A stretch of DNA of 64,000 nt from Dickeya poaceiphila. Its GTDB lineage: Bacteria; Pseudomonadota; Gammaproteobacteria; Enterobacterales; Enterobacteriaceae. A program made the position numbers and the translations under genes. The notes under the pieces were generated by a model, which had not been told where the DNA came from, made no database searches, and saw only the letters and a program-made list of their open reading frames with translations. This document shows, one piece after another, positions 1 to 64,000 of this stretch. The DNA lies in NCBI RefSeq assembly GCF_007858975.2, contig NZ_CP042220.2:3472001-3536000 (forward strand), read 5' to 3'. How positions within the stretch are numbered: the first letter of the stretch is position 1; every line of letters begins with the position of its first letter.

Positions 1-385
1 TGGCCGCTTAGGGGACCGCATTGGCTCTCAACGGGTGTTGATCGTGGCGCTGTTTTTGTGCGCACTGCTGTTTTTCCTGATGTCGGCGGTGCAAAGCTCG
101 GTCCAGCTCGGTCTGTTGCGCTTCGCGCTGGGGTTCGCCGATGGCGCGCTGATGCCTGCCGTACAGGCGCTGCTGGTGAAATACAGCAGCCAGCAGGTCA
201 CCGGGCGCATTTTCGGTTATAACCAATCCTGTATGTATCTTGGCAACGTGGTAGGGCCGCTGCTCGGCTCTACCGTTTCCGCCACGCTGGGTTACCGCTG
301 GGTGTTTATGGTGACTGCAATGCTGGTCGTGATTAACGGCATCCAGTTGATGGTAAGTTTCGCTCGTCTGCCGAAAAAAGCCTGA
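1..385 (+). CDS. MFS multidrug efflux transporter, MdtG-like (3' end only)
   Basis: The reading frame is open from base 2 (GRLGDRIGSQR) to TGA at 383-385, so only the last ~127 residues of a major facilitator transporter are inside the window. The start of the fragment matches the conserved loop motif G-R-L-G-D-R of MFS carriers, followed by four hydrophobic segments and the AGRIF/GRIFGYNQS-type motif seen in the drug/H+ antiporter MdtG of E. coli. An inner-membrane proton-driven drug exporter is likely; the substrate cannot be told. A strong hairpin terminator follows directly. The 5' part lies outside the window. Confidence 0.8.
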   Translation, partial: GRLGDRIGSQRVLIVALFLCALLFFLMSAVQSSVQLGLLRFALGFADGALMPAVQALLVKYSSQQVTGRIFGYNQSCMYLGNVVGPLLGSTVSATLGYRWVFMVTAMLVVINGIQLMVSFARLPKKA

Positions 386-393
386 CCGTTTTC

Positions 394-422
394 CGGGAAG
401 CCGGGCTTCGGCTTCCCGTTTT
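394..422 (+). terminator. Rho-independent terminator after the MFS gene
   Basis: Nine-base-pair stem (394-402 with 410-418), 7-base loop, then TTTT. It ends the MdtG-like gene and separates it from the ABC transporter operon. Confidence 0.85.
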
Positions 423-529
423 CATCACCGCATCTCAGATTATTCATACGGCTTTCATGTTTCTGTCATTCTCATCGCCAAAGATAGCGCCTGTGCAAAC
501 GTATGCACTCCTGACAAAAGGCGCTCACT

Positions 530-1810
530 ATGTTTGGCAAGAATATGTTTGGCAAAAATACATCTGGCAACACCACTGGTTCACACAGCAAACACTCCTT
601 TTCCCGCCTGCTGCTCGCCGCCGGTCTGGCCTGCAGCATGGCATCGCAGGCTGCCGACCTGATCATCGCCGGACGCGATGACGTTTACGGCAAAGCACTC
701 GACAGCACGCTGGCCCGTTTCCAGCAACAGCACCCTGGCAAGCAGATCGAACTGCTGAAACTGCCCTACGCCAACCTGTATGAAAAACTGGTGATTTCCC
801 TGCGGGAAAACGCCTCATCCTACGACCTGATGTTGATGGACGACAGCTGGAGTCCGGAATTCGCCGGTAACGGCTGGCTGCAACCCTTGCCAGAAAGCCT
901 GCAAAGCAGCGACTTCATTCCTGCGGTACTGAATGTCTCGCGCGTGCCGGAAAACAGCGGCCCGGCGTACAGCCTGCCGGTAGTCGGTAACGTGGCGATG
1001 TTCGCTTATCGCCAGGACCTGTTCGATAAACACCAGCTCAAAGCGCCCACCAGCTGGGATGCCGTATTAAGCGATGCCAAAACCCTGCAACAGCAGGAGC
1101 CAGGCGTCTCCGGCGTGGTGTTCCGCGGCATGAAGGGCAACCCGATTGTGTCCGGCTTTATGCCGATGCTGTGGGCCTACGGCGGCAATGTGGTCACCAA
1201 TGGCAAAGCCTCGCTGGACTCTGCGCAAGCACTACAGGCACTCAATACCCTCAAGGCGCTGAAAGCCTTCGCGCCGACCGGGGTTGAGGTGTACAACGCC
1301 GCCGATGTGCGTCAGGCGATGGAGCAAGGTAAAGCGGCGATGGCGATCGAAGTATGGCCAGCCTGGGCTTCGACGCTGGACGACGCAGATAAATCCAAAG
1401 TGGTCGGCAAAATGACGCTGCAACCAGCACCGGGGCAGAACGCCGGTCCGTCGCCGATGCTGGGTATCTGGCAGATGGCTATCGCCAAAAACAGCCAGCA
1501 TAGCGAACTGGCACAGCAGTTTCTGAGCTACCTCACCAGCGCGGAAAACCAGAAAGCGCTGGCGCTGGAACTGGGACTGCCGCCAACCCGTCGCAGCGTC
1601 TATCAGGATGCGCAAGTGGTGCAGAAGTACCGTTGGTATCCGGCACAACTGGCGGCGCTGGAAGCGGGCAAGGCGCGTCCGCGCATTCGCAACTGGCAGG
1701 AAGTGGAAAGCATCCTCGGCGACTACCTGCAACTGGCGTTGATGGATCAGATGCCGGCACAAGTGGCGTTACAGCAGGCCAATCAGAAGATTGCGCAGGT
1801 ACTGAAGTAA
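530..1810 (+). CDS. ABC transporter periplasmic solute-binding protein (family 1)
   Basis: A 426-residue extracellular solute-binding protein of the carbohydrate (UgpB/MalE-like) class. The N-terminus is basic and followed by a hydrophobic segment (about residues 25-40) ending in SQA-ADL, a good Sec signal peptidase site, so the mature protein binds its ligand in the periplasm. Start ATG 530 has AAGG seven bases upstream; a second in-frame ATG six codons on is a possible alternative because the first codons repeat (MFGKN twice). It is first in an operon with two permeases, an ATPase, a hydrolase and a LacI regulator. The ligand is unknown; a sugar, glycerol phosphate or another polyol ester is plausible from the family alone. 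Confidence 0.88.
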   Translation: MFGKNMFGKNTSGNTTGSHSKHSFSRLLLAAGLACSMASQAADLIIAGRDDVYGKALDSTLARFQQQHPGKQIELLKLPYANLYEKLVISLRENASSYDLMLMDDSWSPEFAGNGWLQPLPESLQSSDFIPAVLNVSRVPENSGPAYSLPVVGNVAMFAYRQDLFDKHQLKAPTSWDAVLSDAKTLQQQEPGVSGVVFRGMKGNPIVSGFMPMLWAYGGNVVTNGKASLDSAQALQALNTLKALKAFAPTGVEVYNAADVRQAMEQGKAAMAIEVWPAWASTLDDADKSKVVGKMTLQPAPGQNAGPSPMLGIWQMAIAKNSQHSELAQQFLSYLTSAENQKALALELGLPPTRRSVYQDAQVVQKYRWYPAQLAALEAGKARPRIRNWQEVESILGDYLQLALMDQMPAQVALQQANQKIAQVLK

Positions 1811-1868
1811 CCAGCACAGAAATCACCGTTGTCGGGCGGGCTACGGCCTGCCCATTCAAGGACACCCC

Positions 1869-2741
1869 ATGCATTTTGATTCCCGCTGGCAACGCTGGCT
1901 GCTGCTGATGCCCGCCGCCGTGCTGTTGCTGCTACTGACGCTCTATCCTATCGGCCAGATGTTGCTTTACTCCTTCAGCAAGGTGGATTACGCCGCTGCC
2001 AGCCGCAGTTGGGTGGGGCTGGAAAATTACCGCCAGCTGTTCGCCGACTGGTTCTTCACCACCAGCCTGAAAAATACCCTGCTGTTCTCGTTCGGCAGTT
2101 CGTTGCTTCAGGTGCTGCTGGGGCTGGCACTGGCGTTGTTGCTGTACCGCCATTTTCCCGGTCGCCAGTGGGTGCTGAGCCTGCTGATTTACCCGATGAT
2201 GATCTCCACGCTGGTGTGCTCGGCTATCTGGCGCGTGTGGTTTCATTACGATTTTGGTCTGCTGAACAATTGCCTGACCACACTGGGGCTAATGCCGCAG
2301 CCGTGGCTGTCCAGCCCACATCTGGCGTTGTGGTCGCTGATGCTGGTGGATATCTGGCAGTGGACGCCGATGGCTTGCCTGATAATCCTCGCCGGGTTGC
2401 AGGGCATCCCCAAAGACGTGCTGGAAGCGGCCGAGAGCGACGGCGCCAATGGCTGGAAACGGCTGTGGTACGTCACGCTGCCCTTGATCCGCCAGCCGCT
2501 GATGCTGGCGTTGCTGCTGCGCTCCATCGACACCTTCAAGCTGTTCGACAAAGTGTACGCCCTGACCGGCGGCGGCCCCGGTTATGCGACCGAAACCCTG
2601 TCGCTGTACATCTATCAGCAAGGCTTCAAGTTTTTTAATCTGGGACTCGCCAGCGCGGGGGCGGTCATCATGTTGCTGTTCGCCGCCGCCATGAGCCTTA
2701 TCTACGCCTGGCAGTTACTGCGTGGAGGGAAAACGGCATGA
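1869..2741 (+). CDS. ABC transporter permease (MalF/UgpA type)
   Basis: A 290-residue inner-membrane protein with about six transmembrane helices. The cytoplasmic EAA loop is visible around residues 185-205 (EAAESDGANGWKRLWYVTLP), the contact site for the ATPase. This is the first of the two permease subunits of a sugar-type importer. It starts 58 bases after the binding protein and its end overlaps the next permease (ATGA), showing translational coupling. The AAGGACACC sequence ahead of ATG 1869 serves as ribosome binding site. Confidence 0.92.
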   Translation: MHFDSRWQRWLLLMPAAVLLLLLTLYPIGQMLLYSFSKVDYAAASRSWVGLENYRQLFADWFFTTSLKNTLLFSFGSSLLQVLLGLALALLLYRHFPGRQWVLSLLIYPMMISTLVCSAIWRVWFHYDFGLLNNCLTTLGLMPQPWLSSPHLALWSLMLVDIWQWTPMACLIILAGLQGIPKDVLEAAESDGANGWKRLWYVTLPLIRQPLMLALLLRSIDTFKLFDKVYALTGGGPGYATETLSLYIYQQGFKFFNLGLASAGAVIMLLFAAAMSLIYAWQLLRGGKTA

Positions 2742-3565
2742 GGCTCCCTTACTGGCTGACGGCACTACGTGCCCTGGCGCTGGCTATCGCGTTACTGTTT
2801 TTCATCTTACCGATCCTGTGGATGGTAGCGGCGGCGTTTAAGTCTACCGCCGAATTCACCAGCCTTAGCAGCCCGTTCTGGCCGCAACAGTGGACGCTCA
2901 CGCACCTCAAGAGCCTGCTGGAAAACGGCGTCGTCGCACGGCTGTTTAATACCCTGTGGGTAGCGGCGGGTGCCACGGCGCTATCGCTGCTGACCGGGTT
3001 TATGGCCGCCTATACGCTGGCGCGCCACCGATTTCCGGCGCGGCTCGACAGCCTGTTCCTGCTGCTGGTGCTGTTGATCAAAATGATGCCGCCGATGGTG
3101 GTGGCCATTCCGCTGTATTCGTTGCTCAAATCGCTGCATCTGCTCAACAATCTGGCCGGGCTGATGCTGGCTTATCAGGTCTATACCCTGCCGTTTTGTA
3201 TCTGGATGCTGCTCAGTTTTATCCGCGACGTGCCGCTGTCGCTGGAAGAAGCGGCGGCGATGGACGGTGCCGGGCTGTGGCGGCGGCTGCGTTACATCGT
3301 GCTGCCGGTGTGCGCCCCCGGTCTGGTCGCTACAGCGATCTTCACCCTGATCATGGCGTGGAACGAATTTCTGTTCGCCTTGCTGTACCTGCAAACCCCT
3401 CAGCAGTTCACGCTGCCGCTGTTTATCGCCAACTTCATGACCGAAAACCAGATCTACTGGGGAGAACTGATGGGCATCGGGTTGCTGTCTTCGCTGCCGG
3501 TGCTGCTGGTGGCGGGTTTTGTTCAACGTTATTTGCTGCGCGGCTTTGCCGTCAGCCAGAAATAG
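2738..3565 (+). CDS. ABC transporter permease (MalG/UgpE type)
   Basis: A 275-residue second permease of the importer, with about six transmembrane helices and the EAA loop EEAAAMDGAGLWRRLRYIVL near residues 168-188. The ATG overlaps the stop of the preceding permease by four bases. Together with its partner it forms the transmembrane channel; the ATPase gene begins ten bases after its stop. Confidence 0.92.
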   Translation: MRLPYWLTALRALALAIALLFFILPILWMVAAAFKSTAEFTSLSSPFWPQQWTLTHLKSLLENGVVARLFNTLWVAAGATALSLLTGFMAAYTLARHRFPARLDSLFLLLVLLIKMMPPMVVAIPLYSLLKSLHLLNNLAGLMLAYQVYTLPFCIWMLLSFIRDVPLSLEEAAAMDGAGLWRRLRYIVLPVCAPGLVATAIFTLIMAWNEFLFALLYLQTPQQFTLPLFIANFMTENQIYWGELMGIGLLSSLPVLLVAGFVQRYLLRGFAVSQK

Positions 3566-3574
3566 GACTTGCGG

Positions 3575-4636
3575 ATGAGTGAATTACGATTACATCAGGT
3601 CGCCAAGCACTATGGTCGTCAGCCGGTACTGCACGGCATTGACCTGCATATCCGCCAGGGGGAATTGGTGGTGTTCGTCGGCCCATCCGGTTGCGGTAAA
3701 TCAACGCTACTGCGGACCATCGCCGGGCTGGAAGAACAAGACAGCGGCCAGATTCTGCTGGGCGGCGACGATATCTCGCGCCAGCCGCCGGGACAGCGGG
3801 AAATGGCGATGGTGTTTCAGTCTTATGCGCTTTATCCGCACATGACGGTAGCGGAAAACATGGGTTTCGCGCTGAAAATGGCGGGCGAACGGCGTCACGT
3901 GATTGACGAGAAAGTAGCGCAGGTGGCGGAAATGCTGCAACTCACACCGTTGCTGAACCGCAAACCCGGCGCGCTTTCCGGCGGCCAGCGCCAGCGAGTG
4001 GCGATTGGCCGCGCCATCGTGCGTAAACCACGCCTGTTTCTGTTTGATGAACCGCTGTCTAATCTGGACGCCAAACTCCGCACCCATACCCGTGTGCAGT
4101 TAAAAGCACTGCATCAGCAACTGGCCGCCACCATGATTTACGTCACCCACGATCAGGTGGAAGCAATGACGCTGGCCGACCGCATCGTGGTGTTGCATGA
4201 AGGCCGTATCGCACAGGTGGGAACGCCGGAAGAGCTGTATCACCAGCCTGCCAACACCTTCGTCGCCGGGTTTATCGGCACGCCGGAAATGAACTTTTTT
4301 CAGTTGTCGCCGAGGATTACCCTGTCGCCGTGGCTGCAACGGCTGGTGCGTGATGAACGTGCCGCGACTCTCGGTATTCGCCCGGATGCCTTTGAGATTG
4401 CCGACGGCGTCCCAACCTTTCAGGTTGATCTGGTGGAAAACCTGGGCGCGCAGTATCACCTGCATGGTCACCTTATCCACTCCCCCGGTATCACGCTGGT
4501 GGTAGAAAGCCGCACTACGGCGCGTATCGGCCAGGAATTAGCGTTGCAGGTAATGCCGGAACGCTGTCACTGGTTTGATGCAGAGGGTAAACGTTTACCA
4601 ACTACCGGGCAGCAGGAGAACGCCTATGGAGCTTGA
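3575..4636 (+). CDS. ABC importer ATPase (MalK/UgpC type)
   Basis: A 353-residue ATPase of the CUT1 group. Walker A GPSGCGKST is at about residues 36-44, the signature LSGGQRQR near 133, Walker B LFLFDEPLSNLD follows, and a C-terminal TOBE-like region after about residue 235 is expected for MalK relatives. Start ATG 3575 is preferred over an upstream TTG (3569) because AGGA lies seven bases before it. Its last codons overlap the hydrolase gene by 11 bases. It energises uptake through the two upstream permeases. Confidence 0.93.
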   Translation: MSELRLHQVAKHYGRQPVLHGIDLHIRQGELVVFVGPSGCGKSTLLRTIAGLEEQDSGQILLGGDDISRQPPGQREMAMVFQSYALYPHMTVAENMGFALKMAGERRHVIDEKVAQVAEMLQLTPLLNRKPGALSGGQRQRVAIGRAIVRKPRLFLFDEPLSNLDAKLRTHTRVQLKALHQQLAATMIYVTHDQVEAMTLADRIVVLHEGRIAQVGTPEELYHQPANTFVAGFIGTPEMNFFQLSPRITLSPWLQRLVRDERAATLGIRPDAFEIADGVPTFQVDLVENLGAQYHLHGHLIHSPGITLVVESRTTARIGQELALQVMPERCHWFDAEGKRLPTTGQQENAYGA

Positions 4637-5393
4637 TATTCTCGGCAGCGGTGAGGCCTACGACAGCCAACGGGTCAACGCCGCAATACGGGTCAGCGAG
4701 CGCGGGTTCCAGTTGCTGGTGGATTGCGGTCCGACCGTGCCGCAAGCACTGTGGCAACGCCAGAGCGCACCGGACGACCTCAACGCCATCTACCTGACCC
4801 ACGCGCACCCCGACCACGCACTCGGCCTGACGACCTGGCTTAACTGGTGCGAATCCTGCGGACGCACCGCACCGCTGACGATTATCGCACCGCGTCAGCA
4901 ACTGCCGCAGTTGCAGCATCTGGCGGATTTCGCCTTCTGGCCCACAGCCAAACCACTGTTTACCCTGCACTGGCAAGACAGCGAGAGCCTGAGCGAACTA
5001 GGCCCGTGGCGTTGTCAGACCGCACCGACCCGTCACTCAGTGCCCAACCGTTCACTGTGGCTCAGCAGCGCACAGGGTTCGCTGTTCTACAGCGGCGACG
5101 GTCAATTGACGCCTGCGGGCGCCGCCCTGCTGGCGCAGGCGGATCTGGCGCTGGTGGAGTGTTTTTCACCGCAGTCAGCGGACAACCCTTACCACGGTAA
5201 CTGGCCGCAGGTACAAACACTGATGCGTAAACCGGGCGCGCCGTTGGGCCTGTACCACGTACAACAGTCGCAAAAAGCGGCACTGCGACAAATTATCGCT
5301 GGCTCGTCCGGCGTATTTCTGCCGGAACAGGGCGACCGGGCACAGTGCCGCGATGGCTACTGGCAGCTAATCAAGGGACCATGGCATGAATAA
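4626..5393 (+). CDS. MBL-fold metallo-hydrolase (RNase Z / PhnP-like)
   Basis: A 255-residue metallo-beta-lactamase-fold protein. The metal-binding motif HAHPDH is at residues 59-64, preceded by LLVDCGP, with a late SGDG motif (about residue 156) and a following VECF segment, as in RNase Z/PhnP phosphodiesterase relatives. No signal peptide, so it acts in the cytoplasm. Start ATG 4626 lies inside the end of the ATPase gene, and its own end overlaps the LacI gene by 8 bases. This tight coupling suggests that it processes the imported compound, perhaps a phosphodiester or cyclic ester; that is inference. Confidence 0.82.
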   Translation: MELDILGSGEAYDSQRVNAAIRVSERGFQLLVDCGPTVPQALWQRQSAPDDLNAIYLTHAHPDHALGLTTWLNWCESCGRTAPLTIIAPRQQLPQLQHLADFAFWPTAKPLFTLHWQDSESLSELGPWRCQTAPTRHSVPNRSLWLSSAQGSLFYSGDGQLTPAGAALLAQADLALVECFSPQSADNPYHGNWPQVQTLMRKPGAPLGLYHVQQSQKAALRQIIAGSSGVFLPEQGDRAQCRDGYWQLIKGPWHE

Positions 5394-6387
5394 GACGCGC
5401 ATCACCTCGATTGACGTCGCCCGCTACGCCGGCGTTTCACCCTCAGCGGTGTCACGCACCTATTCCGCGCCAAACAAGGTCAGCCAGGCAACCCGTTCGA
5501 AAGTGCTGGCGGCGGCGGATGCGCTGGGCTATCGCCCGAATGCACTAGCACGGGCGCTGGTCAATTCCAGGCGGCAAGGCTCCGGTATCGTGGCGGTGGT
5601 GATGGGCGAGTTCGACAACCCGTTCCAGCCCTGGTTGTTCCATCTGCTGACGCAGGCTCTGCAACAACACGGTCTGGTGCCGATGCTGGTCAGCGTCACC
5701 GAACACGATGACATTCGTGCCCGGCTACAACAGGCGCTGTCGTGGCAGGTGGAAGCGGCGATCATTTCCGCCGGTAGTCTGTCACGGGAGACCACCGAGC
5801 GCTGTCTGGAGCTGTCGCTGCCGATGGTGTTGATGGGCCGCGAGGATCAGCGTGAAACCGTCACGGCGGTGCTGTCCGACAACCGGCTGGCGGGCGAACT
5901 GGCAGCCGACCACCTGATGTCACAGGGGCTGACCCGGCTGGCGTATATCGCGGGTCGTCGGGACGGACAGGCATCACTGGAACGGCTGGCTGGTTTTCGC
6001 CAGCGTCTGCTCAGCCGTGGTCTGCCGGAACCGATTGTGGCCGATAATCCGGATTATGCTTACCACAGCGGCTACCGCGCCATGTGCTGGTTACGGCAAC
6101 AGCACCCGGCGGTGGAAGGCGTGTTTTGCGCCTGTGATGCATTGGCCTTTGGCGCACTGGATGCGCTCAGGTTAAACGACGGCCCCGTCTGTAACGTGCC
6201 AGTCTGTAAAGTGGTAGGTTGCGACGATACGCCACAGGCCGCCTGGGAAGGTTACCGCTTAACCACGGTGCGTCAGCCGGTGGAACAGTTGGTAGAGCAC
6301 GTGATCCGCCATCTGCAACGGGGGCTGAGCGGCGAAGCACAACACGGCGACACCGTTCGCATTAAGCCAACGCTTATCGTCCGTTAG
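5386..6387 (+). CDS. LacI-family transcriptional regulator
   Basis: A 333-residue regulator with an N-terminal LacI helix-turn-helix (about residues 7-30, DVARYAGVSPSAVSRTYS) and the hinge sequence YRPNALARAL, followed by a periplasmic-binding-protein-like effector domain. It is the last gene of the ABC transporter operon and overlaps the hydrolase gene by 8 bases, so it is made with the genes it probably represses and would sense the imported ligand or its breakdown product. A converging LysR gene follows after 58 bases. Confidence 0.9.
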   Translation: MNKTRITSIDVARYAGVSPSAVSRTYSAPNKVSQATRSKVLAAADALGYRPNALARALVNSRRQGSGIVAVVMGEFDNPFQPWLFHLLTQALQQHGLVPMLVSVTEHDDIRARLQQALSWQVEAAIISAGSLSRETTERCLELSLPMVLMGREDQRETVTAVLSDNRLAGELAADHLMSQGLTRLAYIAGRRDGQASLERLAGFRQRLLSRGLPEPIVADNPDYAYHSGYRAMCWLRQQHPAVEGVFCACDALAFGALDALRLNDGPVCNVPVCKVVGCDDTPQAAWEGYRLTTVRQPVEQLVEHVIRHLQRGLSGEAQHGDTVRIKPTLIVR

Positions 6388-6393
6388 GTTAAC

Positions 6394-6424
6394 GGTTATC
6401 GGCGCTCGTCGTCGCCCGATAACC
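6394..6424. terminator. Hairpin between convergent lacI-type and lysR-type genes
   Basis: A nine-base inverted repeat (6394-6402 with 6416-6424) lies between the stops of two converging genes. No good T tract on either side, so it may act as a weak bidirectional terminator or only as an mRNA 3' hairpin. Confidence 0.5.
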
Positions 6425-6445
6425 ATATTCCCTTGCCATGCACCT

Positions 6446-7348
6446 TTACTCACGCAACATGGGGTGATTCCGCTCCATGAAGTCCAGAAATCGACGCACC
6501 ACCGGAATACCCGCGCTACGTTTGAGATAACTGACGGCAAAGGTGCGGGTAATCGGCGTTGCCACCGGACGAATCACAATATCGTAGCCCTTAAGGCTGG
6601 TCGCCACCGAGGTACACAGAAACACCACGCCGCCGTGGTGCATCACCAGATCCATGATGATGTCGAGGTTGCTGCACTCACGAAAGCTGGTTTCTTCAAG
6701 CCCGGCGCGGCTGAATGCTGCCGATACCGCCGCATGTTCGCCGGTCCCCTTCTGCGGCACAATCGGCCTTTCCTGTGCCAGTTGAGTCAACGTCAGGCTG
6801 GGGTGATCCGCCAGCGGATGGTTGGCCGCCATCACCGCAACCAGATTCTCGTCCAGAAAAATGGTATGACTGAACAGCGGGTCCTGCAGATAGTCATCAA
6901 ACGGCGTAGAGAGCGACACATGAATCTCAGCGTTTCTGACCTTTTCCAACAGGTCACTGCTGACGCCATCGATAAAAGATAACTCGATATTCGGATGCTG
7001 TTTTTGAAATGACGTGAAGACATCATAGTATTTCAGCCGGTTGAAGATGGGAATCACCCCCACCATCAGCGCCCCATCCTGACTCTCCTCGTACGACTGC
7101 ACAAATTGCTCAACGTCATAATACTCCCGAATCAGCGGCTTGATTTTTTCGTCAAATGCTTCGCCAAATGGCGTTAACGCAAATTGACGGGTGGTACGAT
7201 TAATCAACTTCCGTTCCAGCTCCTGTTCCAGCCGGGATATTTCCTGAGAAAGAAACGCCTGAGAGATATTGAGTGCTTTGGCGGCACGGGTAAAACTCCC
7301 TTTTCGCACCAGCTCATGGTAATAAAGTGCTCGCTTTATACTGATCAT
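6446..7348 (-). CDS. LysR-family transcriptional regulator
   Basis: A 300-residue LysR-type regulator. The winged helix-turn-helix occupies about residues 15-40 (SFTRAAKALNISQAFLSQEI) and the rest is the usual two-lobed effector-binding domain. It is transcribed away from the secreted esterase gene at 7540, and an 8+8 base inverted repeat sits in the shared upstream region, so autoregulation and control of the esterase are likely. The effector is unknown. Confidence 0.9.
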   Translation of the reverse strand: MISIKRALYYHELVRKGSFTRAAKALNISQAFLSQEISRLEQELERKLINRTTRQFALTPFGEAFDEKIKPLIREYYDVEQFVQSYEESQDGALMVGVIPIFNRLKYYDVFTSFQKQHPNIELSFIDGVSSDLLEKVRNAEIHVSLSTPFDDYLQDPLFSHTIFLDENLVAVMAANHPLADHPSLTLTQLAQERPIVPQKGTGEHAAVSAAFSRAGLEETSFRECSNLDIIMDLVMHHGGVVFLCTSVATSLKGYDIVIRPVATPITRTFAVSYLKRSAGIPVVRRFLDFMERNHPMLRE

Positions 7349-7403
7349 AATTATTTTTATTTATAACCTTATCGAATATTAATTATATGAATTTGTTAAA
7401 ATA

Positions 7404-7427
7404 CAAATGTGAGTTCAAGCACATTTG
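7404..7427. promoter_or_regulatory. Inverted repeat, candidate LysR operator
   Basis: CAAATGTG and its exact inverse CACATTTG are separated by 8 bases in the AT-rich gap between the divergent LysR and esterase genes. Position and symmetry suit a LysR-type binding site; binding is inferred only. Confidence 0.5.
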
Positions 7428-7539
7428 CATTAATCTCAGCCATGGTAGCCTGCCCGCTGGTTTTTCCCTCATTCAGCTATCTATTAGTAAAGTTGTTCAA
7501 GAAACAATAATTGGATAATTATTTTTTAAGGAATATTTC

Positions 7540-8514
7540 ATGCGCACCCCACCGCTCAAGATGATACTGTTATCCTCCGTGATGATCGCCGGAGCCTCCC
7601 AGATTACCAACACCATGGCAGCAGACACTATCCACGAACTGACGATAACCCCGCGCCAACCCTCGGTTAAACTGATTTCCGATGTGGTTTACGCTCAGGT
7701 GCCAATGCGCGGCTACCCCAATGTCGCATTGAAAATGGACATCCTGCAACCGGAAATGAAATCACCACAGCCTGCGGTTCTGTTTATCACCGGCGGCGGC
7801 TTCATTAACGCCAATAAAGACAACTACATCCAGCAACGGCTGAAACTGGCGGAAGCGGGTTACGTGGTCGCCAGCATGGAATACCGCGTGGCGCCGACCG
7901 TCATGTTCCCCGCCCCGCTGGAAGATGTAAAATCCGCCATTCGCTACCTGCGCGCTAATGCAGGCAAATTCGGCATCGACGCGGCGCATGTGGCGGTATT
8001 CGGTTCTTCCGCCGGTGGCTATCTGGCGGCATTCGCCGGTACCAGCAACGGCAACAAGCAGTTTGACCGCGGCGAACACCTCGACCAGAGCAGCCAGGTA
8101 CAGGCAGTGATCGACTTCTACGGCCTGTCGGACCTGACCCGCGTCGGTGAAGGTTTCCCGGATAAGGTGGTGCAGAAACACGCCTCGCCGTCCTCAACCG
8201 AGGCGATTTGGGTCAACGGCACCGCGGTGTTCGATGAAGGCGGCCCGATTACCCGCTTCCCGGAAAAAACCGCCGCCGCTAACCCCATCAACTATATCAG
8301 CAAGAACACGCCGCCATTTTTGATCATGCACGGCAGCGCCGATACGGTGGTTTCACCCCATCAGACCGAGATCCTGCACAAGGCGCTGATAGCCCACGGC
8401 ATCGACAGTACCTACTACATGGTGAAAGGCGCAGAGCATGGTGGCATTTACTGGCTGCAACCAGAAATCATGCAGAAAGTCATCCAGTTTTTGGATCGCC
8501 AGCTGAAGCCATAA
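7540..8514 (+). CDS. Secreted alpha/beta-hydrolase (esterase/lipase, HSL/BD-FAE-like)
   Basis: A 324-residue protein with a signal peptide (hydrophobic residues about 8-27, cleavage near TMA-AD). The oxyanion-hole motif GGGF is at about residues 84-87, the nucleophile elbow GSSAG near 155-159, a candidate acid in HGSADTVV near 265-270 and the catalytic His in GAEHGG near 300, giving the complete triad of the hormone-sensitive-lipase/feruloyl-esterase-like group. It would act in the periplasm or outside on short-chain or plant-derived esters. Start ATG 7540 follows TAAGGAATATTTC. The divergent LysR gene is the likely regulator. Confidence 0.88.
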   Translation: MRTPPLKMILLSSVMIAGASQITNTMAADTIHELTITPRQPSVKLISDVVYAQVPMRGYPNVALKMDILQPEMKSPQPAVLFITGGGFINANKDNYIQQRLKLAEAGYVVASMEYRVAPTVMFPAPLEDVKSAIRYLRANAGKFGIDAAHVAVFGSSAGGYLAAFAGTSNGNKQFDRGEHLDQSSQVQAVIDFYGLSDLTRVGEGFPDKVVQKHASPSSTEAIWVNGTAVFDEGGPITRFPEKTAAANPINYISKNTPPFLIMHGSADTVVSPHQTEILHKALIAHGIDSTYYMVKGAEHGGIYWLQPEIMQKVIQFLDRQLKP

Positions 8515-8565
8515 TCGGCTGATAGTGATTAATCGGCTAAGAGTCATTAATCGGCTGAGAGTCAT
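8512..8565 (+). repeat. Three tandem 18-bp repeats over the esterase stop codon
   Basis: Three copies of an 18-base unit beginning TAATCGGCT (8512-8529, 8530-8547, 8548-8565) with two or three mismatches. The first unit begins with the TAA stop of the esterase gene, so the array looks like slippage duplication of the gene end. Confidence 0.85.
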
Positions 8566-8573
8566 TGTGCTGA

Positions 8574-8597
8574 AACGCCTCTAACGAGGCGTTTTTT
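8574..8597 (+). terminator. Rho-independent terminator of the esterase gene
   Basis: Eight-base stem (8574-8581 with 8586-8593), TAAC loop, followed by a run of T. The remaining 440 bases up to the ferredoxin-like gene at 9038 are very AT-rich and show no credible gene; they presumably hold the promoter of the 9038-14102 cluster. Confidence 0.85.
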
Positions 8598-9037
8598 ATT
8601 CTTCGCTTTTTCTGTTTCGACGGGAATAACGTACCGCGCACGTTAATTATTGCGCTACATCATTTTTATTTATTTCAGCGACGGCGCGCCTTTATTACAT
8701 AAATCAAAAACACCCCACAAACGACAAAAAAGAACAATTAAATAACAATAAAAATAAAAAAATACGACAATAACAATACCACCATATCGATTATCGTATT
8801 TTGCTATTATTTTTATCCCAATATACAAAAAATGAAATGTGAAGCGTGCCACACATCCTACCAGGAACGCATGTTTCAATTATTCCACCAACATATTTTA
8901 TTTTCCGACACGCTGACCTTTTCATTATTTACCGTACTCATTCACCACTAATGAGTCAGAAAATAAAAAAAATAGATTTATTGCTGAACAGATGTCGGCT
9001 ACGCCATACCGATTTTTGATTTCTGAAAGGTTATTTT

Positions 9038-9736
9038 ATGGAAAATTATACCCGACGCCGGTTTATTGCCATTATGGGCAGTACGCTGGCCGTTTCCGGC
9101 AGCGCTTTACCAGTCCTCGCACAGGAAGCAGCAACGCCTTCCGTCGGCCCACGCCCCGTCAAATTCGGCATACTACACAATGAACTACGCTGTATCGGCT
9201 GCAAAGCCTGCATGACCGCCTGCCGTAAAACCAATCAGGTACCGGAGGGCGTCACGCGGCTGGACATCATACAAACCGTTGATATCCCGGCCACCGATAC
9301 CACCAAACCGATAAAACAGTTCTTTCGTCAGTCCTGCCAGCACTGCGATAACCCGCCCTGTGTCTCGGTCTGCCCGACCGGCGCCTCATTTAAAGACGCA
9401 CTGACCGGTATTGTGGATGTCAATGACAAACGTTGCGTCGGCTGCCGTTACTGCATCGCCGCGTGTCCATACCATGTGCGCTTTATCAACCCGGTAACCA
9501 ATACTGCAGACAAGTGCAATTTTTGCCGGGAAACCAATCTAGCGGCAGGCAAGAAACCGGCCTGTGTCGAGATCTGCCCGACCAAGGCGCTGGTGTTCGG
9601 CGATCTTAACGATCCGGAAAGCGATATCTCGAAAATGATCAAAAGTAATCCTATCTATCGCAGCAAAGTCTATCTGGGCACCGGCCCCAACCTCTACCGC
9701 ATCCCCGGTAAATACGGAGAGAGCGACCATGCATGA
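9038..9736 (+). CDS. Tat-exported 4Fe-4S ferredoxin-like electron carrier (NrfC/DmsB type)
   Basis: A 232-residue iron-sulfur protein. The N-terminus carries a twin-arginine motif (TRRRFIAIMG) and a hydrophobic stretch ending near ALPVLAQEA, so the folded protein is exported to the periplasm. Cysteine clusters CIGCKACMTAC, CQHCDNPPCVSVCP, CVGCRYCIAACP and CNFC...CVEICP supply the 16 ligands for four [4Fe-4S] centres, as in NrfC and the beta subunits of molybdoenzymes. It overlaps the NrfD-like gene by 8 bases. Role by family: passing electrons from a quinol-oxidising membrane subunit to a periplasmic reductase. AAGG lies upstream of ATG 9038. Confidence 0.92.
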   Translation: MENYTRRRFIAIMGSTLAVSGSALPVLAQEAATPSVGPRPVKFGILHNELRCIGCKACMTACRKTNQVPEGVTRLDIIQTVDIPATDTTKPIKQFFRQSCQHCDNPPCVSVCPTGASFKDALTGIVDVNDKRCVGCRYCIAACPYHVRFINPVTNTADKCNFCRETNLAAGKKPACVEICPTKALVFGDLNDPESDISKMIKSNPIYRSKVYLGTGPNLYRIPGKYGESDHA

Positions 9737-10685
9737 TGCCTTTCACTTTCACTCGCTGGTATGGGACTGGCCCATCGCCGTCTATCTGCTGCTGGTGGGG
9801 ATTTCCTCCGGAATGATGGTGTTAACGCTGCTGTTTCGCCGCTATCTGCCTGCGGAAAATCAGCACCCCAACCGGTTGATTACCGCCACGGCAATCGTCG
9901 CCCCGCTGTCAGTGATAGTCGGGCTGGTGATCCTGATATTTCACCTCGCCCGCCCTGTCACTTTCTGGTATTTGATGTTTTTCTATAATCCTCATTCCAT
10001 CATGTCGCTGGGGGTGATGCTGTTTCAGGTATATATGCTGGTGATGTTCCTGTGGATTGCCAGCCTGTATCAGCAACCGTTGCTGGCCTGGAGCGAACGC
10101 CATTTACCGGGTGCGTTGCACGGTTTACTGAATCGCATAATCGCGCTGGTGACCCGCAGTCTGCGTCCGCTGGAGAATGTATTGCTAGTGCTGGCGCTGC
10201 TGCTTGGTTGCTATACCGGCTTTCTGCTCTCTGCACTGAAATCTTTCCCGCTACTGAATAATCCAGTGCTGCCGGTACTGTTTTTGGTGTCCGGCGTGAC
10301 CTCCGGCATCGCGGTACTGATGCTGGCCAGCGCATCGGCGCACAGTCAGCGCGATTGTCCTCACACCCTGCATCTGCTGCACAAACTGGAAAAACCGGTC
10401 GCGTTGGTCGAACTGTTCCTGCTGTTCGCCTTCTTTATCGGCCTGATGCTGGGCGGTGGACAGAAAGCGGTGGCAGCGCAGGTGGCACTGAGCGGATTCT
10501 GGGGCGGGGTGTTCTGGATAGGTATTATCGGCATCGGCATGTTGGTGCCGCTGGCGGCAGGTAGCCTGCCCACCCTACAGCGACATGTGCGGTTTGCGCC
10601 GCGAATTACCGCTGGCCTGACGCTGCTGGGTGTATTCCTGCTGCGGCTGTTCGTGCTGTACGCCGGACAGATGACGGTAGCCTGA
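9729..10685 (+). CDS. NrfD/PsrC-like membrane quinol dehydrogenase subunit
   Basis: A 318-residue polytopic inner-membrane protein with eight or nine hydrophobic segments, of the NrfD/PsrC type that exchanges electrons between menaquinol and an attached periplasmic iron-sulfur subunit. The ATG lies inside the end of the ferredoxin gene. No haem-binding motif is visible, as expected for this family. Together with the upstream gene it makes a complete NrfCD-like module, but no NrfA or molybdoenzyme catalytic gene follows; the downstream flavoproteins are the likely terminal acceptors. Confidence 0.88.
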   Translation: MHDAFHFHSLVWDWPIAVYLLLVGISSGMMVLTLLFRRYLPAENQHPNRLITATAIVAPLSVIVGLVILIFHLARPVTFWYLMFFYNPHSIMSLGVMLFQVYMLVMFLWIASLYQQPLLAWSERHLPGALHGLLNRIIALVTRSLRPLENVLLVLALLLGCYTGFLLSALKSFPLLNNPVLPVLFLVSGVTSGIAVLMLASASAHSQRDCPHTLHLLHKLEKPVALVELFLLFAFFIGLMLGGGQKAVAAQVALSGFWGGVFWIGIIGIGMLVPLAAGSLPTLQRHVRFAPRITAGLTLLGVFLLRLFVLYAGQMTVA

Positions 10686-10687
10686 CC

Positions 10688-12061
10688 ATGACCGGCCCTC
10701 GCGCACTCTTCTGGCTGGCATCGGTGGCGTTCTTCATGCAAGCGCTGGACACCACCATGCTGTATGTCGCCGTACCGGCGATAGCACGCTCGCTGCACCA
10801 GCCAGTGCTGCGTATGGAGCCTATCGTTATGGCTTACATCATCACCGTCGTGGCCTTTACCCCGATCAACAGCTGGCTGAGCCAGCATTTGGGAGAGCGA
10901 CGCACCTGTCTGGCTGCGCTGACTATCTTCACCGGCGGCGCACTACTGTGCTTTCATGCCGACTCCGCTCTTCACCTTGGTCTGGGGCGTTTTATTCAGG
11001 GAGCCGGCGGCGCGTTACTGCTGCCGGTGATCCGCACACAAGTACTGCGATATACCCCCGCCGATACCCGGCTGTCATTCCTCAACCGCATGACGCTGCT
11101 CGGCATGTTCGGCACCCTGACCGGACCGTTACTGGGTAGCCTGCTGACTGACTGGTTATCATGGCGAGCTATCTTTATCGCGCCGGTTCCGCTGGCGCTA
11201 CTGTGCCTGTGGCTGGCATGGCACACCCTGCCGACGGATGCTCGCGTCCGTACCTGCCGGATTTCAATGCGCAGCCTGCTGCCACTGATCGGCATTCTGC
11301 TGACAGTCACGCTGCTGCTGGTGGCCGCGCCGCGGCACCTGCTGTCGATACCGGTTATCGCGCTTCTGGGTCTGGCCGGCACCCTTTGCACCCTGTTCTA
11401 CCTGCGCAGCGATTTACCGGGACGCGAAGCCCTGCTGCCGGTTTCCCTGTTCAGTATCCGTTCCTTTTATGTCGGCGTATGGGGCGGCGTACTTACCCGG
11501 CTGCTGCTGGCCTCGCTGCCGGTGGTGATGTCGTTGGTGATCCAAACCTCGCTGGGCCTGCCCCCTGCCATCGCCGGTTTCATCATGCTGATGTTTTCCA
11601 CCGGCGCCCTGCTGGCCAAGCTAATGTTTGAAGCGCTGGTCCGCTGGCTGGGTTACCGCAATTTGCTGATTTACGGCACGTTGCTGGCTTCCGCGCAGGT
11701 ACTGCTGCTCGGTCTGGCTATCCAGCACCATTTACTGCCGGTGATTGGCGTCTGTGCTGTCGGCATCGGCGTATTGACTGCGCTGCTGCACTCGGCGGAA
11801 AGCACACTGGCTTGCTGTCATTTGTGCAGCGACACCTACAACAGCGGCAATAACATCATGATTCTCAGTCAGTTGATTGCCGTCATGCTCAGCATGGCGC
11901 TGACGTTCCCGGCGTTACGCCTGTTTTCTCAACTCGAACCGCTGCTGAACATCAACCATTTCAGCCTGCTGCTGTTACTGCTCGGAACCGGATTACCGCT
12001 GAGTTGCCTGTTGTTTCGTCACCTCAGCCATGAAGAAGGAAAAACGCTGCTGGCACCCTAG
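10688..12061 (+). CDS. MFS transporter, DHA2/MdtD-like
   Basis: A 457-residue transporter with 13-14 predicted membrane helices. The N-terminus MQALDTTMLYVAVPAIA is the motif of helix 1 of DHA2 drug:H+ antiporters (D-x-T-x-x-x-V-A-x-P), and GRFIQGAGGALLLPVIR resembles motif C/B regions. It begins two bases after the NrfD-like stop, so it is in the same transcript as the electron-transfer genes. In this position it may move the substrate or product of the periplasmic reductase across the membrane rather than act as a drug pump; that is inference. Confidence 0.85.
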   Translation: MTGPRALFWLASVAFFMQALDTTMLYVAVPAIARSLHQPVLRMEPIVMAYIITVVAFTPINSWLSQHLGERRTCLAALTIFTGGALLCFHADSALHLGLGRFIQGAGGALLLPVIRTQVLRYTPADTRLSFLNRMTLLGMFGTLTGPLLGSLLTDWLSWRAIFIAPVPLALLCLWLAWHTLPTDARVRTCRISMRSLLPLIGILLTVTLLLVAAPRHLLSIPVIALLGLAGTLCTLFYLRSDLPGREALLPVSLFSIRSFYVGVWGGVLTRLLLASLPVVMSLVIQTSLGLPPAIAGFIMLMFSTGALLAKLMFEALVRWLGYRNLLIYGTLLASAQVLLLGLAIQHHLLPVIGVCAVGIGVLTALLHSAESTLACCHLCSDTYNSGNNIMILSQLIAVMLSMALTFPALRLFSQLEPLLNINHFSLLLLLLGTGLPLSCLLFRHLSHEEGKTLLAP

Positions 12062-12117
12062 CCCGGTGCGTTTTGCCGTTTATTGATGATGTCAACCACA
12101 CAGAGTGAATGCACGTT

Positions 12118-12468
12118 ATGAAAAAAAGCTCCATCAAATTATTAGGTTGTCTGTTGCTGGTCGCCGGGGCGGCGATTGCCGAAGACGCAGGTCAGTTCAA
12201 AGCCGGAACTTACTCGGCCACCGGGCAGGGCATCGGCGGTGACGTGACAGTCACGCTGGATGTCGATGCCACAGGCGTGGTGCAGAAAGCCACTATCGAT
12301 GCGCCCAACGAAACCCCGGAAGTGGGCGGGGAAGCCGCTAAAGAGCTGGCTAAGACCATGACGGAGAAAAAGACTATCAACGTCGATGGCGTTTCCGGCG
12401 CCACCATGACCAGCGGTGCAGTACATGAGGCGTCTCAGGCGGCGTACGCCAAAGCTAAAGCGAAATGA
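12118..12468 (+). CDS. Periplasmic FMN-binding domain protein (covalent flavin carrier)
   Basis: A 116-residue exported protein: signal peptide (residues 1-20, ending AIA-ED) followed by a single FMN-bind domain. DGVSGATMTSGAV near residues 86-98 contains the D-x2-SGAT motif in which ApbE attaches FMN to the Thr. Such domains carry electrons from quinol dehydrogenases to flavocytochrome-like reductases. An in-frame ATG at 12109 is nearer to AGAG than is usual; ATG 12118 is preferred but not certain. It stands just upstream of a FAD reductase that lacks such a domain, suggesting a split version of the two-domain UrdA/FrdA-like enzymes. Confidence 0.87.
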   Translation: MKKSSIKLLGCLLLVAGAAIAEDAGQFKAGTYSATGQGIGGDVTVTLDVDATGVVQKATIDAPNETPEVGGEAAKELAKTMTEKKTINVDGVSGATMTSGAVHEASQAAYAKAKAK

Positions 12469-12530
12469 ATACCGGACGACGCGCTGGTTTTTGGCGCGTC
12501 ATTCCACGCGTAAAATAAAAGGAAAATAAT

Positions 12531-14102
12531 ATGGTTCAATACCGAAAAAAACTCCTTGCGGCTTTGTGCCTCTCGGTGCTGGGAATTACGTCTGCTCAGG
12601 CATCAGGACAGGCCGAACCTGCTGCCGAACCCGCTAAAAGCGCTGAGCCGGCCAAACCGGTCGAGCTTCCTAAAAGTGCTGACGTGGTCGTGATCGGCGC
12701 AGGCGCTGCAGGCACCGCCGCTACCATGGCGGCAGCCGAGAAAGGCGCCAGCGTGGTGTTGCTGGAAAAACAACCCGCAGTCGGCGGCACCGGCAATTTT
12801 GCAGAAGGTATCTTCGCGGCCAACAGCTCGATGCAGAAACGCCAGGGCATCGTGGTTACGCCAGACATGGCCTTCAAGACCATCATGGAATACAGCCACT
12901 GGATGGCCAACCCGTATGTGGTGCGCACCTTCGTGAATCGCTCTGCCGACACCATCGAGTGGGTGAAATCCAAAGGCATCAAGTTTGAATACATCGGCCC
13001 CGGCGGACCGGGCGGAATGCTGACCTGGCACGTTATCGACGGTCCCGGCCACGGTCGCTACCTGATCAAAACCTTTCATGAGCAGTTCAAAAACATGAAG
13101 GTCACCACGCTGGTGAAAACCGCCGGTAAAGATCTGGTGATGAAAGATGGCAAAATTACCGGCGTAATCGCTGAAGGCAGCGACGGCAAACCGTTCCAGA
13201 TCGACACCAAAGCGGTGATCGTCGCCACCGGCGGCTACGCCAACAACAAAGAGATGCTGCAAAAATATGTCGCTATGCCCGACACCATCATGGTCGGCAA
13301 CATCGGTAAAGACGGCGACGGCATCAAAATGGCATGGAAAGCCGGTGCCAAGGAAGAAGGCATGGGCGTGGTGCAGTCTTACCGTCCCGGCCTGCCGGAT
13401 TATGCACCCAACTCCCAGATGCTGGCTGCGGCTCGTCAGCCGTACCTGTGGGTGGACAAAACCGGACGCCGCTTCACCGATGAGTCCATCGTCATCATTT
13501 GGCCGCACGCAGGTAACGCACTGGCTAAGGCTGGCGGCGTGATGTATTCCATCTTTGACGACGATACCCGCAAACACGTAGTCAATGATGGTATCGATGT
13601 ACCTATCGGCGAATGGGTTATCGCTAATACCAAACTGGTGAAATTTGATGACGAGTTCGCCAAAGAGAGCCAGAAAAACCGTGGTTTTGTCTTCAAAAGC
13701 AACAGTCTTGACGACCTGGCTAAACAGATGGGTATCGACCCGGCAGTGCTGAAACGCACAGTTGAGGACAACAACCGCTACGCAGCCCAGAAACGCGACG
13801 ACGTCTTCAACAAGAACATGGATTATTTGCGTCCGGTGAAAACCGGTCCGTTCTATGCCGTGAAGATGATGCCTGCGGCGCTCGGTACGCTCGGCGGCGT
13901 GAAGATTAACGAGAAAATGGAAGCTGTCAGTCCGAACGGCAGCCCGGTGCCAGGCCTGTATGTAACCGGCAACGATGCCGCCGGTATGTACGGCGACACC
14001 TATGACCTGCTGCTGGGTGGCGGTACGTTCGGCTTTGCGCTCAACTCTGGCCGCATGGCTGGCGAAAACGCCCTCGAATACCTCCACTTCACCGCCAAGT
14101 AA
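12531..14102 (+). CDS. Periplasmic FAD-dependent reductase (flavocytochrome c fumarate/urocanate-reductase-like)
   Basis: A 523-residue flavoprotein with a signal peptide (residues 1-24), an Ala/Pro-rich linker (about 25-48) and an FAD-binding start VVVIGAGAAGTAATMAA (about 51-67). ATGGYANN and the C-terminal GLYVTGNDAAG segment are typical of the fumarate reductase/succinate dehydrogenase flavoprotein family of soluble periplasmic reductases. No CxxCH haem site and no FMN domain are present, so it must receive electrons from partner proteins, presumably the FMN carrier 62 bases upstream. The NRLGGN substrate motif of true fumarate reductases is replaced by GGGTFGFALNSGR, so the acceptor is probably not fumarate itself. 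AAGGAAAA precedes ATG 12531. Confidence 0.88.
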   Translation: MVQYRKKLLAALCLSVLGITSAQASGQAEPAAEPAKSAEPAKPVELPKSADVVVIGAGAAGTAATMAAAEKGASVVLLEKQPAVGGTGNFAEGIFAANSSMQKRQGIVVTPDMAFKTIMEYSHWMANPYVVRTFVNRSADTIEWVKSKGIKFEYIGPGGPGGMLTWHVIDGPGHGRYLIKTFHEQFKNMKVTTLVKTAGKDLVMKDGKITGVIAEGSDGKPFQIDTKAVIVATGGYANNKEMLQKYVAMPDTIMVGNIGKDGDGIKMAWKAGAKEEGMGVVQSYRPGLPDYAPNSQMLAAARQPYLWVDKTGRRFTDESIVIIWPHAGNALAKAGGVMYSIFDDDTRKHVVNDGIDVPIGEWVIANTKLVKFDDEFAKESQKNRGFVFKSNSLDDLAKQMGIDPAVLKRTVEDNNRYAAQKRDDVFNKNMDYLRPVKTGPFYAVKMMPAALGTLGGVKINEKMEAVSPNGSPVPGLYVTGNDAAGMYGDTYDLLLGGGTFGFALNSGRMAGENALEYLHFTAK

Positions 14103-14111
14103 TGCCTTTCG

Positions 14112-14130
14112 TCCCCCACGCTGTGGGGGA
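14112..14130 (+). terminator. Hairpin terminator after the FAD reductase
   Basis: Eight-base stem (14112-14119 with 14123-14130) with a 3-base loop, followed by CTTTC. The stability is high but the T tract is short. Confidence 0.65.
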
Positions 14131-14184
14131 CTTTCACACCTCACGAAACGTCTTCACACTTTACGAGTCTTCACACTTTACGAA
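14131..14184. repeat. Tandem 17-bp repeats between the reductase and alkB
   Basis: Two near-identical 17-base units (TCTTCACACTTTACGA + G/A; 14151-14167 and 14168-14184), with a weaker third copy before them (14131-14147). The last unit reaches into the end of alkB (stop at 14171 on the minus strand). Confidence 0.75.
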
Positions 14185-14824
14185 ACGTCAAATTAAAGCG
14201 CACTTCATCCGACATTCCCGCCGGCAGCGGCCCGCGTTTAAGCGGCAAAATGGCGTGGTAATACAGTCGGGACGGACCACCCCACACCACCACATCGCCG
14301 TGCGTCAGCGCCAGCCGCTGGCATGGGTCACTGCGTTTCCTCCCGCCAAACAGAAATACTGCACCTAACCCCAGTGAGACTGAGACAATCGGCTGGCGTA
14401 AGTCCTGCTCGTCTTTGTCCTGATGCAACGACAGTTTGGCACCCACCGCGTAACGATTAATCAGGCAGGCATCTGGCGAAAAGCCGGGGTATCCGGCGGC
14501 ACTGGCCGCCGCCTGCGACAGTTGCAAAAAGCAGGCTGGCATAGCAGGCCACGGCTGGCCGCTCCGCGGGTCTTGCGTACTGTAGCGGTACCCCTGCTCG
14601 TCGCTCACCCAACCCCGCGGCCCGCAATTGCTCATCGCCACCGACATGGTATGTCCGCCCGGCGTCACCATGTGGCGAAACGGCGCACGTTGCGTCACCA
14701 TTTCCAGCGCGGCCAGCAATTCACCGGCCTGTTGCCAGGCAAAGCCTCGCAGCAACATCGCACCGGGTGCCAGCGTTTCATTCCGGCGTTCCGGCGGCTC
14801 ATCGGCAAACAGTTCGAAATTCAT
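14171..14824 (-). CDS. alkB: Alpha-ketoglutarate-dependent DNA dealkylase AlkB
   Basis: A 217-residue Fe(II)/2-oxoglutarate dioxygenase of normal AlkB length. The iron ligands H-x-D are in LSLHQDKDE, the distal His in RLYYHAILP, and the 2-oxoglutarate arginines in the C-terminal RFNLTFRKV. NRYAVGAKLSLHQDKDE is the AlkB signature region. It oxidatively removes 1-methyladenine and 3-methylcytosine lesions. It is divergent from an AlkA-like glycosylase gene 110 bases away, pairing direct reversal with base excision of alkyl damage. The end is overlapped by 17-bp tandem repeats. Confidence 0.95.
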   Translation of the reverse strand: MNFELFADEPPERRNETLAPGAMLLRGFAWQQAGELLAALEMVTQRAPFRHMVTPGGHTMSVAMSNCGPRGWVSDEQGYRYSTQDPRSGQPWPAMPACFLQLSQAAASAAGYPGFSPDACLINRYAVGAKLSLHQDKDEQDLRQPIVSVSLGLGAVFLFGGRKRSDPCQRLALTHGDVVVWGGPSRLYYHAILPLKRGPLPAGMSDEVRFNLTFRKV

Positions 14825-14934
14825 GCAATAACCTGTTCAAATAACCAGTACAATTGAGTATATCTCTCTTAGCAGAGCATTGCCTGCTGAAATGAATCAC
14901 CAACTAGAATCACCCACAATAAGGATACCAATCA

Positions 14935-15606
14935 ATGACGCCATCGCGGCTCCCATTTAACGAACCTCAGGCTCTCGCCCATTTGTCCGCGATTGACGGG
15001 CACTGGGCACGGTTGATCGACGGTGTCGGACATATTCGCTTTGAAAGCCGCCCGACACGGGAACCTTACGAGGCGCTGATTCGGGCGGTTGCCAGCCAGC
15101 AACTCAGTAACCGTGCTGCGGCTGCCATCATCAGCAAGCTACAACAACGTTTTGAAGTGGAAGAAAACGAGTTTCCCTCCGCCAGACAACTGGCAACATG
15201 CGAACCGGCAGTGTTGCGCCAGTGCGGTTTTTCCGCCCGTAAAATCGACACGGTTACAGCTATTGCGCAAGGGGTGCTGAGCGGGCTGGTGCCAGGCAGG
15301 GCGGCAGCAGAACATCTGGATGACGACACGCTGATAGAACGCCTTTGCACCTTGAAGGGTATCGGACGCTGGACGGTAGAAATGCTGTTGATCTCTACAC
15401 TGGAGCGGATGGATATCATGCCGGTGGACGATCTTGGCATCAAACAGGGGTTTCGTTACCTGTATCGCTTAACGCAGGACCCGACGCGTAAAGCAATGCT
15501 GGAGATGAGTGAGCCATGCCGCCCCTATCGCACGTTGGCCGCCTGGTATCTGTGGCGCATTCCCCATATGCCGGATTACGCCGAATACCGGGCGTCGTTG
15601 CGTTAG
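14935..15606 (+). CDS. DNA-3-methyladenine glycosylase (AlkA/Mag1-like)
   Basis: A 223-residue HhH-GPD glycosylase. The helix-hairpin-helix LKGIGRWTVEMLL (about residues 140-152) is followed by the catalytic Asp in MPVDDLGI (about residue 164). It lacks the extra N-terminal domain of E. coli AlkA (282 residues) and is closer in length to the yeast Mag1 type. It excises 3-methyladenine and related bases. It is divergent from alkB, suggesting a small alkylation-repair locus. AAGGATACC lies ahead of ATG 14935. Confidence 0.9.
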   Translation: MTPSRLPFNEPQALAHLSAIDGHWARLIDGVGHIRFESRPTREPYEALIRAVASQQLSNRAAAAIISKLQQRFEVEENEFPSARQLATCEPAVLRQCGFSARKIDTVTAIAQGVLSGLVPGRAAAEHLDDDTLIERLCTLKGIGRWTVEMLLISTLERMDIMPVDDLGIKQGFRYLYRLTQDPTRKAMLEMSEPCRPYRTLAAWYLWRIPHMPDYAEYRASLR

Positions 15607-15686
15607 TCAATCGGCGCATTATGCAACCAGCACGGACGCAAGAAGAAATGACACCATCCCGCTACACCTTTCGTCGTGCCATAGGG

Positions 15687-16151
15687 CTAGCGCCCCTGTA
15701 CGACGGCCGCCAGCAACCGTTCACGCAATACATCGTATAGCCAGTTGTAGGCCATGGTGTACGGCAGGAAAAACAGGAAGAAACCGATCTCCACCATCAG
15801 CGCTTGCCGCAGCGTGATATTCAACATCCACGCTGCCAGCGGCAAGCCAATCAGGATAAAACCGCCTTCAAAGCCCAGCGCGTGGCCGATACGCACCCAC
15901 AGGCTACGTTTAACGCGGCTGACCGGCCACAGGCTATCAAACAGACTGTTGTACGCCACATTCCAGACCATCGCCACGCCGGACAGCATGACAGACAGCA
16001 TACCAACCTGAAGGACAGAACGCCCAAGCACCCAGGCACCGATGGGAGCACAAATCAGCAATGCCATCACTTCAAAACCGATGGCATGTACCACCCTCTC
16101 ACGCCATGTTTTTTGCTGATGATGCGCTTTCTGCTGGATTCGCTGTTGCAT
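15687..16151 (-). CDS. PACE-family multidrug efflux transporter (AceI-like)
   Basis: A 154-residue inner-membrane protein made of two repeated bacterial transmembrane pair domains, each with the pattern ER.VHA.GFE ... WN..YN.LFD (residues about 19-85 and 86-145), giving four helices. These are hallmarks of the proteobacterial antimicrobial compound efflux family, which export chlorhexidine and other biocides or polyamines by proton exchange. Start ATG 16151 is chosen because AGGAGG precedes it at ideal distance; an upstream ATG (16184) lacks one. The divergent LysR gene is the usual partner regulator. Confidence 0.92.
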   Translation of the reverse strand: MQQRIQQKAHHQQKTWRERVVHAIGFEVMALLICAPIGAWVLGRSVLQVGMLSVMLSGVAMVWNVAYNSLFDSLWPVSRVKRSLWVRIGHALGFEGGFILIGLPLAAWMLNITLRQALMVEIGFFLFFLPYTMAYNWLYDVLRERLLAAVVQGR

Positions 16152-16257
16152 GTTTTCCTCCTTCTGATGGCATGACGGCGACAACGGGTTGCCATTCTCA
16201 TCGAAATAATCAATAGTGTTAAATTAGTTTCCATCTAAAAAATCGATAGAGTGCGCA

Positions 16258-17124
16258 ATGCGTTATTCCCCCGAATCCCTGCTGGCGTTTATCGCAACCG
16301 TAAACACCGGTTCGTTTTCCGCCGCGGCACGCCACCTGCAAAAAAGCCAGTCCACCGTTAGCACCGCGGTAGCGAATCTGGAAGCCGATTTGGGCCTGAC
16401 GCTGTTCGACAGGCGCGGTCATCAACCGGTGCTGACAGATGAAGGACGCAAGGTGCTCAGCCACGTCAAAGCAATTCTGTCCGCCAGCGAGGCACTGGAC
16501 GAGCTGGCGATTCGGCTGGCGGACAAGGTTGAGCCGCGGCTCACCTTTGTGTTGTCGGACACCTGGCAGTGCCGCTACTACCATCCGGTATTGCGACGCT
16601 TCGCCGAGCGTTTTCCTGATGTAGAGTTTGAATGCTTGATTGCGGAAGACGAGGACGTGGTGGACCTGTTGCAGTCGCAGCGTGCTCACGTCGGCGTATT
16701 GCAGGCTCAGGCGCATTACCCCATCGACATTGCGGTGTCCCGGTTACAGGTGAAAACCGAAATGGCGGTCTATGTGGCCCACAACCACCCGCTGGCACAG
16801 CAGCCGCAGGTAACGCAGGTACAACTCGCCACGGAGCGCCAGCTGTGCCTGCATACTTATACTCAGCACGAGCGCCCACGTTCCGAAGGCGCCACCTGGT
16901 CAACACCGTCGTATCTGATGCTGCTGGAAATGGCGGAACAGGGATTTGGCTGGAGTACGCTGCCGCGCTGGCTGGTGGACGAATACGCGCAAAACCGACT
17001 GGTGGAACTGGCGCTGTCAGGCTGGCCGCGGCAAATTGAGGTGGATATCGCCTGGTCACGCCCGTCGCCCCCCGGCCCGGCAGGGTTGTGGTTGATAGAT
17101 ACCCTGCTGGAGCAGCGTGAATGA
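16258..17124 (+). CDS. LysR-family regulator (AceR-like) of the PACE pump
   Basis: A 288-residue LysR-type protein with the helix-turn-helix at about residues 18-40 (SFSAAARHLQKSQSTVSTAV) and a standard effector domain. It diverges from the PACE transporter gene with 106 bases between starts; in Acinetobacter the LysR protein AceR activates aceI in the same layout, so it probably controls this pump. The effector ligand is not known. Confidence 0.88.
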   Translation: MRYSPESLLAFIATVNTGSFSAAARHLQKSQSTVSTAVANLEADLGLTLFDRRGHQPVLTDEGRKVLSHVKAILSASEALDELAIRLADKVEPRLTFVLSDTWQCRYYHPVLRRFAERFPDVEFECLIAEDEDVVDLLQSQRAHVGVLQAQAHYPIDIAVSRLQVKTEMAVYVAHNHPLAQQPQVTQVQLATERQLCLHTYTQHERPRSEGATWSTPSYLMLLEMAEQGFGWSTLPRWLVDEYAQNRLVELALSGWPRQIEVDIAWSRPSPPGPAGLWLIDTLLEQRE

Positions 17125-17542
17125 ATATCGGTCAGCCCAATGTCATTGAGCTGACAATAAACCGGTATTTAATGGAAAACTACCTGTCATGCCTCGCACT
17201 TAATTAATTTAAATAAATGATTTAATATGCAGGGTGCCAGAGGAATTGTTGCCAATAGCGACGCTGGGTTGCCGCCTGAGATATATTTTCGACAAAAACA
17301 TGACGGAGATAAAAATAATGTGACTTGTCAGCGTGGTGCTACCTGTCATAAAGCCATAGTATGTGAGGTGGTATCCCTCAAGGGGCGCGGTACTGGCGCA
17401 CGTTAAGGAATATCACCCAACGTTTATTGCTTTTGTCGCCGAGCCAGAGACGATTGACACAACAATAAGACCGACACAAAAGCCTGAACGGAAAATAAGA
17501 CCCGATAAATCACTCAATTATGCAGCTGCAAGTGAGAAGAAA
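17125..17542 (+). promoter_or_regulatory. Upstream region of the fumarase gene
   Basis: These 418 bases between the LysR gene and fumarase hold no credible gene. The fumarase frame remains open back to a possible start at 17363, but the extra residues are unlike the family. The promoter is presumably here; no specific site is convincing. Confidence 0.4.
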
Positions 17543-19186
17543 ATGTCGAATAAACCGTTTTATTACCAAGAGCCGTTTCCATTAGCGAAAGATAAAACCG
17601 AATATCGTTTAATCAGCAGCGACTTTGTTTCCGTCAGCCAGTTTGAAGGCCAGGATATTCTCAAAGTTGACCCGCAAGGGCTAACGCTGTTGGCCCAGCA
17701 GGCATTCCACGATGCCTCTTTCCTGCTGCGCCCTTCCCACCAGCAACAGGTTGCCGATATTCTGCACGACCCACAAGCCAGCGAAAACGACCGTTATGTC
17801 GCCCTGCAATTTCTGCGTAACTCCGAAATCGCCGCCAAAGGCATCCTGCCCACCTGTCAGGATACCGGCACCGCCATCATCGTCGGCAAAAAAGGCCAAC
17901 GTGTGTGGACCGGCGGCAACGATGCCGAAGCGCTGTCGCGCGGGGTATACAACACCTTTATCGAAGACAACCTGCGCTATTCACAGAATGCCGCATTGGA
18001 TATGTACAAAGAGGTCAACACCGGCACCAACCTGCCTGCGCAGATAGACCTCTACAGCACCGAAGGCGATGAATATAAATTCCTGTTCGTCACCAAAGGC
18101 GGCGGTTCCGCCAACAAGACCTATCTGTATCAGGAAACCAAGGCGCTGTTGTCACCGGGCAAACTGAAAAACTATCTGGTGGAGAAAATGCGTACGCTGG
18201 GTACCGCAGCCTGCCCGCCGTACCATATTGCCTTCGTTATCGGCGGCACCTCGGCAGAAACCACCCTGAAAACCGTTAAGCTGGCCTCCACTCGCTACTA
18301 TGACGAACTGCCGACCGAAGGTAATGAGCACGGCCAGGCATTCCGTGATGTAGCGCTGGAGCAGGAACTGCTGGAAGAAGCCCGTAATTTAGGGCTAGGC
18401 GCCCAGTTCGGCGGCAAATATTTCGCCCACGATGTGCGGGTGATCCGTCTGCCACGCCACGGCGCTTCCTGTCCGGTCGGCATGGGCGTGTCCTGCTCGG
18501 CGGACCGCAATATCAAAGCCAAGATCAACCGTCAGGGTATCTGGCTGGAACAGTTGGAAACCAATCCCGGCAAATACATTCCGGAACACCTGCGTCATGC
18601 AGGCGAAGGCGAGGTGGTGCGCATCGACCTGAACCGCCCAATGGCGGATATCCTCAAAACGCTGTCGCAGTATCCGGTTTCCACCCGCTTGTCACTTAAC
18701 GGCACCATCATCGTGGCGCGCGATATTGCCCACGCCAAACTGAAGGAACTGCTGGATAACGGCGGCGAACTGCCGCAATACGTGAAAGATCATCCGATCT
18801 ACTACGCGGGTCCCGCCAAAACGCCGGAAGGTTACGCCTCTGGTTCGCTGGGCCCCACCACTGCGGGCCGCATGGACTCCTATGTTGACCTGCTGCAATC
18901 CCACGGTGGCAGCATGATCATGTTGGCCAAAGGCAACCGCAGCCAACAGGTCACCGACGCCTGCAAAAAACACGGCGGCTTCTATCTCGGCAGCATCGGC
19001 GGCCCGGCAGCGATTCTGGCGCAGAATAGCATCAAGAGCCTGGAATGTGTGGAATACCCGGAACTGGGTATGGAAGCTATCTGGAAAATCGAAGTGGAAG
19101 ACTTCCCGGCCTTCATCCTGGTGGATGACAAAGGCAACGACTTCTTCCAGGTGATCCAGTCTCAGAAATGCACCCGCTGCGGCTAA
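17543..19186 (+). CDS. fumA: Class I fumarate hydratase
   Basis: A 547-residue iron-sulfur fumarase, matching the 548 residues of E. coli FumA. It interconverts fumarate and malate in the TCA cycle using an oxygen-sensitive [4Fe-4S] cluster; one ligand is visible in [10 protein letters not shown], others in [10 protein letters not shown] and the final region. Start ATG 17543 ([12 protein letters not shown]) aligns with FumA/FumB; a longer frame from 17363 is rejected. GAGAAG lies upstream. A strong terminator ends the gene, so it is a single-gene unit. Confidence 0.95.
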
Positions 19187-19212
19187 GATTACCGCCCATC
19201 GGATGCTGATCA

Positions 19213-19243
19213 ACGGGGATGGCTGATGCCATCCCCGTTTTTT
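19213..19243 (+). terminator. Rho-independent terminator of fumA
   Basis: Eleven-base stem (19213-19223 with 19228-19238), TGAT loop and a run of six T. Confidence 0.92.
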
Positions 19244-19396
19244 ATCAAACCGCTTCAGCTCTTAATTCAGTTCTATCCCGCTCGGCCCATCGGCGACGCA
19301 TTGCCACCATTATTTAATGCATTTTAAATACAACTTATAGATATCCCGCTAAACAACGCATAAAATGGCGTCAGGAACTGAATCAACGAGGCCACT

Positions 19397-20287
19397 ATGC
19401 ACGAAACCACCAGGCAAGAACCACAAGACTTGCTGTGCTATAAACAGATGCCAGTCTGGAACAGCAGCACGCTGCCTGCCGCATTTCAGGAACAGCACAA
19501 CACCAAACAAGGCACCTGGGCGAAGCTGCATATTTTAAACGGTGAGCTGACGTTCGACGTGCTGACAGAGCAAGGGGAGACGAAAGAACGCTTCCACTTC
19601 TCGCCGCAACAGCAACCGCCCTATATTGAACCGCAGTGCTGGCATCGTATTGTCTCGTTTTCAGACGATCTGGAGTGTCAGTTGGGCTTTTATTGCACGC
19701 CAGAAGACTATTATCACAAGAAATATGAGCTGACGCGCACCCATTCGGAAGTGATCGATGCCCTGCGTTATCTGCAACCGGGAAAAGCGCTGGATCTGGG
19801 CTGCGGCGGTGGTCGTAACGCGCTCTACCTGAATCTGAAAGGGTTTGATGTCACTGCCTGCGATAAGAACGCCCTGAGCATTGATAAGCTCAATCACATT
19901 ATTGCCGATGAATCGCTCAGCCGAATTGACGCTTTCGTCCACGATATCAATCAAGCTGACATTCGCCATCAGTACGATTTCATCCTGTCAACGGTAGTGT
20001 TCATGTTTCTGGAGCGCTCGTGCATTCCGGCGATCATCAGCAACATGCAGAAACATACCGTCGCTGGGGGCTATAACCTGATTGTCGCCGCCATGTCCAC
20101 CGACGATTTCCCCTGCCCAATGCCGTTCTCGTTCACTTTTGGGCACAACGAATTACACGACTATTATCGTGACTGGGAGATAGTGAAATACAACGAAGAT
20201 GTGGGAGAGCTGCACAAAACCGACGCCAACGGCAACCGCCTCAAACTGCGCTTTGCCACATTGCTGGCACGCAAACCTGACGCCTGA
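19397..20287 (+). CDS. tehB: Tellurite-resistance SAM-dependent methyltransferase TehB, two-domain form
   Basis: A 296-residue protein. The C-terminal part (about residues 105-296) matches Teh[15 protein letters not shown] motif [10 protein letters not shown] (132-141), [13 protein letters not shown] and [10 protein letters not shown]. The first ~100 residues form an extra beta-rich TehB N-terminal domain, found in the Haemophilus-type protein but absent from the 197-residue E. coli TehB. It methylates tellurite and selenium compounds in the cytoplasm. It has no tehA beside it here and lies alone between fumA and the ribB terminator. Confidence 0.9.
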
Positions 20288-20293
20288 AAAACA

Positions 20294-20315
20294 CAGGGCC
20301 GGAAAACCGGCCCTG
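20294..20315 (-). terminator. Terminator of ribB
   Basis: Nine-base GC-rich stem with an AAAA loop; on the minus strand it is followed by GTTTTT. It sits between the converging tehB and ribB genes. Confidence 0.8.
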
Positions 20316-20345
20316 CGAAAAAAGTGTGACATTGCCTGGCGGCAA

Positions 20346-20999
20346 TCAGCTCGCTTTACGCTCAGCCGCCTGACGATAAGCCACCAGATCGTCGATAGTC
20401 AGCACCGGCATATTGTGCTGTTTCGCAAAGGTGATCACTTCCGGCGCACGAGCCATGGAACCATCATCATTCGTCAGTTCGCACAATACGCCGAATGGTT
20501 TAAACCCTGCCAGACGCATCAAATCCACCGTGGCTTCAGTATGACCACCACGCGCCAACACGCCGCCCGGCTGTGCACGCAGCGGGAACACATGACCTGG
20601 GCGATTAAGATCGCTCGGACGGGCGTCATCGGCAATCGCCGCGCGAACCGTCGTCACGCGGTCAGCGGCGGATACACCGGTGGTCACGCCTTCAGCAGCT
20701 TCAATCGTGACAGTGAACGCCGTCTGATAATGGCTGGAATTATTTTCCACCATCATCGGCAGCTCCAGCTTCTGGCGGCGCTCTTCGGTGATGCACAGGC
20801 ATACAATACCGCTGCCGTGACGAATGGTGAGCGCCATTTGCTCAACGGTCATGGTTTCAGCCGGGAAAATCATATCACCTTCATTTTCCCTGTCTTCATC
20901 ATCCAGCACCATCACACCACGACCGCTACGCAATGCGTCCAGCGCGCGTTCAACACGTTCAACAGGGGTACCGAATTCGGAAAGTAAAGTCTGATTCAT
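20346..20999 (-). CDS. ribB: 3,4-dihydroxy-2-butanone-4-phosphate synthase
   Basis: A 217-residue enzyme converting ribulose 5-phosphate to L-3,4-dihydroxybutan-2-one 4-phosphate and formate, an early branch of riboflavin synthesis. Motifs [14 protein letters not shown] (catalytic acid cluster, about residues 31-44), [14 protein letters not shown] and [10 protein letters not shown] are diagnostic, and the length equals E. coli RibB. The gene stands alone behind an FMN riboswitch about 135 bases upstream, which should switch it off when FMN is plentiful. A GAGG ribosome site lies nine to twelve bases before the start. Confidence 0.97.
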
Positions 21000-21130
21000 G
21001 GTAAAAAAACCTCATTATTAATATGGATTACCAGAATCAGGGCGAACTTGAGGAGTCGTTTTTGCACTGAAAAAGCAAACAGGCATAAACGCAAAAATAA
21101 CGCGGGCAGGTGCAAACCTGTCAGAAACCG

Positions 21131-21290
21131 TTACTCTCTCCCATCCGGACTATTACCGTCGGCCCCGGAATTACACCGGATCTGCTGACCTCAGATGATA
21201 CTGTCTGAGCGCTCGCGGGCTTCCAGCTAGCCTGATGGCACAAACTGGTTTACCGCCGGTGGGGAATTGCACCCCGCCCTGAGAATAAGC
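21131..21290 (-). promoter_or_regulatory. FMN riboswitch (RFN element) of ribB
   Basis: Read on the minus strand, the region begins with TTCTCAGGGCGGGGTGCAAT and continues with CCCCACCGGCGGTA, the AGCCCGCGAGCG segment, GGTCAGCAGATCCGGTG and GCCGACGGT...AGTCCGGATGGGAGAGAG. These are the conserved blocks of the RFN element that binds FMN and controls ribB in enterobacteria. The segment down to the ribB start (21000-21130) would contain the expression platform. Confidence 0.95.
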
Positions 21291-21450
21291 GGTTCTACTA
21301 TAACGCTAACCTGAGGTGCGGGCAATCTCCAACCCCGCTTATGGTTCGAAAAATTCATCGTATTGAAATCACTTTTTGTTTATACAACACAGGTCTGGCA
21401 TTACACTTGTGGTATTCCACTATTTCGTCAAAACAGTTCAGGAAAGCGTC

Positions 21451-21735
21451 ATGATTGACCCGAAAAAGTTAGAGCAGATTGCCCGTCAGGTGCAAGAATC
21501 CATGCCGAAAGGCATCCGGGAATTTGGCGAGGATATGGAGAAGAAAATCCGTCAGATTTTACAGTCGCAGTTGGGCAAGCTAGATCTGGTCAGCCGTGAA
21601 GAATTTGATGTGCAAACCCAGGTGTTGCTGCGCACTCGTGAGAAACTCGCACTACTGGAACAGCGAGTAAGCGCGCTGGAAACGAAAACGGCAGACAATG
21701 AGCCAGGGCAACAGCCCCCCGCCGACCCGCAGTAA
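21451..21735 (+). CDS. ubiK: Ubiquinone biosynthesis accessory factor UbiK (YqiC/BMFP)
   Basis: A 94-residue protein. [19 protein letters not shown] and the C-terminal coiled coil (about residues 45-80, [25 protein letters not shown]) match YqiC/UbiK, which helps assemble the ubiquinone-synthesis complex with UbiJ near the membrane. ATG 21451 is chosen over an upstream start because AGGA precedes it and the family begins at MIDP. It lies upstream of and convergent with yjeH. Confidence 0.92.
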
Positions 21736-21751
21736 TCCTGCAATGATACTC

Positions 21752-21780
21752 AGCCAGACAGGCTTTTGCCCTGTCTGGCT
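21752..21780. terminator. Hairpin between ubiK and yjeH
   Basis: Eleven-base perfect inverted repeat (21752-21762 with 21770-21780), placed right at the convergent gene ends; probably serves both genes, though T tracts are weak. Confidence 0.65.
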
Positions 21781-23034
21781 TCAGTCAACCGCCACAGCCT
21801 CGCGCCTTTCTGGCAGCATAAGCCACAGCACCGCCAACATTCCTAACGCATACAGAGCCTTCCAACCGAGCGTCAGCAATAGCGCCGCGCACAGTACGAT
21901 GCCGATACCCGCCATCACGCGGGAGCGTCCCTGCAACAGCCGCCACCCCGCCAACATGCACAGCAAATAAATCAGAATGAAAATACCGTTGGCGTAAACG
22001 ATCAATTCAGACAGCGGCAACCGCAGCCAGTAAATGGCCAAACAGCAGAGAAGACAACAGGCCACGACCAACGACAACGCATTTACCGGCACACGCGATG
22101 CAGATAGCCGCGCCAGACGGCTTCCTTCTGGTGCTTGTGACCACACCAGCCGGGCAAAGCCCTGAGTATAGATATTCACACTGGCAAAACAGGCAAGGTA
22201 ACCGACGATGCAAGCCAGCCACAATGCGTGACTGCCAAACAGACGCACCACCACAGTGGGCAAAGACGCCGTTGCAGCCTGATGAGGACCGTAAGCGCCG
22301 AAATGCAGTACCGCAACAGTACACCCCCAGTAGACCGCACCCGCCAGCAACATGCCTATCAGCAGCGCACGTGGAAAATCACGTTCGGGTGATCTGAACT
22401 CGGTCGCCAGATGAGCAAACGCTTCCAGCCCAACGAAACACCAGAACATGACTGCCAGCGCGTCCAGCATTTTCGCTCCGCTAATCTCCGTCAGTGCAGG
22501 CCATGGAATCTGGGATGGCATAATCCGACCTTGCCACCAGATCCCCACGACCAATAACACCACCAACAGTGCAATCAGCGTCTGCACCGTAGCGCTGGAA
22601 CCGGCGCTACGCATTCCCAGCAACCAAATCACCACCAGCGTCAGCAATTGTACCAGCAGCAATCCCCCTGAACTCACCCCAAAGGCTGCTTGCCAGAAAC
22701 CAGAGGCAATCTGCATTGCCGCAGGCAAACCAACCGGAATAACCGACAAAAACAGCCACCCAGTCACCCTGGCCAACCGAGGTCCGAATGCCAGCCGGAC
22801 AAAATGCGCTGCGCCGCCAGCATTCGGAAAATGACGACCAAGCGACGCAAAAACGATGGCAATCGGAAACACCAGCACAATCAGCAGCGGCCAGGCCCAA
22901 AGACTATCGCCCTGCGCTTGTTCTGCGACTAATGCAGGCACAGCAAATACGCCAGTCCCCAGTAATGAGGTCGATAACAACCCAATGCCCTGAACCAGCC
23001 CCAACTCCTGCTTTAACGTATTATTGCCGCTCAC
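21781..23034 (-). CDS. yjeH: L-methionine/branched-chain amino acid exporter YjeH (APC family)
   Basis: A 417-residue inner-membrane transporter with about 12 helices. KQELGLVQGIGLLSTSLLGTGVFAVPAL at the N-terminus and FWCFVGLEAFAHLATEF in the middle are nearly identical to E. coli YjeH, which exports L-methionine and branched-chain amino acids. It is convergent with ubiK. Upstream (23035-23280) lies an ERIC-like palindromic element rather than an obvious promoter. Confidence 0.92.
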   Translation of the reverse strand: MSGNNTLKQELGLVQGIGLLSTSLLGTGVFAVPALVAEQAQGDSLWAWPLLIVLVFPIAIVFASLGRHFPNAGGAAHFVRLAFGPRLARVTGWLFLSVIPVGLPAAMQIASGFWQAAFGVSSGGLLLVQLLTLVVIWLLGMRSAGSSATVQTLIALLVVLLVVGIWWQGRIMPSQIPWPALTEISGAKMLDALAVMFWCFVGLEAFAHLATEFRSPERDFPRALLIGMLLAGAVYWGCTVAVLHFGAYGPHQAATASLPTVVVRLFGSHALWLACIVGYLACFASVNIYTQGFARLVWSQAPEGSRLARLSASRVPVNALSLVVACCLLCCLAIYWLRLPLSELIVYANGIFILIYLLCMLAGWRLLQGRSRVMAGIGIVLCAALLLTLGWKALYALGMLAVLWLMLPERREAVAVD

Positions 23035-23065
23035 AATCTGTGACCTTATCGCCAGTGGGTATGTT

Positions 23066-23263
23066 TATACCCGTCATACTTCAAGTTGCAGGTGTGTTGG
23101 CGGCGTTCGCTCACCCGAATCACTTACCTGAGTAAGCTCATCGGGATGAAATGAGAGACATCCTGTCTCTCACCGGAGGCCAGCCGTTGGCTGGTCAAAT
23201 TCGTTCCCAACGAATTTGTCACTCTCTTGCCGCCTTCCTGCAACTCGAATTATTTTGGGTATA
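23066..23263. repeat. ERIC-like palindromic intergenic element (198 bp)
   Basis: The left arm (TATACCCGTCATACTTCAAG, then TTGCAGG) is repeated in inverse order at the right end (CCTGCAACTCGAATTATTTT then GGGTATA). Inside, CACTTACCTGAGTAAGCTCA resembles the core of enterobacterial ERIC repeats, and three small hairpins (around 23152-23170, 23178-23198 and 23200-23220) are visible. No coding frame. The design fits a non-autonomous mobile or RNA-structured repeat. A half copy is found near 43481. Confidence 0.75.
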
Positions 23264-23316
23264 TGCTCAACGCTGACACAATCAGCGTGTTCGCCAGTTG
23301 AACTATCATGGTAAAA

Positions 23317-23347
23317 ACAAAAAGCCTCCACTTGCGGAGGCTTTTAA
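23317..23347 (-). terminator. Terminator of zipA
   Basis: AAAGCCTCC/GGAGGCTTT stem with a 6-base loop; on the minus strand it runs into T-rich sequence. It lies 30 bases after the zipA stop. Confidence 0.88.
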
Positions 23348-23376
23348 AAAATACAACGACCAACGACACATCGTCA

Positions 23377-24318
23377 TTATTCGCTCTGAACGCTGTTCGC
23401 CCTGATAACTTCGCGGATACGCGCTTTATAGGCTTCCACTTTCTGCGGCGTCATCAGGCGGCGCTCGTCATCCAGCACCACGCCACCGACATCATCGGCG
23501 ATACGCTGAGCGGACTGTAGCATCAGCTTGAAATTCTGGCTGGCATCGCCATAAGACGGCACCATCATGAAAATCGACACGCCCGGCGTGGAAAATTCAG
23601 ACATGGCTTCCACATTAAAAGAACCGGGTTTGACCATGTTAGCCAGGCTGAATAACACTGGCCCACTGCCCGCCGGGTTAACGTGGCGATGGAAAATGTT
23701 CATTTCGCCGAACTGAAAACCTGCCTGCAGCACGCTTTGCAACAACAGTTCACCACCAATCACACTGCCCTGATGCGCTGCTACATGCAACACCAACACC
23801 GCTTCTTGCTGTTGCAATTCATGTTGTTGATGCTGTGCGGCCACTGCAACCTCAGGCGTCGGCTCAGGCTGTGAGTTATACGCTTGCGGTTCCGGCTCAT
23901 CAACCGGCTGCACGGGTTCTGCGCGCTGAAAGGGTGATGAACGATGTGAAGATTCGACGTGCACCGCTGCAGGCTGAACAGGCTGACGCGACGGCGCTTG
24001 CGGTTCAACATCATCCAGTAACGGATCAAAGACTGCAGGCTCTTGCCTGAAAGAAGGTTCTGAACGATCACCTGAAGGTGCAACGTTGTCTGGCGACGCG
24101 TTTTTTTGACTGCGAGAAGGCGTTACCCGCACTTCACCGACACCGTCATCAAGCTCTTCAAGCGGGGTATCACCACGCTTTGGCTTCAGGCGCTTTACCG
24201 GACGCTCACGGAAAAGGGACGAACGCTCTTTACGGCTTGTCCAAAGACCATGCAGTAACAGTGCTATAATTGCGATCGCGCCAACAACAATCAAGATCAG
24301 ACGCAGGTCCTGCATCAT
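23377..24318 (-). CDS. zipA: Cell division protein ZipA
   Basis: A 313-residue division protein. The N-terminal membrane anchor [20 protein letters not shown] and the following charged RKERSSLF block match E. coli ZipA; a long Pro/Gln-rich flexible linker (about residues 70-165) leads to the C-terminal FtsZ-binding domain (about 170-310, [19 protein letters not shown]). It tethers the FtsZ ring to the inner membrane. Start at ATG 24318 follows the family; another ATG is adjacent at 24315 and one further upstream at 24348. It is divergent from cysZ, the usual enterobacterial arrangement. Confidence 0.95.
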
Positions 24319-24539
24319 TGCTATCCCAGTTATTCCAAACATTGCCACTACGGCAAATACACATACCTCTAACTGTATTTGCCTGTGTAGCCAAGTGCAA
24401 GTCCGTGCACCAGTTTATGAGAATAAAGATCGACAGCAGGCATTTTTTTGCCGTTTTTTCATGCAAACCGCAACTAGCCAGCTGAAAATCATCCCGATAT
24501 GATGCCGTAACCTGCATATCATAAGGTGAGAACCGCATC

Positions 24540-25310
24540 ATGTCTTACACGCAACACCTTGATCCCAAACACAGTGGCTTACATTATTTTCTCAAAGGCT
24601 GGCAACTTCTTTCACTGCCCGGCATCCGACGTTTTGTCATTCTTCCCATGCTGGTGAATATTCTGTTGATGGGCGGAGCCTTCTGGTGGCTGTTTCACCA
24701 ACTTGGCGCCTGGATTCCACTGGTGATGACCCACGTGCCAGAGTGGCTGCAGTGGCTGAGTTACCTGCTCTGGCCGCTGGTGACCGTCTTCGTACTGCTG
24801 GTGTTCAGCTATTTTTTCAGTACTGTCACTAACCTGATTGCCTCACCGTTCAACGGGTTGCTGGCGGAACAACTGGAAGCCAGATTAACCGGCCAGCCTC
24901 TTCCTGCCAGCAGCATTGTTGATATTGCCAAAGATGTCCCCCGCATCATACGGCGAGAAGTTCAAAAGCTGGGCTACTATTTGCCGAGAGTGCTGGTGCT
25001 GCTGTTACTCTATCTCGTGCCCGGCGTCGGCCAGACGTTGATACCCGTATTGTGGTTCCTGTTTGGTGCCTGGATGTTGGCAATCCAGTACTGCGATTAC
25101 CCATTCGACAACCACAAAATTGGTTTTTCCGCTATGCGTCAGGCGATGCGGCAAAACAAGCTGACGAATCTGCAGTTTGGCGCGCTGGTCAGTCTATGCA
25201 CCATGGTGCCATTACTGAATCTGTTGATCATGCCAGTCGCCGTCTGTGGGGCGACAGCCTTGTGGGTGGATCGCTATCGCCATCTTTCCGGCACACCGCA
25301 TCGGAGCTGA
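24540..25310 (+). CDS. cysZ: Sulfate transporter CysZ
   Basis: A 256-residue inner-membrane protein with four main hydrophobic segments, matching E. coli CysZ (253 residues), which lets sulfate into the cytoplasm for cysteine synthesis. Diagnostic stretches: [17 protein letters not shown] and [19 protein letters not shown]. It stands just upstream of cysK. ATAAGGTGAG precedes the start. CysB control is expected from the family; no site was assigned. Confidence 0.95.
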
Positions 25311-25471
25311 GCGCTCCAGGATGTTAGCGTTGATGTTCTATAACTGGATATTAGTGAAAATATATTTCCTCAGAACATATCGATATAGCGATTCTTTACT
25401 TCACTGACTTTCCTGAACGAGTATTCTCTCTGAGGTTCGCAAAATTTTGATACAGCTATTAAGGACGGGCT

Positions 25472-26440
25472 ATGAGTAAGATCTACGAAGACAATTCTTT
25501 CACTATCGGCCACACGCCTCTGGTTCGTCTGAATCGCATCGGCAATGGGCGAATTCTGGCTAAGGTTGAATCACGTAACCCCAGCTTCAGTGTAAAATGC
25601 CGTATCGGCGCCAACCTGATTTGGGATGCTGAAAAACGCGGTGTGCTGAAGCCCGGCGTCGAACTCGTAGAACCGACCAGTGGTAATACCGGTATTGCGC
25701 TGGCGTATGTGGCCGCCGCACGTGGTTACAAACTGACGTTGACAATGCCGGAAACCATGAGCCTTGAGCGCCGCAAACTCCTTAAAGCACTGGGTGCCAA
25801 CCTGGTGTTGACCGAAGGCGCCAAAGGCATGAAAGGCGCTATCGCCAAAGCCGAAGAGATTGTGGCCAGCGACCCGGAACATTACCTGCTGCTGCAGCAG
25901 TTCAGCAACCCGGCCAACCCGGAAATTCATGAAAAAACCACCGGCCCGGAAATCTGGGAAGATACCGACGGCGAAGTGGACGTGTTCATTGCCGGCGTAG
26001 GCACCGGCGGCACGTTAACTGGCGTCAGCCGCTATATCAAACAGACCAAAGGTAAGGCGATTATCTCCGTTGCCGTTGAGCCGACCGATTCGCCGGTCAT
26101 CACGCAGGCGCTGGCTGGCGAAGAGATCAAACCCGGTCCGCACAAGATTCAGGGCATCGGTGCAGGATTTATTCCTGCCAACCTGGACCTGAAACTGGTT
26201 GATCGTGTTGAGCGCATCACCAACGAAGAGGCTATCAACACCGCACGCCGTCTGATGGAAGAAGAAGGTATTCTGGCAGGCATCTCTTCCGGTGCTGCGG
26301 TAGCCGCTGCCCTTAATCTGTTGAAAGAAGAAGAATTCGCCAACAAGACCATCGTCGTGATCCTGCCCTCTTCCGGTGAGCGCTACCTCAGTACGGCACT
26401 ATTTGCTGATCTATTCACCGAACAGGAACTGCAGCAGTAA
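25472..26440 (+). CDS. cysK: Cysteine synthase A (O-acetylserine sulfhydrylase)
   Basis: A 322-residue PLP enzyme that makes L-cysteine from O-acetyl-L-serine and sulfide. The PLP lysine is in [11 protein letters not shown] (about residue 42), the phosphate/substrate loop in [11 protein letters not shown], and [14 protein letters not shown] binds the cofactor phosphate. Length equals E. coli CysK (323). It follows cysZ with 161 bases between and ends in a strong terminator ahead of the pts operon. Confidence 0.97.
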
Positions 26441-26472
26441 GCGCTTCCTCCCACGAATGTGATTTAAAAGTT

Positions 26473-26500
26473 AAAAAAGCACCCTTCAGGGTGCTTTTTT
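26473..26500 (+). terminator. Terminator of cysK
   Basis: AAAAGCACCC/GGGTGCTTTT stem with a TTCA loop and T6 tail. Confidence 0.92.
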
Positions 26501-26772
26501 GTGGCAGAGCTCAAACTTTCTGCTACTTGCACATTGCTTTTCACTGACAGGTTTAGTATTTAAGCGGACAATTATTTTGATGCGTGAAATTAATATTCGT
26601 CGGAGCCCACGCATACGGATATCATTCTTGCGACATGGAGCAGCATGGCCGGACGCTTTATCTCTCGCAGGAAAATTACAAGGGCATTGCCGACTTAACC
26701 AGGGGTAAGCGCATTCCGTTTCCCTTAACCGCATCCCGGCCTGTCCTGAACCATTCAGGGCAACCAAACAGG

Positions 26773-26802
26773 CTAAAGTTTAACCCATACACTAAACTTT
26801 AG
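26773..26802 (+). promoter_or_regulatory. Perfect inverted repeat in the ptsH leader
   Basis: CTAAAGTTTA and TAAACTTTAG form a perfect 10-base inverted repeat around a 10-base loop, 43 bases before ptsH. It may be an operator or a leader hairpin. The rest of the 26501-26844 gap must carry the pts promoters; no single one is clear and no gene is seen. Confidence 0.5.
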
Positions 26803-26844
26803 TTCCACAACATGAACCTAATCCAACAAGTTGGGGAAAACAGA

Positions 26845-27102
26845 ATGTTCCAGCAAGAAGTAACGATTACCGCTCCAAATGGCCTGCACACGCGTCCAGC
26901 TGCACAGTTCGTGAAAGAAGCCAAAGGATTTACCTCTGAAATCACCGTCACCTCTAACGGCAAAAGCGCCAGCGCCAAAAGCCTGTTTAAATTGCAGACT
27001 CTCGGCCTGACTCAGGGTACTGTGGTCACTATTTCTGCCGAAGGTGAAGACGAACAGCAAGCCGTTGAACATCTGGTTAAACTGATGGCTGAGCTTGAGT
27101 AA
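26845..27102 (+). CDS. ptsH: Phosphocarrier protein HPr
   Basis: An 85-residue HPr, the same length as in E. coli. The phosphorylated histidine is residue 15 (PNGLHTRPA). Start ATG 26845 (MFQQEV) is fixed by the family, not the upstream ATG at 26812. It takes phosphate from enzyme I and passes it to the sugar-specific PTS components in the cytoplasm. First gene of ptsH-ptsI-crr. Confidence 0.98.
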
Positions 27103-27149
27103 ACGGCCCGCTCTCTTTAGTGAACGTCAGAATCAAGTAAGGTAGGGTT

Positions 27150-28877
27150 ATGATTTCAGGCATATTAGTATCACCGGGAATTGCTTTTGGTAAGGCGCTG
27201 CTACTGAAAGATGACGACATTGTCGTCAACCGGAAAAAAATCTCTGCAGATCAGGTTGATAAGGAAATCGAACGTTTCATCGCAGGCCGCGCCAAAGCTT
27301 CTCAGCAACTGGAAGCTATCAAGCAGAAGGCAGCTGAAACGCTAGGGCCAGAGAAAGAAGCCATCTTCGAAGGGCATATCATGCTGCTGGAAGATGAGGA
27401 ATTCGAGCAGGAAATCATCTCCCTGATTAAAGACGACCACGCATCCGCCGATGCGGCGGCGTATTCCGTCATTGAGACGCAGGCGAAAGCGCTGGAAGAG
27501 CTGGATGACGAGTACCTGAAAGAGCGCGCTGCAGATATGCGCGATATCGGCAAGCGCCTGCTGAAAAACATTTTGGGTATGCATATCGTTGATCTGGGTG
27601 ACATTCAGGATGAAGTGATTCTGATCGCCAAAGATCTGACCCCGTCTGAAACCGCGCAATTGAACCTGAACAAAGTGCTGGGTTTCATCACCGATATCGG
27701 TGGCCGTACGTCCCATACCTCAATTATGGCGCGTTCGCTGGAATTACCGGCCATCGTGGGCACCACCGATGCCACCCAAAAAATTCAGAATGGCGATTTC
27801 ATCATTCTGGACGGGGTGAACAACAAGATTTACCAGAATCCTGACCAGGCGACTATTGACCAGCTCAAAGCCGTTCAGGAGCAGTACAACACCGAAAGAT
27901 ATGAACTCGCCAAGCTGAAAGACCTGCCGGCCATTACGCTGGACGGCCATCAGGTGGAAGTGTGCGCCAACATCGGTACGGTGCGTGACATCGCCGGTGC
28001 AGAGCGTAACGGCGCGGAAGGTGTGGGCCTGTATCGTACCGAATTCCTGTTTATGGACCGTGATGCCCTGCCGACTGAAGAAGAGCAGTTCCAGGCGTAC
28101 AAAGCCGTTGCAGAAGCGATGGGCGCGCAGGCGGTGATTGTGCGCACTATGGATATCGGCGGCGATAAAGACCTGCCGTACATGGACCTGCCGGAAGAAG
28201 AGAACCCGTTCCTCGGCTGGCGTGCGATTCGTATCTGTCTTGATCGCAAAGAAATTCTGCATTCGCAGTTGCGCGCAATTCTGCGTGCCTCCGCGTTTGG
28301 CAAACTGCGCATCATGTTCCCGATGATCATCTCGGTGGAAGAAGTACGTACGCTGAAAGCCGAGCTGGAGATGCTCAAAGCTCAGTTACGCGCCGAAAAC
28401 AAAGCATTTGACGAAACTATTGAAGTCGGCGTGATGGTGGAAACGCCAGCCGCTGCGGCTATCGCTCATCATCTGGCGAAGGAAGTTGACTTCTTTAGTA
28501 TTGGGACAAATGACTTAACCCAGTATACTCTGGCGGTAGATCGTGGGAACGAGTTGATTTCTCATCTTTATAACCCGATGTCTCCGGCTGTGTTGACTCT
28601 AATCAAACAGGTTATCGACGCGTCACACGCCGAAGGCAAGTGGACTGGTATGTGTGGTGAACTCGCTGGCGACGAACGTGCTACACTACTGCTGTTGGGG
28701 ATGGGTCTGGATGAGTTCAGCATGAGTGCCATCTCGATTCCTCGCATCAAGAAAATTATTCGCAATGCCAACTATGAAGATGCGAAAGCGCTGGCGGAGC
28801 AGGCATTAGCCCAACCGACAGCAGAAGAGTTAAGCAGTCTGGTAAGCCGGTTCATTAAAGAAAAGACGCTTTGCTGA
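27150..28877 (+). CDS. ptsI: PTS enzyme I (phosphoenolpyruvate-protein phosphotransferase)
   Basis: A 575-residue enzyme that starts the PTS cascade by transferring phosphate from phosphoenolpyruvate to HPr. The active histidine is residue 189 in [15 protein letters not shown], the linker and PEP-binding TIM barrel follow, with [18 protein letters not shown] and the MCGELAGDE cysteine motif near the C-terminus. Length equals E. coli EI (575). Second gene in the pts operon, 47 bases after ptsH, with AAGGTAGGGTT ahead of the start. Confidence 0.98.
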
Positions 28878-28918
28878 TACCGCTGTGCTGACCCAATATT
28901 AATGCTTAGGAGAAAATC

Positions 28919-29428
28919 ATGGGTTTGTTCGATAAACTGAAATCTCTGGTTTCTGACGACAAGAAAGAGGCTGGCAGCATCGAAATCATTGCCCCGTTAT
29001 CCGGTGAAATCGTCAATATCGAAGACGTGCCTGATGTCGTCTTCGCAGAGAAGATCGTCGGCGATGGTATTGCTATCAAACCTAGCGGCAACAAGATGGT
29101 GGCGCCAGTAGACGGCACCATTGGAAAAATCTTCGAAACTAACCATGCGTTTTCCATCGAATCAGATACGGGTATCGAACTCTTCGTACACTTCGGTATT
29201 GATACCGTTGAGCTGAAAGGCGAAGGCTTTAAGCGTATTGCCGAAGAGGGGCAGCGTGTCAAGAAAGGCGATGTGGTGATCGAGTTTGATCTGTCGTTGC
29301 TGGAAGAGAAAGCCAAGTCCACGCTGACTCCGGTGGTTATCTCTAACATGGACGAGATCAAAGAGTTGGTCAAACTGACCGGCACTGTTGTCGTTGGGGA
29401 AACCCCGGTCATTCGCATCAAAAAATAA
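28919..29428 (+). CDS. crr: PTS glucose-specific enzyme IIA (IIA-Glc)
   Basis: A 169-residue IIA-Glc, equal to the E. coli length. The phosphorylated histidine is in ELFVHFGID (residue 91 counting Met, His90 of the mature protein). Its phosphorylation state controls adenylate cyclase and inducer exclusion, the centre of carbon catabolite repression. Last gene of the pts operon; TTAGGAGAAAATC is a strong ribosome site, and a terminator follows. Confidence 0.98.
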
Positions 29429-29445
29429 GCGAGTCGCTACCATGA

Positions 29446-29473
29446 AAAACGGCACCTGCGCGGGTGCCGTTTT
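29446..29473 (+). terminator. Terminator of the pts operon
   Basis: AAAACGGCACC/GGTGCCGTTTT stem, 6-base loop, T run. Downstream of crr and before a convergent sensor kinase gene. Confidence 0.9.
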
Positions 29474-29528
29474 GATTTATCAGGTCATGATTCCCACCGT
29501 CATTACATGCTGCGCGCTATCCTGCGAA

Positions 29529-30953
29529 TTACTGCCAGCGAGGAATGCAGATACGGATCTGCAACCCTCCCTGAGCACGATTCTCCGCTTCAATACGACC
29601 ACCGTGGGCTACCACCGCCTTGCGGGCAATAGCCAATCCCAGCCCATACCCTTTGCCCGACTGCGGTGAATCGATGCGCATGAAAGGGTCAAAAATGCTG
29701 GAGAGTTTACTGGCTTCCACTCCCGGCCCGCTGTCTGCCACATCGATGTACCACTCTTTATCATCACGGGACTTATCATCACGAGACAACGTAACCAGTA
29801 CCTGCTGGCCGCGCGAAGAGAAACGCAGCGCATTGCGGATGATGTTATCCAGCGCATGTCGCATTAATTCCGCCGAGCCTTTGACGGTATAGTCATCGTA
29901 ATCGCCGGCACTAAGCGCAATCTCCACCCCCGGCACTTGCGCTTCATAGCGCGCATCGTTAACGACTGCAATCACCAGACCAAGCAGGTCGAAATACTCT
30001 TCGTTATTAACGGCGTTGTTTTCCGCGCGGGACAGCGTCAGCACTTCGCCAATCATCTTATCCATACGCTCCGCTTCACGTTCGATGCGCTGCAATGCGT
30101 TTTCTACGTTATCCGGATTCTGACGCGCCAGCCCTATCGCCAACTGTAACCGTGCCAGCGGTGATCGCAATTCGTGGGACACATCGTGCAGTAGTTGTTC
30201 CCGCGCGCTCACCAGTATCGACAAACGGCTAACCATGGCGTCAAAGTCGCGTGCCACATCACCTATCTCATCATGGCGACGCCGCATTGACGGATAAAGC
30301 CGTATCGACAAATCTCCCTGTGCAACCCGTTCAAAACTGGCTCGCAACCGGCTGAGCGGACGCGACAGATTCCACGCCAGCATACCGCTGAATAGCAACC
30401 CACCCAGTGCGCCAATCCAGATCATCGGCGGCGGCAAATGAAGAAAAAACGGCAACGGCTCTGGGCCGTTCTTCGGCATTAAATCTTGCTGTAAGCGCAT
30501 AGTATTGAAGAGCACTCGATAGCGCTGCCCATCAGGCCCCTCCACTACTTGTAGCGATGCTGCATCCGGCCAGTCCGTCACGTCACCCGGCACCGGTCCG
30601 AACCCCAGCAGTCCCAGCTGCGCTGGCAGCTCTCCCGGCCTTTCTGATTGCGGTAATGGTTGGTGATTTATCGCAGTGGCGTGCTGATTGTCGCTGAGTA
30701 TCGAGACATTGATATAACCGCGTTCACTCTTAGGCCAATCGGCCAGAGTTCGCTCCAGTTCCGCCATGCCGCCCTGACGTAACGCTTTTGTCGCCAGCGC
30801 CATTTGTAGCGACATGATATGTCTTCCTATACGCACTTCCGGCGGTTCGTCACGCCTGCCGTAAAATGAGAATCCGACCCACAATAATTGTGAAATGACG
30901 AAAAACGTCAGCCACAACCCAAGCAGAATCTTCCAGAACAACCGTCCATGCAT
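29529..30953 (-). CDS. Two-component sensor histidine kinase (CpxA/RssA-like)
   Basis: A 474-residue membrane kinase. Helix 1 is at about residues 8-30, a periplasmic sensor of ~145 residues follows, helix 2 is at about 178-195, then a HAMP linker and the dimerisation box HDVSHELRSPL with the phospho-histidine at about 260. N-box NALRFS and G-boxes DSGPGV and GYGLGLAI complete the ATPase. The gene follows its response regulator with a 2-base gap. A similar pair next to crr is known in Yersinia and Serratia (RssAB, controlling swarming and membrane lipids); equivalence is a guess from memory. Confidence 0.9.
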   Translation of the reverse strand: MHGRLFWKILLGLWLTFFVISQLLWVGFSFYGRRDEPPEVRIGRHIMSLQMALATKALRQGGMAELERTLADWPKSERGYINVSILSDNQHATAINHQPLPQSERPGELPAQLGLLGFGPVPGDVTDWPDAASLQVVEGPDGQRYRVLFNTMRLQQDLMPKNGPEPLPFFLHLPPPMIWIGALGGLLFSGMLAWNLSRPLSRLRASFERVAQGDLSIRLYPSMRRRHDEIGDVARDFDAMVSRLSILVSAREQLLHDVSHELRSPLARLQLAIGLARQNPDNVENALQRIEREAERMDKMIGEVLTLSRAENNAVNNEEYFDLLGLVIAVVNDARYEAQVPGVEIALSAGDYDDYTVKGSAELMRHALDNIIRNALRFSSRGQQVLVTLSRDDKSRDDKEWYIDVADSGPGVEASKLSSIFDPFMRIDSPQSGKGYGLGLAIARKAVVAHGGRIEAENRAQGGLQIRICIPRWQ

Positions 30954-30955
30954 GA

Positions 30956-31654
30956 TTAACGAATCCGGTATCCAACGCTGCGCACCGTCTCAATGATCAG
31001 ATTACACCCTTTCAGCGCGGCCAGCTTTTGACGGATATTACTAATGTGCACATCGACGCTGCGATCATACGCTTCACGGCGGCGCCCCAGACACTTCTCC
31101 GACAACTCATCCTTGGTCACTACCCGCTCGGACGAGCGCATCAGCAACTCCAGCAAGTTGAACTCCGACGCAGTAAGATCAAATGCCTGCCCACGCCATT
31201 CACTGGTGCGGGTAAAAGAGCAGATCGCCAGTTCACCATAGATAACCATCCCGGTGTCCTTGCTTTTTCCCGACTTATCCTCATAACGGCGCAACACCGC
31301 ACGCAGGCGCGCCACCAATTCTCGCGGGTAGCACGGCTTTGGCACATAATCGTCCGCACCCATTTCCAGCCCGATCACGCGATCAATATTATCGCCTCTG
31401 GCCGTCAACATAATGATGGGAATCGAGCAGTTACGGCGCACCTGTCGCAGTACGTCAATTCCGCTCATGTCAGGCAGCATGATGTCCAAAATCATCGCGG
31501 TGTACTGATCGGACATGGCGCCGTCCACCCCTTCTTTGCCGCTCATCACCTGTGAAGTACTGAACCCTTCTGCCGTAAGGTATTCACACAGCATGTGTCC
31601 CAGTTCAGCGTCATCGTCTACCAGTAAAATTTTCATACTGTCATTCCCATACAT
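30956..31654 (-). CDS. OmpR-family response regulator
   Basis: A regulator of about 232 residues with an N-terminal receiver (acid pocket ILLVDDDAE, phospho-Asp in AMILDIMLPDMSG) and a C-terminal winged-helix DNA-binding domain (DLTASEFNLLELLM). Start ATG 31654 (MYGNDSMKIL) is chosen because AGGAG stands seven bases before it; the family-like start MKILLVDDD six codons later has no such site. It is co-transcribed with the sensor kinase downstream. Target genes unknown. Confidence 0.9.
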   Translation of the reverse strand: MYGNDSMKILLVDDDAELGHMLCEYLTAEGFSTSQVMSGKEGVDGAMSDQYTAMILDIMLPDMSGIDVLRQVRRNCSIPIIMLTARGDNIDRVIGLEMGADDYVPKPCYPRELVARLRAVLRRYEDKSGKSKDTGMVIYGELAICSFTRTSEWRGQAFDLTASEFNLLELLMRSSERVVTKDELSEKCLGRRREAYDRSVDVHISNIRQKLAALKGCNLIIETVRSVGYRIR

Positions 31655-31949
31655 TGCTACCGCTCCTATTGTCAGGTCTGGTTGCAATCTGCGCAGCACC
31701 ATTTACGGAATCCTTACCTTTCACTATGCAAAACATAACGAATGTGAAAGGGGATAGTGAGCATGATGCTGTCAGTGTCGGCAGGCGCGATAACCAGTTA
31801 GGGCAATAGCGTGACATTCGTGATATGCCGCTACCTCAATGGTAGTCGCATTCTTGCGCGACAGCCTGAATGGGCGCCATTCTAAGCGTCGTCCCAAGCC
31901 GTCGGCATACGGAAACGCGAGTAAGCGCATACACGCTAACACGCAGGCG

Positions 31950-32831
31950 TTAGCCAAACACGCCAGTGGAGAGATAACGATCACCTCGGTCACATACCAC
32001 GGTGACGATCAGACGACCTGGCTGTTCGGCAGCGATGCGCAGCGCGCCAGCCACCGCACCGCCAGAGCTGACGCCGCAGAACACCCCCTCTACTCGCGCC
32101 AGCTGCTGCATGGTGGTTTCCGCCTCCTGCTGCGACATATCCATAATCCGGTCCACCAGTTGTGGCTGAAAAACACCCGGCATATAGTCAGGCGACCAAC
32201 GACGAATTCCCGGAATCTGGCTACCGTCCTGCGGTTGCAGGCCAACAGTGCAGACCTTATCACTCTGGCTTTTCAGGTAACGGCTGACACCGGTGATAGT
32301 ACCGGTGGTTCCCATGCAGGAAACGAAATGGGTAAGTCGCCCCTGCGTTTGCTGCCAGATTTCCGGGCCGGTAGTGGTGAAATGCGCCAGCGGGTTGTCT
32401 GGGTTATTGAACTGATCGAGCAGCGTCCCCTCCCCCGCCTGCGCCATCTGTCTGGCCAGATCGCGTGCACCTTCCATCCCCTGTTGTTGGCTGACCAGCA
32501 GTAATTCCGCACCATAAGCGCGCATCGCGGCCTGCCGTTCCTGACTCATGTTTTCCGGCATCAGCAACCGCAACCGGTAGCCTTTCATCGCCGCCACCAT
32601 CGCCAGCGCGATACCGGTATTGCCGCTGGTAGCCTCAATCAGCGTATCACCTGGTACTATCTCGCCCCGGCGCTCCGCCTGCTGAATCATCAACAACGCC
32701 GCGCGGTCCTTCACCGAACCGGCTGGATTATTGCCCTCCAGCTTCAGCCAGATTTCGCTGCCGGTGTGCTGAGCCAGACGTTGTAATTTAATCAGCGGCG
32801 TATTGCCGACGCACTGTTCAAGCGTGGTCAC
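31950..32831 (-). CDS. cysM: Cysteine synthase B
   Basis: A 293-residue PLP enzyme; it uses O-acetylserine with sulfide or thiosulfate. The PLP lysine is in NPAGSVKDRAAL, with [11 protein letters not shown] and SCMGTTGTITGVSRYL as cofactor loops. Start is GTG 32831 (VTTLEQ), as in E. coli CysM (VSTLEQ); GGAGA precedes it. The open frame extends far upstream into unrelated sequence and that part is rejected. It lies behind yfeX, separated by a terminator. Confidence 0.96.
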   Translation of the reverse strand: MTTLEQCVGNTPLIKLQRLAQHTGSEIWLKLEGNNPAGSVKDRAALLMIQQAERRGEIVPGDTLIEATSGNTGIALAMVAAMKGYRLRLLMPENMSQERQAAMRAYGAELLLVSQQQGMEGARDLARQMAQAGEGTLLDQFNNPDNPLAHFTTTGPEIWQQTQGRLTHFVSCMGTTGTITGVSRYLKSQSDKVCTVGLQPQDGSQIPGIRRWSPDYMPGVFQPQLVDRIMDMSQQEAETTMQQLARVEGVFCGVSSGGAVAGALRIAAEQPGRLIVTVVCDRGDRYLSTGVFG

Positions 32832-32862
32832 ATTTTCTCTCCGCACGACGTCAGGCGACGCC

Positions 32863-32893
32863 AAAAAAACAGGCACCGCGGTGCAGTGCCTGT
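32863..32893 (-). terminator. Terminator of yfeX
   Basis: ACAGGCAC/GTGCCTGT stem followed on the minus strand by a T-rich run; between yfeX and cysM. Confidence 0.85.
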
Positions 32894-32922
32894 CTGTCGT
32901 TCTGTAACAAAAACGGATTCTG

Positions 32923-33822
32923 TTATAGCGATAATAAACGATCAAGAGAAGGGGCAAAAAAGTAACTGCCGCTGACCGCACGGGTAAAGCGCAACATCTC
33001 GTCACGTTTGCCGTCACGGTCGCCAAACATGCTCAGCAATTGCTGTTCAATGTTGTAAAGTCGGGCACAGTAAGCCGCGAAATAGAGACCGTGCTTGCCG
33101 CTGGCGGTGCCGTAAGGCAGGCTCTGACGCAGAATTTTCAACCCTTTGCCGTCTTCTTTGAGGTCAACACGGCTCAGGTGCGACGTCACTGGCCGCGACT
33201 CGGACGACAACTCGTCATTGTCTTGTTTGGTGCGACCAATCATCTGCTCCTGCTGTTCCACGCTCATACGGTTCAACTGGCGCAGATTGTGCTCCCAGCG
33301 CTGAACAAACACATAACTGCCGCCTTCGCCAGTCTGACCGTCCGGTACAATGGCGACGTCACGCCGGGCATCACCCTGCGGGTTTTCGGTGCCATCGACA
33401 AAACCGCTCAAATCACGGTCCTCCACCCAGCGAAAGCCGTGAGTTTCCTCTTCAATATTGATGGTGTTGCCGAACGCCGCCAGCACCGCCTGTGCCAGTG
33501 AAAAATTAACATCATGGCGCAGCGACTGGATGTGAATCAGCATGTCGCGCTGCGTGGCAGGCGCCAGCCCGTTGCCCAGCGGGGTGAAGGGTTTGAGTTC
33601 CTGCGCACTGTTGTCGCAATCCAGCTCACGCCAGACGTCGTAGCCAAAAGCGATTACCGCGCCAAGCCCGGCGTCAGGGAAACGCTGCTGCAACTCGCCC
33701 AGTGCCTGACAAAATTTCTTGCAGCCCTGGCGGATGGCATCAAATTCTCCCTGTACCATAGCCTCCATGAAGATGGCAAAACGGCGATGCTCCAGCAAAA
33801 TACCGCTTTGAATTTGTGTCAT
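32923..33822 (-). CDS. yfeX: Dye-decolorising-type haem peroxidase YfeX
   Basis: A 299-residue DyP-type peroxidase matching E. coli YfeX. The GxxDG motif is in GFVDGTEN, and the proximal haem ligand is expected in the C-terminal part ([25 protein letters not shown]). It oxidises porphyrinogens and dyes with peroxide in the cytoplasm. Start ATG 33822 (MTQIQSGIL) has GAGGAAG upstream and matches the family; a longer frame to 33900 is rejected. In E. coli, yfeY follows; here an AT-rich insert separates the two. Confidence 0.95.
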
Positions 33823-34036
33823 CTGTTGCTTCCTCACTCGGTGCAGTTTCTCTCGCGCCGGCAAGCCATGCCGGGCGGCTATCTCAAGGCTGCTATACAA
33901 TAAAACGAGGCGTGACCAGCACGCCCCAATCTATTTACATGATATCAGACGATGTTGACGATAACAGGATAACCTTACCAATAACGGTGGAAAACGCAGG
34001 TAACTGTTTTTGCAACAATGCTCAGAAGCAGGCAGA

Positions 34037-34389
34037 TTACCTGCCACCTGGGGGTTTCGCTGCCGGTAACGTCACCTTGATCACCCAATACAACACACTG
34101 GCTGCCAGCAACGAATTCAGCGCCGGAATCCCCCATTTAGTAAACAACCCTACGGCACTTCCTGCCAGGCTGGCAATCATCGCCGCCCAACCAACAGATG
34201 GCGTGCTGTCTGCCCCTGGCAATTCGCCAGAAAAGCCTCGACAAGTGTCATTGAATGCTCTAATACCGCCCCCAACATAAATTGGTCCAGAGCGGTGAGC
34301 ATACCAATTATAAAAGCCGAAAAGTGGAACGCTGTCTGGAAGAAAATACGAAGTTCCGGTTGTTATTCCTGCCACGTATTCGCCGTAGC
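34037..34389 (-). pseudogene. Fragment of an unknown membrane protein gene (5' end lost)
   Basis: On the minus strand an open frame runs from a TAG inside repeat copy 1 (about 34400) to TAA at 34037. The only early start is GTG 34375, with no ribosome site. The encoded ~115 residues look like real protein: GITTGTSYFLPDSVPLFGFY, a Gly-rich GGG near mid-fragment, then two hydrophobic helices (WAAMIASLAGSAVGLF and LLAASVLYWVIKVTLP). The join to the repeat suggests that the 5' part was lost when the repeat moved or duplicated. I do not recognise the family. Confidence 0.5.
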
Positions 34390-34544
34390 TAAATCCATAA
34401 TAAAGTGGCTATGGCTGTCGTTACACAAAACGATAACGCGAAATCATCAACAGTTTATGAACGCTGCTTCGCCTTTCCCCGGCAATCAACACGGTCTGAC
34501 TAAAGTGGAGCGGTAATATGCAAAATTATTTAGACTAATAAGTT
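34390..34544 (+). repeat. Direct repeat unit, copy 1 (decayed coding sequence)
   Basis: About 155 bases that match 36431-36610. Both copies keep the same plus-strand frame: here ...NKVAMAVVTQNDNAKSS... YERCFAFPRQSTRSD, stop TAA at 34501, then GGAG and a new ATG at 34518 (MQNYLD, stop). Differences between the copies are mostly conservative at protein level (R/K, A/V, I/M, I/V), so the unit seems to derive from the end of one gene and the start of the next. Confidence 0.7.
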
Positions 34545-34684
34545 CCAGACTATATCCTAAAATACATTATCTTCGTAAGAAAAACTGGACATAGCCTAAC
34601 TTTCAGATTGAAAGAGAAGATTTAATTGCCTTCAATCATAACAAAGAATAATCTTAGTTCTGTTAGTGTAATCAACCCGTCAGT

Positions 34685-36028
34685 TTATCTTACTACATGC
34701 TTATGCCTTACCTCTATGACTACTTTATTATGTGATATATCATCAAGCATTTTGTCAAACATCATTGTATTACTCATATCTAAATTTGCGTCCCACTCAT
34801 CAAGAAGAAGGATAAAAATGTCATCATCCGATAGCAACTTATTAATATTTTCCCGATGTTTTTGTCCTGTAGACCCCTTGATATCGTCTATACCAATACT
34901 ATTCTCCGGCCCAAGTAAAACCGAATCATCAGTCATTTGTTTTATTACTTTAAGGATAGATGACTTTCCAGCACCATTTGGTCCTTCCACCAAATACCTG
35001 CCTGGCAAACCACAATAATGGGATATATTACCAACAAACTCACGAACAGATAGATTTATATTTTTATCATTAAGATTACGGATAACAACTTTATTATCAT
35101 CAATATTATTCTCATAGTCTACTTCTACCAATAATGATGGGAATCTTTGAAGATTTCTTACCTTGTTTTTAATCAGCATAAGTTGTGTGGTATGCATACT
35201 CGCAGCATTGATACTTTGGAAAAGTTGAATTGTTCTTGGCAAAACTGCAACGATAGCACCAAGAATGTCAGGCCTTACGATGGTTGATTGCCAGGAAATA
35301 TAAACTAGCGGCGGTATAGTAATAAGAACTGGGATACATGCCAAAATTTGCTCTAATCTTTTATATCTTTGTAGTACAGAAAAGAATATTGACTGTCTAC
35401 CAGATGCATAACTTACAGCCTCGAAATAATGCTTTTTTAAACCAAAGAAACAGTTATCCCATATTTTATCTATTGCATGAAAAGCATTCACCTTACTATT
35501 TTGTATTTCAGACGACATTTTATTGATAGATTTACTAGAGTAGTAAATCAAAAGCCAGGAAAACACAACACATCCGATAATAACCGATGATATATTCACA
35601 CCCAAAACAAAAATCAATGCAATAATAGTAAATAAAACATTAAAATATAGAGCAAGAATCTCCACATAATAAAACGAAGCCTCTTCAATCGTTGGAAGAG
35701 ATTCACCCGCGATCCAATTCAGTGTTTTTTTCTTATTATCCTGAGATGAAAGAGATGGTTTTTTTATTACCTCATCAAAAATCCAACAATAGTATCCAGA
35801 CCAAACAGAATTCGAGAGTTTTGTCCTTGTATACAAAGAAAGAGAACCAAAAATATAGCAAAATGCAATGCTGGCATAAAACAAAACAATATAATTAAAA
35901 GTTTTATCAATATCACTTGATATGTTATAGCCAGCAACACCTATAAAGTAAGTTGACAATCCGACCAATACTTGCTGCAACGCAACAAGGAATACGCTGG
36001 ATAAAAACCAAAAATTTTTTATGATCAT
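34685..36028 (-). CDS. ABC half-transporter, exporter type (peptide/toxin-like)
   Basis: A 447-residue fusion of a transmembrane domain (about residues 1-290, five or six helices) with a compact ATPase. Walker A GPNGAGKSS, a degenerate signature GSTGQK (normally LSGGQ), Walker B IFILLLDEWDANLD and H-loop RHKH are in order, all in the last ~110 residues. It is shorter than usual type I exporters (about 580). Codon use is strongly AT-rich compared with the flanking yfe genes, and it is flanked by direct repeats. In such a setting bacteriocin or small-peptide export is plausible, but no precursor gene was found. Confidence 0.75.
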   Translation of the reverse strand: MIIKNFWFLSSVFLVALQQVLVGLSTYFIGVAGYNISSDIDKTFNYIVLFYASIAFCYIFGSLSLYTRTKLSNSVWSGYYCWIFDEVIKKPSLSSQDNKKKTLNWIAGESLPTIEEASFYYVEILALYFNVLFTIIALIFVLGVNISSVIIGCVVFSWLLIYYSSKSINKMSSEIQNSKVNAFHAIDKIWDNCFFGLKKHYFEAVSYASGRQSIFFSVLQRYKRLEQILACIPVLITIPPLVYISWQSTIVRPDILGAIVAVLPRTIQLFQSINAASMHTTQLMLIKNKVRNLQRFPSLLVEVDYENNIDDNKVVIRNLNDKNINLSVREFVGNISHYCGLPGRYLVEGPNGAGKSSILKVIKQMTDDSVLLGPENSIGIDDIKGSTGQKHRENINKLLSDDDIFILLLDEWDANLDMSNTMMFDKMLDDISHNKVVIEVRHKHVVR

Positions 36029-36129
36029 TAAATACCCACCAAATAATTTATCACCTAATTGGATTTATAACACATAAAAAATTAAATTCAAATAATAAAA
36101 TATACTAACAGTATCAACAAGATAAATTA

Positions 36130-36452
36130 TCAATCTGAAAACAGGGATTGAATTATACGTCCAAGTTTATTTTTATCATCAACTGGTATATGTGGATAAA
36201 CTTGTGTCTCGATAATATTTCGAATACCAAGTCCAATTTTATTTTCCATCAAAATTAAATCCTTATCAGGATAACATGCAGCTAATGCAGAAAGTGCAAG
36301 ACGTACAGAATAATCATTAAATTTTGGCTTTATTATGTTTGTTATAAATTGTGAATATGTTCTGAAAGTAGCTGAGGCAATAATTGCCTTTCTAATCTCA
36401 TGGTCAGTATCATTTTTAGAACCATTTAGATAAATCCAATAGAGCGACTATA
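36130..36452 (-). pseudogene. 3' fragment of an unrecognised gene upstream of the ABC gene
   Basis: A minus-strand frame without a start codon, open from inside repeat copy 2 to TGA at 36130-36132, about 105 codons. It reads ...GSKNDTDHEIRKAIIASATF..., DYSVRLALSALAACYPDKDL, ...GRIIQSLFSD. Base composition matches the ABC half-transporter 100 bases downstream, so both likely arrived together as one operon whose first gene was cut by the repeat. I cannot name the family. Confidence 0.55.
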
Positions 36453-36610
36453 GCTGTCATTACACGAAACGGTAACACAAAACCATCAGTGCCGATACAT
36501 GTGACAGTTACTGGAAAAGATAAAGCAGCTTATGAACACTGCTTCGCCTTTCCCCAGCAATCAACACGGTCTGGCTAAAGTGGAGCGGTAATATGCAAAG
36601 TTATTTAGAC
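36431..36610 (+). repeat. Direct repeat unit, copy 2
   Basis: Partner of 34390-34544, with about 40 extra bases in the middle (around 36490-36530). Plus-strand frame: ...ATIAVITRNGNTKPSVPIHV... AAYEHCFAFPQQSTRSG, stop TAA at 36576, then GGAG and ATG 36593 (MQSYLDKQNPLSQQ, stop). The end of the unit overlaps the last codons of the LuxR-type gene on the other strand. Confidence 0.7.
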
Positions 36611-37282
36611 AAACAAAATCCCCTTTCTCAACAATGAGTTAGGTATAAAACTGTCAAATCCATGTTGATAGCAAAACTCTTCAAACTGATTGAACGAATG
36701 CACACCCGCTTTTTGGTACATATTTTGTATTCTGTTCTCAATCGTTCTGTTGGACAGGTTGAACTGTTTCGCTATTTCCTTGCTGGAAAAACGCCGTAAC
36801 ACCAGAAAAAGCGTGTCCAACTCAGCACGAGTAAAAAGATCGGTCGTTATTTCCGTTCTCAATATGCTTGGCTTACGATTATCAATATGGATCAGCGGCG
36901 ACAATGTGCTCATTGGCCGGGCATTCCACAAAATCCCAACACATTCTTTTGCAACATTAAAAATAGGCATTTTTTCGCTGATAAACGGTGACAGATCCGT
37001 TTTGCCAAACCAATAGTGAGTTTCAATCACTGTAACCCGCTCAGCACAGACTTCTGTACGACGATCATGCTCGATAAATTTCTCAGATAATTCCGCCCAG
37101 GCTATCGGAAATTCTTCATCGAACTTTCCCTCAATATCAAAATTCGCTGGCGTATTGGTGTAGCTATACGCTGGTGCGTTCATATACACGTGACGAGAGG
37201 TGAGATCTTTTATTCCCCACGGTTCATTCAGCCCGTCCAACAAGGGAATAAACGCACGGAGATAATCTTGCGAGTCATTCAT
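36605..37282 (-). CDS. PAS-like/LuxR-type transcriptional regulator
   Basis: A regulator of about 225 residues from ATG 37282 (MNDSQDYLRAF); ATG 37294 and a longer frame to 37414 are also open but the extra N-terminus is AT-rich and unlikely. The first ~140 residues resemble a PAS-type sensor (GLNEPWGIKDLTSRHVYMN). The C-terminus is a LuxR/GerE helix-turn-helix: FTRAELDTLFLVLRRFSSKE then LSNRTIENRIQNMYQKAGV (about residues 155-195). There is no receiver or autoinducer domain. Upstream is a 300-base AT-rich gap that presumably carries its promoter. Possible targets are the neighbouring ABC half-transporter genes. Confidence 0.8.
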   Translation of the reverse strand: MNDSQDYLRAFIPLLDGLNEPWGIKDLTSRHVYMNAPAYSYTNTPANFDIEGKFDEEFPIAWAELSEKFIEHDRRTEVCAERVTVIETHYWFGKTDLSPFISEKMPIFNVAKECVGILWNARPMSTLSPLIHIDNRKPSILRTEITTDLFTRAELDTLFLVLRRFSSKEIAKQFNLSNRTIENRIQNMYQKAGVHSFNQFEEFCYQHGFDSFIPNSLLRKGILFV

Positions 37283-37581
37283 TGCAAACAACATCCTGTA
37301 TGTAAACCCTTCACTAAAAACAAACCATAAAATAATTAACAAGATAATTAATTCACTTAATAATTTATCGAAAATAATATTTTGTGAAAAATAAATTTCG
37401 TGAATTATTAGCAAACCTTCAAAAATAATCGAACTATATCATCACCTAACATTTTCCTATGATATAGCTAATTTTTTTGAATGAAATTTAAATCAAGAGT
37501 ATTTTTTACCTATAGAAGTGTGTAATAGTAAATGTATGTCACAAAAAAACAGTAATCAGCCACAGCCATCGAGGATAGAAA

Positions 37582-37869
37582 ATGCGTTCAAGGAGAAAAG
37601 ACTGGCATTCAGCAGATATCATTGCCGCGCTGAGGAAAAAAGGTACATCTTTATCAGCGGTATCACGACAATCAGGATTAAGCTCTTCTACGCTGGCGAA
37701 CGCGCTATACCGACCGTGGCCGAAAGGAGAATTGCTGATAGCCAACGCATTAGGGGTTAAGCCAGAGGAAATATGGCCCAGCCGTTATTATGATCCTGAA
37801 ACCGATACGTGGGTTGATCGTCAAAAACTGATGCGCAATTCGCCCAATAAATCACAGCCATCAGCCTGA
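37582..37869 (+). CDS. Nlp/SfsB (Ner-like) helix-turn-helix protein
   Basis: A 95-residue DNA-binding protein. WHSADIIAALRKKGTSLSAV followed by SRQSGLSSSTLANALYRPWP and GVKPEEIWPSRY matches the Ner family of phage Mu and its chromosomal relatives Nlp/SfsB, which influence maltose genes in E. coli. A start GAGGATAGAAAATG supports ATG 37582. It lies at the right edge of the AT-rich insert and is divergent from the LuxR-type gene. Confidence 0.88.
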   Translation: MRSRRKDWHSADIIAALRKKGTSLSAVSRQSGLSSSTLANALYRPWPKGELLIANALGVKPEEIWPSRYYDPETDTWVDRQKLMRNSPNKSQPSA

Positions 37870-38068
37870 ATATCTGCCGCACAGACAGAGATAATTCGCC
37901 ATGTCATATGACTACACAAAGCGTGATAAAAATGGCGATGAGAAAAAATAAGCTAGCCAATCATCAGGAGATTGGTTGCATGGCGTACAAAAAACAGCTA
38001 CAGACGCCGGGATAACACCATCCCGGCTCTGAATGCACCACTAATTCTGAATGCACCACTAATATTGA

Positions 38069-38659
38069 TTATTCCCGTCCCTGCGCGTGCCAGACAATCT
38101 TGCTGACTTTCCAGTTCCTGAGAATATCATCAGATGGCATCAATCCTTCCGGGCCGCTCCAGTCGCCGGAAAACAGGTAGCTGACGTGTTTACCTTGTGG
38201 CGCCACACACTCCACACTGCGGGCATCCGCGCCCTGTCCCGGCTGACAGACGCCAAATGCTTTGCTGTAAAGTGAACTGAATTCATCGCCGATTTTCACC
38301 CCCCACTCGCTGGCAATAGCCTTGTCCATCACCGCAACCTGCTTCACCTGGCCTTTTGGCGCGCCGCTGATTTCCAGCCTGACGCTGTCATCCTTGAGCG
38401 CTTCATAGATCGATACCAGTTTGCCGTTGCGGGTTTCCATGCCACCACGCAGGCGATAATCACCGTTCAGCGCGTTGTCCAGCGCTGACTCCAGCATAGG
38501 CGTCGCAGCGTTGATTTCGCCGACACCGGCGTCTGACACCGTCAGACGATGGCCGAACCAGTTGAACGGCGACAAACTGGACCAGGAAAAACCGGATAAG
38601 GTGCTGCACCCTGCCAGCAACAACGGGAAAACCAAAAACAACGGACGCACTTTTGTCAC
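38069..38659 (-). CDS. yfeY: RpoE-regulated lipoprotein YfeY
   Basis: A 196-residue outer-membrane-type lipoprotein. Start GTG 38659 has GAGGAG six bases before it, better than the longer ATG frame to 38692. The signal peptide ends in the lipobox LLAGCS (Cys about residue 18). The rest resembles E. coli YfeY, a lipoprotein of the sigma-E regulon with unknown function. In E. coli it follows yfeX directly; here it restarts the core genome after the insert. Confidence 0.88.
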   Translation of the reverse strand: MTKVRPLFLVFPLLLAGCSTLSGFSWSSLSPFNWFGHRLTVSDAGVGEINAATPMLESALDNALNGDYRLRGGMETRNGKLVSIYEALKDDSVRLEISGAPKGQVKQVAVMDKAIASEWGVKIGDEFSSLYSKAFGVCQPGQGADARSVECVAPQGKHVSYLFSGDWSGPEGLMPSDDILRNWKVSKIVWHAQGRE

Positions 38660-38880
38660 TCTCGACTCCTCAACATAAAACGGTACCGGCACACAGATGC
38701 CGCCAAGATTACCATTGTTCGGGCTGACCGGGAAAAACTTCGCCCTGGAAAAGGCGTTCCGCAGGGAAGGCTATCCCGGCAGCAACAAGGGAACGAACAT
38801 CGGAACAGAGCAGTGAGTACCTGCTGGCGGGGAACGGCAATCCGGCATCAAACAGGGAGGGAACTAAGCGAAGTTTCTCA

Positions 38881-38908
38881 GGCACCGTTGGCAGCGCACA
38901 ACGGTGCC
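38881..38908 (-). terminator. Hairpin downstream of ypeA
   Basis: GGCACCGTTG and CAACGGTGCC-like arms form a strong stem 13 bases after the ypeA stop; no T tract follows, so termination is not assured. Confidence 0.5.
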
Positions 38909-38920
38909 AAATGGGAACAA

Positions 38921-39346
38921 TCAATACTCCTGGTCTTCAATCAGGCGCTTGCCCAGCGTAATGCTATCGACCATGTCGTAATTCATCTTTTCATACATGC
39001 TGATGACAGCGGTGTTGCTCTGACGCACCATCAGGTGGATCTTCGGGCAGCCGCGCGCGATCAATTTTTTTTCCAGACGACTGATCAACGCATTGGCAAT
39101 GCCGCGACCACGATAATCAGGATGCACCCCCAGATAGTAGGCTGAACCACGGTGGCCGTCATATCCGCCCATCACCGAACCGACCACCTCACCGCCCACT
39201 TCCGCTACCAGAAACAGGTCAGGATCATGATTAAGCTTACGCTCAATATCCATCTCCGGGTCATTCCAGGGACGCAGCAAATCGCAGCGTTCCCAAAGGG
39301 TGATCACTTCTTCAAAGTCATCTTGCCTGAATATGCGGATTTCCAT
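38921..39346 (-). CDS. ypeA: GNAT acetyltransferase YpeA
   Basis: A 141-residue N-acetyltransferase almost identical in pattern to E. coli Ype[21 protein letters not shown] and the acetyl-CoA site [16 protein letters not shown]. Start ATG 39346 (MEIRIF) matches the family. The substrate is unknown. The 261 bases between it and yfeY hold no gene; a 38881-38908 hairpin may end this transcript. In E. coli amiA lies between ypeA and hemF; it is absent here. Confidence 0.95.
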
Positions 39347-39511
39347 CACGGCTCGCCATCTAGAGTTAACAGGTCAATGTTGATTATCCCGCGATTCATC
39401 ACAGACGCAATAACACTTTTCAGCAATAGCCGACAATCCATATCTGCGACGGACAATTCATGCCTGCAACACTTCCGGCAATGGGTGAACTGCCGAATTT
39501 CGATATACTAA

Positions 39512-40959
<1,448 letters not shown>

Positions 40960-40961
40960 AA

Positions 40962-40987
40962 AAACCGGCAGGGTAACCTGCCGGTTT
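40962..40987. terminator. Bidirectional terminator yaiI/maeB
   Basis: AAACCGGCAGG/CCTGCCGGTTT perfect stem with GTAA loop, T-rich on both exits, between two convergent genes. Confidence 0.9.
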
Positions 40988-41026
40988 GGTCTTTTCATCT
41001 CAGCAATATGTCAGCAATACGCCACA

Positions 41027-43306
41027 TTACAGCGGCGCAGTCTGCGCTTCCACCACCGCCAGCGCCACCATATTAACGATGCGACGCACAGAGGCAATCG
41101 GCGTCAGAATATGCACCGGTTTAGCCACGCCCATCAGCACCGGCCCGACAGTCACACCTTCAGAAGAAGAGACACGCAACAGGTTGTAGCTGATGCGGGC
41201 GGCTTCCATGTTCGGCATGATCAGGATATTGGCCGCGCCTTTCAGCGGACTGTCCGGCATCTGCTCACGGCGAATGGCTTCCACCAGCGCAGCGTCGCCG
41301 TGCATTTCGCCATCAATCTGCAGTTCTGGTGCCATCTTATTCACCAGCTCCAGCGTGGCGCGCATTTTCTTCGCGGTTGGCGAATCTGAGGTGCCAAAAC
41401 TGGAGTGCGACAGCAACGCCACTTTGGGTTCGATACCAAAACGACGCACGGTAGTAGCCGCCATCAGAGTAATTTCCGCCAGTTGCTCCGGGGTCGGATC
41501 CGGATTGACGTAAGTGTCGGCGATAAAGGTGTTGCCGCTTGGCAGCAGCAACGCGTTCATCGCCCCCGCGACATGTACGCCATCACGGTAACCGAGCACT
41601 TTCTCCACCACGCTGAAATGCTCGTCATAGTTACCAACCGTACCGCAGATCATCGCATCCGCTTCGCCGCGGTGAACCATGATGGAACCGATCAGAGTCG
41701 GGTTGCCACGCATGTCGCGTTGGGCCTGTTCCTGAGACACGCCACGGCGCTTCATCATCTCAAAATACTCGGTCCAGTATGCCTTGAAGCGTGGGTCGGA
41801 TTCGTTGTTCACCACTTCAAAATCTTTGCCGATAGCTATCTGTAATCCCAACTTCTGGATACGTTTCTCGATCACACTCGGACGACCAATCAACACCGGG
41901 AACGCCAGCCCCAGCGACACCATCTCCTGCGTGGCGTGCAGCACGCGCGGATCTTCCCCTTCCGCCAGCACCACACGCTTCGGCTGAGTACGGGCCTGAG
42001 AGAAGACAGGCTTCATGAACAGGTTGGTTTTGTAGACAAACTGCGTCAGTTTCTCGATGTAATCATCGAAGTTTTCAATTGGGCGGGTCGCCACGCCGGA
42101 TTCCATCGCCGCTTTCGCTACCGCAGGCGCAATCTTGATGATAAGACGCGGGTCGAACGGTTTAGGGATCAGATATTCCGGCCCGAAGGAGAGATCCTGA
42201 TCGCCATAGGCAGACGCCACCACTTCGCTCTGCTCCGCCAACGCCAAATCAGCAATGGCGTGCACACAGGCCAGCTTCATCTCTTCATTGATGGTCGTCG
42301 CCCCTACGTCCAGCGCACCGCGGAAAATGAACGGGAAGCACAACACGTTGTTGACCTGGTTCGGGTAGTCGGAACGGCCAGTGCACACAATGGCATCCGG
42401 GCGCACTTCTTTTACCAGCGGCGGCAGAATTTCCGGTTCCGGATTAGCCAACGCCATAATCAGTGGACGCGGCGCCATGGTTTTTACCATCTCCTGCGTC
42501 AGCACGCCTGGGCCGGAACAACCCAGGAAAATATCCGCGTTCGGAATAACATCGGCCAATGAACGGCTGCCGTTATCATCAATAGCATATGCCGCCTTGG
42601 TTTCCGCCATGTTGGCTTCGCGGCCTTTGTAGATAACGCCACGGGAATCGCACACCACGATGTTTTCGTGCTTCAAACCCAGCGCCACCAGCAGGTTCAG
42701 GCAGGCAATGGATGCCGCGCCCGCGCCCGACACCACCAGCCGGACGTCGGCAATTTGTTTTTCCACCACACGCAGACCATTCAGCACTGCTGCGGTACAG
42801 ATAATCGCGGTGCCGTGCTGGTCGTCATGGAATACCGGAATTTTCATGCGCTCACGTAGCTTCTGTTCGATGTAGAAGCACTCCGGCGCTTTGATATCTT
42901 CCAGATTGATACCACCGAAGGTCGGCTCCAGCGCCGCGATCACATCGATAAGCTTGTCCGGGTCCTGCTCATCCACTTCGATATCAAACACATCAACGCC
43001 AGAAAACTTCTTGAACAGCACCCCTTTGCCTTCCATTACCGGCTTGCCGGCCAGCGCACCGATGTTGCCTAACCCAAGCACTGCGGTACCGTTGGAGATA
43101 ACCGCGACCAGATTGCCGCGCGCGGTATATTTGTAAGCAGCCAGGGGGTCTTGCGCAATTTCCAGACAAGGCGCAGCAACACCCGGAGAATAAGCTAATG
43201 CCAGATCACGCTGGGTTGCCAGCGGTTTGGTCGGGGAGACCTGGATTTTTCCCGGCACCGGATATTGATGGAAATCCAGTGCGCTTTGCTTAAGTTGTTC
43301 ATCCAT
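41027..43306 (-). CDS. maeB: NADP-dependent malic enzyme MaeB
   Basis: A 759-residue enzyme, the exact length of E. coli MaeB. It decarboxylates malate to pyruvate with NADP. The N-terminal malic domain (about residues 1-410) contains [17 protein letters not shown] and [11 protein letters not shown]; the C-terminal phosphotransacetylase-like domain (about 430-759) is a regulatory module that binds acetyl-CoA. Alone on its transcript. The gap behind its start (43307-43614) holds a half copy of the ERIC-like repeat and no gene. Confidence 0.97.
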
Positions 43307-43477
43307 AGCTAATTACCTTATTTTATCGCTTTGTTAGTAGGGCAGCAGGTCACCCAGTGTATCGTGTCTGTGATTTGCGAAACCATGAAGCATTACAAAA
43401 TCCGCGCCGGAATACCGCTTAATATAATTAATTAATGAGATTGAAACTCACTCACCTCAGCGAGCGCTTTCCCGATA

Positions 43478-43512
43478 TATATACCCTAAATAATGCGAGT
43501 TACAGGAAGGAT
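43478..43512. repeat. Half copy of the ERIC-like element
   Basis: TATACCCTAAATAATGCGAG followed by TTACAGGAAGG matches the end of the element at 23066-23263 (TATACCCAAAATAATTCGAG then TTGCAGGAAGG). The inverse arm is not found beyond it, so this is a solo terminal fragment. Confidence 0.6.
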
Positions 43513-43553
43513 CAGTCAGAGCGGCAACGTTGCAAATGTACTCCCACATAAGC

Positions 43554-43580
43554 AACAAGGGGCCAAATTGGCCCCTTGTT
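43554..43580 (-). terminator. Terminator-like palindrome after nudK
   Basis: AACAAGGGGCCAA and its inverse form a 13-base arm palindrome 35 bases after the nudK stop. Confidence 0.7.
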
Positions 43581-43614
43581 ATCGACATCATCAACTTACG
43601 GTTTTATCGTGCGG

Positions 43615-44199
43615 TTAACGTGCGTTGGCAAACCAGCCATTAATCTGTGCGTGCTGCAATAACATAATGGTTTTGCCATCTTTAATGCGGCCATCTCTGA
43701 CCATGGTCATCGCCTCACTAAACGGCAACTCCAGCACTTCGATATCTTCATCTTCCACACCCCCACCAGAAGTGCGTTTTTGCGTATCATCATATTCCGC
43801 AGCGAAAAAATGCAGCAATTCGGTTACACCACCCGGCGACATATAAGCCTCAAACAGCTTTTCCACTTCACCGATCCGGTAGCCGGTTTCTTCGATAGCC
43901 TCATTACGGATACACTGTTCCGGCGACTGATCATCAAGCAGACCGGCACAGGCTTCCAGCAACATCCCGCTGTCGTTACCGTTTAGATACGTCGGCATAC
44001 GGAACTGACGCGTCAACACCACCGTGCCTTTTACCCGGTTATACAGCAAGATGGTCGCACCGTTACCACGGTCATACACTTCGCGCATCTGGCGCACCAT
44101 GCCGCCATTCTTCCGCTTCAAATCGAACACATATTTATGCAATACAAACCAGTGATCAGATAACAGCTTCTTCTCAACGATAGTAATCGGCACCGACAT
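43615..44199 (-). CDS. nudK: GDP-mannose pyrophosphatase NudK
   Basis: A 194-residue Nudix hydrolase. The Nudix region [20 protein letters not shown] (about residues 92-111) gives the metal-binding E-A-I-E-E core. [15 protein letters not shown] and [14 protein letters not shown] identify NudK (E. coli YffH), which cleaves GDP-mannose to GMP and mannose 1-phosphate. It stands between maeB and mntH on its own. Confidence 0.94.
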
Positions 44200-44296
44200 A
44201 ATTGCATCTCTGTATCAAAAATCAGCTTCAGATAATAGGCCGGGCATCGACGAATTGCACGTAATCATCAGTGAAAGCAGAAAAGTCGTAACCACA

Positions 44297-44328
44297 AAAA
44301 GCAAACGCCCCCGACTAGCGGAGGCGCA
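44297..44328 (-). terminator. Terminator of mntH
   Basis: GCCTCCG/CGGGGGC stem (one T-G pair) followed on the minus strand by GTTTGCTTTTTG. Confidence 0.75.
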
Positions 44329-44345
44329 ACGAAGAACGCGTCAAG

Positions 44346-45581
44346 TCATCCCAGCAGCGTATCGATAACCAGATACAGATTGAGCGCAATCACCATACAG
44401 ACGATCACCTTGCCGGTGTTCTGTACCCAGCGACTGTTCACCAAGCATCCCATCAGGTCGCGGTTACCGGTAAACACCAGCAATGGAATCAACGCCAACG
44501 CAATGCCGAAGCTCAACAATACCTGGCTTAACACCAGCACCCTGGTCGGGTTCATACCGGACAGAATCACAATAAAAGATGGCAACATAGTCACAACGCG
44601 GCGAATCCACAGCGGAATATGAAAACGCACAAACCCCTGCATCACCACCTGACCGGCCAGCGTCCCCACTACGGTGGACGACAACCCCGCCACCACCAGG
44701 CTCAGGCCAAAAATAGTCGCCGCCGCCTGCCCCAGCAACGGTTTCAGCGTCAGATACGCCTGATCCAGTTCAGCAATCGAGGTATTGCCGCTAAAGTGAA
44801 ACGCCGCCGCCGCTGTCGCCATCATGGCCAGATTCACGAACCCGGCGATAGTCATAGCCACTGCAACATCTACCTTGGTAGCGGAATAACGCTCGGCACG
44901 GGTTATATGGCTCTGCTGCTGCGTCAGAGACGAATGCAGATAAATGACATGCGGCATGATAGTCGCACCCAGCACGCCGGCAGCCAGCAACACCGCATCA
45001 GAATTAGGCAAACTGGGCACAACCATCCCCTTCGCCAGAGAAGCCAGCTCCGGGCGGGAGAAAATCAACTCAACAATGTAGGCCGCCGCAACGAATAACA
45101 GTAAGCCGCCAATCACCATCTCCAGTGGTTTTTGCCCACGCTGCTGTAATGTCAGGATCAAGAACGTGGCAATTCCGGTGAGGATTGCCCCCTCCAGCAA
45201 CGACACGCCAAGCAATAACTTAAAACCAATTGCCGCGCCGATAAATTCAGCAAGATCCGTCGCCATAGCGATGATCTCGGCTTGTATCCAGTAGGCCCAG
45301 ACAACAGGTTTCGGGAAACGATCACGAATATGCTCCGCCAGATTCTTGCCGGTTGCGATACCCAGTTTGGCAGAGAGTAATTGGATCAACATCGCCATCA
45401 GGTTGGCCCAAACCACCACCCACAGCAACTGATAGCCATACGCCGCGCCCGACTGAATATTGGTAGCAAAATTACCGGGATCGATATAACCGATCGCCGC
45501 GATAAAGGCCGGCCCCATCAACGAAAGCTTGAGCTTTCTTGATGTTCGGCTGACTGATTCCACTACACGACTCCCCGGCAT
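44346..45581 (-). CDS. mntH: Nramp-type Mn2+/Fe2+ H+ symporter MntH
   Basis: A 411-residue inner-membrane transporter with 11 helices (E. coli MntH 412). The metal site DPGN in [20 protein letters not shown] and the [14 protein letters not shown] block (MPH) are the Nramp signature. It imports manganese with protons. AGGGG precedes ATG 45581. A Fur box 40-60 bases upstream indicates iron control; MntR and OxyR control are known for the family but not assigned here. Confidence 0.96.
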
Positions 45582-45621
45582 ATGAGTACCCCTTCTGACG
45601 CTACTGTTTTATGACTATCGC

Positions 45622-45643
45622 AAAAATGATAATGATTATCAAC
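45622..45643 (-). promoter_or_regulatory. Fur box upstream of mntH
   Basis: AATGATAATGATTATCAACT closely fits the Fur consensus with its GATAAT-x-ATTATC palindrome, 41 bases before the mntH start. The gap up to grpE (45650-45948) is AT-rich and holds no gene. Confidence 0.75.
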
Positions 45644-45948
45644 TGCATTTATAGTGAAAGAAGTGATTACTCTGATAGGTATTGACGATGCTTTTGTCTG
45701 ACAGACAGCACACATTTTAATACGAAGAGACTAACAAAATACAAACAAAAAAACGACTAATGAATAATCACCCCAATAAAGCACTTTACACAATACCACA
45801 CAAATAAAACATTTAAGCAACAAGAGCCATTTATTAACAACAGAGTGGGAACAGAGAAGAAGGTCAGGGTAACAATGAAAGGAAAGATATGATGAAACAC
45901 CCCAGGAAGGAACCCATTGGCTACTTCCTGGAGGGCAACAGAAAGAGG

Positions 45949-46536
45949 TTACTCTTTGGCTTTGGAGACGGCAACCATCGCCGGACGCAACAAGCGACCA
46001 TTCAAGGTATAACCCTTCTGCATCACCATCATCACATGGTTAGGCGCATGATCGGCAGATTCGATCAGGGTCATAGCCTGATGAACATCCGGATTAAACG
46101 GTACATTCACTTCTGCCACCACCTCAATGCCAAATTTGCTCACGGCAGAAAGCATCGCTTTGAGCGTCAGTTCAACCCCTTCGATCATGCCGGACAGCGC
46201 CTCATTGGATTTGTCCGCCATTTCCAGCGCACGCTCCAGGTTATCAATCACCGGCAGTATTTCACTCGCAAATTTCTCCAACGCGAATTTATGCGCCTTT
46301 TCCACATCCAGTTCGGCACGACGACGAATGTTCTCCATTTCGGCACGGGCACGCAGTGCGCTTTCACGCTCGCGCTGCTGAAGTTCGTTCAGTTGCGCTT
46401 CCAGTTCGGCGATACGTTCATCACGCGGGTCAGCGACATCCGTCGTCTCTGGCACGGCATCCGCTTGCTGACCTTGCGCTGTTTCCTTTTGATCCAAGAC
46501 TTGCTCGTCAGGCGACTTCTGTTCTTTACTACTCAT
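45949..46536 (-). CDS. grpE: Nucleotide exchange factor GrpE
   Basis: A 195-residue co-chaperone (E. coli 197) that releases ADP from DnaK. The long N-terminal helix (about residues 40-85) leads to the C-terminal beta domain containing [14 protein letters not shown] and [15 protein letters not shown]. Start ATG 46536 ([12 protein letters not shown]) matches E. coli and follows GGAGA. A near-perfect sigma-32 promoter lies upstream. nadK is transcribed in the opposite direction. Confidence 0.97.
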
Positions 46537-46579
46537 GAAAATCTCCGCGTTTTTCGCATTCATCTCGCTAGTTCGCTTA

Positions 46580-46607
46580 TTATGGGGATCAAAACCGGGG
46601 TTTCAAG
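46580..46607 (-). promoter_or_regulatory. Sigma-32 heat-shock promoter of grpE
   Basis: CTTGAAA (-35, 46607-46601), 13-base spacer, CCCCATAA (-10, 46587-46580) on the minus strand; this fits the sigma-32 consensus. Confidence 0.92.
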
Positions 46608-46689
46608 GGAATCACTCACATATTATTGGTCTGATTATCGGTCTAAAAACCGTGAGCTGCCGGTGTTCTTATGAGGATAACGCACCCAA

Positions 46690-47568
46690 ATGAACAGATC
46701 GTTTAATTGCATTGGCATTGTTGGTCATCCACGTCACCCACATGCCTTGACCACCCATGAAATGCTGTATCACTGGCTACGCGCACAGGATTACGCCGTC
46801 GTAGTCGAACAACAGATTGCCCGCGAACTGCAATTAACAGACGCCATGACCGGCAGCCTGTCGGACATCGGTCAGCAGGCAGACCTGGCGGTGGTGGTCG
46901 GCGGCGACGGCAACATGCTGGGCGCCGCACGGGTGCTGTCTCGCTACGATATCAACGTTATCGGCGTTAACCGCGGTAATCTCGGCTTCCTCACCGATCT
47001 CGACCCGGATCATACTCAGCAGCAACTGAGCGAAGTGCTGGCCGGTCGCTACATTCGTGAACAACGCTTTATGCTGGAAGCACAAGTGTGCCGTGCCAAC
47101 CATCCCAACAGTAGCAGCACCGCCATCAACGAGGTCGTGCTTCATCCCGGCAAGGTAGCACATATGATTGAATTTGAAGTCTATATTGACGACAAATTCG
47201 CTTTCTCCCAGCGCTCTGACGGTCTGATTATCTCCACCCCTACCGGCTCTACCGCTTACTCGTTATCCGGCGGCGGCCCGATACTGACCCCATCATTGGA
47301 TGCGATTGCCCTGGTGCCGATGTTCCCACACACCTTGTCGGCTCGCCCACTGGTGATCAACAGCAGCAGTTCCATCCGGCTAAAATTTTCCCACATCACT
47401 CAGGACCTGGAAATCAGCTGCGACAGTCAGATTTCACTGCCGGTTCAGGAGGGTGAAGAAGTGCGTATCCAGCGCAGCAAGCATCAACTAAACTTAATTC
47501 ATCCTGAAAATTACAGCTATTTCAATACATTGAGCAGCAAACTCGGTTGGTCTAAAAAATTATTCTAA
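46690..47568 (+). CDS. nadK: NAD kinase
   Basis: A 292-residue NAD kinase, as in E. coli. The catalytic GGDGN motif is in [14 protein letters not shown] (about residues 70-83); NEVVLHPG and [16 protein letters not shown] follow. It phosphorylates NAD to NADP. Divergent from grpE and 83 bases ahead of recN. Confidence 0.97.
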
Positions 47569-47588
47569 AAGTGGCGCTTGCTACTTTA

Positions 47589-47604
47589 CTGTACAAAAAA
47601 CCAG
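47589..47604 (+). promoter_or_regulatory. LexA (SOS) box 1 of recN
   Basis: CTGTACAAAAAACCAG: CTG-N10-CAG, the LexA pattern, 48 bases before the recN start. Confidence 0.85.
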
Positions 47605-47610
47605 TCTATA

Positions 47611-47626
47611 CTGTATTTAATAACAG
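47611..47626 (+). promoter_or_regulatory. LexA (SOS) box 2 of recN
   Basis: CTGTATTTAATAACAG: CTG-N10-CAG, 22 bases after the first box. Two boxes in this position agree with the tight SOS control of recN in E. coli. Confidence 0.9.
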
Positions 47627-47651
47627 TTGTTGTTACATACAGGACACTATC

Positions 47652-49313
47652 ATGCTGGCGCAACTCACAATCAGTAATTTCGCCATTGTGCGCGAACTGG
47701 AAATTGATTTTCAGGCAGGGATGAGCGTCATTACCGGTGAAACCGGGGCGGGAAAATCCATTGCCATTGATGCTCTCGGCCTTTGTTTGGGTAATCGCTC
47801 TGACGCCAATATGGTACGTCCCGGCGCCAGTCGAGCCGACATTTGCGCCCGTTTTTCACTGACGGATACGCCAACTGCGTTACACTGGCTGGAGCACAAT
47901 CAGCTTGATGACAACAACGAATGCCTGCTGCGCCGCGTCATCAGCGCAGACGGTCGCTCCCGTGCGTTCATCAATGGTACGGCTGTGCCGTTGTCGCAAT
48001 TACGCGAACTCGGCCAGCACCTGATTCAGCTCCACGGCCAGCACGCTCACCAGTTACTGCTCAAACCGGAACATCAACGTCACCTGTTGGATGCCTACGC
48101 CGACGAATCACAACTGCTCTGTGCCATGCGTCAAATCTGGCAACAGTGGCACCAAAGCTGCCGCGAACTGGCGCAACACCAGCAAGCAACCATCGAACGG
48201 GAAGCACGCCGGGAATTGCTGCAATATCAGCTCAAAGAACTCAATGAGTTTGCTCCGCAGTCGGGCGAATACGAGCAGATAGACGCAGAATACAAGCGAC
48301 TCGCCAACAGTGGGCAATTGATGTCGCTCAGCCAGCAGACACTGCAGATTCTCAGCGAAGGTGAAGACCAGAATGTGCTTGGCATGTTGCACAGCGCCAA
48401 ACATCAGTTGTCAGAGTTGGTCAGTATGGATGAGAAACTCTCTGGCGTGTTTTCCATGCTGGAAGAGGCCAGCATTCACATTAGCGAGGCCAGTGATGAG
48501 TTGCGCCATTACTGTGACCAAATGGATCTGGACCCTATCCGACTGTACGAACTGGAACAACGCCTGTCACGTCAGTTAACGCTGGCACGTAAACACCATG
48601 TGATACCGGAAGAGCTACCTGCATTTCATCAACAGTTGTTACAGGAACAGCACTTGCTGGAACAGCAAGAAAGCGATCATGAAACCCTGAACCGTGAGGT
48701 ACAGGAATTTCATCAGCAGGCTCTGCACGTGGCCGAACAGCTTCACATCCGGCGCAGCCAACACGCCAGCGAACTGGCGCACATGATCACGACCAATATG
48801 CATGAACTGGCGATGCCGCACGGCCATTTCACTATTGAGGTGACTTTCAACCCTGATTCGCTGACGGCTACCGGTGCCGACCACATCGAATTCTGCGTCA
48901 CCACCAACCCTGGCCAGCCACATCAACCACTGGTCAAAGTGGCTTCGGGAGGGGAGCTGTCTCGTATCGCACTCATTATTCAGGTCATCACCGCTCGCAA
49001 GATGGACACACCAGCGCTGATTTTCGACGAAGTTGACGTGGGTATCAGCGGTCCGACTGCGGCGATTGTCGGCAAAATGTTACGTCAGCTCGGCCAATCG
49101 ACTCAGGTGATGTGCGTCACCCACCTGCCTCAGGTGGCAGGATGTGGTCACCACCATTACTTTGTCAGCAAACACACTGACGGCGCAGAAACAGAAACCC
49201 TGATGACACCGCTGGGCAAACGCGAACGTCTGCAGGAACTGGCACGTCTGCTCGGCGGTTCGGCGGTTACCAAAAACACGCTGGCAAACGCCAGAGAATT
49301 GCTTGCAGCCTAG
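47652..49313 (+). CDS. recN: DNA repair protein RecN
   Basis: A 553-residue SMC-like protein, the length of E. coli RecN. Walker A GETGAGKS (about residues 29-36), a central coiled coil rich in Glu/Gln/Leu (about 155-370), and the C-terminal ATPase half with [16 protein letters not shown] and [12 protein letters not shown]. It acts early in double-strand-break repair. ATG 47652 ([10 protein letters not shown]) fits the family; the longer frame to 47571 crosses the LexA boxes and is rejected. Confidence 0.97.
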
Positions 49314-49424
49314 TGAGGATCAACTTTTTCGAATTCCCGCGGTCTTACAGACGTCTTGCAGGTTTTCAAGTCAGGCAAGGTCTATTATCATCTGCAACCT
49401 ACGCCCTTAAGGAATGTAATCACT

Positions 49425-49769
49425 ATGCGCTGTAAAACGCTGACTGTCGTCGCCGCGGTGGTTGTTGCTATGTTAACCGTCGGTTGTTCCACGTTGGAAC
49501 GTATAGTCTATCGGCCTGACATCAATCAGGGGAATTACCTGGCCTCTGCTGACGTTGCCAAAATCCATAACGGAATGACCAAACAACAGGTCATCTACAC
49601 GCTGGGTACCCCCATGATGCAGGACCCTTTTGGTTCAGATACCTGGTATTACGTCTTCCGTCAGCAGCCGGGGCACGAAGCGGTGAAACAGCAAACGTTG
49701 ATTCTGACTTTCAATAGTCAGGGAATACTGGCTAATGTGGACAACAAGCCCTCGTTGCAGGCACAGTAA
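49425..49769 (+). CDS. bamE: Outer-membrane assembly lipoprotein BamE (SmpA)
   Basis: A 114-residue lipoprotein. Signal peptide with lipobox LTVGCS (Cys about residue 20), then [16 protein letters not shown] and [15 protein letters not shown], almost as in E. coli BamE. It stabilises the BAM complex that inserts beta-barrel proteins. ATG 49425 (MRCKTLT) is the family start with AAGGAATG upstream. The usual neighbour of recN. Confidence 0.97.
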
Positions 49770-49810
49770 GTGGACAGGCACGGCGAAGTTTATCCTTCTC
49801 TCGACTGCAC

Positions 49811-49845
49811 AAAAAAACAAGGCACGTTACCGTGCCTTGTTTTTT
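49811..49845. terminator. Bidirectional terminator bamE/ratB
   Basis: AACAAGGCACG/CGTGCCTTGTT stem with TTAC loop and A/T runs on both sides, between convergent genes; its right part overlaps the last codons of ratB. Confidence 0.92.
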
Positions 49846-50120
49846 GAGCGCTCCGCACGCTGACGGCGCAACTCTTTAGGGTCAGCTTGCAGTGGCCGAT
49901 AAATCTCCACCCGGTCGCCATCACTGAGTATGTCGTTCAGTTTCGCCGGACGACTAAAAATACCGATTTTATTGACGTCAAGATCGATATCCGGACGCAA
50001 AGCCAGTAAGCCTGATGCCTGAATAGCCTGTTCAGCCGTACTCCCAGCCGCCAATGTCAACGGGCGCAAATACTGGCGTTCCGGCAAGGCATAGACGACT
50101 TCGACACGAATCTCAGGCAC
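49827..50120 (-). CDS. ratB: RnfH-family ubiquitin-like protein RatB
   Basis: A 97-residue protein of the RnfH/RatB (YfjF) family with a beta-grasp fold. Start is GTG 50120 ([16 protein letters not shown]) preceded by AGAGGT; the longer frame is rejected. [15 protein letters not shown] and [12 protein letters not shown] are family blocks. It overlaps ratA by 8 bases. Function in E. coli is unclear. Confidence 0.93.
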
Positions 50121-50547
50121 AATAGACCTCTTTGGCGCGCTGGGTGAATGCCTGTACCATACTGTTGGCCAATTCTTTGAAAATCTTACCAAATGCCATT
50201 TCGATCAACGCATTCTTAAATTCGAAATCCAGATTCAGTTCAACCTTACAGGCATCGTCACTCAACGGCGTAAAACGCCAGTCGCCGCTTAATTGACGGA
50301 ACGGACCATCCACCAGTTGCATTAAAATACATTGGTTATCAATAAGCGTATTGCGGGTAGTGAATGTCTTGCTGATACCGGCTTTTGACACATCAACCGC
50401 CGCCGTCATTTCACTCACAGAGGAAGACAACACCCGGCTACCAGTGCATCCAGGCAAAAAAGCCGGATAAGACGAAACATCATTCACTAATTTATACATC
50501 TGCTCGGCACTGAACGGGACCAGCGCAGACCGGCTGATTTTAGGCAT
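50113..50547 (-). CDS. ratA: START/polyketide-cyclase-like protein RatA (Coq10 homologue)
   Basis: A 144-residue START-fold protein (E. coli RatA/YfjG). [29 protein letters not shown] and the C-terminal [20 protein letters not shown] are conserved. In E. coli it is described as binding the 50S subunit and blocking 70S association; relatives are the ubiquinone-binding Coq10 proteins, so a role in respiratory quinones is equally possible. Divergent from smpB. Confidence 0.93.
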
Positions 50548-50702
50548 ACAATTTTCCGTGATTCATAAAACGCGCAAAATCATACCATCGATAAACAGCC
50601 AGACAACAATTCTGCGAGGAACATCGCACCTGTTCATAAAGAACAGCATGAACCCTGGCGAGGGATTTCATTCACGGCGACAACTAGTATAATGATGTCA
50701 CT

Positions 50703-51185
50703 ATGACAAAGAAAAAAGCACATAAACCCGGTTCTGCCACCATTGCGCTCAACAAGCGCGCCCGCCATGAATACTTCATAGAAGAAGAGATTGAAGCGGG
50801 GCTGGCTCTTCAGGGGTGGGAAGTCAAATCACTGCGTGCAGGTAAAGCCAACATCAGCGACAGCTATGTGCTGATGCGTGATGGCGAAGCCTACCTGTTT
50901 GGTGCCACGTTTACCCCGCTGCACGGCGCTTCCAGCCATGTGGTCTGCGACCCGACTCGAACCCGCAAGCTGCTGCTAAACCAGCGCGAGCTGGATTCGC
51001 TCTATGGTCGCGTCAACCGCGAGGGTTACACAGTTGTAGCGCTGTCACTGTACTGGAAAAACGCCTGGTGCAAAGTCAAGATCGGCGTTGCCAAAGGTAA
51101 GAAAGAGCACGATAAGCGCGACGACATCAAAGAGCGCGAATGGAAGCTGGATAAAGCGCGTATCATGAAAAACGCGGCCCGTTAA
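50703..51185 (+). CDS. smpB: SsrA-binding protein SmpB
   Basis: A 160-residue partner of tmRNA, the E. coli length. [20 protein letters not shown] and [20 protein letters not shown] are the signature; the basic C-terminal tail ([20 protein letters not shown]) enters the decoding site. It delivers tmRNA to stalled ribosomes. ssrA starts 51 bases later, as in other enterobacteria. Confidence 0.98.
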
Positions 51186-51213
51186 CGGCTGCTAGCGTCG
51201 CTACCCATCTTTC

Positions 51214-51222
51214 TGTTATAAT
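51214..51222 (+). promoter_or_regulatory. Extended -10 promoter of ssrA
   Basis: TGTTATAAT (TG-n-TATAAT) ends 13 bases before the tmRNA 5' end. The -35 is weak, which an extended -10 can compensate. Confidence 0.7.
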
Positions 51223-51235
51223 AGTGAAATATCTT

Positions 51236-51599
51236 GGGGCTGATTCTGGATTCGACGGGATTCGCGAAACCCAAGGTGCATGCCGAGGGGCGGTTGGCCT
51301 CGTAAAAAGCCGCAAAAAAATAGTCGCAAACGACGAAACTTACGCAGTAGCAGCTTAATAACCTGCTTACAGCCCTCTCTCCCTAGCCTCCGCTCTTAGG
51401 ACGGGGATCAAGAGAGGTCAAACCTAAAAGAGATCGCGTGGATGCCTTGCCTGGGGTTGAAGCGTTAAATCCAATCAGGCTAGTTTGTTAGTGGCGTGTC
51501 TGTCCGTAGCTGGCAAGCGAATGCAAAGACCAGACTAAGCATGTAGTACCGACGGCGTAGGAATTTCGGACGCGGGTTCAACTCCCGCCAGCTCCACCA
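51236..51599 (+). ncRNA. ssrA: Transfer-messenger RNA (tmRNA)
   Basis: A 364-nucleotide tmRNA beginning GGGGCTGATTCTGGATTCGA and ending GCCAGCTCCACCA, with encoded CCA. The resume codon and tag frame (51326-51358) read ANDETYAVAA plus stop, close to the E. coli tag ANDENYALAA. The T-arm GTTCAACTCCCG in the 3' end is the usual attachment target of integrases, and an integrase gene follows. Confidence 0.98.
51578..51599 (+). mobile_element. Putative attL at the ssrA 3' end
   Basis: An integrase gene starts 165 bases after the ssrA 3' end, so the T-arm/acceptor end of ssrA is the probable integration site. No second copy of this segment was found up to 64000, so attR is either degraded or outside the window. 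Confidence 0.6.
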
Positions 51600-51633
51600 C
51601 TTTTTAGTTGTTTGAAGTTCAATGAAGTCTACT

Positions 51634-51668
51634 AAGCCCGCACAGCACAAGCTCTGCGGGCTTTTTTA
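51634..51668 (+). terminator. Terminator of ssrA
   Basis: AGCCCGCA/TGCGGGCT stem with T6 tail, 35 bases after the tmRNA end. Confidence 0.85.
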
Positions 51669-51764
51669 CGTCTATTGTCGTCCAGTGAGAATTGCTGAGA
51701 ACTACGAGTTATGGCACCCTGAATGGGACCCACTAAGAAGGGTCCAAAAACCGAGGGTCCCAAA

Positions 51765-52994
51765 ATGGCAAAAATCGCTAAGAAGCTCACTGACACTGAA
51801 ATCAAAAGCACCAAGCCAGCCAATAAAGAAATCAACTTGTTTGACGGTGATGGTCTGATTCTACGAATCGCTCCTTTGGCGAAAGGAGGCAAGAAAAATT
51901 GGTATTTCAGGTATGCAGTACCAGTGAGCAAGAAAAGAACCAAAATGAGCCTTGGGACATATCCTCACCTTACCCTTGCAAGAGCCAGAGCCTTACGTGA
52001 TGAATATCTTTCCTTTCTGGCAAATGGTGTTGATCCACAAATCCATAACAACGATAAGGCGAAGGCATTAAAGAGTGCTACTGAGCACACTCTCCAAGCC
52101 GTAGCGCGGAAATGGTTAGATGAGAAGGTAAAGACATCAGGTATCTCACAAGACCATGCAGCAGACATCTGGCGCAGCTTAGAGAGAAATGTCTTTCCTG
52201 GTCTGGGTAATGTCCCTATCAATGAGATCCGGCCTAAGCTCTTAAAACAACACCTTGATCCTATTGAGCAACGAGGGGTATTGGAAACTCTACGCCGCAT
52301 CATTTCCCGTCTGAATGAAATCTTCCGGTGGGCAGCCACTGAAGAACTTATTGAGTTCAACCCGGCTGACAACCTTGGCCAAAGATTCAGTAAACCAAAA
52401 AAGCAAAATATGCCTGCCCTTCCCCCAAGCGAATTGCCAAGGTTTATGGAATCCTTGACGAATGCTTCAATCCGGTTGGAAACACGTATGCTAATTGAAT
52501 GGCAATTGTTGACATGGGTTCGTCCGGGTGAAGCCGTTCGCGCAAGGTGGTCTGATATTGATACAACCAACAGCATTTGGAACATTCCTGCTGATTTTAT
52601 GAAAATGAAAAAGCCTCACAAAGTTCCTTTGAGTAAAGAAGCTTTGCACATCCTTGAATTAATGAAATCAATAAGTGGGCATAGAGAATGGGTTTTCCCC
52701 AGCATTAAAGCGCCTCTTAATCATATGCATGAACAAACAGCCAACGCAGCTATTATCCGAATGGGGTTTGGAGGCGAACTTGTAGCTCACGGTATGCGTT
52801 CGATTGCAAGAACAGCGGCAGAGGAGTCTGGTAAGTTCAGAGCTGAAGTTCTTGAGGCAGCACTCGCCCACTCTAAAAAAGATGAAATTATCGCAGCATA
52901 CAATCGTGCAGAATATCTGATAGAACGACAGAGTTTGATGCAATGGTGGAGTGATTACGTTCAAACTCAAAGAGCTAAAGCTATCGCTGCTTGA
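51765..52994 (+). CDS. Tyrosine-type integrase (P4-like) of the ssrA island
   Basis: A 409-residue integrase. N-terminal DUF4102-like arm-binding region (KKLTDTEIKSTKPANKEINL), then the catalytic domain with R in TWVRPGEAVRARW, H-x-x-R in VAHGMRSIARTAA, H in ALAHSKKDE and the nucleophile Tyr in AYNRAEYL. ATG 51765 is chosen because GAGGG stands seven bases upstream; an ATG at 51723 is in frame. Several GGGTCC/GGGACC motifs crowd 51725-51762 and may be integrase arm sites. It would catalyse insertion at ssrA. Confidence 0.93.
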   Translation: MAKIAKKLTDTEIKSTKPANKEINLFDGDGLILRIAPLAKGGKKNWYFRYAVPVSKKRTKMSLGTYPHLTLARARALRDEYLSFLANGVDPQIHNNDKAKALKSATEHTLQAVARKWLDEKVKTSGISQDHAADIWRSLERNVFPGLGNVPINEIRPKLLKQHLDPIEQRGVLETLRRIISRLNEIFRWAATEELIEFNPADNLGQRFSKPKKQNMPALPPSELPRFMESLTNASIRLETRMLIEWQLLTWVRPGEAVRARWSDIDTTNSIWNIPADFMKMKKPHKVPLSKEALHILELMKSISGHREWVFPSIKAPLNHMHEQTANAAIIRMGFGGELVAHGMRSIARTAAEESGKFRAEVLEAALAHSKKDEIIAAYNRAEYLIERQSLMQWWSDYVQTQRAKAIAA

Positions 52995-53244
52995 CTGATA
53001 CAGGGGATTAGCAAGAAGGATAGGGATAGCCTGGAAAGCCCATATGCTGACGAATGCCCCTTAGCTAAAACATTCTCATCGGATTGAAAGCGCACATGTA
53101 CATAAAACCAGTATAAAAACATAAGGTTATATAACTAAACTTTGATACGTATGCTTCCATATGTTTTTAGTGTTTGATATGGTGAAAAAAAGATACTGAT
53201 GTTTTTTTATGCTTTCATTGCTTGTTTCCTTAGTGGGCTACCAT

Positions 53245-54408
53245 ATGGATTTCTTTGAAAAAACTAATGCTGAAAAAAATTCAATAGGTTTTACCTATCA
53301 AGATTACGTTGCTTTAAAACATGCCTTAGAGCTTAAACCAGAAGAACACATTGGGATTGAAGTTTATGACGATCTCCATCTTGAGAGCATCGAGGGTCAT
53401 AAAACTTTGGTTCAAGTTAAACATTCAATTAACAAGTCTAATATAACTAATAAAGACATAGACTTATGGAAAACATTATATAATTGGTCAGAGGCGATTA
53501 AGACCATAGGCGACAAAAGCATTAGCCTTATTTTTTACACTAACAAAGGTCTTACCTTAGAGCCTGGTATCGTGCAACTTTTGACTAACGACACTAAGGA
53601 CATTGAAAAAATAAAAGATGAAATAGAAAAGATAGAACAAGATCATAAAAATAAGTCAGATGACCTCTATAAGTATATTTCTATCATAAACTCACTCGAT
53701 AGCAATTCTTCTAAACGTTTATTTAATAGTATAAATTTTCAACATAGCGAAGATGGGATCATCCGCCAAATAAAAACATTACTAAAAACATTAGCAATCC
53801 CTGATGATAAAATAGATGATGCTTTTAATTATATTTCAGGTGCTTTTTTTAAACATAAATATGATTTGGTTAAAAATCACACCAAAATAAATATAAGTTA
53901 TGATGATTTTCGAAATAATTTGGGAATAGATAGGATTATTCAAATTTCAAGAAATTGTATAAATAATTTCGACCAATACTACGATTTTGAATCTGCATAC
54001 CCAACTAACGTTGAGTCAAAGATATCTTACAAACAACTCAAAGATTTGGATTTGAATAGCGATTCAATCGTAAAATATATAAATGAAATGGCCAAAACAG
54101 AAGCTTTCATTCAAAAATTGCAAAGCTCTGGAGATTTAACAACTCAAGAAGAAAGACTAATATATCTAAAAGCGCTTGATGAATGGCAATCACGTCATTC
54201 AGCAACGTATATACGAAGCCGTTTTACAGAAATAAATGAAGATCATCTTAATAAAGCCTTCTCTGTCTATACTGAATTGACAGGAAACTGTAATATTGTG
54301 TTGGATAAAAATCAATTACCTAAATCTATGACTACAGGAACGTTCTTGCTCCTTTCAGATAAGCCCAAAATAGGATGGCTTCAAAACTGGGAGTCAGTCT
54401 ATAAATGA
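53245..54408 (+). CDS. ABC-3C-type effector with nuclease-like N-terminus
   Basis: A 387-residue AT-rich gene. GFTYQDYVALKHAL, then EVYDD (39-43) and QVKHS (57-61) form the E/D...QxK core of the PD-(D/E)XK/DUF4297-like nuclease seen in Cap4 and ABC-3C effectors. The remaining ~290 residues form an alpha-rich C-terminal region. ATG 53245 is preferred to ATG 53209 on the protein pattern; neither has a strong ribosome site. It overlaps the next gene (ATGA) and heads a three-gene operon. By family, it should cut DNA when released by its ATPase partners during phage infection. Confidence 0.75.
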   Translation: MDFFEKTNAEKNSIGFTYQDYVALKHALELKPEEHIGIEVYDDLHLESIEGHKTLVQVKHSINKSNITNKDIDLWKTLYNWSEAIKTIGDKSISLIFYTNKGLTLEPGIVQLLTNDTKDIEKIKDEIEKIEQDHKNKSDDLYKYISIINSLDSNSSKRLFNSINFQHSEDGIIRQIKTLLKTLAIPDDKIDDAFNYISGAFFKHKYDLVKNHTKINISYDDFRNNLGIDRIIQISRNCINNFDQYYDFESAYPTNVESKISYKQLKDLDLNSDSIVKYINEMAKTEAFIQKLQSSGDLTTQEERLIYLKALDEWQSRHSATYIRSRFTEINEDHLNKAFSVYTELTGNCNIVLDKNQLPKSMTTGTFLLLSDKPKIGWLQNWESVYK

Positions 54409-54851
54409 AAATATATAACAATGAGCTTTTGGGTATATTCTCTTTGCAAGAGGTGTTATCAATAGCATCAAATATTGAAATAAGCAATGCAATGCTAATT
54501 TTACCAATTATATTTCATAAAAAAAGCTTAGATTACCTTGCCCACAAGAGAACCAATACACTATCTTTTCAAGATCTACTATTAACCAAGCCCGAAATAA
54601 TAGTATCCATAAATAAAAGATTCTATAATTTCCTTCCATCCTCAGTTAATTGTGTTTCATTGTGCCTTGAAAATGGAATAGCTGAATTAGAACACGGTAA
54701 ATTAGCATTTAAAAACAAGTTAATATTAGATAATGCGATCCCGTTTATTGGCAAAAGAGCCGTAAAAATACAGGCAGCATCTATAAATGTTGCACGTTTA
54801 TTATTAGAAGAACCACACAATATATATGACATTTGTGGAGTTAGATTATAA
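54405..54851 (+). CDS. ABC-3C middle component-like small protein
   Basis: A 148-residue protein, mainly helical, with a LAHKRTNTLSFQDLL segment. It lies between the effector and the ATPase with 4-base (ATGA) and 1-base (TAATG) overlaps, the position and size of ABC-3C middle components, which link effector and ATPase. The sequence alone gives no enzymatic motif; the call depends on context. Confidence 0.65.
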   Translation: MKIYNNELLGIFSLQEVLSIASNIEISNAMLILPIIFHKKSLDYLAHKRTNTLSFQDLLLTKPEIIVSINKRFYNFLPSSVNCVSLCLENGIAELEHGKLAFKNKLILDNAIPFIGKRAVKIQAASINVARLLLEEPHNIYDICGVRL

Positions 54852-56671
54852 TGCAGATTACTAATATTTTAATATGGCAAATTGATTCAACCTTGAGGAA
54901 TTTAGAACTTGAGGAAAATAAGGTAAATGTAATAACAGGTGATTCTGGCAAAGGGAAATCCTCAATACTGGCTATCATTGATTATTGCCTTTTATCCTCA
55001 TCATCTGATGGTATATCAAAAACAAATGTCGATAATTTTGTAAATTGGTATGGGATTAGATTAAGTATAAACGGTAAATATTTCACTATTTGTAGAAAAG
55101 CGACACACTTTGAAGAAGATGATCTAGTTTACTTTGACAAAAATGGAGACATTCCACAAATCCCTATTAACAATATCAAAAAGGATGTTTTAAAGGAACA
55201 TCTGAATTATGAGTTTGGTATTAATAGTTCTCTAAAAATCCCTTATGGTGGTAGATTCATACAACAAGGGTCAAAAGTATCCTATAGATATTTTATCCCG
55301 CATTGCTTTATAGATCAAACAACACTAACCTCTTCAGAACATCTTTATTCGAAAATCTCGGATTTAAAGACAAGAGAGCGTATTGACCGAACCTTTGACA
55401 TGGCTCTTGGCAGTGAAAACGCCGAAACTATGATAATGAGAACGCGGTTAGAAGAATTACAAAGGAATCTTGCTCGTATCGAATATAAACAGTCGGCTAG
55501 CAAAGACTCTTATTTCAATTTCGAAAGTGAAATAGAATCACTATACGACAGGGCGTATTATTTTGGTTTAATAAGTGAAAACAGCAAGAATGAACCAACT
55601 GTAAGTGATAAACTTGAAAATTTGAAAGCGATAGTTAATTACAAGGATATAAACGAAATCCCAGCAATTAATGAAAGAACAAAAATTGAAAAAGAACTTT
55701 TCCTCTTAAAAAAAGAACTGACAGACATTAATGAATATATAGAAACAAATACTGAATATAAGAAGTTTTTAAAAGACAACCAAGACTCTCTTTTAATAGC
55801 CAAATATTTAGATGATAATTATAGCGAAATATTATATACAAAAAACATCTATTCAATCATTAAATCCTTATTGAACCAAAGCTCAGAGATAAAAAAGGCT
55901 ATAGCCGAAAAAGGACAAAACTCACTCATATCAAAAACAAATGCTAAGAGAAAAGAGTTAGAACTTAAAATATCATCTTTGAGTAAAAAACTTGCAACTG
56001 TTAGTGATGAAAAGATCACACCAATCGAGCTTTATCGGTTCATGGGTGAACTCAGCTCTGAAATTAAACGGATAGTTGTTCTCCCTAAATATGATTATAC
56101 TGATACTATAGAAAAGATAACTACTAAAATTAATGAGTTAGAAAGCAAGATAACAGATAATAATGCCTTTAAAGAATATACATTGAGTTTACTGAACGGA
56201 AAAATAAAGGAAATATTCAAACGGATGCCTTTAAAAGGATTTGAGGATGCAACTCCGATATTCAACAAGGCAAAAAAAACACTTGATTTGATAAATAAAA
56301 ATCAAGTTGAAAAAATGATAGATATTGGAAGTGCTTCTAACTATATGTATGTACATGTAGCTTATTTCCTTGCACTTCACGAATTGGTAAGAGATAGAAA
56401 AGTACCGTGGGTTCCACGATTCTTAGTCATTGACCAGCCCAGCACTCCATATTTTAGTACTGCTGGTAAAAAAACTGATGACTTTACAAGTCTTGATGCA
56501 GCCCTAAATGAAATTAATTCTTTTGTTGAGAAAATGCGGTCTCATGGTGGTTTCCAAATAATACTGTTAGAGCATATTGAAGAATCTTATTGGCTTGACA
56601 GAGAAATGACGAACTTTACTCTTGTTGATAATGAATTAAGAGGCAATTATGGTTTAATTCATTTCAAATAA
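54851..56671 (+). CDS. DUF3732-like ABC/SMC-type ATPase of the ABC-3C system
   Basis: A 606-residue ATPase. Walker A GDSGKGKSS is at residues 30-38; a long coiled-coil region (about 190-450) separates it from the C-terminal half with Walker B-like FLVIDQPSTPYF and IILLEHIEESYW. This SMC-like plan with QPS after Walker B matches DUF3732 ATPases. It is the sensor/motor of the three-gene operon. Base composition is far lower in GC than the chromosome, a sign of transfer. A hairpin at 56692-56717 follows the stop. Confidence 0.82.
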   Translation: MQITNILIWQIDSTLRNLELEENKVNVITGDSGKGKSSILAIIDYCLLSSSSDGISKTNVDNFVNWYGIRLSINGKYFTICRKATHFEEDDLVYFDKNGDIPQIPINNIKKDVLKEHLNYEFGINSSLKIPYGGRFIQQGSKVSYRYFIPHCFIDQTTLTSSEHLYSKISDLKTRERIDRTFDMALGSENAETMIMRTRLEELQRNLARIEYKQSASKDSYFNFESEIESLYDRAYYFGLISENSKNEPTVSDKLENLKAIVNYKDINEIPAINERTKIEKELFLLKKELTDINEYIETNTEYKKFLKDNQDSLLIAKYLDDNYSEILYTKNIYSIIKSLLNQSSEIKKAIAEKGQNSLISKTNAKRKELELKISSLSKKLATVSDEKITPIELYRFMGELSSEIKRIVVLPKYDYTDTIEKITTKINELESKITDNNAFKEYTLSLLNGKIKEIFKRMPLKGFEDATPIFNKAKKTLDLINKNQVEKMIDIGSASNYMYVHVAYFLALHELVRDRKVPWVPRFLVIDQPSTPYFSTAGKKTDDFTSLDAALNEINSFVEKMRSHGGFQIILLEHIEESYWLDREMTNFTLVDNELRGNYGLIHFK

Positions 56672-56691
56672 AATCGTACAGAGATTATGAG

Positions 56692-56717
56692 GGCACTATG
56701 ATTGCATACATAGTGCC
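56692..56717 (+). terminator. Hairpin after the ABC-3C operon
   Basis: GGCACTATG/CATAGTGCC stem with 8-base loop, 20 bases after the stop; no T tail. Confidence 0.5.
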
Positions 56718-56733
56718 ACAGCTTATCAGCTAC

Positions 56734-56827
56734 GGAGGGTGTACGTAATTCTGTGTAATTGCCACCCTATTAAAGGTGAGCGCTCAGGCGATCACCGAAC
56801 TCGATAATAAAGCGGCTCATCGCCAGC
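56734..56827 (-). pseudogene. 3' end of a degenerate IS256-family transposase
   Basis: Read on the minus strand the segment ends ...LPLAMSRFIIEFGDRLSAHL-stop, the normal C-terminus of IS256/Mutator transposases, followed by GGGTGGCAATTACACAGAAT typical of the element's end. The other part of the gene is on the far side of the IS3 element (58439 onward). Confidence 0.75.
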
Positions 56828-56862
56828 GGTAAGTGTCAAGATAGTTGGCACCCCCGGTTGAT

Positions 56863-57858
56863 TTAGGCTGCCTTTTTTTCCCGTTCCGGATTCAGCATTA
56901 CCTTGCCTGCCGGATGCCAGTTTCGTGTTCTGCCAGACCAGCGTTCAGGCCGTTCCGCTTTTGCCTTTTTGTACACCTCATCCCGATTTTTCAGCAACAC
57001 ACCGTCTTCTCCACGATGTCGCTGACCCGGCATCACATACCTGATGCCGCTATGTCTGTGCATTTCGTTATACCACTGAGCAAAAACCTCTACCCATTCA
57101 CGCGCCTCATCCAATCTATCGAACCCCGATGACGGCCACTGCGGGATATATTTCAGTGTCCGGAACAGCGACTCCACATACGCGTTATCGTTACTGACCC
57201 TCGGCCGGCTGTGAGAGGGTGTTATCGCCAGCTCGTGTAGCTTCATTTGCAACGTCTGTGATTTCATCGCCGCGCCGTTGTCCGCATGAAGTACCGGCGG
57301 GTTTTGCCAGCATCCTTCCCGAAGGACCGTGCGTTGTATCAGGGCTGCCGCCTGCTCACCACTTTCAGTTTCATGCACTTCATATCCCACGATTTTTCGG
57401 CTGTAGAGGTCTTCCACCAGATACAGGTAAAACCAGCGCCCCTTTACGGTTAACGGAACCCATGTAATGTCCCATGTCCACACCTCATTCGGCCCGTTGG
57501 CCTGCCAACTCGTAGCCGGGGTGACTTTCTGCGCTGCCCGTTGCCGTCCCCGGCGATGCACCTCTCCATGACGACGCAGTACCCGGTAAAAGGTTGACTC
57601 GCTTGCCAGATAAATCCCCTTATCCGCCAACGCCGGTACGATTTGTGAAGGGGGGAGGCTGGCGTAGTCTGGCTGATGGCACACTGCCAGTATCTGTTGC
57701 TCTTCTTGTTCACTTAACTGGTTCACCGGGGAGGGCCTGACCGCGCTGACACGCTTGTCCTCCCACGACGTTTGCCAGCGTCGCCACGTCCGCTCGCTTA
57801 ATCCAGCTTCAGCGAGCGACACGGACAATCGTGCACCTGACGCCATCGCTTCCCGCAC
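56863..57858 (-). CDS. IS3-family transposase OrfB (DDE integrase core)
   Basis: A 331-residue product. The DDE triad is visible in WTWDITWVPL, LHADNGAAM and NDNAYVESLFRTLKY. Start is GTG 57858, but the frame is open further upstream into the end of orfA, so production as an OrfAB fusion by -1 frameshift is expected, as in other IS3 elements. No damage seen; the element may be active. Confidence 0.92.
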   Translation of the reverse strand: MREAMASGARLSVSLAEAGLSERTWRRWQTSWEDKRVSAVRPSPVNQLSEQEEQQILAVCHQPDYASLPPSQIVPALADKGIYLASESTFYRVLRRHGEVHRRGRQRAAQKVTPATSWQANGPNEVWTWDITWVPLTVKGRWFYLYLVEDLYSRKIVGYEVHETESGEQAAALIQRTVLREGCWQNPPVLHADNGAAMKSQTLQMKLHELAITPSHSRPRVSNDNAYVESLFRTLKYIPQWPSSGFDRLDEAREWVEVFAQWYNEMHRHSGIRYVMPGQRHRGEDGVLLKNRDEVYKKAKAERPERWSGRTRNWHPAGKVMLNPEREKKAA

Positions 57859-57893
57859 GTGACCGATGAGGGCCTGCCGTTCTGCTGCTGGTG

Positions 57894-58397
57894 TCAGTCG
57901 TCCTCGTCGGTGACGCCGTAGTAATCCCGCAACTGCTTTCGCAGCACCAGTATCGCCGCCGCCTCCGCCAGTGCTTTTTCCTTACGCGCCAGTTCGCGTT
58001 TGAGTTGCTTAATTTCTTTCTGGCTCTGTTTTAGAGCGGCTTTGTCACCGGGCGACGATACCTGCAAAAAGCCTTGTTTCCACTGCCTAATCTGTTCCGG
58101 GTAAAGCCCTTTTTTACGGCAGTATTGCGCGAGTTCTGTTTCGCTGAGTGTAGCTGTTTCGATAATCACAGCCAGCCGGGCTTCGGCTGACCATTGGTCT
58201 GTAGTTTTGTCTGCCCCCGGCACCGGTATTCCCTCTGCTTTCGCCTTGTTACGCCAGTAATAAAGGGTAGCTTCCGATATCCCTTCCATCTGCGCAACTG
58301 CGGTGACGGTCATGTTGTAGGGCGGTAATAATTTGGCCAGTGCGGCTGATTTACGTTCTGGTGAAATACGCTTCACGCTCTGTTCCCATCTTGTCAT
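57894..58397 (-). CDS. IS3-family OrfA (helix-turn-helix protein)
   Basis: A 167-residue protein. Helix-turn-helix VTAVAQMEGISEATLYYWRN (about residues 34-53) and a C-terminal leucine-rich coiled coil (KEIKQLKRELARKEKALAEA) for dimerisation are typical. ATG 58397 is the first ATG; a TTG at 58421 overlaps the terminal repeat. orfB is one frame back (-1). Confidence 0.88.
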   Translation of the reverse strand: MTRWEQSVKRISPERKSAALAKLLPPYNMTVTAVAQMEGISEATLYYWRNKAKAEGIPVPGADKTTDQWSAEARLAVIIETATLSETELAQYCRKKGLYPEQIRQWKQGFLQVSSPGDKAALKQSQKEIKQLKRELARKEKALAEAAAILVLRKQLRDYYGVTDEDD

Positions 58398-58438
58398 TAG
58401 TATTTTCGATGGGGGTGACAACTATCCTGACAGAGGGG

Positions 58439-58811
58439 GCCAGCCGCCAGTTCTGGAATGCCTCCAGCGCCATCAGCGCCGCTTGCTCTGTAGGGGCCCG
58501 ATACACTGCTTTCAATCCGCTGGTAATGTCTTTGTAATCCTTCCACGAGACGTATTTAAGGCTGTTGCGCACCATATGGATAATGCAGAGCTGAATATGG
58601 GTCTGCGGATATACGCTGTTTATCGCATCCGGGAAACCTTTCAGGCCGTCTACGCAGGCTATCAGGATGTCCTGAAGTCCCCGGTTCTTCAGTTCGGTCA
58701 GTACATTCAGCCAGAACTTCGCCCCTTCGTTTTCGGCCAGCCACATCCCCAGCAGCTCTTTTCGGCCTTCGGTGTTGATACTATGCTGGATGAACGAATG
58801 CCACGTATCAT
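58439..58811 (-). pseudogene. Internal fragment of the IS256-family transposase, deleted
   Basis: Minus-strand translation reads INTEGRKELLGMWLAENEGA, FWLNVLTELKNRGLQDILIA, CVDGLKGFPDAINSVYPQTH and ALMALEAFQNWRLA. The piece from EAF to QNWRLA skips about 90 residues normally in between, so the gene had an internal deletion before the IS3 insertion. The 5' third is also missing and is replaced by unrelated sequence. Confidence 0.8.
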
Positions 58812-58924
58812 TAAGGTTTTGCGACGTAAAAGCGGTACTCACACAGGTTTCCCAGTGAGTGGATTTCCCCGTAGTGATGAAAAATTGTTCTCCCTCACCT
58901 GTACTATGCGCTCGGGCAATGCCA

Positions 58925-59077
58925 TCACCTGCGACAGCCGGATAAGAATATGGTGTGCTGGATGTGTAACATCTTCTTCCACACAGTCCGACAATTTTCA
59001 TTGGTTTTATATTGGTTACCTTCTTCAAGAATATCCAGCAAGCGTTGTGCCGGATTATCAATCTTCAGTTCATCCAT
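58925..59077 (-). pseudogene. 5' fragment of an unidentified gene
   Basis: From ATG 59077 (behind AAAGGTGCAGGAA) the minus strand reads MDELKIDNPAQRLLDILEEG, then NQYKTNENCRTVWKKML, a convincing N-terminus, before it runs into sequence that stops at 58925. The rest of the gene seems lost by rearrangement next to the IS256 remnant. Family not recognised. Confidence 0.5.
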
Positions 59078-59100
59078 TTCCTGCACCTTTAAATTTTCCG

Positions 59101-59517
59101 CTATTTTACCCAGTCTTCCATTGTCAGGCCGGGCACCCGCGCAAACTCCCGCACATTATTCGTCACCAGCACGGCACCGGCGGCAATGGCGTGCCCGGCG
59201 ATCGCCGTGTCGTTCGGGCCGATGGGGGTCCCGGCCAGCCGCAGCGCCACTTTAATGTCCGTGGTGGCGTCCACAGCGGCACGATCCCAGGGCAGGATGG
59301 CATCGAGGCGGGCGCAGAATTCATCGACCAGCTGAATGTGGCGTGGCGAGGCCTTCGGGCCGGTGGCCCCGAAGCGCATTTCGGCATAGGTGATAGCCGA
59401 GACCACAATCCGCTGGTTACGCAGCACCGACTGTTCAAGTTTTTTTATCACGACTTCCGGTTGCTCGCGCATGATGAACGAGCAGATGTTGGTGTCCAGC
59501 ATGTAAATGTTATTCAC
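59101..59517 (-). CDS. vapC: VapC-type PIN-domain ribonuclease toxin
   Basis: A 138-residue PIN nuclease. Acidic residues for Mg2+ are in MLDTN (residue ~8), AITYAEM (Glu) and GPNDTAIAGHA (Asp), completed by VTNNVREFARVPGL. Enteric VapC toxins cleave initiator tRNA. It overlaps vapB by four bases (ATGA). Confidence 0.95.
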   Translation of the reverse strand: MNNIYMLDTNICSFIMREQPEVVIKKLEQSVLRNQRIVVSAITYAEMRFGATGPKASPRHIQLVDEFCARLDAILPWDRAAVDATTDIKVALRLAGTPIGPNDTAIAGHAIAAGAVLVTNNVREFARVPGLTMEDWVK

Positions 59518-59744
59518 AGGTCAAATCGTCCTTCGTCGCTGACCACGTCCTCGCGCTCCGCCATAAAATCCGAATCTGCCTTCTCCAACTGAGCGAACGA
59601 ACCCCAAGTCGGGCGGACGGGACGCAGGATGATTCTGTCCCCGTCGCGGACGATCTCCAGTTCGCTCACCCCCTCAAAATCCAGATCGCGGGGCAAACGG
59701 ATGGCGCGGTTGTTGCCGTTTTTAAAAATGGATACGGTTCGCAT
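59514..59744 (-). CDS. vapB: VapB-type antitoxin
   Basis: A 76-residue AbrB/MazE-like antitoxin. The N-terminal swapped-hairpin region is MRTVSIFKNGNNRAIRLPRD and the acidic C-terminus (SDFMAEREDVVSDEGRFDL) wraps the toxin. ATG 59744 follows AGGAGG; the longer frame is rejected. VapB with VapC should repress its own promoter at the palindrome just upstream. Confidence 0.94.
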   Translation of the reverse strand: MRTVSIFKNGNNRAIRLPRDLDFEGVSELEIVRDGDRIILRPVRPTWGSFAQLEKADSDFMAEREDVVSDEGRFDL

Positions 59745-59774
59745 GATGTCCTCCTGGTTTCTGGCCTCATGGCC

Positions 59775-59837
59775 CATCTGCATATGCTCAGTATAGGCTG
59801 ATGCTCTGCATATGTATAGGGTCACCATATGCAGATG
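59775..59837 (-). promoter_or_regulatory. Palindromic operator region of vapBC
   Basis: CATCTGCATATG (59775-59786) and its exact inverse CATATGCAGATG (59826-59837) are 39 bases apart; TGCATATG occurs again between them (59808-59815). This lies 31-94 bases upstream of vapB, the expected site for the VapBC autorepressor. The rest of the gap to 60094 has no clear gene. Confidence 0.75.
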
Positions 59838-60094
59838 TAAAGGATAAACACATCAACGAAATCATGGGATGGCCAGAAAGCACCATCAGATAATGGATCA
59901 CTCGTCGCTATCTAATTTACTCATCACTTCTTAATAGGATAATTATAAAAAAACAAAATGTTACATGGCATCCTTGGCTTACCCCTCCCCTGTTAGTCAT
60001 ACAGCATGGGGGGATACAAGAGATTTCAGAGACTCTGCTCATCGATATTGCCAAAATGGCCGTGACACCAAACAACTGTTGGAACAAACACAAC

Positions 60095-61477
60095 ATGAGC
60101 ACCTTGCCACTGGCCGAAGCTATCTTGCTGGAAATTCATCAAAGTCTTGGTTGTCGGAGTTATCAGACAATCAAGAAAACCAAATTCTTGACCGGGCAGA
60201 TAAGCCCTAAAACTCAAAAGGATATGGGTGAAGAAATCCTTCACGACATCTTAGAAGCGCTGGGTATGGACCCACTGGCGCAGATGGATGCCATCAACAA
60301 CCTCATGGAATTTGCGAACGCCTACAAGTCCCTTGAGCTGAACACCTGGACCTTCGCCGCCGACCAGCGCCAAATCCTCTGGACACTGCTGACACATTTC
60401 TACGTGCCTGCTCTGGCACGCCGTGTCGGCTTCTGGAGTCTTGAAAAAGCACTGGATACGGGTATGCCGGGTGGGCGTTTCTGGTATCTGCCGGAACCTT
60501 GCGAAGTGGATGGCAAACCTGGCCTGTATATGCCGGTAGCTCAGGTGGTCGATTGGCTGCTGGATCTGCTGGGCATGTCTCTGGAGACGTTTGCGGACCT
60601 GCAAAGTGGAACGACAGAGAATGGCTATGATGGCCTGCGTCGGTCCTTATATAACTGGCGTAATGGAACCACGATTAGCCCTGGGGCCATCAATAAGTAT
60701 TTCGCCGACGGGACAGACCTGCGCTTTGACGGAGCAATCTTCCTTCACAGCGATTGTCCCCCTTCTGAACAATTCATCAGCATTCTGAATTTTGTGAAAA
60801 ATAAGGAACTGACTGCCGATAAATTGCGGCTGGAAATCCCCATGACTCAACCTGGGAGGATCGAGGCCATCCTGGCGGGACAGGCTGATGAGGATGAGCG
60901 AGCTACCTTCGTTAAATGTATCACGGATCGTTATGCAGCACCTTTACTCAAAACTATCCGCCAGCGTCTGTTACTCGCCCGGATGGTGCAGGATGGTTAT
61001 GTCCGTCTACTCAAATTTCTCTGCCCCGATGTCGACAGGCAGTGTGCAGATCCCCAGCAAAACAAATTACTTCAACTGTTCGCCATCTATAAGTCTGTCT
61101 ACAACTTGACGGTTGATGCACGGCGATGCTGTAGAGAACAGGGGGAAACGGCAAACCGGGAACTGGCTGAGTTACTGACACGTCATTTCTCCAGTGTGGA
61201 ACCGGAGGCGACGCTTGAAGATCACTGGGGAGCCGACGAAAAGTCCACTTTATCCATTATTCAAAGAGAAATGGAGCGCGCCAAAGCCTATGCTGACGAG
61301 ATTAACGCTATCTGTTTGTTGATTGATCGGATGAGCATTTCATCCCCTTGGCGCGCCTTGCAAACCGAACACAGATATTCGGTCGTCAGGCAGGTCGCGC
61401 AGCATTCCTCCCTTAGCCTGCGCGCCAGAGAAGCGGCCATTAAACGCTTACGGGAACTGGCGATGACCCCCCTCTGA
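60095..61477 (+). CDS. Large protein of unknown function, N-terminal half of a likely frameshifted gene
   Basis: A 460-residue product without a family that I recognise. It is soluble, mostly helical and rich in Leu/Gln, with segments such as QPGRIEAILAGQADEDERA and MERAKAYADEINAICLLIDR. ATG 60095 (MSTLPLAEA) has GGAAC upstream; ATG 60056 has none. The frame ends at TGA 61475 right after a C6 run (61467-61472). One base fewer there would join it to the ankyrin frame, so the real gene may be about 880 codons. Confidence 0.6.
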   Translation: MSTLPLAEAILLEIHQSLGCRSYQTIKKTKFLTGQISPKTQKDMGEEILHDILEALGMDPLAQMDAINNLMEFANAYKSLELNTWTFAADQRQILWTLLTHFYVPALARRVGFWSLEKALDTGMPGGRFWYLPEPCEVDGKPGLYMPVAQVVDWLLDLLGMSLETFADLQSGTTENGYDGLRRSLYNWRNGTTISPGAINKYFADGTDLRFDGAIFLHSDCPPSEQFISILNFVKNKELTADKLRLEIPMTQPGRIEAILAGQADEDERATFVKCITDRYAAPLLKTIRQRLLLARMVQDGYVRLLKFLCPDVDRQCADPQQNKLLQLFAIYKSVYNLTVDARRCCREQGETANRELAELLTRHFSSVEPEATLEDHWGADEKSTLSIIQREMERAKAYADEINAICLLIDRMSISSPWRALQTEHRYSVVRQVAQHSSLSLRAREAAIKRLRELAMTPL

Positions 61478-61493
61478 AATTGTTCAGACTATT

Positions 61494-62738
61494 TTGTTGG
61501 AGATTGACGGTTATCTGAATGGTGAGTGCAAGCAAAGGCCAAAAAACACGATGACCAGAGTCCAGGCCCTACTTGACGAAGCTGAAGCTAGCTCAGGATA
61601 TGAGTTATGGAAAGCGCCTATTTTGCAATACCAAGCCAAACACCTGTTGGCCAGTAATGATTTTGAAGGGGCAGCCAGGTTATTCAGGGAGGCGCTGGAT
61701 GCAACTCTGATAAGGAATTATGGTCCTTTGCGTGGTGAAATTGCGAGGGATATATTGGCCGTAGAAGTTGCCAACCAGAAGCTAATCCATAATAACCATG
61801 AAAAATACTATCGGGCGATGAAGACCGGAAGAATGATGGCCACAGGTGATGCGATTCCCTCTATCGAGGAAACTGCACGCTGGGCATCAGATTACTTTTG
61901 GAATCACCTGTACAGACCCTATCCCGGTATTCAGCCTGAAACGCGCCATATAAAAGGCACGATAGCGCGGTTGTTTAAACAGCTAATGCCATTGTTACAG
62001 GTTGGCGATCAAGAGGGCTTGCAAAAGTGGATCAAAGCCAATAGCCAACTGCTGAAATCGACGCTGCCTGATGTGGACGGAAATTCGGTCTTGATGGCGC
62101 TGATCAAGATGCATTATCGGTTTATGCAGAACATACCGATAAGGAAGCAAATGGTTCCACTTGAGCAGAAAAGCGAAATAGGTCGGTTCGAAACCATGTT
62201 GGCACATTGGCGAGCGTTTATTGGGCAACTGGCTAAAGAGAGTCCTAAGCAGCTTAATATCCCCGACATTAAGGGACAAACCCCGCTGATGCTGATGGCA
62301 GAGGACGGAGATACCACGCTAGTCTCCCTCATGCTGGAAGCCGGTGCCGATCCAGAAATACAAAGTAGTACAGGCGTGACGGCGCTACATTCGGCGATCA
62401 AATCTGGAGTCGATAGTTGTGTGGATGCGCTACTTGATCACCCGTGTCGTCTAAATCATCTTACCGATGAGGGGCGATCACCACTGCATACGGCAAGTTG
62501 GGCGGCCAATTTTCATGCTGTCAGGCGCTTGCTGCGACTGGCCCCCGAACTTGCATGGCAACGCGACTCACAGGGAATGACTCCTCTGGAGCTTGTTGAA
62601 TACTTGATCGGAAACCCAGAAGCGCTAATTAAATTGGCTAATACACTGGCCCAAAATGGGCGACGCTGCGCTACCAGACAAGAGTTAGTCATGATCGCAG
62701 ATTTGCTTGCACAAGCAACGCCAGTGTTACAGAAATAG
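61494..62738 (+). CDS. Ankyrin-repeat protein, C-terminal half of a likely frameshifted gene
   Basis: A 414-codon frame open from 61467. It starts with TTG at 61494 without a ribosome site; the first ATG is 61551. After a TPR-like helical part (SSGYELWKAPILQYQAKHLL, FEGAARLFREALDA) come three or four ankyrin repeats at about residues 255-385: KGQTPLMLMAEDGDTTLVSL, GVTALHSAIKSGVDSCVDAL, GRSPLHTASWAANFHAVRRL and QGMTPLELVEYL. Ankyrin repeats bind other proteins. Probably the C-terminus of the 60095 gene. Confidence 0.7.
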   Translation: MLEIDGYLNGECKQRPKNTMTRVQALLDEAEASSGYELWKAPILQYQAKHLLASNDFEGAARLFREALDATLIRNYGPLRGEIARDILAVEVANQKLIHNNHEKYYRAMKTGRMMATGDAIPSIEETARWASDYFWNHLYRPYPGIQPETRHIKGTIARLFKQLMPLLQVGDQEGLQKWIKANSQLLKSTLPDVDGNSVLMALIKMHYRFMQNIPIRKQMVPLEQKSEIGRFETMLAHWRAFIGQLAKESPKQLNIPDIKGQTPLMLMAEDGDTTLVSLMLEAGADPEIQSSTGVTALHSAIKSGVDSCVDALLDHPCRLNHLTDEGRSPLHTASWAANFHAVRRLLRLAPELAWQRDSQGMTPLELVEYLIGNPEALIKLANTLAQNGRRCATRQELVMIADLLAQATPVLQK

Positions 62739-62775
62739 CGCGAACCCAAAGGTGACGCTGTACTACTCAAAGCGA

Positions 62776-62796
62776 CCCGCACCTGGAGGGTGCGGG
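62776..62796 (+). terminator. Hairpin after the ankyrin gene
   Basis: CCCGCACC/GGTGCGGG stem; no T tail. Confidence 0.45.
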
Positions 62797-62837
62797 CGAG
62801 ATATTGATACTACAGCCGTTTTTGCAACGCTTGTTTC

Positions 62838-63461
62838 TCAGACCATACCATTATTCCCATGACGCAAAAATGCTGGTCGCTGATTCAAGCGCGTAAACCA
62901 CGCGTCAATGGCAGGAACGTCGGGATGGGGAAACGGCGTCATTTTCCAGCGATTCACCGATAGCCCAAGCACCACATCTGCCAGCGTAAACGTCTTACCT
63001 GCCGCCCATGCACCGGTGCGCTGGAGTTGTTGTTCAAGAATGCCAATACAGTGGTTCCACTCTTTAATGCCTGCGGCAATCGCGTTTTGATCATTATAGG
63101 CTGGGTTCTTGCGCGCCAGAGCCGGGAAGGCATAACGCCAGGAATTGTTAAATTCGGTCGCCTGCCAATCCATCCAGTGCTCGACGTTAGCGCACGCCTG
63201 TGGTTCGTTGGGGAGCAGGTCATCTCGCCCGGCTTTGCGCACCAGATAGCGGCAAATCGAATTGGATTCCCACAGCACGAATTCATCGTCAATCAACACG
63301 GGCACCATGGCGTTTGGGTTCATGGCGCGAAAGGCATCGGTTTGTGTCGAGGCAAATCCACTACCGTAATCTTCCTGAACATAATCCAGTCCCGCTTCTT
63401 CGCAGGTCCAGAGCACTTTACGCACATTTATTGACGTCGTTTTGCCAAGTATTTTGAGCAT
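62838..63461 (-). CDS. Glutathione S-transferase family protein
   Basis: A 207-residue GST. The thioredoxin-like N-terminal domain (MLKILGKTTSINVRKVLWTC) holds the glutathione site with MVPVLIDDEFVLWESNSICRYL (cis-Pro and ESNSI); the helical C-terminal domain has TLADVVLGLSVNRW. ATG 63461 is chosen by the family start; the frame stays open up to 63572. Function is probably detoxification or stress; substrate unknown. It may be outside the island. Confidence 0.88.
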   Translation of the reverse strand: MLKILGKTTSINVRKVLWTCEEAGLDYVQEDYGSGFASTQTDAFRAMNPNAMVPVLIDDEFVLWESNSICRYLVRKAGRDDLLPNEPQACANVEHWMDWQATEFNNSWRYAFPALARKNPAYNDQNAIAAGIKEWNHCIGILEQQLQRTGAWAAGKTFTLADVVLGLSVNRWKMTPFPHPDVPAIDAWFTRLNQRPAFLRHGNNGMV

Positions 63462-63572
63462 ACCTCGAATGTCCTTGCGTGTGGTGTCGTGTGGTTTTCC
63501 TAAGTCATCTCGCTTTACAGTGCGACTTGAGATGGAAAGCCAATTTTTATCGGGATGTTTCGTATTGGCCAA

Positions 63573-64000
63573 TCAATAATACTGCTGTTCTTCTTGAGTC
63601 CAGTAAAAAAGGCGGCGAAGCCACCAGATGAACAGTGCAAGTAAGGCTATTGCGCCAAGCACGGCAAAAGCCACGCTGTATGAATATTTCGTCGCAATAT
63701 TTCCCGCTAGCGCGGGGCTGAATGCAGCACCGATACCTTGCAACAGCATGACAAAGCTCTGCCCGGCATTGGTATGTCCGCTACCTTCCAACAACTTAAC
63801 AATATAGCCGGGTACCGCCACGCCCAGAAGCCCCGCAGCCACACCATCCAATACCTGAACCGGTATCATAAAAAGCGGCCCGGCGGATGCGCAGGCCAGC
63901 GCGGCACGCAGCGGTAGCACAATTAACGCAGCCGTAATCAGCAGAGGGTAGCCATATTTTTCTGCCCTGGCGGCTGCAAATAAGGCTACCGGGATCATCA
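63573..64000 (-). CDS. MFS transporter (C-terminal part only)
   Basis: The last ~142 residues of a major facilitator carrier; the gene continues past the window end. Four or five hydrophobic helices, with GVAVPGYIVKLLEGSGHTN and FSPALAGNIATKYSYSVAF, end in a charged tail. The stop is 112 bases upstream of the GST start. Substrate unknown. Confidence 0.75.
   Translation of the reverse strand, partial: MIPVALFAAARAEKYGYPLLITAALIVLPLRAALACASAGPLFMIPVQVLDGVAAGLLGVAVPGYIVKLLEGSGHTNAGQSFVMLLQGIGAAFSPALAGNIATKYSYSVAFAVLGAIALLALFIWWLRRLFYWTQEEQQYY

Follow-up and report, generated by a model that had tools for sequence, protein, structure and literature searches.

The window analyzed in this study is a 64,000-nt stretch of Dickeya poaceiphila (assembly GCF_007858975.2, contig NZ_CP042220.2, positions 3,472,001 to 3,536,000 of the forward strand). 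Between positions 9038 and 14102, it harbors five genes, all on the plus strand, whose open reading frames and Pfam matches agree with the co-directional series of NrfC-like, NrfD-like, MFS, FMN_bind, and FAD_binding_2 genes described in the first-pass annotation (Table 1). The NrfC-like and NrfD-like genes overlap by 8 bp and a gap of 2 bp separates the latter from the MFS gene; for the FMN_bind protein, an alternative start is possible at an ATG located 9 bases further in. An Rfam scan of positions 8300 to 14300 returned zero matches.

Table 1. Features of the five-gene cluster and its upstream neighbors (positions within the window)
Feature	Positions	Strand	Basis
LysR regulator, possibly of esterase and/or operon	6446..7348	-	Pfam and survey of related loci
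BD-FAE-type exported esterase (feruloyl/acetylxylan esterase family), possible accessory	7540..8514	+	PF20434, 2.7e-55
Terminator-like hairpin 3′ of esterase gene	8572..8595	+	Terminator scan
NrfC-like Tat-exported ferredoxin	9038..9736	+	ORF call, 232 aa; Pfam Fer4_11, 2.9e-25
NrfD-like membrane quinol dehydrogenase	9729..10685	+	318 aa; NrfD PF03916, 1e-84
MFS transporter	10688..12061	+	457 aa; MFS_1, 7.5e-28
Stand-alone exported FMN_bind protein, SGAT flavinylation motif	12109..12468	+	119 aa; PF04205, 2.4e-12
Exported FAD_binding_2 reductase, VprA-like active site	12531..14102	+	523 aa; FAD_binding_2, 1.2e-63

Of 80 related loci, 16 contain the complete five-gene set, whose grouping is therefore not a matter of chance; these 16 all belong to Enterobacterales (e.g., Dickeya, Pectobacterium, and Brenneria). 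Conservation of the neighborhood, whose absence had been named beforehand as refuting, was likewise evident around the MFS gene, as all 22 of its close relatives (counting the window, and with some genomes contributing both to these and to the 16 loci) adjoin an NrfC-NrfD pair; an FMN_bind domain follows in 19 of the 22, being stand-alone in 18 and fused in 1. One Acerihabitans genome possesses two loci in which NrfC-NrfD-MFS lies beside a fused FMN_bind-FAD protein. The FAD protein itself was matched at an E value of 1e-50 in 8 of 149 genomes of a family sample, 5 of these at 79% identity or more. In a tree built from 75 of the 80 loci and five other rows (the broken or partial L020, L047, L086, L060, and L076 being left out), its sister clade is accompanied by a small gene for a cytochrome with three to four hemes, which adjoins 16 of 17 rows and which, by analogy, would fill the role that the FMN protein would take in the Dickeya cluster.

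The MFS protein is nearest to the MdtD/DHA2 branch, its best curated matches (exporters such as MdtD and EmrB) all falling below cut-off, and it forms a separate lineage which travels with NrfCD. This lineage was found in none of 368 sampled genomes of other Gammaproteobacteria, and NrfC-NrfD adjacency was found in none of the eight MdtD-like loci examined, which were drawn from 37 weaker matching genomes. In loci with a different FAD protein or none, the MFS gene is still found next to NrfCD, and some Brenneria retain NrfC-NrfD-MFS without the FMN and FAD genes. While the transporter may carry the substrate, its linkage to NrfCD is independent of the FAD protein, and its nearest curated matches are exporters.

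Upstream of the cluster, 13 of the 16 five-gene loci have the esterase gene, and two of these copies are broken. Its absence from the other three, together with the hairpin which lies between it and the cluster, makes its membership of the operon doubtful; the hairpin is itself weak when taken alone, as the terminator scan found 9 sites against 7.5 expected in shuffled sequences. A promoter scan returned a single site, on the opposite strand, which is fewer than in shuffles. Control of the window operon by FNR was rejected, since no FNR-like site within one mismatch occurs in the 523 bp 5′ of the NrfC-like gene. Of 15 relatives, 7 have such a site, but five of the 7 are Pectobacterium and not independent; the two Dickeya relatives (L007 and L008) have none.

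The NrfC-like protein begins with the twin-arginine sequence TRRRFIA and contains 16 cysteines, which are expected to hold four 4Fe-4S clusters, in keeping with its earlier description as a Tat-exported four-cluster ferredoxin. It scores 329.8 bits against the NrfC equivalog TIGR03149, under the cut-off of 377.6, while the NrfD-like protein scores above the cut-off of TIGR03148, the equivalog for NrfD of nitrite reductase (411.7 versus 347.6 bits). A rough hydropathy count places approximately nine hydrophobic segments in the latter, and no solved structure matched it by sequence at an E value of 0.1. The D. poaceiphila genome encodes neither NrfA (PF02335) nor CcmE (PF03100), which functions in system I c-type cytochrome maturation, and NrfCD is therefore not part of a nitrite reductase in this genome. 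The only PF01578 match in the genome adjoins an ffh-like gene, as ypjD/corE does, and is putatively assigned to ypjD/corE by this placement rather than by a family match.

It is very improbable that NrfCD represents the remnant of a cytochrome c nitrite reductase with the flavoproteins as unrelated neighbors, as might be read from the TIGR03148 score and from the Brenneria loci devoid of FMN and FAD genes. Both NrfA and CcmE are missing from 6 of the 16 cluster genomes with NrfCD, D. poaceiphila among them; each of the nine genomes with NrfA has at least one additional NrfD match; and the FMN-FAD fusion of Acerihabitans is found beside NrfCD. The remnant explanation was rejected for D. poaceiphila, in which the NrfD of the cluster is the sole NrfD of a genome lacking NrfA and CcmE. 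These three features of the genome make a path from quinol through NrfCD and the FMN protein to the FAD protein the best electron path, and, coupled with the conservation of NrfCD with the cluster, they support the donor originally proposed. None of the eight genes scanned between positions 5386 and 14102 is NapH-, MsrQ-, PepSY-, DsbD-, or NQR/RNF-like.

The FMN_bind protein carries the flavinylation motif DGVSGATMTS and thereby corresponds to the stand-alone PF04205 domain with a D-x2-SGAT motif that had been recognized initially. Among 16 aligned relatives, 15 share the motif [ST]GA[ST], the exception (L020) being truncated by a frame break. The closest solved chain is 8p2b (E value of 4.7e-8), and an alignment-free structure prediction was of poor quality (mean pLDDT of 60.7). 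Two ApbE genes are present in the D. poaceiphila genome, one of which passes the ApbE equivalog and has a lipoprotein-like start; judging from the motif, FMN would be covalently attached by ApbE to the SGAT threonine.

As judged by eye, the FAD protein possesses a Sec-type N terminus, and it contains a single cysteine. A Pfam scan detected neither a heme domain nor an FMN_bind domain in it, as had been asserted. It adopts the FAD_binding_2/flavocytochrome c fold, with UrdA as a top structural match; 3-ketosteroid and cyclohexanone dehydrogenases superimpose at a lower root mean square deviation (3.2 to 4.0, versus 5.1 to 7.2 for FccA entries and 4.4 to 6.8 for UrdA) but also with a lower Z score. 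These deviations would be consistent with a chain running in reverse, in which the FAD protein is a dehydrogenase that feeds electrons by way of FMN and NrfC into NrfD and onward to the quinone pool, and NrfD-type proteins can work in either direction; we nevertheless regard this direction as improbable.

The first-pass annotation was right in substance that the fumarate motif is missing: the FAD protein reads GDTYDLLLGGG at the place occupied by GSNRIGGN in a fumarate-reductase-like protein that this genome also encodes. Residues H365, R402, and H504 of FccA (numbered from the HMMER alignment) correspond to Y284, I322, and L451, and R544 faces either L494 (HMMER) or Y491 (MAFFT), with no arginine in either alignment; the four FccA residues are its fumarate residues, which clamp the carboxylates. 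In the alignment, Y491 is present in 78 of 79 rows and L451 in 73 of 79, whereas the same-genome fumarate-reductase-like protein keeps H, H, and R at columns 284, 451, and 491 and R at 322.

The best curated match of the FAD protein is VprA (NF053717), which spans nearly the full FAD domain and scores 408.1 bits, missing the cut-off of 600; the next match scores 234 bits. VprA, the vinylphenol reductase of Lactiplantibacillus plantarum, acts on a substrate without a carboxylate. Two Lactobacillus sp. LL6 proteins above the cut-off (789.7 and 682.5 bits) stood in for L. plantarum VprA itself in the residue comparison. The former shares W144, T165, W166, H167, E318, N329, D489, and Y491 with the FAD protein, in which Y284 and R285 take the place of F and G in both LL6 proteins, and VprA-type proteins likewise lack arginine at the R402 and R544 places. 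VprA and the window clade do not group together in the tree. With the clamp residues replaced and VprA as the nearest curated family, the suggestion of another unsaturated acid as acceptor is unsupported. The same electron path ending on an unsaturated carboxylic acid, such as ferulate, caffeate, or cinnamate, is thus considered unlikely, even though R285 and R314 remain and could hold one carboxylate.

A phenolic acid decarboxylase (PAD) gene is present in the D. poaceiphila genome, and PAD was matched in 9 of 14 cluster genomes (7 full length and 2 partial). Compared with the family sample, this is a weak enrichment (Fisher P of 0.03, relatedness not corrected for). PAD was rejected as an obligatory partner, as five cluster genomes lack a match, two more have only a partial one, and none was found in a genome of another genus (G014) whose FAD protein is 95% identical. 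This scattered occurrence would suit an acceptor which is some other neutral aromatic alkene or enone (a monolignol, a hydroxycinnamate ester or aldehyde, or a stilbene), as would the absent acid clamp and the esterases near the Dickeya cluster and near a heme-type relative in Shewanella mangrovi, where a tannase/feruloyl-esterase family gene and an OprD porin gene are found and PAD is encoded in the genome. Such compounds are represented by no curated family in the best 25 of the 87 matches, VprA being the best, and they are judged about as unlikely as the acids.

It is, therefore, proposed, with a probability of roughly 0.5, that the cluster encodes the end of a heme-free periplasmic respiratory chain which reduces a neutral plant phenolic alkene. 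NrfD would oxidize a quinol, probably menaquinol, in the membrane, and NrfC would carry the electrons to the small periplasmic FMN protein; this would in turn reduce the FAD of its partner, which would hydrogenate a carbon-carbon double bond. The first choice of acceptor would be 4-vinylphenol or 4-vinylguaiacol, the products of PAD. This choice is favored by the VprA match, the residues shared with the LL6 protein, PAD in the genome, and the esterase genes near the Dickeya cluster and the Shewanella mangrovi relative; the VprA score below cut-off, the differences at 284 and 285, the separate placement of VprA in the tree, the patchy occurrence of PAD, the doubtful membership of the esterase, the lack of an FNR-like site, the lower deviations of the dehydrogenases, and the two remaining arginines count against the proposal. 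The periplasmic reductase, the division of FMN and FAD between two proteins, and the NrfCD donor are supported as first interpreted, the enoic acid substrate being the part which does not.

Such a chain would add NrfCD to the known routes by which electrons of the quinone pool reach periplasmic flavoproteins, and it would account for the retention, in genomes devoid of NrfA and CcmE, of a protein which curated models, misleadingly, label as nitrite reductase subunit NrfD. For soft-rot and other plant-associated bacteria, it may permit respiration with, and detoxification of, plant phenolics in oxygen-poor tissue, and vinylphenol respiration would connect the separate fields of food spoilage ethylphenols and anaerobic respiration. 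More tentatively, and with odds well below even, NrfC-NrfD-MFS-FMN may represent a plug-in, heme-free, quinol-oxidizing module of Enterobacteriaceae and a sixth class of membrane donor to flavinylated proteins. It would then be joined to at least three separate lineages of FAD reductase (the window clade, the fused proteins of Acerihabitans, and L045, which is a second cluster in Edaphovirga), Dickeya would respire 4-vinylphenols from plant hydroxycinnamates anaerobically, and the MFS protein would be a general part, e.g., the exporter of flavin needed to load cofactor in the periplasm, instead of carrying the substrate.

Among known systems, FccA (flavocytochrome c3) and the two-gene tetraheme/FAD systems share the fold of their FAD subunit with the Dickeya protein; FccA carries its heme domain on the same protein, whereas the Dickeya cluster is without any heme protein and has the FMN protein in its place. 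FrdA of Listeria and UrdA of Shewanella likewise pair an FAD_binding_2 fold with an FMN_bind carrier, but do so within one protein rather than through separate genes, and the Dickeya FAD protein further differs in its replaced substrate residues and its NrfCD donor. Gut respiratory reductases have reportedly been treated by Little et al. in 2024. The homology and order of NrfC and NrfD are those of the nrfABCDEFG nitrite reductase, the FMN and FAD proteins standing in place of NrfB and NrfA.

The claim of an undescribed split architecture is only partly borne out, as Meheust 2021 (PMC8238504) already counted 189 clusters in which a distinct gene for FMN binding lies close to one resembling fumarate reductase. 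The same study describes five flavinylation-linked classes of membrane electron donor (NapH-, MsrQ-, PepSY-, DsbD-, and NQR/RNF-like) adjoining an ApbE-substrate gene, as in the Dickeya cluster, and its main text makes no mention of NrfD. No openly licensed PMC paper was found to combine NrfD with FMN-binding and flavinylation terms. To the extent of these sources, heme/flavin swaps and split FMN/FAD clusters are already in print, and the NrfCD donor and the substrate class are new. Neither of the LL6 VprA-type proteins starts with a signal peptide, and the 17 kb fetched for them contain neither NrfCD nor an FMN_bind gene, whereas the Dickeya FAD protein is exported and is paired with a donor of its own.

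The five-gene cluster recognised in the first-pass annotation (see table) proved to be both genuine and conserved, since the complete set was recovered in 16 of the 80 loci retained from 121 relatives in a profile search of named genomes: Pectobacterium (eight), Dickeya, Symbiopectobacterium and Edaphovirga cremea (two each), Brenneria (one) and a record labelled Serratia marcescens (one). Among these, frames are broken in L020 and L047, the MFS gene is split in L018, and the FAD gene comes first in L045. Spacing between the genes in the window, which derives from a 4.32-Mb single-contig genome, suggests one operon; FNR-like sites with at most one mismatch were observed about 220-395 bp 5′ of NrfC in L009, L011-L014, L018 and L019. 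D. zeae and D. oryzae encode FAD proteins 96% identical to that of the window, and Musicola paradisiaca one with 95% identity; the protein is uncommon, being matched at 1e-50 in 8 of 149 family genomes, with at least 79% identity in five of the 149. FumA is retained 3′ of the cluster in Dickeya and Pectobacterium, beside AlkB/AlkA at most loci, which looks like shared synteny and not function.

Features of the window in and around the five-gene cluster
Feature	Position	Strand	Properties
Sugar-type ABC uptake system and MBL-fold-like protein, then LacI gene	530-5393		by eye; appears ordinary
BD-FAE-type esterase gene	5′ of cluster		
LysR gene	5′ of cluster		divergent
Terminator-like hairpin	8572-8595		separates esterase from cluster
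NrfC-like ferredoxin	9038-14102, first gene	+	twin-arginine start, 16 cysteines
NrfD-like membrane protein	9038-14102, second gene	+	
MFS protein	9038-14102, third gene	+	
Exported FMN_bind protein	9038-14102, fourth gene	+	119 residues, DGVSGATMTS
Exported FAD_binding_2 protein	9038-14102, fifth gene	+	523 residues
FumA	17363-19186		class I fumarase

The MFS protein was matched at 1e-60 in 59 of 392 sampled genomes of the window's GTDB family, 22 of which scored at least 235 bits. In all 22 corresponding loci (L096-L117, counting the window; several share a genome with the 16 five-gene loci), NrfC and NrfD directly adjoin the MFS gene, and an FMN_bind domain follows in 19 (18 stand-alone, one fused), the motif search pattern having no match in the L107 protein; no such domain is next in L102, L104 and L115. 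Neither NrfC nor NrfD was found at eight MdtD-like MFS loci examined from the 37 weaker-matching genomes, and a sample of 368 other Gammaproteobacteria contained no member of the MFS lineage.

Two loci of one Acerihabitans genome place NrfC-NrfD-MFS beside a fused protein (637/639 residues; N-terminal FMN_bind plus FAD_binding_2 domain), a fusion that is good evidence for the two stand-alone flavoproteins acting in concert with NrfCD. In the FAD tree (80 rows, of which the 80 retained loci supply 75), the clade holding the window protein has 16 rows (support 100/99) and includes two Acerihabitans and Brenneria proteins without adjoining NrfCD; its sister (17 rows, 100/99) has an adjacent cytochrome gene in 16 of 17, the two being joined at 94/81, slightly below the strict mark. 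The FAD protein of L045, the second Edaphovirga cluster, groups with Sutterellaceae in another clade (100/99), and the fused proteins occupy a third region with VprA (vinylphenol reductase)-like proteins (96/90, with long-branch warnings). As the FAD genes thus span three tree regions, at least three FAD lineages seem to have acquired the NrfC-NrfD-MFS-FMN module as a partner.

Brenneria hezel4-2-4 (L093 6935-9972) carries NrfC-NrfD-MFS alone at the corresponding chromosomal site without FMN/FAD genes, as do L102 and L104; L105 retains the FMN gene and a short FAD piece, a pattern which seems to represent stepwise loss. FAD paralogues without adjoining NrfCD occur in L022 (Acerihabitans), near an OprB-type porin and an enoyl-CoA-hydratase-like gene, and in L023 (Brenneria), near a gene whose start resembles that of the latter.

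A role for NrfCD in nitrite reduction was considered, as the window NrfD passes the curated nitrite-reductase NrfD model, and was rejected: the window's genome harbors no NrfA, no CcmE and no NrfD other than that of the cluster. Its single cytochrome-assembly-type match gave no NCBIfam match at 1e-25 and adjoins an ffh-like gene, as ypjD/corE does. Among 16 NrfD-bearing genomes examined, NrfA was present in nine and CcmE in ten, with neither in six. A published comparison of D. dadantii with P. atrosepticum reports that the former lacks Nrf and also nap together with some of ccm (PMC3349551). Given these absences, a path free of c-type haem is the natural reading, in which electrons would pass from quinol, possibly menaquinol, to NrfD, thence to NrfC, the FMN protein and finally the FAD enzyme; we assign this path as a whole a probability of roughly 0.75. 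Of two ApbE genes in the genome, one product passes the ApbE equivalog model and has a lipoprotein-like start. Elsewhere in this genome (L091, G000:C1:3714000-3726000), a 931-residue OYE-FMN_bind-FAD reductase retaining fumarate-type active-site residues lies between two ApbE genes. The substrate of the cluster enzyme probably lacks a carboxylate, and vinylphenols in particular are a tentative suggestion.

A small 3-4-haem cytochrome gene adjoins a FAD gene instead in 23 of the 80 loci, including Geomonas and other Geobacteraceae, Deferribacterales, Desulfo-groups and Shewanella mangrovi. In the last (L068 7530-12717), cytochrome c3, FAD reductase, OprD porin and tannase/feruloyl esterase family genes share one strand, and the genome encodes phenolic acid decarboxylase. 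Like-starting genes lie near the FAD gene in Edaphovirga (L045 6872-7570, Crp/Fnr-type, the only one of the four so assigned), 'Serratia' (L053 9775-10494), Sutterella (L048 9531-10247) and Parasutterella (L062 11963-12655).

It is already published that FMN_bind genes can stand apart from fumarate-reductase-like genes in their vicinity (189 clusters) and that haem and flavin can replace each other; the main text of that study also describes five classes of membrane donor, NrfD being in none (PMC8238504). Within the literature searched, NrfCD as donor, the constant MFS companion and the combination of a VprA-like active site with export and a link to quinol appear to be new.
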